Shown here: piece by piece, positions 1 through 23,988 of the stretch
Numbering within the stretch: the first letter of the stretch is position 1
Layout of the letters: the number at the start of each line of letters is the position of its first letter
Origin: a virus
Strand: one strand, 5' to 3'
IMG/VR virus record: IMGVR_UViG_3300044655_001678
Coordinates: 1-23,988 of that record
Length of the DNA: 23,988 nucleotides
The notes under the pieces: model-generated
The model's input: the letters and a program-made list of their open reading frames with translations, nothing else
Told to the model about the DNA's origin: nothing
The model's database searches: none
Translations under genes and position numbers: made by a program

Positions 1-37
1 CAACGAATTTTGACACTTATTATACTCCGTAGTTAAT

Positions 38-460
38 TTACAAGACTCCTGGAATGTTATCACGGATAAACTTAACTGTCAATCCTTTCACACCCAGATC
101 CTTTTTAAAAATATTCATGACAACATCCGCTTCACGTGGTTCAAGAGATTCTAGAACCAAAATAAGAAGTTCTTTACTTCTTTTTTCGGTCAGTTTCTCT
201 GCGGTTGGATTTCCTTTTTGAAAAATATACAGCCTCTTTAGTTCTGTATCAAGTGATGCAAAAGAAATTCCTTCTACAGTGCTTTGAGGTCGGTATTCTT
301 CCGGATATTTGTTGTACTTCCACTGAACTTCTGGTCGATATGCAAGTTGCAAAACCAGTTTAAGTGTTGGCGACCAATGTTTTGCTAGAACATCAATTTT
401 ATCTTTTTTTGTTTTTGCGAGTTCAAACTCATCAAAAATTTCATAAATGTTTTTTCTCAT
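38..460 (-). CDS. Small conserved T4-like phage protein (DUF6433-like)
   Basis: A 140-residue soluble protein without signal peptide or membrane segment. The N-terminus (MRKNIYEIFDEFELA) followed by a Lys-rich helix, an aromatic/proline-rich middle (around residues 42-62) and the segment LKRLYIFQKG resemble a family I recall as DUF6433, common in T4-like marine phages and usually next to replication genes. No catalytic motif is visible and the function is unknown. The ATG shares one base with the stop of the upstream RNase H gene (TAATG), so the two are probably translationally coupled. The family name is from memory; that this is a real gene is well supported by packing and composition. Confidence 0.8.
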   Translation of the reverse strand: MRKNIYEIFDEFELAKTKKDKIDVLAKHWSPTLKLVLQLAYRPEVQWKYNKYPEEYRPQSTVEGISFASLDTELKRLYIFQKGNPTAEKLTEKRSKELLILVLESLEPREADVVMNIFKKDLGVKGLTVKFIRDNIPGVL

Positions 461-1302
461 TAAAATTCCTCGATAACATCCATTAGGTTTTTAAGTTTCT
501 TTTCCATGAAGTAATTAATCAAAGCAGACTTGGGTGCCGGCTTTGTGTTTTCAAAAGCTTCATTGATTTGGTCTTTGATATTTTGTGGTGTAAAACTAAG
601 ATCAATCAATGTTTGATTGCGGGAAAAACCGAGCCTTGCAGATTCTTCGTAAAAAGAATGGTGCGTATCAAGAAAATCACTCAGTTTGTTTTTAGTGATG
701 GGCTTTTGCCTTTGTTCCATGATGAAACAATTAGAGGGTGAAATGATGTTTGGAATACCATCGCCTTTGTCACCCTTGATAATCTTTTCTTTTAGATCAA
801 GAACGGGATTATCCGACTTGATATATTTTTTCAAAACAGGATTGTATTGTTTAACATTCTTGTTTATTTGCAGTTGAAGAAAGTCGCCATCACTTGAGAT
901 GATGAGTACCTTTTCACGGGTTGCATATTTTGCGGCAAGTGTGCCAATGATATCGTCGGCTTCTGCACCATCAATATCAAGTACGCGATATGGGAAATAA
1001 AGTTTCAATTCTTTTTTAATTTCACCAAGAATTTGAAAAATCAGATGCCAGTCAAGATCGGTCTTTTCTCGCGCTTTTTTGCGCCCAGCTTTGTAATAAG
1101 GAAAGTATTCTTTGCGCCAATAGTTTTTATTATCACAACAGAGAATAACATCACCATATTCAGTTTTGAACTGTTTGATATGTGTGCGAAGTACATTCAA
1201 AACAAGATGGCGAACAAGCCCTTCTTCTATTTTGGTTTTATTGTCGGAAATTTGTGCCATGATGCCAGACAATAGAACCTGATTGAGATCAATTAAAATC
1301 AT
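460..1302 (-). CDS. rnh: RNase H / 5'-3' exonuclease, T4 Rnh type (FEN-1 superfamily)
   Basis: 280 residues, close to T4 RNase H (about 305). This enzyme removes RNA primers and adjoining DNA from lagging-strand 5' ends. The acidic metal-binding positions of the PIN/FEN fold are visible: D5 in MILIDLN, D57 in CCDNKN followed by a basic arch-like stretch (YWRKEYFPYYKAGRKK, 61-76), the core DIDGAEADDIIG (109-120), ISSDGDF (135-141), and KGDKGDGIPN (176-185), the helix-hairpin-helix-like loop. The start is the ATG at 1302 with AAAGG six bases upstream. It lies downstream of a conserved unknown gene and directly before the small DUF6433-like gene. Family assignment is firm; the in-vivo role follows T4. 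Confidence 0.93.
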   Translation of the reverse strand: MILIDLNQVLLSGIMAQISDNKTKIEEGLVRHLVLNVLRTHIKQFKTEYGDVILCCDNKNYWRKEYFPYYKAGRKKAREKTDLDWHLIFQILGEIKKELKLYFPYRVLDIDGAEADDIIGTLAAKYATREKVLIISSDGDFLQLQINKNVKQYNPVLKKYIKSDNPVLDLKEKIIKGDKGDGIPNIISPSNCFIMEQRQKPITKNKLSDFLDTHHSFYEESARLGFSRNQTLIDLSFTPQNIKDQINEAFENTKPAPKSALINYFMEKKLKNLMDVIEEF

Positions 1303-1310
1303 GATAACCT

Positions 1311-2399
1311 TTATTTGATAATCCTGACAAGAATAGTATCAGAATTAATTCTTCCTGTCAACGACTGTTCGACTGCATTGATATTACTCAAAAATTTACG
1401 AAGTGTAACTTTACCGGCTTTGATAAGTTCAGGAAGAGACACTTCAGGCTTTCTAAGAGTTTTTTGTACGGAGGTTGATTCGTTGAAATTGATGATTGTA
1501 GTACCCTTTACCGAAAGCCCAGCATCGTCGATTGAATTGTACACACCGACTTTACGTGTCTTCGTATTGAACACCCAAAGTTGAGTGCAGCCTACAATAT
1601 CCGCTGGGTTCACCGATGCGACTTTGTATTCTGAGTCTTCTTTTTTGAATTGCAATTTTGAAATCACTTTATCGACAGGTTTAGCTTTTTTCTTTCGAGG
1701 AGCCCGTGTCAACTTATTTACATGAGTGATTCGTTCCGCATCAGAAATGATTCTTTTAAGATATGCAAGATATTGTTTGAGTTCACTTTTTGAAAAGTTT
1801 GAATAACCTTCAATCAATTGCGAATCTTTGCTTGAAAGCACTTCTTCAAATTCAGATACACGAGTCTTAAAAAAGGAAATGATATGATTGGCGTGAACAC
1901 CTTTTACGGAGAGTGTTTGCATGATTTCATACGGATCAACTGCATCAAAATCACGAACAGAAAAGCAATCATCAACAATACTTTCAAGTTCACCAATTAT
2001 TTCTTTTGATTTTTCTTGAATTCGATCTTGAATTGATACAGTCTTGACTTCTTCTGCCTTTACTTTTATAACAGGCTGAACTTTTTTTGCTATGCTTTGA
2101 ATTGTCGTATCAATCCATTTCTGATTATTTTCAGTAATTGGACCGCCACGCATTTTAATACGGCAAACAAAACCAAGATTTGAAAAAAGGTCCTCTGGAG
2201 CCTTTTCGATCAAATCGAGTGTTTCTTTTTTGGTTTTATTTTCTTTGAGATAATGAATAGTGTACTTTTTACTATCTTTTGAATCTGAATGATAGTTGTA
2301 CCAATTCAATGCTTTGACAATAGATGATTCGCCATTCTTCCAGGTGGGTTCACCACCTGAAAGTACCTTTTCATAATCTTTAACGGATGTGAGTCTCAT
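1311..2399 (-). CDS. Conserved T4-like phage protein of unknown function
   Basis: 362 residues, soluble, Lys-rich, no signal peptide or transmembrane segment. The first 70 residues (MRLTSVKDYEKVLSGGEPTW at the start) look like a compact domain. Residues about 115-240 are predicted mainly helical and end in a basic patch (APRKKKAKPVDK). The last 110 residues are beta-rich (SEYKVASVNPADIVG, LWVFNTKTRKVGVY). I recall proteins of this shape as conserved hypotheticals beside RNase H in T4-like aquatic phages but know no function. The basic linker would suit nucleic-acid binding, which is speculation. The ATG at 2399 has no clear Shine-Dalgarno and overlaps the previous gene by 20 bases, so translation is probably coupled. 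Confidence 0.8.
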   Translation of the reverse strand: MRLTSVKDYEKVLSGGEPTWKNGESSIVKALNWYNYHSDSKDSKKYTIHYLKENKTKKETLDLIEKAPEDLFSNLGFVCRIKMRGGPITENNQKWIDTTIQSIAKKVQPVIKVKAEEVKTVSIQDRIQEKSKEIIGELESIVDDCFSVRDFDAVDPYEIMQTLSVKGVHANHIISFFKTRVSEFEEVLSSKDSQLIEGYSNFSKSELKQYLAYLKRIISDAERITHVNKLTRAPRKKKAKPVDKVISKLQFKKEDSEYKVASVNPADIVGCTQLWVFNTKTRKVGVYNSIDDAGLSVKGTTIINFNESTSVQKTLRKPEVSLPELIKAGKVTLRKFLSNINAVEQSLTGRINSDTILVRIIK

Positions 2400-2658
2400 T
2401 TTTAGTTACAGTCTTTACAGAGTCAATACGGAATGAACGCCAACCATTGCTTTCTACGTCCCATACAGATATGGTATTAGGATTTTCAGCTTTTGGCAAG
2501 CTTTCTGTCAAAAGTTGTTGTTTTTCTGCAACAACTTGTGGAATGTATTCCGGGAGCAACGTACAATTCATCACTCTTTCTGTTCCGTCAACCTTCGTGA
2601 AAACAACAGTAACAACCGAATTTTGCAAAACTTCTTTAAGTTCATACTTATTTAACAT
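2380..2658 (-). CDS. Small SH3-like beta-barrel protein (DUF2693/WYL_2-like)
   Basis: 92 residues from the chosen start. The pattern VVTVVFTKVDGTERVMNCTL followed later by VWDVESNGWRSFRIDSV resembles the short SH3-like fold proteins (DUF2693/WYL_2) frequent in T4-like phages: a strand pair around KVDGxER, then VWD and GWRSFR. Their function is unknown, although WYL-type folds can bind nucleic acid or nucleotides. The ATG at 2658 has GAGGA about eight bases upstream, whereas the earlier in-frame ATG at 2673 has no ribosome-binding site, so the shorter form is preferred. The gene overlaps the 3' end of the upstream gene by 11 bases and the next gene by 20. Confidence 0.78.
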   Translation of the reverse strand: MLNKYELKEVLQNSVVTVVFTKVDGTERVMNCTLLPEYIPQVVAEKQQLLTESLPKAENPNTISVWDVESNGWRSFRIDSVKTVTKNETHIR

Positions 2659-3025
2659 TTTCACGTTCCTCATAGTTTTTAATACAAACAGTCATGTTTT
2701 CATTAATTTCATCGAAAACTTCTTTCATGTAGTCATCAGAGGTGTCTGTTGCTCGCACAACAACACCAAGAAAACCACTTTCAACCATTCTTTCCACATA
2801 ATCTAAAGGTGAAGTTAATATTGCTTGAAATCTTTCTGGCAAAGAAGGTTTTTTGTTTACATCAGGAAATATGATAATATCATACAAATCGCCCATTGGC
2901 GAGCCGTCTTTTTTATTACCTGTTTCTATTAGTTTAAATGCCGAAATATTAATTGATTGATTGTCTTGACGATAAAAATCAACACCGTCATATAAACTAG
3001 GATCAATCTTTTTTAAGTCCATCAT
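2648..3025 (-). CDS. Hypothetical phage protein
   Basis: 125 residues, acidic, soluble, no recognisable motif. Visible blocks are an N-terminal segment (MMDLKKIDPSLYDGVDFY), a central strand-rich part with MGDLYDIIIFPD, and a C-terminal helix rich in Asp/Glu (around residues 93-113). The start is the first of two adjacent ATGs, at 3025, preceded by AAAAGG at six bases and overlapping the stop of the SegE-like gene as ATGA. I do not recognise the family. Good start signal and coupling at both ends argue that it is a real gene. Confidence 0.75.
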   Translation of the reverse strand: MMDLKKIDPSLYDGVDFYRQDNQSINISAFKLIETGNKKDGSPMGDLYDIIIFPDVNKKPSLPERFQAILTSPLDYVERMVESGFLGVVVRATDTSDDYMKEVFDEINENMTVCIKNYEERENVK

Positions 3026-3432
3026 TTAATACCTTTTAGGTGATTTTTTCTAACTCTTACCATTATCCAAGTATTGTAGTATTCGTTTGATTCAAGAACA
3101 CATTTTTGAAATTGTTCTTTTGCTTCCATGTAACCACACTCGCCTTTTGTTTTACAAAGATAAATTATTTCCCTTTTAAACATACTTTGTCCAAGTAGTT
3201 TAACATCATTTTGTAGTTCTGTGTTAGAACCAAAGTATGTTTTCCAATCCGAAGATAATTTTTGCCGTTTTTTCTTACCTTTAATAACTTTTGTTTTTAA
3301 CGAGTAAAAAAACTTTTTCCCGATATATTTTTTACCGGTCTGTAAATTTGTAATTACATATACAAAGCCATAGTTATCCTCTATCTGCTCTTCAGAAAAA
3401 TCTTTATCTTCGTAAATCCAATTTATTTCCAT
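3022..3432 (-). CDS. SegE-like GIY-YIG nuclease domain protein
   Basis: 136 residues. The GIY-YIG signature appears as GFVYVITN (22-29) then KKYIGKK (34-40), followed by a basic stretch (KGKKKRQKLSSDWKTYFGS) and a later YMEAKEQF helix that supplies the usual catalytic Glu. This order matches the family named after T4 SegE, free-standing GIY-YIG endonucleases that cut DNA and can promote their own spread. It sits just after the RNR genes, a frequent neighbourhood for such genes in T4-like phages. It has no obvious separate DNA-binding domain, and in many aquatic phages the family looks fixed rather than mobile, so homing activity is uncertain. The start overlaps the zinc-ribbon gene by 10 bases. 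Confidence 0.82.
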   Translation of the reverse strand: MEINWIYEDKDFSEEQIEDNYGFVYVITNLQTGKKYIGKKFFYSLKTKVIKGKKKRQKLSSDWKTYFGSNTELQNDVKLLGQSMFKREIIYLCKTKGECGYMEAKEQFQKCVLESNEYYNTWIMVRVRKNHLKGIK

Positions 3433-3653
3433 CCCTCTATCTCATCATCAAAGTCATCCTGATCTATATATTCTTCTTGGATGTCCTCGATTTTCTCGCC
3501 ACAGAATGGGCAAAAACTTGGCGTATCGTCAGATACTAGTTCTTCTTCATAGACTAACTCAAAAGATGATTCACATTCAGAACACTCTGCTGTTATTACT
3601 TTTTCTATGATTATTCTCCTTTCAAAATTAAGCGGCTTTTCCCCAAACTTCAT
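3423..3653 (-). CDS. Small zinc-ribbon protein with ambiguous start
   Basis: Two Cys pairs, CSEC and CPFC, about 23 residues apart, form a classic zinc ribbon; the rest is very acidic (VYEEELVSDD and a C-terminal Asp/Glu tail). Function is unknown; small phage zinc ribbons often bind nucleic acid or protein. The start is the puzzle. The first in-frame ATG that does not run deep into nrdB is at 3653, still inside nrdB's 3' end, with only a weak GGA upstream. A strong AGGAG lies at 3616-3620 just after the nrdB stop, but the codons it would serve are ATA or ATC (3608, 3611), with no ATG, GTG or TTG. Either an ATG start overlapping nrdB by 26 bases or a rare ATA start is possible. Confidence 0.72.
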   Translation of the reverse strand: MKFGEKPLNFERRIIIEKVITAECSECESSFELVYEEELVSDDTPSFCPFCGEKIEDIQEEYIDQDDFDDEIEGWK

Positions 3654-4617
3654 CCCATGTTCCAGATAATGCACCCTTTGCATAATCAGTAGCACGATTC
3701 TCAAAAAAATTGGTATGAGTTGGTGCATTAATCATTTCTTCAACCCAAGGCAATGGATTCTTTTTCACTTTCATTATGCCCTTGAGACCAAGACTAATAA
3801 GGCGACGATCAGTAATGTAACGAATATAGGTTTTAACGTCATCAGAAGATAGATTATGCATATCGCCCATGCCGAATGATAAATCAATAAAACGATCTTC
3901 GAGGTCAACCATTCTTGTTGCAATAGTGTAGATTTCAGATTTGAGAGTATCGTTCCAAATTTCACGATTTTCCTCTATGTAGGTTCTAAACAATTTAATC
4001 ATTGACTCGGCGTGCATAGTTTCATCAACAATCGACCAAGTTACGATTTGACCCATACCTTTCATTTTTCCTTGACGCGGAAAATTCAGCAGCATAATAA
4101 ATGAACTAAACAATTGCATACCTTCAGTAAAAGCGGAGAATAATGCAATATTTTTTGCTACAGATGATGTGTTCACTAAGCTATTAGATTGATTCAAAAC
4201 GTAATCATGTTTATCACGCATCTCTTGATATTCAAAGAATTGATTATATGTAGTTTCTGGTAGCCCAAGAGTTTCAATCAAATGACTATATGCAGCAATA
4301 TGTAAAGCTTCTCGCGCAGCAAAACCAGATAACATCATACGAATTTCAGGCTGAGGAAAATGAGGTAAGTAATTACGGACGTAACCGCCAGCAACATCAA
4401 TATCTCCCTGCGTAAAAAATCTAAAAATATGCGTAAGAAATTCTTTTTCATTTTGTGTCAATTTGTTTTTCCAATCTTTAACATCTTCGATCATTGGAAC
4501 TTCAGTGTGTAGCCAATGACTTTGTTCATGTTTAAGCCATGAATCATATGCCCAAGGATATGTGAAAGGTTTAAAATAATTTCGTTCATCTGTTAGTTTT
4601 AGTTTCTTTTTAACCAT
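3628..4617 (-). CDS. nrdB: Ribonucleoside-diphosphate reductase, beta (radical) subunit
   Basis: 329 residues, somewhat shorter than the E. coli protein (about 375). It carries the diiron site and the tyrosyl radical needed by NrdA to make deoxynucleotides. All six expected metal ligands can be matched by spacing: D72 (TQGDID), E103 and H106 (REALH), E165 (FTEGMQ), E199 and H202 (DETMH). The radical tyrosine corresponds to Y110, seven residues after E103 as in E. coli. The start is the ATG at 4617 with a GAGAG/GTGGG region upstream, overlapping the thioredoxin-like gene by eight bases. It forms one run with nrdA, the 212-residue unknown and the thioredoxin-like gene. No inserted intron or intein is seen. 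Confidence 0.96.
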   Translation of the reverse strand: MVKKKLKLTDERNYFKPFTYPWAYDSWLKHEQSHWLHTEVPMIEDVKDWKNKLTQNEKEFLTHIFRFFTQGDIDVAGGYVRNYLPHFPQPEIRMMLSGFAAREALHIAAYSHLIETLGLPETTYNQFFEYQEMRDKHDYVLNQSNSLVNTSSVAKNIALFSAFTEGMQLFSSFIMLLNFPRQGKMKGMGQIVTWSIVDETMHAESMIKLFRTYIEENREIWNDTLKSEIYTIATRMVDLEDRFIDLSFGMGDMHNLSSDDVKTYIRYITDRRLISLGLKGIMKVKKNPLPWVEEMINAPTHTNFFENRATDYAKGALSGTWDEVWGKAA

Positions 4618-4852
4618 TTGCCCACTCTCTTATTTGTTCTGGTGAATGTACTCCAACCAACCCTTTTTCAGTTTCGCCATCTTTCAGAATTAAAGTTGGA
4701 ACTGATCGAATTGCATATTCAATAGCAATATCTTCGAAAACATCAATATCAATCACTTCAATTGGAATATCTAAATTAGCTAACTCTAAATTTTTTGATA
4801 ATGCCTTGCATGGTTGACACCAAGAGGCAGTAAAACGATAAATCTTTTTCAT
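4610..4852 (-). CDS. Thioredoxin/glutaredoxin-like reductant
   Basis: 80 residues with the thioredoxin active site WCQPC (C12, C15) after the first strand, and the cis-proline loop SVPT (P52). The fold is minimal, as in T4-type and NrdH/NrdC-like redoxins. Its position between nrdA and nrdB, overlapping nrdB by eight bases, says its main job is to reduce the C-terminal and active-site disulfide of the reductase after each turnover. The ATG at 4852 has AAAGGA at a good spacing. Whether it is recharged by host thioredoxin reductase or by glutathione cannot be told from sequence. Confidence 0.9.
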   Translation of the reverse strand: MKKIYRFTASWCQPCKALSKNLELANLDIPIEVIDIDVFEDIAIEYAIRSVPTLILKDGETEKGLVGVHSPEQIREWANG

Positions 4853-4861
4853 TTGAATCCT

Positions 4862-5500
4862 TTACTTGGTATACATTACATCAGTTGTATCACCCAAACG
4901 CCATTTTGGATTTGTTTCTACAATATATTTTTTTGTGCAAACTTTAAAATCTGGAAACAACATTTGTTTTGGGTTGCTTGCAGCATCAAAAAATATACAT
5001 CGATTATTTGGCTGTGCTGCATATTGCCCATTATCAAGTTCAATAAAATTGAATGACTTATGATCTTCTGGCCATTCACTATAGCTAGTGTCGATTATAT
5101 TCAAATCTGGGCTTGCATTGTCAACAGTAAAAAGATAATTGCCAGAATAAAGCTGTTTATCTTTTGCATAAAACTGACATGATAAGTTTCGAAGAAATGC
5201 CTTTTGTAAGATTGCAATATTATAGCTGAAGCAATCCCATATTTGAAGAGTATCGAGAGGTAAAAATGAAGATATCTCTAAATTATCCTTTCTGCTTACA
5301 TATGCATGTAAAGGTAATTTATCATAAAGTGCCCCATATCTAGGAAGATATGATTCGATTCGAAAAGCTTGACTTCTCAAACTTTTAATTGATACCCAAA
5401 TACACGGTTCATATTCGCCGTGACCCTTTTCAAAATCATAAAGGAATTCACGGCGAATATAACAATGTACAGGAGGAAGGTTTGCAACTAGAAAAGACAT
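4862..5500 (-). CDS. Unknown protein encoded between nrdA and the thioredoxin-like gene
   Basis: 212 residues, soluble, rich in Tyr, Phe and Trp. Blocks visible: an N-terminal strand region with CYIRREFLYDF, a middle with FLPLDTLQIWDCFSYN, a block FNFIELDNGQYAAQPNNR, and a C-terminus around WRLGDTTDVMYTK. I do not recognise a fold. The ATG at 5500 lies one base after the nrdA stop with GAGGG inside the nrdA end, better than the GTG at 5512. Proteins of this sort are, from memory, found in the RNR operon of some T4-like aquatic phages, so a role in reductase expression, assembly or regulation is possible but unproven. Confidence 0.8.
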   Translation of the reverse strand: MSFLVANLPPVHCYIRREFLYDFEKGHGEYEPCIWVSIKSLRSQAFRIESYLPRYGALYDKLPLHAYVSRKDNLEISSFLPLDTLQIWDCFSYNIAILQKAFLRNLSCQFYAKDKQLYSGNYLFTVDNASPDLNIIDTSYSEWPEDHKSFNFIELDNGQYAAQPNNRCIFFDAASNPKQMLFPDFKVCTKKYIVETNPKWRLGDTTDVMYTK

Positions 5501-5501
5501 T

Positions 5502-7289
5502 TCAACCCTCACACGCTAAACATTCTTCACCACGTGCAAGTGCTTTGAGATCGACCTCTTGAATAACTTGCCTTTCAATTTTGTTTGAAACTTTATCCGC
5601 TTTGCCGATTTTTTCTGATCTACAATAATAAAGAGTTTTGAGACCTTGTTTCCAAGCTTGAAAGTGTACAGCATGAAGATATTTAATGTCTACGTCAGGT
5701 CTGAAAAAGAGGTTAATGGATTGCGCTTGGTCAATGAAATTCTGTCGGTGACTTGCGTGTTCCACAATCCATCGCTGGTCAATCTCCATAGACGTTTTGA
5801 ATACGTCTTTTTCCCAGTCAGATAGTATACTAAGGTGCTGAACTGATCCGTCGTTTGCAATAATGCTTGACCAGATTTCTTGGTAGTCCACTGATTGTTC
5901 ATCAAACTTCTCCTTAATGATTTTATCGAGAAACTTATTTTTATTCAAGAAAGATCCCGATAGAGTGTCTTGACGATAAGCATTAGCGCGATAAGGCTCA
6001 ACACTAGGGCTGGTATTACCCATAATAATAGATGAGCTTGCATTGGGAGCAATAGCCATAAGATGGGCAAAACGATTCCCAGAGCCAACGCAATCGGGGG
6101 CTTCACCGCGTTCGGTGCCCAATTCTTTATTTGCAACATCGAGTTTACCTCTCACATTGTTAAAGATTCTTTTGTTTACGCTCACTGCGAGTGATGATTC
6201 CCAGGGGATGTTTTTCTTTTGTAGATATGCATGAAAACCGAGGGCACCAATACCAATAGAGCGTTCCATAGAAGCAGAATATCTTGCTCGTGAAATGCTA
6301 TCAGGAGCATTATCAATGAAATACTGTAGAACGTTATCAAGCATCTCGGCCACGTCCCGAAGAAAAAGTTCGTTATCTTTCCAATCATCATAATACTCCA
6401 GATTTAATGAGGACAAACAACATACTGCGGTTCGATCTTTATCTGTTGGCAATACAATCTCACTACAAAGATTTGATTGTTTAATAGACAATCCTTTTTC
6501 TTTTTGAAACCAAGGCAAGTGACGATTGCTTGTATCAATGAAGTGAATGTAAGGTTCACCGGTGAGCATTCTCGTTTCAAGAATTTTTTGCCACAGTTCT
6601 CTGGCTGAAACTGTGTCTCTAACTTCACCATTATTTGGATCAACTAGATTCCAAGAATCATCAGCACTTGAATCTAGCATGCACTTCTCAATAATCTGCA
6701 TAAAATCATCAGTGATATTAATACCATGATGCAGATTTAATGCTCGCATATTAGGATCGCCTGTTGGTTTCCGCATTTCAAGGAAGAGATGAATATCAGG
6801 GTGGGAAACATTAAGATATGCAGCATAAGAACCGCGGCGAGTGCGACCTTGACGATATGCCAACGAGGAGGCATCGTAAGTACGAAGGTGAGGCATAATG
6901 CCAACAGACTTGTCATCAGCAGAACGTATTCCAAGACCAATTCCAATTCCGCCTCCTAACATTGATAGCCAGTTTACCTCTGAAAGACAGTACACCAAAC
7001 CTTCTGCGCTATCGTGTAGGTAGGGTAGAAAACATGAAATAGGCAGGCCACGACGAGAACGCCCAAAAGACAAAATGGGAGTAGAATAACTGAGCCAATG
7101 CTGACTGCTGTACTCATATAACCTTTGAGCGTGTTCCGGCGAGGAAGAGAATGCTTTTGATACATACGCAAACCTATGTTGTGGTGATGTTTCGTTTTCC
7201 ATCATATAGGATTCTTGCAATCTTTTTATTCCAAGAGTGTCGAATAAATTATCCCTACTTAAATCTATATCAATATCCAAATACTGCAT
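5502..7289 (-). CDS. nrdA: Ribonucleoside-diphosphate reductase, alpha (catalytic) subunit, short form
   Basis: 595 residues, against about 750 for E. coli NrdA. It reduces ribonucleoside diphosphates using the radical passed from NrdB. Catalytic parts are visible: C86 (PISCFLPY) and C290 (AVCCLSSLNL) as the redox pair, N273-C275-E277 (SNLCSEI) as the active-site trio, Y554/Y555 (TLYYCRSEK) in the radical path, and a C-terminal CLAC pair (C590, C593) that exchanges with thioredoxin. The N-terminus goes straight into the core, so the ATP-cone that gives dATP feedback in bacterial enzymes is absent. This is typical of phage enzymes and would keep the enzyme active when dATP is high. ATG at 7289 with AAGGA six bases upstream. 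Confidence 0.96.
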   Translation of the reverse strand: MQYLDIDIDLSRDNLFDTLGIKRLQESYMMENETSPQHRFAYVSKAFSSSPEHAQRLYEYSSQHWLSYSTPILSFGRSRRGLPISCFLPYLHDSAEGLVYCLSEVNWLSMLGGGIGIGLGIRSADDKSVGIMPHLRTYDASSLAYRQGRTRRGSYAAYLNVSHPDIHLFLEMRKPTGDPNMRALNLHHGINITDDFMQIIEKCMLDSSADDSWNLVDPNNGEVRDTVSARELWQKILETRMLTGEPYIHFIDTSNRHLPWFQKEKGLSIKQSNLCSEIVLPTDKDRTAVCCLSSLNLEYYDDWKDNELFLRDVAEMLDNVLQYFIDNAPDSISRARYSASMERSIGIGALGFHAYLQKKNIPWESSLAVSVNKRIFNNVRGKLDVANKELGTERGEAPDCVGSGNRFAHLMAIAPNASSSIIMGNTSPSVEPYRANAYRQDTLSGSFLNKNKFLDKIIKEKFDEQSVDYQEIWSSIIANDGSVQHLSILSDWEKDVFKTSMEIDQRWIVEHASHRQNFIDQAQSINLFFRPDVDIKYLHAVHFQAWKQGLKTLYYCRSEKIGKADKVSNKIERQVIQEVDLKALARGEECLACEG

Positions 7290-7298
7290 GTTTTTTCC

Positions 7299-7643
7299 TT
7301 ATACAAACAATTCTAGTTGTGGAGGCTTCCACCCTTCTGGTTTTAAAACTTTACCATCATCACGCTTTTTAACTTTGCCTGTCACAGGATCTATTTTAGA
7401 CAAATTTGAGTTTGCAACTTCCTTCCAAGCACCTTCTACATTATAACCTTTCATATAACAATAACCCAGAATAACCCAAATCATATCCATACATGCGTCA
7501 AGTTGTTCAATATCATCTTGTTTTTTTAAGCCATCTTGAAATTCCCAAAACTCTTCTTTAATAAGATTTCGATACAGACTAATATTTTCAATACAACGTT
7601 CTTGTTCACACGCTTCGATAAATTTAACCACATCATTATACAT
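7299..7643 (-). CDS. MazG-like nucleotide pyrophosphohydrolase
   Basis: 114 residues, all-helical, with the MazG/HisE signature EExxE (KEEFWEF, E30/E31/E34) followed after 12 residues by ExxD (EQLDACMD, E46/D49/D53). Enzymes of this superfamily hydrolyse (d)NTPs to monophosphates, or phosphoribosyl-ATP, and in phages may clean the nucleotide pool or affect alarmone levels. The C-terminal part (GWKPPQLELFV) is a tail often seen in phage members. The ATG at 7643 has AAGGAG at seven bases; the TTG at 7649 is worse placed. It overlaps thyX by eight bases and precedes nrdA by nine, fitting a dNTP-supply operon. The exact substrate is not decidable. Confidence 0.87.
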   Translation of the reverse strand: MYNDVVKFIEACEQERCIENISLYRNLIKEEFWEFQDGLKKQDDIEQLDACMDMIWVILGYCYMKGYNVEGAWKEVANSNLSKIDPVTGKVKKRDDGKVLKPEGWKPPQLELFV

Positions 7644-8301
7644 TAACAAACTCCTTAATCATTGGAAAAATAGATTCAAGTGTATCTGCACAAGCAAGAG
7701 CTATTTCACGATGTTCTTTTTGTGTCCCGTTTGCGGAGCGGAGTTGTATGTAGTGAACCCAGGACCTAATGGTTCCTGCCATGTAAATTCTAGATACTGT
7801 TATTTCAGGTAGAACACCTCTTGCTTGCTCCTTTGCAATACCTTTATCGATAGCCCATTCATAAGCACTTTTTGCCTCCGTAAGAACTCTTTGTTGCATC
7901 ATCTCCCATTGATAAGCAAGCTGCCTTTCCTTGTCGTTATTGAAATCAATTTCTACAGAGTTTTGCCTATTTTTCGTATCTTGCAATCTTGCTTCTTTTA
8001 GTTTAAATCCCATATCAGCTACCGCATATCGCTGACTAAACTCTTGAAAAGAGAAAGAACGATGCCTGATGATTTGTCTTGCAATATCTCTTGTTGTATT
8101 GATTTCAAGACAAGCGGAAACCATTTCAAGAGGAGACCAGTGATTATTTTTAATCAGATAACGAACTAACTTTTCTGCTGTTGCATCGTTGTTTTGATTA
8201 GATGGATTTGAGACTCTTGCAACAAAAGCAATTTGTTCCAATAAATTTTTACCATCTTCACCTCTTGAGTAACTAATTAACTTTACTAAATTTTCTTCCA
8301 T
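7636..8301 (-). CDS. thyX: Flavin-dependent thymidylate synthase
   Basis: 221 residues, the usual ThyX length. It makes dTMP from dUMP using methylene-tetrahydrofolate and FAD, with NADPH as reductant. The ThyX signature RHRxxSxxxxSxR is exact at R79-R91 (RHRSFSFQEFSQR). Other family blocks are WSPLEM (55-60), an ARGVLP segment, and a C-terminal IRSWVHYIQLR with a following EHREIA helix for dUMP and flavin contacts. The ATG at 8301 has GGAG eight bases upstream and lies inside the primase end (16-base overlap). It is grouped with the MazG-like and RNR genes. Confidence 0.97.
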   Translation of the reverse strand: MEENLVKLISYSRGEDGKNLLEQIAFVARVSNPSNQNNDATAEKLVRYLIKNNHWSPLEMVSACLEINTTRDIARQIIRHRSFSFQEFSQRYAVADMGFKLKEARLQDTKNRQNSVEIDFNNDKERQLAYQWEMMQQRVLTEAKSAYEWAIDKGIAKEQARGVLPEITVSRIYMAGTIRSWVHYIQLRSANGTQKEHREIALACADTLESIFPMIKEFVNV

Positions 8302-9311
8302 TGTATATACTCCATTTTCGCTCTTAAATTCACAAAGGTATTTTTGTCAATTATATCAATTAATTCTTCTTGTGTAAATCCGCTTAAAATCATCTCATTT
8401 ATATCTTTTTCTTCAATCATCTCTGGCCAAATACATATTGAAAAATGATTTTCGATTGCTTTATCCATCATTTTACAAATATCTTTATTTCTTGGTTCAT
8501 TATCAAAAATCAATACTATATTTTCTTTAGGAATATACTTCGATGAATTTGTTAAATTTGCATCAGCAGTTGCTACAGCATTTGGTAAAAATAAAGAGTC
8601 AATAGGGCCCTCAGTAACATAGACCTTTTCGTTTTTGTTTACTTTGTTTAAACCAAATACTTTTATAGAATCTTCATTAAATTTAATTGTAATGTATCTG
8701 ATTTTTGAATCACGTAATGCTCTACCTTGAACCGCTAAAAGAGAACCATCTTCATCATAAAAGGGTATTACAAGTCTAGGATCATCGTCTTTTAAATCCT
8801 TTTCATTATCAGGAAAGATTTCGTTTACGAAAGATTTAAAATCTTCAGCATAGTATAGATTATCATATGTATCCTGTGGAATTTTTCTTCCTATGCAATA
8901 CTGTCTTGCAAAATGCTCTTCTGACAAATTTTTGATGTTAGGAAGATTAATTACCATTTTCTTTTTGGTAAATACTGGCGCTTCAAATTTTATTTCTGGT
9001 TTTTCTGGTTTGGGATAATTATGATTTTTTGTCTCGCCATTTGTAAACCTTTCCAACGCATAATCTTTTGCAAGATTGCCATCTAATAAATTGATAAGAT
9101 TATACATTGTATGCCCGACACCACAGTTCTGGCATTTAAAATAATAATCATTTTTCTTTCTGTAAACATACCCTCTAGCCTTGAGTTGATTCTTTTTAGA
9201 ATCACCGCAAAAGGGGCACCTAAAATTATATAAGTCCTCTTTTTTCTCAGAGAACCTACTCAATTTTGGTGAAAGGAGTTTTAAGAATTTTCGATCAATG
9301 TATATTGACAT
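8286..9311 (-). CDS. DNA primase, T4 gp61-like
   Basis: 341 residues, matching T4 gp61 (about 342). It makes RNA primers for the lagging strand, working with the replicative helicase (not in this window). An N-terminal zinc-binding domain is shown by CPFC (C32, C35) and CQNC (C60, C63). A TOPRIM core is shown by VTEGPIDSLFL (E234) and LIFDNEPRN (D270), with a following acidic KDIN. Between them is a charged linker (about 90-120). The ATG at 9311 follows a 19-base gap after the preceding gene, and I see no clear Shine-Dalgarno in front of it, which is unusual in this window. It overlaps thyX by 16 bases. Confidence 0.92.
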   Translation of the reverse strand: MSIYIDRKFLKLLSPKLSRFSEKKEDLYNFRCPFCGDSKKNQLKARGYVYRKKNDYYFKCQNCGVGHTMYNLINLLDGNLAKDYALERFTNGETKNHNYPKPEKPEIKFEAPVFTKKKMVINLPNIKNLSEEHFARQYCIGRKIPQDTYDNLYYAEDFKSFVNEIFPDNEKDLKDDDPRLVIPFYDEDGSLLAVQGRALRDSKIRYITIKFNEDSIKVFGLNKVNKNEKVYVTEGPIDSLFLPNAVATADANLTNSSKYIPKENIVLIFDNEPRNKDICKMMDKAIENHFSICIWPEMIEEKDINEMILSGFTQEELIDIIDKNTFVNLRAKMEYIQWKKI

Positions 9312-9330
9312 AACAAAAGTGTAGAAAAGT

Positions 9331-9765
9331 TTAATTGAACATTTTACTAATCATATCAAGATTTACGTTAGAAATCAACCATGCCAATGCAACAATACCT
9401 CCTGCTGCCATCCATTTCCATTCTAGTATTTTTTTAATTTCACCATCTTCTTTTTTATTGTGTTGTTCTATATGATCACGAAGAGACTTAATTTCTTCCA
9501 TAATCCTTCGTTCAGTCAACTCTATTTTATCAGATAAGTTTCTATCGACTGTTGTTATTCTGGAATGCAGCTCTTTTATATCCATAATTGTATCATTTTT
9601 TCTTTTATCCATATCTGAATATATTTGGTTGACATTTTTGTCTTGATTGTCCATAAGTTTTTCTATTACTTTGTCCATTTTATCACAGAGTTGAGTCAGT
9701 GAGGCTACTTGTGTTTTAAGTACACCTACATCCACTTTCATCTGTACCGACTCTTTTTCGTCCAT
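9331..9765 (-). CDS. Coiled-coil protein with C-terminal membrane anchor
   Basis: 144 residues. About residues 10-115 form a long charged heptad-rich helix (LKTQVASLTQLCDKM and similar), followed by one membrane segment around 117-135 (WMAAGGIVALAWLI) and a short tail. This topology recalls XhlA-type and other phage coiled-coil membrane proteins sometimes linked to lysis, but I cannot assign a family. The ATG at 9765 shares a base with the preceding stop (TAATG). It is the last gene of a run of five small membrane or secreted proteins downstream of the lysis genes, so a role in lysis control or superinfection exclusion is conceivable. Confidence 0.8.
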   Translation of the reverse strand: MDEKESVQMKVDVGVLKTQVASLTQLCDKMDKVIEKLMDNQDKNVNQIYSDMDKRKNDTIMDIKELHSRITTVDRNLSDKIELTERRIMEEIKSLRDHIEQHNKKEDGEIKKILEWKWMAAGGIVALAWLISNVNLDMISKMFN

Positions 9766-9983
9766 TATTTTTTCTCTGGAACTTTCGTGCCTTCTAGTTT
9801 TTGGTGCACTTTGATTTCTTTACATTCTTGAACAGGTTTACCATCTTTATCTAAAACTTTTTTGCCATCATTTGTTATTTTATCGACACATACTTTTTTC
9901 ACTTCTGCTGCGGCAAATGAGATATTATGATAACTTAGCAGAGGAATTAAACCTATGATTGCTGCTGTTATAATCAGTTTCAT
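9765..9983 (-). CDS. Small secreted protein with signal peptide
   Basis: 72 residues from the ATG at 9983, which has AGGGG about seven bases upstream; the earlier ATG at 10037 lies inside the neighbouring gene and adds a His/Gln-rich stretch, so it is rejected. Residues 1-24 (MKLIITAAIIGLIPLLSYHN onward) form a signal peptide ending near SFAAA. The mature part is about 45 residues, Lys-rich, with two Cys (KVCVDK and VQECKEI) that could form a disulfide around the turn DKDGKP. A periplasmic location is expected. Function unknown. Confidence 0.76.
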   Translation of the reverse strand: MKLIITAAIIGLIPLLSYHNISFAAAEVKKVCVDKITNDGKKVLDKDGKPVQECKEIKVHQKLEGTKVPEKK

Positions 9984-9993
9984 ATTTAGCCCC

Positions 9994-10242
9994 TTATTTA
10001 AGTAATGGTTGTGGTGTTGCTGGAGGTTTTGGTGCAAATCTCTCGGCTACTGTTACACCTAATCCTGCAATTGAGATATACATCATACCGTCAAAAAGAT
10101 GTGTATCTATTTTGAAACCAAAAAATAGATTTGCTAAAAAGGCGACACTGCAAAGTATAAAAGCGAGAAACGTAACTATTCTTTTACTGCTCAGACCATC
10201 ATCGGTTATGCTTGATTGGAAAATACTTACAATTGGTGGCAT
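9994..10242 (-). CDS. Putative holin-like two-helix membrane protein
   Basis: 82 residues with two membrane segments: about 21-43 (RIVTFLAFILCSVAFLANLF) and 53-69 (MMYISIAGLGVTVAERF), joined by a short polar turn, with a Pro-rich tail. Small two-helix proteins ending a helix in GLGxTxxE-F are often annotated as holins in aquatic T4-like phages, and the endolysin and spanins lie just upstream. Holin function is an inference from size, topology and location. The neighbouring 150-residue protein is an alternative candidate. ATG at 10242 with GGAG at seven bases. Confidence 0.78.
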   Translation of the reverse strand: MPPIVSIFQSSITDDGLSSKRIVTFLAFILCSVAFLANLFFGFKIDTHLFDGMMYISIAGLGVTVAERFAPKPPATPQPLLK

Positions 10243-10243
10243 T

Positions 10244-10696
10244 TTAAATCTCCGGTTGTGGTGCAGGGGGTGGTGCTAGTTTACCACCAAATCCTGGTGC
10301 GGGAGGTATTGTTGTTTGTGGGCTTAGTGAAGGTTCAACTTTCTCCGCTCTTTTTACTTCTGGAGCAGGCTTTCTTGTTTCTTCCATCGTTGTTTTGAAA
10401 GACTCAGTTGCTTGCTTTTGTGCTGCAAGCATAGCTTCTTGTTCTTCTTTCGGTCTACCCGCTAACATAATACCCGATAATGTGCCTGTTAGGAATGTTG
10501 CAATCGGAACAATTAGCTCAAAGAATTTCTGATCGATTGGTGACATTGCATTCAATGGTTGTGTTACAAAAATAATTGAATACAATACAACGAATACAAT
10601 GCCTGTGAGTGTTAGCGCAAGACAAACTCCAATAAAGAATTTCAATCTTGCCATCAACTGATCTTCAGTATATACAAATGGCGTATTATTTTGCAT
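10244..10696 (-). CDS. Membrane protein with Pro-rich C-terminal tail
   Basis: 150 residues. Two membrane segments: about 19-44 (IGVCLALTLTGIVFVVLYSI) and 59-79 (FELIVPIATFLTGTLSGIML). They are followed by a charged helix (RPKEEQEAMLAAQKQ) and a tail rich in Pro and Ala (PPAPGFGG, APPPAPQPEI). The layout fits an inner-membrane protein with a cytoplasmic or periplasmic tether. It could be a holin or antiholin, or a host-envelope effector; no family is recognised. Start: ATG at 10696 with a near-perfect AAGGAG six bases before. It overlaps the Cys-rich gene by 11 bases. Confidence 0.8.
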   Translation of the reverse strand: MQNNTPFVYTEDQLMARLKFFIGVCLALTLTGIVFVVLYSIIFVTQPLNAMSPIDQKFFELIVPIATFLTGTLSGIMLAGRPKEEQEAMLAAQKQATESFKTTMEETRKPAPEVKRAEKVEPSLSPQTTIPPAPGFGGKLAPPPAPQPEI

Positions 10697-10979
10697 TATT
10701 CACTCCTTGCGGGGGACATGCTTGACATGTTTGTCCAGTTTGTGTTAGTGGTTGATTTCTCGTTTCTGGTGGTCCTAATCTTGGATCACGTTGTCCTTTG
10801 AATATGTGTTCGGGGCATGTTCTTGTTACATCACAATACGGCATCTTACACATTTCCTTATCCCAATTTTTAGGATCTTGACAAGGATATCTAAAACGAT
10901 CTCCACCAAATATTGCTAGTGTAAGAGGAAGTAATAACAAAATGAGTAGACCAAGAAATAGTTTTCTATCGCTCACCAT
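10686..10979 (-). CDS. Signal-anchored Cys-rich small protein
   Basis: 97 residues. Residues 6-24 (KLFLGLLILLLLPLTLAIF) form a single signal anchor or signal peptide. The rest, probably periplasmic, has six Cys (C33, C44, C49, C55, C85, C88) and many Pro, including a C-terminal CQACPPQ. The Cys number suggests disulfides. Function unknown. Its ATG follows directly after the stop of an endolysin-tail remnant (TAAATG), and the GGGGG used as its ribosome-binding site lies inside that remnant, so this gene was probably once directly behind an endolysin gene. Confidence 0.77.
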   Translation of the reverse strand: MVSDRKLFLGLLILLLLPLTLAIFGGDRFRYPCQDPKNWDKEMCKMPYCDVTRTCPEHIFKGQRDPRLGPPETRNQPLTQTGQTCQACPPQGVNNAK

Positions 10980-11027
10980 TTATACCCCCAGAACGTGTAA
11001 AGTGTGTTCGTAATGTTTAAGGTGATC
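10980..11027 (-). pseudogene. Remnant of an endolysin C-terminus after the fibre-like gene
   Basis: Reading the minus strand from 11027 gives DHLKHYEHTLHVLGV and a stop, against DRIKHYEHALHVLGTH at the end of the intact endolysin (3' end at 12176). The DNA aligns without gaps over roughly 43 bases with about three quarters identity. Many of the changes are silent (TAT/TAC, CAT/CAC, GTA/GTT, TTA/CTG, GGA/GGG). It starts three bases after the stop of the fibre-like gene, in the same frame, and ends at the ATG of the Cys-rich gene. Silent divergence means it came from a working, different endolysin allele and not from decay of a local copy. Confidence 0.8.
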
Positions 11028-11030
11028 ATA

Positions 11031-12176
11031 TTATACTGCGGTAAACGCGGTGTCTAATGGTATCAATGTTATTGCTGTTGATATCTTACTGCAAGTTAGA
11101 TATCGGAATATTGGATTAGCATATAATACCACATTTCCTGCTACACCGTTGATAGCACGATTGGTTGCTTGTGCATTTGATACATTAAATGTAACCACGC
11201 CAAATTGCATACTGGCAGTTCCACTCATTGTAACTCCATAAGTGTTAGCAGCAGCGCCAGTATTATTAAGGATACAAGTAGCCATACCAAATTGTGCTGT
11301 TCCACTTAATGTTATAACAGCGCCCGTATTAGCATCAATGGAACTATTCAACATAGTTCCAGTTGAATCGTTTGCTAGGTTCAATACTTGTCCAATTCCA
11401 TTAGTTTCAAGATTGTCAATCTGACAATATCCACGCTGAATATCAATAAGATGAGTTGAACCAGATGCTCTCGACATAGAGCAATTAAGCAATGATACAC
11501 GTGTATCATTGCCAGTATTATTTGCATATACACAAGATTTACTACTGTTTTGTTGGTACACATAAGTATCTTCTAGATAAATTCTACAAGTATTAGAACC
11601 ATTTATTTCAATGCCGTGATAAGCACCTGTTGGAAGAATAGCAACGTGAAACAAACCAAAGTGATTAACATCTAGAGCAGTTGCTCCAGAAACAGATGGT
11701 GTAATAATAACGTGTCCGTGAATCCATATCGGTATGTGTCCTGCGTCTGGTGTATCACCAACAATAAAAATATGACCACGAGTTAATGTAATATTTTCTG
11801 TAGTTGCACTTTTTAGAATAATAAACTGTGGGTTATCAACAATTCCTCCTGATATGTCAATCGTCAAACTACCATCAGCAATTCTTGCTTCAATATATGC
11901 CAAAGCAGCAGTGATTGATAAGAAAGGATTGTTTTCACTTCCAGTTGAAGTACCAGCTACAATATCTGTTCTACTTGGATCAACATACCATTGATTGTCT
12001 GCTACGTTAACACTAACAGGTTCCGTGATGGTTATACCACCTGAGGTTGTACCGTTAGAAAGTTTGATAGATCCAATTTCTGGATCATAGAATAATTCAC
12101 CAGCTCTACCGATAAAAGAGGCGGAAGGTCTGCCACCCATTTTTTCAGCAAATAATTTGAATGTTTTATTTGACAT
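11031..12176 (-). CDS. Fibre- or spike-like structural protein (beta-helix)
   Basis: 381 residues. The N-terminal block around AGELFYDPEIGSIKLSNG (25-42) is the short strand-turn motif common at the start of phage fibre and hyaluronidase-like proteins. From about residue 60 there is a WYVDPSRTD / ENNPFLSITAALAYIEARI segment typical of pectate-lyase-like right-handed beta-helix proteins. It is followed by many short strands rich in Asn, Thr, Ser and Gly with inward aliphatics (HIFIVGD, HVIITPSV, VSLLNCS). It is probably a virion surface or receptor-binding component; no catalytic site is evident. The ATG shares a base with the endolysin stop (TAATG). A second endolysin tail follows its stop, suggesting that it arrived as a module. 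Confidence 0.78.
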   Translation of the reverse strand: MSNKTFKLFAEKMGGRPSASFIGRAGELFYDPEIGSIKLSNGTTSGGITITEPVSVNVADNQWYVDPSRTDIVAGTSTGSENNPFLSITAALAYIEARIADGSLTIDISGGIVDNPQFIILKSATTENITLTRGHIFIVGDTPDAGHIPIWIHGHVIITPSVSGATALDVNHFGLFHVAILPTGAYHGIEINGSNTCRIYLEDTYVYQQNSSKSCVYANNTGNDTRVSLLNCSMSRASGSTHLIDIQRGYCQIDNLETNGIGQVLNLANDSTGTMLNSSIDANTGAVITLSGTAQFGMATCILNNTGAAANTYGVTMSGTASMQFGVVTFNVSNAQATNRAINGVAGNVVLYANPIFRYLTCSKISTAITLIPLDTAFTAV

Positions 12177-12799
12177 TAATGTGTTCCTAATACGTGTAAA
12201 GCATGTTCATAATGTTTGATTCGATCATCTAGTCCTATCGTTCCACCATTAATTCTCTTTGTTAATGTAAGAATATCGCCCTTGTCAGCCCATTGATTTA
12301 GTTTATTGCTTTCCCAAAACCAACAAGCTGATTGTGCAGCACCTTCAAAGGTTGTTAGATATTCTGATGCTTCTTCTGGAGATATTTCAAGTGATGCTGC
12401 GAACCATGTATAATTGCTTCTACCAGTGAGTTGTATCAAACCTCTTCCGCGATAACGGTAACCATCACCCGATTCTTCTGGACCATTACCCATCCGGCTT
12501 GCATAGATTCTATTTGCTATTGCTTCTTGCTTGTTTGGGCGTGAAGCATAGTCTTGTGCAATTGCATCATCTGGAAAATATTTTGGAAATACTTTTCTTA
12601 ATGACTGCCAACGATAGTTTAAATTTTCTACTAGTGCAGTGAACCCTGCCGACTCATGCGCACATTGAGCTATGAAAGAGGCCATTCTTTGTGGTGTATT
12701 AATTTCATAATCTGGAAACAACTGCTCAAGTGCCTTATGCCAATGAGAGATATAAGGATTTTTTGGTAATAATTGTTTTAATTGTTCCTGTGTAATCAT
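12176..12799 (-). CDS. Endolysin, GH19 chitinase-like lysozyme domain
   Basis: 207 residues, a single GH19-type domain that would cut the glycan strands of peptidoglycan at lysis. Features: AQCAHESAGF (45-54), whose Glu (E49) matches the general acid of the GH19 HETG motif, a second acidic candidate in LVENLNY (E58), and the strongly conserved RGRGLIQLTGRSNY (117-130). The C-terminus ends KHYEHALHVLG. There is no signal peptide or membrane segment, so release needs a holin. The start overlaps the lipoprotein spanin stop as ATGA. Confidence 0.92.
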   Translation of the reverse strand: MITQEQLKQLLPKNPYISHWHKALEQLFPDYEINTPQRMASFIAQCAHESAGFTALVENLNYRWQSLRKVFPKYFPDDAIAQDYASRPNKQEAIANRIYASRMGNGPEESGDGYRYRGRGLIQLTGRSNYTWFAASLEISPEEASEYLTTFEGAAQSACWFWESNKLNQWADKGDILTLTKRINGGTIGLDDRIKHYEHALHVLGTH

Positions 12800-13059
12800 T
12801 TTGCATCCTCAAAAATTTTTTTCTGTACTTTATACCATTCAGCCCACGCACGGCTTTTCAAAGAACAATCATGATAAAATGCATAATTTTCGGATACTGT
12901 TTTAGCCACATCACTTAACTTTGCATCATTTTCTAATCTTTTTAATTCAAGACATGGTTCCATTAGCATTGATGGTGCTTCTGGAAACTTAGGTTTAATT
13001 GGAACAGGAGTTGAACATCCTGCAACAAATACTAACAGAATAAGTACAACATATTTCAT
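12796..13059 (-). CDS. Outer-membrane spanin-like lipoprotein (Rz1-like)
   Basis: 87 residues. The signal peptide MKYVVLILLVFVAGC ends in a lipobox (V12-A13-G14-C15), so the protein would be lipidated at C15 and sent to the outer membrane. The mature part starts Pro-rich (STPVPIKPKFPEAPS), as in Rz1-type o-spanins, and has two more Cys (C36, C65). It sits between a coiled-coil inner-membrane protein and the endolysin, each joined by an ATGA overlap, which is the context expected for an i-spanin/o-spanin pair that fuses the two membranes at lysis. Assignment rests on topology and context, because spanins diverge strongly. Confidence 0.82.
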   Translation of the reverse strand: MKYVVLILLVFVAGCSTPVPIKPKFPEAPSMLMEPCLELKRLENDAKLSDVAKTVSENYAFYHDCSLKSRAWAEWYKVQKKIFEDAK

Positions 13060-13490
13060 TGTATTTTTTCTGCTGCTTTATTGTGCGCTTCTACAAAAGG
13101 TGGAGGTATCTCACATTTATTATCGTATTTAACAACTTCTCTATCGACATATTTAACTATGTCTTGACCTCTCTCTTTTATAACTTGTTTCTGCACTACA
13201 ACTTTTTCAACAATTTTAACAGTTTCTTGCGCACCTTTTGCTTCCGCTTCAGCCAATTTAGCTTCAACTTCTTTCACTTTCGCTAACCATGATTCATTAT
13301 TTGCTATTGAACCGGCCATATAAACACCAAACACAATCATTATCACCGAAACAATTTGTATGGGTGTTCTGTAAATGTATAATGCAGGAATTGGAATAAA
13401 TTTAAGAAGATAGGTTACTAAAAACGCTATCAAACCTAAAAGAAGTATCACATAAAATAACCAATTTGGTAACCATTGCAGTATCCACAT
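13056..13490 (-). CDS. Inner-membrane spanin-like coiled-coil protein (i-spanin candidate)
   Basis: 144 residues. Two hydrophobic segments, about 8-30 and 42-62 (VSVIMIVFGVYMAG), are followed by an Ala/Glu/Lys/Val coiled coil (65-122, for example KVKEVEAKLAEAEAKGAQE) and a short end with one Cys (C126) and EIPPPF. Classic Rz has one N-terminal anchor; two anchors would place the short N-terminus on the same side as the coil. Its ATGA junction with the lipoprotein gene and the endolysin beyond it support the i-spanin role. No Shine-Dalgarno is obvious before the ATG at 13490. Confidence 0.78.
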   Translation of the reverse strand: MWILQWLPNWLFYVILLLGLIAFLVTYLLKFIPIPALYIYRTPIQIVSVIMIVFGVYMAGSIANNESWLAKVKEVEAKLAEAEAKGAQETVKIVEKVVVQKQVIKERGQDIVKYVDREVVKYDNKCEIPPPFVEAHNKAAEKIQ

Positions 13491-13491
13491 T

Positions 13492-13674
13492 TTATGTAAT
13501 TTTTGGTGGCTTTCTCTTAGCCATTGGTTGAATTATGACTGCTCTTTTTCTTTTTAAATGCACACCAGGTTCACCACCTTTTTCACCAGAACCGGCTATA
13601 GCACCCGTAGATACTACGTTTGTAGGTCCTGCTGATGCCATTGCATCTTCATTGAATTGTTTGAATGTTTTCAT
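13492..13674 (-). CDS. Small basic protein with capsid-targeting-like N-terminus
   Basis: 60 residues. The first residues MKTFKQFNEDA closely resemble the N-terminal capsid-targeting tag of T4 internal proteins (MKTYQEFIAEA, from memory) and the starts of three other proteins in this window. The middle is Gly/Ser/Ala-rich (SAGPTNVVSTGAIAGSGEKG) and the C-terminus very basic (HLKRKRAVIIQPMAKRKPPK). Such a small, positively charged protein could be packaged with DNA in the head, but the Ile-x-Glu cleavage motif is not intact here (FNED). GAGGA stands four bases before the ATG, and the junction with the upstream gene is ATGA. Function otherwise unknown. Confidence 0.75.
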   Translation of the reverse strand: MKTFKQFNEDAMASAGPTNVVSTGAIAGSGEKGGEPGVHLKRKRAVIIQPMAKRKPPKIT

Positions 13675-14057
13675 ATTTTCCTCAAAACTTCTGCAACATT
13701 CATGTCAATTAATATATCAGAAGAGTGAATGTCTTTTCCTTTTATACCTTTAACTTTTTCAGGCATGTAATTCAAATATATTAAAAATGTTTTTAATATG
13801 TCATAGTCAATTTCATCTACTCTGAAAAATAAAATTCTTGTTGCTGCTTCGACACCAAAAACATTGTAAAGTAGTATTAAATGATTCAGAATCAATCTCT
13901 CTTTTAATACTTTTGTAATCTTATATCTTCTAAAGAGCCTTTTTAAATACTTTGTTCTCTTTAAATCTCCTTCAAATTCACTCATGATACAATGAGGTGA
14001 ATTGTATGCTTTCATAGCATACATTAAAAAGTTATCTTCATCCAAATCTTCAAACAT
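13671..14057 (-). CDS. Conserved T4-like phage protein of unknown function
   Basis: 128 residues, mostly helical and basic in the middle. The start MFEDLDEDNFLMYAMKAY, then KYLKRLFRRY, LKERLILNHLILLYNVFG and GVEAATRILFFRVDEID match a small protein I recall as widely conserved in T4-like cyanophages and relatives, with no known function. There is no membrane segment or catalytic motif. Its ATG lies immediately behind a terminator-like hairpin and I see no ribosome-binding site, so it may depend on read-through transcription and weak initiation. Its stop overlaps the next start as ATGA. Confidence 0.82.
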   Translation of the reverse strand: MFEDLDEDNFLMYAMKAYNSPHCIMSEFEGDLKRTKYLKRLFRRYKITKVLKERLILNHLILLYNVFGVEAATRILFFRVDEIDYDILKTFLIYLNYMPEKVKGIKGKDIHSSDILIDMNVAEVLRKI

Positions 14058-14062
14058 TATTT

Positions 14063-14083
14063 AAAAAGGGGCTTAAAGCCCCT
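14063..14083 (-). terminator. Intrinsic terminator-like hairpin after the structural gene
   Basis: On the minus strand, just after the stop of the 285-residue structural gene, AGGGGCTTTAAGCCCCT forms a GC-rich stem with a short loop, followed by TTTTTAAAT. It would end a late transcript, although the next ATG is only a few bases beyond. The opposite strand also has a T-rich run, so it may act on both strands, but no gene is seen there. Confidence 0.78.
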
Positions 14084-14086
14084 ATT

Positions 14087-14944
14087 TTATGAGTCAGGTA
14101 AAGTAATATCGTCTGAACCGTCACCAATCGGATTTGATAGTGCTACAAGTGTTTCAAATGTTACTCGACCTGCACGTCCACCTTCACCAACTCGTTTTAA
14201 GTTCCAACCAATGTGTGCAGCCTGTTCTCCAGTTGGACCTAAACCGCGATCAGCAACAGCAGTTGCTCTCACACCATTGCCAATTGTGAAAAATTGCCCG
14301 TTATTACCGGTTCCAAGAATATTAACAGCAACACCACTAGCAGCTTCAGATGCAGTATTTGCAAGTTGAAATTTATTAGCAGTTGTTGGAATAATGAAAT
14401 AGGTGTTACCTTGTACCAACCCGTTCATTGTGGTTGAACCACCATTATTGTATGTAACTGCCGCAGAATTTGCCTGCCCGTGGGCGGCATACATGATAGT
14501 ATCGTTTGCTGCAACAACTATACTTGTGGCAATAGTCATTACAGGTACTTGAATTGTGACAGTAGGATCCGATGTATATCCCGAACCAACGTTTGTCACT
14601 TGGATATTGTTAACGGCACCACCAGAAATGGAAGCTGTTGCTGCTGCACTTGTACCACCGCCACCACTAAATGTGACACCAGGAGCCTCAACATAACCGG
14701 AACCACCAGATACGATTGAAATATCAACAACATTGTCATCACCTGCTGTGATTTCGGTTTTGTCAACTAAAAACAAACCAACTGTTGTATTAGTGACATA
14801 TACGTCAGGCGTTGTGTTTCCATAAAGTAACGCAACGTTTGCCGCTGTAGGAGCGGCAGCGGCTTGATTGACACCTGTAGATACTGTACTTACAGCCCAG
14901 TATGGTGCGTTTGCTGCATTATCGTTATTTCCCCATGAGGACAT
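14087..14944 (-). CDS. Putative virion structural protein with GSGY repeats
   Basis: 285 residues, rich in Ala, Gly, Thr, Val and Asn with few charges, typical of a phage virion protein. The N-terminus [20 protein letters not shown] is distinctive. Two glycine-rich beta repeats follow: [18 protein letters not shown] and [18 protein letters not shown], a motif common in phage decoration, fibre and baseplate proteins. The C-terminal third has [20 protein letters not shown] and ends LPDS. I recall similar proteins as structural hypotheticals in T4-like marine phages. It has the best expression signals in the window: AAGGAG six bases before the ATG, a late-promoter-like AATAAATA upstream and a terminator downstream, which suggests an abundant late protein. 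Confidence 0.83.
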
Positions 14945-14972
14945 TTTTAACTCCTTAAAAGAATCTATTTAC

Positions 14973-14980
14973 TATTTATT
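14973..14980 (-). promoter_or_regulatory. Late-promoter-like AATAAATA before the structural gene
   Basis: The minus strand reads AATAAATA about 30 bases before the ATG at 14944, one base from the T4 late consensus TATAAATA (recalled). It is followed by an AT-rich leader and a strong AAGGAG. There is room for a start site some 10 bases downstream. Together with the terminator after the gene, it could make a one-gene late transcript. The match is short in an AT-rich genome. Confidence 0.5.
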
Positions 14981-17468
14981 ATATGTTGGGTCTACCATTC
15001 GGGCTGTTCAATTTGGTCTTGAGTACAGGGTCGATTTCAACCGTATCTCTTTCTTGACCAGTCATAGTTTTACCACCTTTAATGATAATTTTTGCATCAG
15101 CTTCTTTTGAACCACCTTTTTCTGATTTTTCCCAATCGTACAGTGTTTCTTTGATGCCCTTTTTCCTGTAAATAGCTTTTATAATTCTGGCGGATTTAGA
15201 TTTCTCTTTAGCCATTCTAGATTCCATAGCTTTTACAGAATTTGTTGCGGACATTGGTGAATCTTCTATACCATAAATACCCTCATTTATTTTCTTTTTT
15301 AATTTATCACCATGCTTTTGCATTAATCTTCTTTTGAGTTTATCAAGATTTGAAACCCTCTTAAATGATCCGTCTGGCTGCTTTTCAAAAGTACCTGATT
15401 TACGTGGATCATTTGATGTTCTTTGTTCTTCAATCTCAACTTCTTCTTTTGTTGCTTTCCAACCGCCACCCTTTGATTTATACCATTTGGATGCCCAGCC
15501 GTTTGCATAAGCGGATGGATAAACATCGAACTTCGAACGAGCTAGAGATTTTGCTCTGGCCCAAAGTTTTGGATTCGTTGGTGAATTCTTTTCATCAATC
15601 ATTTCAACTTCTTCATTTTTTGGTACACAATTTGGCACCATTTTGCCACCTTTTTTCTTCAATCCAACTTGTTTGTGTGTATCCCAACAAGCTTCATTTG
15701 TTTCTTCTTCAGAAATTTTACCTTTGCCGAAGTTTGAAACATTGACTGGCTTTCCGCCTTTGCTTGGTCGATCAGCAACAGGATCATGCTTACGTTTTGC
15801 TGCTACTGCTGACGCTCTTTCTTTTTTTGACAGCTTTGCTCTTTTCTCATTTGACATGCATTTAGGCTTTGGTTCACCTGGTTCACGTGCGCATGGGCCG
15901 ATTGCTTCACCTTTACTATTGATTCTTTTCCAACCACCTTCTGGATGTTTTGGATCAAACCATTTTCTTAAATCTTCTCGTGTAATATGAGCATCAGCAT
16001 CTTGATTATCGGGTTGTTTTTTGAGTTCGGTGATATGTTCAGTTTCTTCACTATAGCTTCTTCCAGACCTTTCATCTCTACCACCTAAAGGATACTTTTC
16101 TTTGTAAGGTTCTGGTTGTCTTGGAGGATTTTCACGTTTAAATTTTTCAGCTCTAGCTTTTAGAAAGGCATCTGAATCTGCTTTAGACATAGGTTTTTTA
16201 GCAGGTAAACCTTTACTTCTTAAATGTGCTATCATGTCATCTGCAAGAGATTCATTTGTAACTTCTTTAAATTGACCAGGTTTAAGTGTATAGTTTCGGA
16301 CTTGATGTTTTTTAGGTCCGATTTCAAATTGAGCATTTACACGACCATCTTCGTGGCGGTCAAACACTCTACCAATTTTACCATGCATTTCGTGCCCAGG
16401 AGAATGAATACGAACTTTCGATCCATCAAACGCTTCTTCAATTTGAACTTCTTCTTTGATGCTGACTATTGAATCATAGTCATTCATTGTTAAGGTATCT
16501 TTTCTCATATTGATAAGATTCTCTACAACTTTGTGTAGATCCATATCTGTCTTTGCATCTTCACGAGCATATTCAAGAACACGAATCAGCAATGGAATGT
16601 CCATTGTCACAGTATCTTTTGCATCTACAGCTTCTTTGACCGGTTTCTTTTCTTCATTCCAATCCTCACCGCGTTCACCCATACCAGATGCTTCGACTCT
16701 TCTGTGCTTAAAAGTTTTATATTCACTTGATTTTGAATATTTGTTTTTTTGATTGCCGTCCATGCTTCTTGGATCTAATCCCTTTGCTTTGATGAATGAC
16801 ATAAGTAAACCTGTGCCAGCTTCATTTACTGTTTCTTCGGAAGCCATAGCAATACCTTTTTTGCGGCGTGCTATTAGGTTCTTAGCTAAATCTTTATATT
16901 CACCTTTTTTAGCATGAGGTTGAAGTTCTTTTACTTGTGCTTTTGCTTTCTGAACATAAGATGATTTAGTTTGTGAACTAATCTCATCAATTTGTTCTAT
17001 TTCTTCCGCCACACTTTCTTTTGGTTCAGGAAGACGTAATTTTTTACGCATTTCAGGGCTTAAAGACTTTAATCTTTCTTGTTGCTTTTTTTCACGCTGG
17101 GCTATTGCTTCTGGGCTGTTATTTCGCTGTTCTCTGCGATCACCACTTGATGTACGATTATCCATTTCGTTTATCGCATCCTCTTTCATTCCAAGATCAT
17201 CATACTTTGCATGATCTCTTGAGAACTTTTTAAATCTATCTGTTCTTGCAAGATTGAGTCTGTCAGCTAATGGTATAGTTCTTGGATCACGACCCATAGC
17301 CTTGATGTATTTCCAAAGGATTTGAGTGTTGACTTCATCCAATGGTGCATGTTTTTTTGACCATGGCTCCATAGGATCGGTGTCACCATTTGCTAACTTA
17401 CCCATAACAGATTCTTTTTTGGTTTTTTTCATCGCTTCCAAAAATATCTGTTTTCTGCGTTCACTCAT
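14979..17468 (-). CDS. Large modular basic protein with repeated IxE motifs; candidate internal-head polyprotein
   Basis: 829 residues, very rich in Lys, Arg and Glu, no membrane segment. It is a string of short basic segments separated by acidic motifs: EEIEQIDE (155-162), EEVQIEEA (339-346), EETEHITE (474-481), EEVEMIDE (619-626), EEVEIEEQ (675-682), plus LDE45, VNE216 and INE729. T4 prohead protease gp21 cuts after (I/L)-x-E, so these look like cleavage junctions. Segments include two copies of an IKAxGxDPR domain (46-86, 217-257), an SH3-like part (about 348-402), and a Cys-containing WFDPKHPEGGWKRI...GPCAREPGEPKPKC block (503-537). Next come a CWDTHKQVG...NCVPK block (594-617) and a KFDVYPSAYANGWASKWYKS block (646-665). 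I recall these blocks in many T4-like phage proteins, in varying order. AAGGA precedes the ATG at 17468. Confidence 0.85.
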   Translation of the reverse strand: MSERRKQIFLEAMKKTKKESVMGKLANGDTDPMEPWSKKHAPLDEVNTQILWKYIKAMGRDPRTIPLADRLNLARTDRFKKFSRDHAKYDDLGMKEDAINEMDNRTSSGDRREQRNNSPEAIAQREKKQQERLKSLSPEMRKKLRLPEPKESVAEEIEQIDEISSQTKSSYVQKAKAQVKELQPHAKKGEYKDLAKNLIARRKKGIAMASEETVNEAGTGLLMSFIKAKGLDPRSMDGNQKNKYSKSSEYKTFKHRRVEASGMGERGEDWNEEKKPVKEAVDAKDTVTMDIPLLIRVLEYAREDAKTDMDLHKVVENLINMRKDTLTMNDYDSIVSIKEEVQIEEAFDGSKVRIHSPGHEMHGKIGRVFDRHEDGRVNAQFEIGPKKHQVRNYTLKPGQFKEVTNESLADDMIAHLRSKGLPAKKPMSKADSDAFLKARAEKFKRENPPRQPEPYKEKYPLGGRDERSGRSYSEETEHITELKKQPDNQDADAHITREDLRKWFDPKHPEGGWKRINSKGEAIGPCAREPGEPKPKCMSNEKRAKLSKKERASAVAAKRKHDPVADRPSKGGKPVNVSNFGKGKISEEETNEACWDTHKQVGLKKKGGKMVPNCVPKNEEVEMIDEKNSPTNPKLWARAKSLARSKFDVYPSAYANGWASKWYKSKGGGWKATKEEVEIEEQRTSNDPRKSGTFEKQPDGSFKRVSNLDKLKRRLMQKHGDKLKKKINEGIYGIEDSPMSATNSVKAMESRMAKEKSKSARIIKAIYRKKGIKETLYDWEKSEKGGSKEADAKIIIKGGKTMTGQERDTVEIDPVLKTKLNSPNGRPNI

Positions 17469-18132
17469 GGTTTAATCCTTATTTCTTTTCTTTTGCTCTT
17501 GCTGTAGCAGTTGCATACATTACGCTTTTTGCTTTTTCACCATAACGAGATTTGAAACCAGCGAGACTCTTTTTCATACCTTTTACGATACGCTCTTTCT
17601 CTGCTGTTTCTGGTTTTGTTAGTGTACGTTCATCAATTTGTTCATCTTCTTCTTTAATTTTGTTTGCTTTCTGTTTTTGTATTTTGTATTGAGCAGTTTT
17701 AATACCTTTGATTCTTTTATCTTCCTTACTTCTATCTCCACCTATCAGAGCTTTATTGGCTTTAGTTGCATAACGTACCATTGTACTTATTTTTAGTTCA
17801 TCAATTTGTTCCACTTCTTCTTTGACATTATCAGGAACATCCATCATAACTTTCTTTGAAAGAAAAGGATTAGAAGAAGATTTTTCTCTACCCTTTAATG
17901 TATCTGTGGTGGTTTTATTTGGATCAGTTTCTTCTTTTTGTGGTGCACTTTGTGCTTTACCTTTAACCAATTTACCTTTAGCTTGACGAGCTAGGAACTT
18001 GGCTGCACGTTCATCATGCCCAGGCATTAGACTTGTCATTGATACATGCCCTTCAGGAGCTTTGCGCTCATTTTCAGGGTTGTCGTACCCTTTGCCCTTG
18101 ACTCTTGCTTCATCAACCTGTTCGGCTTCTTC
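15423..18132 (-). repeat. Dispersed acidic EExEQIDE-type coding repeats
   Basis: Short related stretches recur in two adjacent genes: 18109-18132 (EEAEQVDE), 17797-17820 (EEVEQIDE), 17629-17652 (EEDEQIDE), 16983-17006 (EEIEQIDE), 16431-16454 (EEVQIEEA), 16026-16049 (EETEHITE), 15591-15614 (EEVEMIDE), 15423-15446 (EEVEIEEQ). Several are close even at DNA level (plus strand CATCAATTTGTTC followed by TTCTTC). They separate otherwise unrelated basic segments. Confidence 0.8.
16698..16820 (-). repeat. Second copy of the IKAxGxDPR domain
   Basis: Residues 217-257 of the 829-residue protein align without gaps with residues 46-86 (DNA 17211-17333): 11 of 41 identical, centred on FIKAKGLDPRS versus YIKAMGRDPRT, with a later KxF block. 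Both copies begin right after a [LV]-x-E triplet (LDE45, VNE216), as expected for units delimited by protease sites. Confidence 0.7.
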
Positions 18133-18321
18133 TTTCATACCCTTCTTCTGCCCACGGAGAATCGCAAAATCATGCGCATCGATTTTGTTATTCTTATTCT
18201 TATCAATCTTATGCTGATTACCTTTTAATTCTTCCATTTTAGCCTTTGTGTCGGCCTCAAGGATATTTTTAACCAGGTTCGCAATAGAATCCATCTTAGC
18301 AAATTTATTATTTGTGAACAT
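17479..18321 (-). CDS. Modular basic protein with EF-hand-like motif and IxE junctions
   Basis: 280 residues, Lys-rich, built like its 829-residue neighbour. After NILEAD (I20-x-E22 then Ala) comes a Ca-binding-like loop DKNKNNKIDAHD (40-51) with Asp/Asn at positions 1, 3, 5, 9 and 12, as in EF-hand or dockerin loops. Junction-like motifs are EEAEQVDE (64-71), EEVEQIDE (168-175) and EEDEQIDE (224-231). Between them are basic segments, one with ATKANKALIGGDRSKEDKRI and a last one with ERIVKGMKKSLAGFKSRYGE and KSVMYATATARAKEKK, which I recall from other phage proteins. Cuts after each Glu would give pieces of about 49, 104, 56 and 49 residues. ATG at 18321 with GGAG at six bases. Likely internal-head role, inferred. 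Confidence 0.82.
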   Translation of the reverse strand: MFTNNKFAKMDSIANLVKNILEADTKAKMEELKGNQHKIDKNKNNKIDAHDFAILRGQKKGMKEEAEQVDEARVKGKGYDNPENERKAPEGHVSMTSLMPGHDERAAKFLARQAKGKLVKGKAQSAPQKEETDPNKTTTDTLKGREKSSSNPFLSKKVMMDVPDNVKEEVEQIDELKISTMVRYATKANKALIGGDRSKEDKRIKGIKTAQYKIQKQKANKIKEEDEQIDERTLTKPETAEKERIVKGMKKSLAGFKSRYGEKAKSVMYATATARAKEKK

Positions 18322-18333
18322 CTTTTTCTCCGT

Positions 18334-18654
18334 TTAGCAGTTCCACTTTCTAAGTGATTTATTAATTCTTGAATTAGGATCTCTTGCCGTTTTAGCAGAA
18401 GTCAATCTTTTCTTCATCCCCGTCATTCTGGAACAAAATGATTTACGTCTGTTCCATGCTTTAGAACCTTTTTTAAGCTTTGATGGTTTAGTTGTAACTG
18501 CCATCGAAAGCTTTGAACCTGGGTTTTCTCTTCGATATGAAGCAATACCTTTTCTATTCAACCCACCAGATTGAGACTTACCTTCTTTCCTTTGCCAAGC
18601 TGGTGTGGCTTCATTTATTACTTCTTCGTTGATAAACTGTTTGAAACTTTTCAT
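18334..18654 (-). CDS. Small basic protein with capsid-targeting-like tag (DUF6321-like)
   Basis: 106 residues, strongly basic. The first ten residues MKSFKQFINE place Ile at 8 and Glu at 10 exactly as in the T4 internal-protein tag MKTYQEFIAE (recalled), and a second I-x-E followed by Ala occurs at INE15-A16. The rest, with SGGLNRKGIASYRRENPGSK, KKGSKAWNRRKSFCSRMTGM and the ending SLRKWNC, is a compact family I recall as DUF6321, frequent in T4-like phages, either alone or as a module of larger proteins. Two Cys (in FCSRM and at the C-terminus) are kept. It probably binds DNA or RNA by charge and may be packaged; function unknown. Its ATG overlaps the upstream stop as ATGA. Confidence 0.83.
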   Translation of the reverse strand: MKSFKQFINEEVINEATPAWQRKEGKSQSGGLNRKGIASYRRENPGSKLSMAVTTKPSKLKKGSKAWNRRKSFCSRMTGMKKRLTSAKTARDPNSRINKSLRKWNC

Positions 18655-20567
18655 TTTTTCTTCTTTTTTATTATAGGATTTGTTTCAATCTTATTTAAAG
18701 TTTCTAAAGGTTCTTTATTAGTTGGCCCGTGGGCTGTACCAGTGACACCCATATCTATGCCAGGAGAATCAATTGCTTCTTTTCTAAATTTATTAAAAGA
18801 TTTTTGCTTTACCTCTGCGGCACTGGTATATTTATCTTCTTTTTGTTCTCTATATGTTACCATTCCAAGCCCAGACATTGGATATACGGTACCTGAACCT
18901 CGTGTATCATACTCGGGTGATATACCCGAAACTTTCATTACTTTCCCTGCTTCTGAGTTGTTTGTCTTTTGTTTTTTGGCTTTGATTTTGTCTGCGTCTT
19001 GTTGGAACTTTGTTTCTTTGGCTTCTGGGGCTCTTGTAACTGTAGGAGAGGTTGGCTGACTTCCTTCGTGATAGGTTCTGAAGGTGTACTTGGTGTTTGA
19101 CGCGATATCTCCGTCACGGACATCATCGATTCTTCCTGCTTTGGCTGTGAGTTGGCAAGAGGGGCAGATGTTGTCAAGAATGCGTTGACCTTTCTTTCTT
19201 GGGAATCCACTAAAGAGTCTAGAGGATGCCTTTGAGGTTCCACAGGTGCAGCTTTCTGTTTTGGCATCAAAAGACTTGCTATTTGTTTTATTTTTTGAAA
19301 CATAATTTTCTCCCATATTATTTTTTAAGAAAGCTTGTTCGAATAAACTGTTCATGTTGATTTTTTTATTTCTCATCAACCATTTATTCGAAATATCATT
19401 TTCGACTGAAATATCAAAAAACCAATTTGTCATTTCGAAAATTAAGGAAAGATCCTCTTCCTTTTCTTGTTTTTCAAAAAAAGTAGCTTCATTTAAGTTA
19501 ATTGAATTGTCAAATTCCAAGTATTTGGTGAAATTTTCATTGAAGGACTGTGCAATTATTTGAGTTTTTTCCCAACGTTCTTTCCTAATACTTTCTTCCA
19601 TAACTCTTGTGTGATTCTCATTTCTTTTTCTGGAAGATTCATCGGTTGTATTTACAAAAACCATCATTGTTTCATACCCTAACTCTTCCAATTCTTCTTT
19701 AACGGAAATTATTTCAGAATAGTCTTTTGTGGTTCCATTAATTATGAGTGGGTATCTATTACGTATCGCTTCTCTTCTAATATCTCTAGTCTGTTCGAAT
19801 AATTTATGTTTATCATTTAGTATTGCCAAAGCTAGGGGGGCATTGATTTCAACAGCCTTTCTTTCTGAAATAGCTTCTCGTATTACTATATCTTTACCAG
19901 AACCTGGACCTCCAGAAACGAAAATTGCTTTGAATAACCCACGATTGACGTTTTCGTTCATGCCCATTCCTCTACGAACATCTTTGAACAATTCTCTCGC
20001 ATGGGCATCATTATTTCTCATACTAGAAGAAAGATTTTTCTTAAAGGATTCATAATCATTATTTGTAGCATGATTTCTCATATCTGTGCCAGATATTCCT
20101 TCTTTTCTTTCTCCGCTAGACACCACATTTATCGTTTTAAAATTATAATTTCCATGTCTAAGTGGGCGACCTGCTTCATCGGCACCTTTTCCGTTGTAGT
20201 GATTCAATAATCTCTTATATTCATCGACTCTATCTGCACCAGCAACAACTGTTAAATGTGTATAGCCTTTTGCATGAGCATCCGCTGCATGATGTAATAT
20301 TGTTGGTTTTTCTTTGCTGGATGTGATAATATTAGTGTTTGGAAATGCCCTTTTTAAATGTTTTAATTTAACATCTGGTGAAAGAGGATTTTTCTTGGCA
20401 TCTTGGGAATGTGAAGCAATAACAAGGTGATCTGCACCTTGTTTATTGGCCATTGTTTTTAACCCCTCTACATTTTCCTCATGGCCTTTGGTTGGAGGGT
20501 TCATTCTACCAAAAAGTATGGCTATTTTTTTGTTCTGTTCTTCTGAAATTTGTAGAAATGACTTCAT
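18651..20567 (-). CDS. Nucleotidyltransferase / P-loop kinase fusion with zinc-binding tail
   Basis: 638 residues. N-terminal domain (about 12-200): an adenylyl- or cytidylyltransferase of the HIGH superfamily, with GRMNPPTKGH (20-29) and ISGTDMR (158-164), the NMNAT-like pair. Second domain (about 210-355): a P-loop kinase with GGPGSGKD (219-226) and a zeta-toxin-like helix region (FVNTTDESSRKRN). LNE360 then Ala offers a possible prohead-protease cut. The tail has a four-Cys zinc site (C440, C442, C468, C471) and a conserved-looking ISPEYDTRGSGTVYPMSG near the end. Transferase-kinase order recalls NadR, but the substrate is unknown; cyanophage relatives are often called cytidylyltransferases. 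The N-terminus MKSFLQISEE is tag-like (I7-x-E9). ATGA junctions on both sides. Confidence 0.85.
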   Translation of the reverse strand: MKSFLQISEEQNKKIAILFGRMNPPTKGHEENVEGLKTMANKQGADHLVIASHSQDAKKNPLSPDVKLKHLKRAFPNTNIITSSKEKPTILHHAADAHAKGYTHLTVVAGADRVDEYKRLLNHYNGKGADEAGRPLRHGNYNFKTINVVSSGERKEGISGTDMRNHATNNDYESFKKNLSSSMRNNDAHARELFKDVRRGMGMNENVNRGLFKAIFVSGGPGSGKDIVIREAISERKAVEINAPLALAILNDKHKLFEQTRDIRREAIRNRYPLIINGTTKDYSEIISVKEELEELGYETMMVFVNTTDESSRKRNENHTRVMEESIRKERWEKTQIIAQSFNENFTKYLEFDNSINLNEATFFEKQEKEEDLSLIFEMTNWFFDISVENDISNKWLMRNKKINMNSLFEQAFLKNNMGENYVSKNKTNSKSFDAKTESCTCGTSKASSRLFSGFPRKKGQRILDNICPSCQLTAKAGRIDDVRDGDIASNTKYTFRTYHEGSQPTSPTVTRAPEAKETKFQQDADKIKAKKQKTNNSEAGKVMKVSGISPEYDTRGSGTVYPMSGLGMVTYREQKEDKYTSAAEVKQKSFNKFRKEAIDSPGIDMGVTGTAHGPTNKEPLETLNKIETNPIIKKKKK

Positions 20568-21748
20568 TTAGCTCTTGCCAATCGATTTAGACGGTTAAAT
20601 TCGTTTCTATCATTAAATTTGGATAATTTGCCCTGATGGTTTATCACGAATCCTTCAGGTTTAACTTTTTGACCTTTGATTTCGTGTTCTAAATCACCTG
20701 TGTGCTGTGATAGTACATTCACTAAAACATTTTTTGCTTGTTGTAGGTGATGGTGAACTTTGAAAACATTTTCTAGATTTTGTTTATGTAATTTCGTATG
20801 TTTTATCATACTGGCCAATTCATCTTGATATTTCTTTTTACCAGCGTCAGTTTTCTTCTTGTCTATTTCTTTTGTATATTTCTTTTCTAGATGGTCTTGC
20901 AATCCTTTAACAGATGGCATTTCCTGAGTGTCTACTGTGGAATTTATATATGTTTTGACATGATCTTTAATAGGGCCAGAAACGGAATCATATATGTAAT
21001 CTCCATGTTTGTCATGTATGTCCTGTGCTACCTTCACATGCTTTGCATATTCTAGATGTTGTGCTCCAGACATTTTAATCTTAGAAGTATCATGTCCAGG
21101 AGGTCGATGATATACATCTGGGTGATTTTTAAAATTAGATAAATCTGGGCTGTAATTCGCCTTCATGGATTTTGCATCAGAACCCACGTATTCCGTATGA
21201 TTGTATATACCAAATTTAGCTTTCTTTATTTTCTTACCATCGTCTGAATTTTCATCGGTTGAATATGTTATGGTATTAGGTTTGAACTTAACTTTACCAT
21301 TTTCCTTCTCTTTATCTTTTCCGGAAAACAAAACGTCACCTTGAAAAACTCCTTGAGGTGGTGTTATTTTTGGTAAATGATGCAGGGCATGTGTCAATTT
21401 TTCGACCAGCCCAGGCGCGTGCCCATGGTTTTTAACTATATCTTCTGGTGTATAATTGATTTTTGGTGTTTTATTGAAAGCGGATTTTGATGCCACAAAG
21501 AATTTACCTGTTTCAGGATGAGTGCCGTAAACTATTGATGGTGAACCATCATGTTTCATAGTAAGAGAAGAATCATGTGCACCAGCTATAATGTGTTGAT
21601 GAGCTTGATCTAATGCTCCAACAGCGTGTTCAAAGCCTTTAGAACCATCATTTATAGGATGATCTTCCAGATGTTCAATGTGAACAAGTTTTTCCCCCTC
21701 GTCCTGAGAAGAAGCTTCTTCGATTAAAAATCGCCTAAATGGTAACAT
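20564..21748 (-). CDS. ATP/NAD-dependent ligase-like protein (KxDG nucleotidyltransferase)
   Basis: 394 residues, His- and Lys-rich. Signs of the covalent nucleotidyltransferase (ligase/capping) superfamily: motif I LTMKHDGSPSIVYG with K65-x-D67-G68 as the adenylation site, a motif III-like GVFQGDVLF (133-141), and a motif IV-like KPEGFVINH (363-371) followed by Lys residues for motif V. The middle (200-350) is a long helical insert without known motif. I recall such proteins as a phage family (possibly DUF6267) next to the nucleotidyltransferase/kinase gene. It may seal DNA or RNA ends; which one is unknown. The N-terminus MLPFRRFLIEEA resembles a capsid-targeting tag with an I-x-E then Ala cut at E11. 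ATG at 21748 with AGAGG. Confidence 0.83.
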   Translation of the reverse strand: MLPFRRFLIEEASSQDEGEKLVHIEHLEDHPINDGSKGFEHAVGALDQAHQHIIAGAHDSSLTMKHDGSPSIVYGTHPETGKFFVASKSAFNKTPKINYTPEDIVKNHGHAPGLVEKLTHALHHLPKITPPQGVFQGDVLFSGKDKEKENGKVKFKPNTITYSTDENSDDGKKIKKAKFGIYNHTEYVGSDAKSMKANYSPDLSNFKNHPDVYHRPPGHDTSKIKMSGAQHLEYAKHVKVAQDIHDKHGDYIYDSVSGPIKDHVKTYINSTVDTQEMPSVKGLQDHLEKKYTKEIDKKKTDAGKKKYQDELASMIKHTKLHKQNLENVFKVHHHLQQAKNVLVNVLSQHTGDLEHEIKGQKVKPEGFVINHQGKLSKFNDRNEFNRLNRLARAK

Positions 21749-21782
21749 TAAAACCTCTGGGTAGTGCGCTGTGACTATTTGG

Positions 21783-21790
21783 TATTTAGT
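21783..21790 (-). promoter_or_regulatory. Possible late-promoter element before the internal-head island
   Basis: The minus strand reads ACTAAATA about 35 bases before the ATG at 21748, similar to T4-type late elements (TATAAATA, recalled) with two mismatches. It overlaps the end of the glycosyltransferase-like gene. The gap at 21749-21785 is one of the widest in the window, a natural place for a transcript start, but the match is weak. Confidence 0.32.
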
Positions 21791-22520
21791 AACCCCAGAT
21801 TTTAATGTCCACCCATTTGTCCATATCTGATCTGATAAGAGAATGCCTTCCTATATTAAACCTACCGTCTTGGAATGGGTGATTAATGTCAATCCTTTCT
21901 ACTGGAATGTTGAACAATTTTAATTGTGCTTCCAACATAGAGTGCCCACAAAGTGTCACACCTCTATCATAGTGATATCTCAGAAAAAAATATGTGCTTG
22001 AGTAAATATTCATTGTATCCGGATCAGCTATTGCAAATTGATCATTTAATAATGGATTTGGACCATCAAAATCTTTTGAAATATAGACTTTTCCTTTTTC
22101 TAATTTTGTGAAATCTATAACAGAATTCAAGGCCAAATCAAATCTACTTCGAATTACAAAATCATATTTTTTACTCAAAGTGGCTTCTGTGACAACCCTA
22201 AAATGGTCAGCCTTTTGTATCGAGTAAAACATCGAGGTACAGAAATTTGCTGGATGTGACGAATTAGTAACTACCATATCACTATTGATGTTGGTATTCA
22301 AAGGCTTGTCAAACAATAAAAGCAATGGAGAATAGATTGCGTTTATTTCTTCATATATTTTTAGTTGATTTAATTGATTTGAACTTTTCCAAGAGTGCGC
22401 AAAAACATCAACAGTGAAATGATCTAAGAGGTTCTTTTTAACATATTGATAGGCATCAAAATAACTTCTTGGTTGGCCCGACAGGCAAAGAGCTAATTTC
22501 GGAAATGAATTTTTCGACAT
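21786..22520 (-). CDS. Glycosyltransferase-like protein, paralogue A
   Basis: 244 residues from the ATG at 22520. The N-terminus LALCLSGQPRSYFDAY parallels the start of the next paralogue (VAIVLTGHMRCWKQVY). Shared motifs follow: YDFVIRSRFDL (DxD-like, about 119-129) and NDQFAIAD (about 159-166). The pattern fits a nucleotide-sugar transferase-like family seen in phage and bacterial surface-glycan clusters; donor and acceptor are unknown. GGAG lies 12 bases before the ATG, which is wide; a TTG at 22538 is an alternative. The N-terminus overlaps the GDPD-like gene by 65 bases, the longest overlap between genes here. Confidence 0.78.
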   Translation of the reverse strand: MSKNSFPKLALCLSGQPRSYFDAYQYVKKNLLDHFTVDVFAHSWKSSNQLNQLKIYEEINAIYSPLLLLFDKPLNTNINSDMVVTNSSHPANFCTSMFYSIQKADHFRVVTEATLSKKYDFVIRSRFDLALNSVIDFTKLEKGKVYISKDFDGPNPLLNDQFAIADPDTMNIYSSTYFFLRYHYDRGVTLCGHSMLEAQLKLFNIPVERIDINHPFQDGRFNIGRHSLIRSDMDKWVDIKIWGY

Positions 22521-22947
22521 AATCTGTGCAAACTCCAAAAATATTTAAACTTTTTACATAATCCCAATATTCTTGATTTATTTCAGGTAATACAGCAATA
22601 GATTTTCTCGTTAAATGTTTGCCAGGATATGTCCATATAAACTTGCCTGAAGTTAACGTGAAATCATCGTTTTGATGCCAGAAATATTCATAATGAATAG
22701 GTAAATCATTAAGTTTATACAATGCATCTAGATTTTTGCAATGTATCCAGAGCCCCTGTTTACCTAAGAAACTAACAGGAACTTCATATTGAGGTTCATC
22801 ATGCCCAAGAAACCATTTATCATAAATTGCCCATACGTCTACTTCGCAATCATAACCGTGTTTTAGAACTTTTTCAATTTGATCGGGAGAGTTTTCTAAA
22901 TTTTTGTCCGGGCCATTCAATAAGCCTCGATGTGCTATGTATCTCAT
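22456..22947 (-). CDS. Short glycerophosphodiester phosphodiesterase-like protein
   Basis: 163 residues, against roughly 230-250 for typical GDPD. The PLC-like TIM-barrel active site is visible: YIAHRG (H6), NLENSPDQI (E18), DCEVDVW (E35, D37) and FLGHDE (H49). Further blocks are GLWIHCKNLDAL and, near the end, VCTDYVEKF. All key acidic residues and both His are kept, so activity is plausible despite the short barrel. Substrates could be glycerophosphodiesters or teichoic/glycan phosphodiesters. It lies between glycosyltransferase-like genes, starting with an ATGA overlap, with GGAG eleven bases upstream. The last 20 residues overlap the next gene and look unlike the family, so its 3' end may have been replaced. 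Confidence 0.83.
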   Translation of the reverse strand: MRYIAHRGLLNGPDKNLENSPDQIEKVLKHGYDCEVDVWAIYDKWFLGHDEPQYEVPVSFLGKQGLWIHCKNLDALYKLNDLPIHYEYFWHQNDDFTLTSGKFIWTYPGKHLTRKSIAVLPEINQEYWDYVKSLNIFGVCTDYVEKFISEISSLPVGPTKKLF

Positions 22948-23660
22948 TTCAAATACATCTCCTTTCGTTTATATTCACCGAGAGGTGTATGCATAATAGT
23001 TTTATCAATCATGAATTCTTCCCATGGGAAACCCAATCTTCTTATGAAATGTTCTGAAACAACATGCGGGCAAAGTAATCCTGTTTCTCTATAAATCTGA
23101 GGAAGATGGTGTAATAGTTTAGAGAAAAGGCTTATTGTAAAAAAATTGCCCACTTGAATCATATCTGAGGTTCCTTGCCCCATATGGTTCCTATACCCTA
23201 ACGTATAAAATTTATTCGGATCAAATTCAGGAAGAGGTTCATTAAAAACTAAATCTGGGCGCATTCTTATAACAAGATCATAAGTTTTACCTGTTAGAAA
23301 CATATAATCTTCTAACATTAAAATTCCTCGCCCTAATTTAAATAACATCGATATGATGTTTTTAGGAACATGATAGAAGTTTGAATATTGCTTTGATCTT
23401 TCTTCGAATGAGGTTTGATATTTTTCATATGAGTCAAATCTCATTGCAATCGGTCTGTAAGTATTTCTTAGATCGTCAAAGTTCACTTTTGGAGCATCTT
23501 TAACTATTCCATGTTGACTATGTGGATCCCAATACGCCTCATCTTCCCATGTCTCAATAAAAATATCCGGATCATACCTCTCAACAAGACGTTGTTTGAA
23601 ATTTGGATAAACTTGTTTCCAACACCTCATATGCCCGGTAAGTACAATAGCAACTTTCAT
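22944..23660 (-). CDS. Glycosyltransferase-like protein, paralogue B
   Basis: 238 residues. The start MKVAIVLTGHMRCW is followed by a YDPDIFIETWED block (29-40), reminiscent of a sugar-nucleotide-binding Rossmann-like fold, and YDLVIRMRPDLVF (127-139) with a DxD-like acidic site. The C-terminal third has LLCPHVVSEHFIRRLGFPWE. It shares its overall plan with the proteins at 21786 and 23664. A role in modifying host or phage glycans is inferred from family shape and grouping. ATG at 23660 with AAAGG. Confidence 0.8.
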   Translation of the reverse strand: MKVAIVLTGHMRCWKQVYPNFKQRLVERYDPDIFIETWEDEAYWDPHSQHGIVKDAPKVNFDDLRNTYRPIAMRFDSYEKYQTSFEERSKQYSNFYHVPKNIISMLFKLGRGILMLEDYMFLTGKTYDLVIRMRPDLVFNEPLPEFDPNKFYTLGYRNHMGQGTSDMIQVGNFFTISLFSKLLHHLPQIYRETGLLCPHVVSEHFIRRLGFPWEEFMIDKTIMHTPLGEYKRKEMYLK

Positions 23661-23663
23661 TTT

Positions 23664-23988
23664 TCACCTTTCTAACCTGTATTGGAATTCAGCCGATTTT
23701 ACGTTTATAGAATTTTTAACCATGTGATAACTTAGTATTGTTTCGAAATGAAAACATTTTGAATCTTCTCTTATATATTGAGAGAGTTTGTTATAAAGAT
23801 CGAAATAAACTTTCATAGATTTCATACTTCCAATTGCATACTGGTCATTAATTTCCGGACAAAAATCACGATATTCAGAAAATTTCATACTATCAGGTAT
23901 ATAAATGCCTTCTTCTAAATTAAATTTGTTTAAATCAATTTTATATTCTGTGTTTCCGTCTAACCTATATCTTATCACACAATCATAT
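23664..23988 (-). CDS. Glycosyltransferase-like protein, paralogue C (5' part outside window)
   Basis: About 108 codons of the 3' part. The reading frame is open to the window edge, so the GTG at 23978 is probably not the start: the codons at the edge read YDCVIRYRLDG, the same YDxVIRxRxD motif found in mid-protein in the two neighbours. FCPEINDQYAIGS matches NDQFAIAD of paralogue A. The protein ends FQYRLER three bases before the next gene. The true start lies beyond 23988. Confidence 0.78.
   Translation of the reverse strand, partial: YDCVIRYRLDGNTEYKIDLNKFNLEEGIYIPDSMKFSEYRDFCPEINDQYAIGSMKSMKVYFDLYNKLSQYIREDSKCFHFETILSYHMVKNSINVKSAEFQYRLER

Follow-up and report, generated by a model that had tools for sequence, protein, structure and literature searches.

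The two adjacent genes considered here, which lie in a 23,988-nt stretch of viral DNA (the window; IMG/VR record IMGVR_UViG_3300044655_001678), encode proteins in which short modules, most of them basic, are strung together. The link between them is a degenerate acidic motif, KEEVEQ(I/V/L)DE, and the module borders fall directly after its last E. We put at roughly two in three the probability that both are precursors carrying sets of small internal head proteins, which are brought to the prohead and cut there by gp21 into pieces that are probably ejected with the DNA. A short N-terminal leader, acting as the T4 IPIII capsid targeting sequence does, would carry each chain into the core of the prohead; active gp21 would then cut after the final E of the KEEVEQ(I/V/L)DE-type sites, giving separate modules of about 35–150 residues which would remain beside the packaged DNA and probably pass into the host together with it, small pieces being favoured by passage through the portal and tail.

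The original prediction had described genes of 829 and 280 residues, and both ORFs are present at the coordinates given (Table 1). The motifs named for the larger protein (QIDE162, QIEE345, HITE481, MIDE626 and EIEE681) and for the smaller (NILE22, QVDE71, QIDE175 and QIDE231) were all recovered, and cuts at E22, E71, E175 and E231 of the latter, as proposed, would give pieces of 22, 49, 104, 56 and 49 residues. The computed pI is 9.6 for the 829-residue protein and 9.7 for the 280-residue protein, and most segments are basic, although residues 280–345 of the larger chain, taken without the motif, have a pI of 4.5. The segments had also been called unrelated, which fails for residues 43–95 and 213–270 of the larger chain; these align with 25% identity over 51 residues, and each starts at an (L/V)xE. 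A helical module related to residues 213–270 starts after PLDE45, inside residues 12–162, which marks a further possible cut.

Table 1. Features of the two chains and of their neighbours in the window; a slash marks a predicted cut.
Feature	Coordinates	Strand	Basis or remark
829-residue cargo polyprotein (predicted precursor)	14979..17468	-	ORF, modules, motif sites
829: leader MSERRKQIFLE/A, predicted targeting peptide and predicted first cut (E11)	17436..17468	-	
829: residues 12-162, basic piece, C-terminal AEEIEQIDE	16983..17435	-	
829: residues 163-216, SSYVQKA-type segment, C-terminal EETVNE	16821..16982	-	
829: residues 217-279, AGTGLLM helical module, C-terminal PVKE	16632..16820	-	
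829: residues 280-345, AVDxKDTVT helical module, acidic core pI 4.5, C-terminal EEVQIEE	16434..16631	-	
829: residues 346-481, KOW/SH3-like-looking stretch (fold label by eye) and basic segment, C-terminal EETEHITE	16026..16433	-	
829: residues 482-592, LRKWF...CAREPGEPKPKC module, C-terminal EEETNE	15693..16025	-	
829: residues 593-626, CWDTHK...PNCVPK module, C-terminal NEEVEMIDE	15591..15692	-	
829: residues 627-681, WARAKSLARSKFDVYPSAYANGW module, C-terminal EEVEIEE	15426..15590	-	
829: residues 682-729, basic segment, C-terminal KKINE	15282..15425	-	
829: residues 730-829, GIYGIEDSP...SKSARIIKAIYRKK C-terminal module	14982..15281	-	
280-residue cargo polyprotein (predicted precursor)	17479..18321	-	ORF
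280: leader MFTNNKFAKMDSIANLVKNILE/A, predicted first cut E22	18256..18321	-	sequence
280: residues 23-71, C-terminal KEEAEQVDE	18109..18255	-	
280: residues 72-175, C-terminal KEEVEQIDE	17797..18108	-	
280: residues 176-231, LKxSTxxRYxxKA module, C-terminal KEEDEQIDE	17629..17796	-	
280: residues 232-280, RTLTxPETAEKERIVKGMKK module	17482..17628	-	
106-residue internal-protein-like gene	18334..18654	-	leader MKSFKQFINEEVINE/ (18610-18654) and DUF6321 cargo (18337-18609)
638-residue cytidylyltransferase and P-loop kinase/zeta-toxin-like protein, leader MKSFLQISEE	18651..20567	-	PF01467, PF06414
394-residue DUF6267 protein, leader-like MLPFRRFLIEE	20564..21748	-	PF19782, E 2.6e-93
60-residue basic protein, leader MKTFKQFNED	13492..13674	-	pI 10.5, leader pattern
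CTAAATA, candidate late promoter of the cargo gene run	21783..21789	-	41 nt before gene start in G001

The joints had been proposed as acidic I-x-E sites, of which the acidic lead-in proved specific, whereas the bare triplet does not exceed chance: (I/L)xE shows no enrichment either in the 829-residue protein (12 against 8.3 expected, p 0.11) or in the 280-residue protein (4 against 2.7, p 0.27), and plain counting in the window proteins was dropped for this reason in favour of the acidic form. An EExEQIDE-like pattern, drawn up after inspection of these proteins, has nine matches in the 126 predicted ORFs (29,491 aa) of G001, a contig with 99.971% identity to the whole window, and eight of the nine lie in the two chains; of the eight matches among the 244 ORFs of G009, which is more distant, four are in two proteins from the homologous region. 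As the acidic form was defined post hoc, the G009 test and the tests anchored on modules carry more weight. Among 86 non-redundant relatives, which are related to one another and for which one of the six search patterns held motif letters, there are 163 acidic [ILVM]xE sites against 16.4 in shuffles (sd 3.9, maximum 30; 200 shuffles), a density of 4.24 per 1000 aa as compared with 0.66 for 1,248 further ORFs from these loci. The relatives were drawn from 276 family proteins in loci L001–L080 and L090–L093, ORFs running off contig ends included, by collapsing those that reached 70% identity across 60% of the shorter sequence. The consensus of the sites is K-E-E-V-E-Q-[IVL]-D-E, in which E at P1 and a hydrophobic residue at P3 belong to the search definition, whereas D at P2 (102 of 163 sites) and Q at P4 (85 of 163) do not.

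That segment borders coincide with the motifs, as first noted, was confirmed among the relatives, where 139 of the 157 distinct module starts have [ILVM]xE no more than five residues upstream, as compared with a background of 13.3%. The site precedes every distinct start of the WARAKSLARSKFDVYPSAYANGW (26/26), LKxSTxxRYxxKA (36/36), AGTGLLM (18/18), GIxGIED (11/11, kept as [ILVM]xE) and RTLTxPETAEKERIVKGMKK (6/6) modules, 18 of 19 for CWDTHK...PNCVPK, which in a 288-residue protein of G009 comes after a leader, and 10 of 12 for AVDxKDTVT. Eleven cyanophage tblastn matches to the 280-residue protein begin at residues 218–231, ten of them at 227–231. At shorter borders the acidic stretch is reduced and the triplet stays (VNE, INE, VKE). 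The expectation that I-x-E would be kept in homologues while linkers vary is thus borne out in the main, lead-ins and linkers being variable, with exceptions at the LRKWF module, the weakest border (8 of 21 starts), and before DUF6321 in three marine cyanophages.

Judged by their sequences, the relatives shuffle modules at the motif. The two flanks of an acidic motif remain together in 228 of 1,899 comparisons between homologues (12%), as against 886 of 2,894 (31%) for control splits and 2,291 of 7,858 (29%) for splits at plain [ILVM]xE. The plain triplet (547 usable splits) sits within segments, from which it follows that gp21 would have to read more than the triplet, or else cut within modules. 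BLAST with the motif masked placed 92 of 461 unique starts (null mean 19.2) and 80 of 390 ends (null mean 16.1) at a motif edge; the linkage test is preferred because masking can itself end alignments. Sharing one kind of boundary site, the modules could be exchanged, duplicated, fused behind another module or placed singly after a leader and still be delivered.

DUF6321 is found both alone and fused. The 106-residue protein carries it (PF19846, E 2.1e-17), and in the model of this protein the leader is mostly below a pLDDT of 50 and the later blocks at about 63–85. The site is present in 16 of 16 cases where DUF6321 is a standalone gene behind a T4-IPIII-like leader and in 13 of 16 where it is fused in longer chains; in P-SSM4, S-SM2 and S-SM1 an E precedes the module, yet P3 is R, H or Q. 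A query with DUF6321 only gave 80 loci, of which two lacked the anchor and five had an identical stretch, leaving 73 distinct loci; 53 of these show no E in the stretch ahead of the module, which means that the site does not belong to the module itself. The first Met lies 4–5 residues ahead of AWQRK in 24 of the 73, and in the 18 loci with a site the predicted cut lies 2–5 residues ahead of it. Outside the chains, DUF6321 is often free, and 24 of 73 loci start near the residue which a predicted cut would leave. In the motif-free sample, 24 cases were scored as lying further inside the ORF or as having no Met upstream, and in nine of them no E precedes DUF6321.

A T4-type targeting leader apparently ending in a gp21 site is clear in the sequences of the 106-residue neighbour and its homologues. 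Both chains begin with leaders (IFLE/A and NILE/A) which do not fit the T4-leader pattern; for the larger chain, FLE/A is seen in four of eight aligned rows (including the near-identical L001), LLE/A in one, and neither in three more distant ones. The T4-leader pattern, which was written after the neighbours had been inspected and misses T4 IPI, has six matches in the ORFs of G001, four of them within an eight-gene cluster, and three of its seven matches in G009 are in the homologous region. The feature as first delimited comprised the two chains, which stands, but the leaders indicate a wider set: by this measure the 106- and 638-residue genes (the latter of the T4-GC190 family; phrog_3041) are of the same set, and the 394- and 60-residue genes possibly so (the 60-residue protein matches phrog_3286, of unknown function). 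The 394-residue gene sits at the T4-GC71 position and is probably the first of a late unit. In G001, TAAATA-type elements stand 27–56 nt ahead of the genes for sheath, tube, gp67-like protein, scaffold and major head protein, and 41 nt ahead of the cluster; ATAAATA and CTAAATA as bare words are rarer than chance in the window, only the placement of elements in G001 is informative, and TATAAATA does not occur in the window.

The original prediction called for a gp21-like protease elsewhere in the genome, and near-identical G001 carries one (Peptidase_S77, PF03420, E 4.5e-33; head maturation protease phrog_207). The gp23 of G001 (phrog_138) keeps an LTE motif, with MLTE/T where T4 gp23 has FLTE/A. 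S77 was found in nine of nine named records, T4 among them. Of the 80 DUF6321 loci, 34 were searched for S77 and gp23; two of these 34 motif-free records match S77, and the same two gp23, but as most of the other records are short contigs we make no claim of co-occurrence. L162, a 101-kb record with such a chain which may be incomplete, has no S77 match. With gp21 present and the triplet kept at most module starts, the sequences support the original view of the chains as carriers of many small internal head proteins.

It is unlikely, in our estimation, that the chains are instead sacrificial core proteins like T4 gp22, gp67 and gp68, cut by gp21 but mostly leaving the head. T4 core proteins are indeed cut into multiple fragments, most of which exit the head (PMC9026906, available text), and SPN3US propeptides with several sites are mostly undetectable in particles (PMC10052503, available text). 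However, the head genes of G001, as named by PHROGs, include a scaffold gene (phrog_237), a prohead protein at the gp67 position (phrog_1064) and a weak head-scaffold match at the gp68 position (phrog_3503, E 7e-4), so that the places of these proteins beside gp21 are occupied by other genes. Moreover, the modules are mostly basic, conserved and shuffled, some relatives carry DUF192 and cytidylyltransferase domains, and DUF6321 is also a separate gene with a leader.

A little less probable again is that the chains are uncut modular virion or DNA-binding proteins, in which the acidic motif would serve as a flexible spacer or as something to which the core or neighbouring basic modules bind. AlphaFold gave separate helical modules in no fixed arrangement (mean pLDDT 59.7, pTM 0.26), as expected of any spacer-joined chain, and the three marine cyanophages lack the hydrophobic P3 before DUF6321. 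Against this stand the preferences at P2 and P4, which lie outside the search definition, and the survival of the triplet where the acidic stretch shrinks, the same triplet ending the leaders. The whole-chain model found no meaningful match in the PDB (best E 3.5). No Pfam family was above its cut-off in either protein, the larger being without a match at E 0.1; the single match in the smaller, to Dockerin_1, is sub-threshold. Both match solely PHROGs of unknown function, and the L034 homologue of the WARAKSLARSKFDVYPSAYANGW module has a sub-threshold match to DUF5872. Although module swaps occur at the motif, we hold it very improbable that this is mainly a DNA-level recombination joint for segment swapping, with no protein cutting, given that the window's 11 listed copies vary in both their residues and their codons (GAA being dominant), that the protein triplet is kept at borders with a reduced acidic stretch and that the same-ending leaders would be left unexplained.

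Among cyanophages, the T4-GC190 cytidylyltransferase family was detected by mass spectrometry in S-SM1 virions (PMC3037559, available text); as its gene lies next to the chains in the window, this supports a virion location for them indirectly. GC119 of S-SM1 bears four of the module types of the window chains, and LRKWF-like modules occur in GC119 of both S-SM1 and P-SSM4. In P-SSM4 and S-SM2, GC119 carries a GenBank note otherwise found there on virion proteins, an annotation which suggests a virion location; T4-GC71 is without the S-SM1 virion note in P-SSM4. S-SM2 GC119 has three strong acidic sites (S-SM1 and P-SSM4 none) and a recognisable domain, DUF192, and in Melnitz a cytidylyltransferase is fused to the CW module.

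T4 IPI is an internal protein able to block host defence; by analogy, the basic and Cys-containing modules suggest a role in nucleic-acid binding or counter-defence. If precursor cutting and delivery are correct, a fast-changing block of 'hypothetical' genes, seen in cyanophages and related phages, would be explained as delivered proteins, added or swapped by recombination with packaging retained; a leader together with KEEVEQ(I/V/L)DE borders would serve as a simple signature for splitting such proteins into testable pieces, and there would be many more anti-defence candidates of the T4 IPI kind. We lean slightly towards the broader view that T4-like phages of aquatic bacteria use the prohead protease as a polyprotein protease, with small exchangeable effectors, separated by KEEVEQ(I/V/L)DE sites behind one capsid leader, being packaged as a single chain, released in the head and delivered with the genome.

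No description of such polyproteins was found in the literature searched (subscription papers and preprints being outside its scope). The T4 internal proteins (IPI, IPII, IPIII and Alt), for which targeting to the core and cleavage by gp21 are described (PMC9026906, available text), are similar in their small basic products, and the neighbours' leaders resemble MKTYQEFIAE/A of T4; however, they lose a short N-terminal propeptide, and Alt also a C-terminal one (PMC9026906, same text), whereas four pieces are predicted behind the leader of the 280-residue chain and about ten behind that of the 829-residue chain. T4 gp22, gp67 and gp68 likewise have several gp21 sites per chain, but are scaffold whose fragments mostly leave the head, and the window phage has separate genes for those. 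In phiKZ and SPN3US, head-packaged proteins are processed after Glu (A-X-E in SPN3US), but there N-terminal propeptides, sometimes multiply cut, are removed from one mature protein, and the available text of these accounts (PMC5694885, PMC10052503) describes no shuffled sets of cargo modules. The polyvalent proteins of phages and conjugative elements also have many domains per chain and are predicted to be co-delivered with DNA and partly processed, the proposed processing being by metallopeptidases or an in-chain assemblin-like peptidase domain (PMC5512222, available text); in that main text cyanophages are unmentioned and no short modules parted by gp21 sites are named. Also close are the cyanophage proteins T4-GC190 and T4-GC119, annotated as cytidylyltransferase and hypothetical protein, strong acidic sites being present in GC119 of S-SM2 and missing from that of S-SM1 and P-SSM4; the former shares the gene neighbourhood and the latter several modules.

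Because the window matched part of the 91.6-kb contig G001 over its full length of 23,988 bases with 99.971% identity (7 mismatches), this contig was read as the same phage. It carries a T4-type head run comprised of large terminase, sheath, tube, portal, head maturation protease, scaffold and major head protein, together with a prohead protein (phrog_1064) and a weak head-scaffold match (phrog_3503); the gp21-like protease that the original prediction had called for elsewhere in the genome is thus present. The 829- and 280-aa genes sit among DUF6267, cytidylyltransferase, variable genes, a short virion-like gene, primase and RNR genes, an order similar to that of the marine cyanophages S-SM1 and P-SSM4 (in the latter T4-GC71, GC190, GC420-422 and GC119, amongst others). 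The cytidylyltransferase of the window is joined to a P-loop kinase/zeta-toxin-like domain (PF06414, E 2.1e-6), the GC190 proteins of S-SM1 and P-SSM4 being shorter at 387 and 383 aa.

Coordinates of the two chain-encoding genes and of other loci discussed in the text
Record	Position	Strand	Feature
Window	14979-17468	minus	829-aa gene
Window	17479-18321	minus	280-aa gene
Window	18651-20567		cytidylyltransferase fusion
G001	16742-17449		235-aa gene
L021	6281-7981		relative with doubled sites
L028	8892-11027		711-aa relative of the 829-aa protein
L091	1802-3928		Synechococcus phage S-SM2 GC119

Both open reading frames and every acidic motif listed for them were recovered in the window. No enrichment of the bare (I/L)xE triplet was found in either protein (12 against 8.3 expected in the 829-aa protein, 4 against 2.7 in the 280-aa protein); the signal is an acidic octapeptide with this triplet at its end. 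An EExEQIDE-like pattern gave nine matches amongst the 126 predicted ORFs of G001, eight of them within these two proteins, and in the more distant contig G009 (244 ORFs) the homologous region accounted for four of eight matches, spread over two proteins. Relatives were collected using the 829-aa protein as query against viral contigs; the best 80 of 305 loci, plus four from named cyanophages (L090-L093), yielded 1,524 ORFs; matches to the seeds numbered 276, and removing redundancy left 86. When a site was defined as [ILVM]xE with at least three D/E among the five residues ahead, these 86 proteins held 163 sites, compared with 16.4 in 200 shuffles (sd 3.9, maximum 30), and a density of 4.24 per 1,000 aa compared with 0.66 in the remaining 1,248 ORFs from these loci, although these figures overstate independence, given the relatedness of the proteins and the presence of motif letters in one of six search patterns. 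Position counts over the 163 sites give the consensus K-E-E-V-E-Q-[I/V/L]-D-E; P2 is D in 102 of them, P4 is Q in 85, and P1' is L or A in 74. Median site spacing is 80 aa, and 87/99 inter-site pieces have a pI above 8.5. Some sites of the L021 relative occur as pairs, with EQLDE coming immediately after EDVEQVDE.

Segment borders were checked for nine recognisable modules in the 276 proteins (best 80 of 305 loci plus L090-L093): an [ILVM]xE triplet lies within five residues before 139 of 157 distinct module starts, against 13.3% of random positions. Homologues mostly kept the triplet, the lead-ins changing in letters and length: ETVNE, EEQLDE or EDLTE before AGTG/AGVG, EEETNE, EEVVDE or EEVDE before CWDTHK, and KKINE, EETVNE or EDVVQE before GIxGIED. 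LRKWF is the weak border, with the triplet at 8/21 starts and the nearest E mostly in HITRE or similar. The 35 residues on either side of a motif were adjacent in other proteins in 228/1,899 comparisons (12%), compared with 886/2,894 (31%) at control splits within segments and 2,291/7,858 (29%) at plain [ILVM]xE. A 288-aa protein of G009 has the leader MKTFKEYINE followed by a CW module, a KOW-like stretch, an SYxxKA module and DUF6321, these four being parted by motif-type sites, and a 602-aa protein in L029 contains a series of LxKxTLxSYxxKA units that end in such sites. Similar chains occur in Caulobacter phage Cr30 (682 aa), Prochlorococcus phage P-TIM68 (1,006 aa) and Synechococcus phage S-SKS1 (682 aa), all three cultured and with clear sites, as well as in Methylophilales phage Melnitz. 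The GC119 protein of S-SM2 has a DUF192 domain (E 3.6e-24) amid its small modules, and chains can therefore carry larger domains too. In the L028 relative the FDVYP|SAYA module is split by an intein-like insert which begins with C and ends with GN before S (Pfam Intein_splicing E 0.0019, below the Pfam cut-off).

DUF6321, which offers the clearest comparison, is found both free and fused. In the window it is a separate gene, preceded by MKSFKQFINEEVINE; amongst distinct relatives, [ILVM]xE stands immediately ahead of it in 16/16 standalone and 13/16 fused cases, the three misses (P-SSM4, S-SM2, S-SM1) retaining the E with R, H or Q at P3. A motif-free query with this module alone gave at least 596 confirmed stretches, of which 80 loci (L123-L202; 73 distinct) were kept. 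Within these 73, DUF6321 began no more than 30 residues from the frame's first Met in 49 (triplet in 4, no E in the stretch in 44, another E in 1), and was deeper or without an upstream Met in 24 (14, 9 and 1, respectively). In these contigs it is often a free short protein without a gp21-type site, for example MAKTPAWQRKE.... The first Met lies 4 or 5 residues ahead of AWQRK in 24/73 loci, and 18 predicted cuts lie 2-5 residues ahead of it. The site thus lies outside the module proper, and a cut would give DUF6321 back nearly its natural start.

In T4, IPIII starts MKTYQEFIAE|A, IPI reads MKTFKEFTST...ITE|A and gp23 holds FLTE|A, the bars marking the cut positions; gp23 of G001 has MLTE|T at a seemingly corresponding place. 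A leader pattern derived from T4 IPIII and neighbouring genes in the window matched 6/126 ORFs of G001, four of them inside the eight-gene cluster (Fisher p 1e-4), and 3/7 matches in G009 fell within the homologous region; the 829-aa, 280-aa and T4 IPI proteins gave no match. Another leader-like start, MKRLKDFLQTKIDE, belongs to the 235-aa gene between portal and protease. TAAATA-type elements, presumably late promoters, lie 27-56 nt upstream of the sheath, tube, prohead, scaffold and major head genes of G001, and CTAAATA lies 41 nt upstream of the first gene of the cluster, one of 40 such words on that strand. The S77 protease was present in 9/9 named records tested, T4 included. The long chain of L162 has a DLDE|G site ahead of DUF6321, and no S77 protease was found in its 101-kb record (G020); either this record is incomplete or another protease is used.

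Among the 41 proteins detected in S-SM1 virions, the cytidylyltransferase T4-GC190 is named (PMC3037559). S-SM1 GC119 contains LRDWF, WPSAYASG, CW and DUF6321 modules. In the stretches examined, the annotation "similar to Synechococcus phage S-SM1 protein" is carried in S-SM2 by gp18, gp19, gp20, gp21, gp23, gp3, GC119 and GC190 and is absent from gp17, gp22 and replication genes; in P-SSM4 it is carried by GC190, GC119, GC425 and GC426, and not by GC71. The annotation probably marks the virion set.

The AlphaFold model of the 829-aa protein has local helical modules (block means 75-96 at residues 41-90 and 81-94 at 221-260) whose overall arrangement is not fixed (mean pLDDT 59.7, pTM 0.26), and a PDB search with it gave no match at E 0.001; for the 106-aa DUF6321 protein, most of the leader scores under 50 and subsequent blocks 63-85. 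Such models fit beads on a string, cut or uncut.

The gp21 cleavage motif in T4 is L/I-X-E, and those T4 core proteins that carry more than one site for the most part leave the head (PMC9026906). The strongest rival is that the chains behave likewise, as multi-site core proteins lost from the head; yet their modules are basic and conserved, standalone versions exist, and the scaffold genes are separate from the chains. Most likely, a leader would drive the chain into the prohead core, where gp21 would then cut it at the acidic sites; the small, mostly basic modules would be retained with the DNA in the head and delivered upon infection. The analysis establishes the modular architecture, the sites, the shuffling, the leaders of neighbouring genes and the protease gene; cutting, retention, delivery and function of the modules are inferred. 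No prior account of exchangeable small cargoes chained via prohead-protease sites was found in the literature searched, which does describe internal proteins with a single cargo, gp21 sites and polyvalent proteins of several domains.
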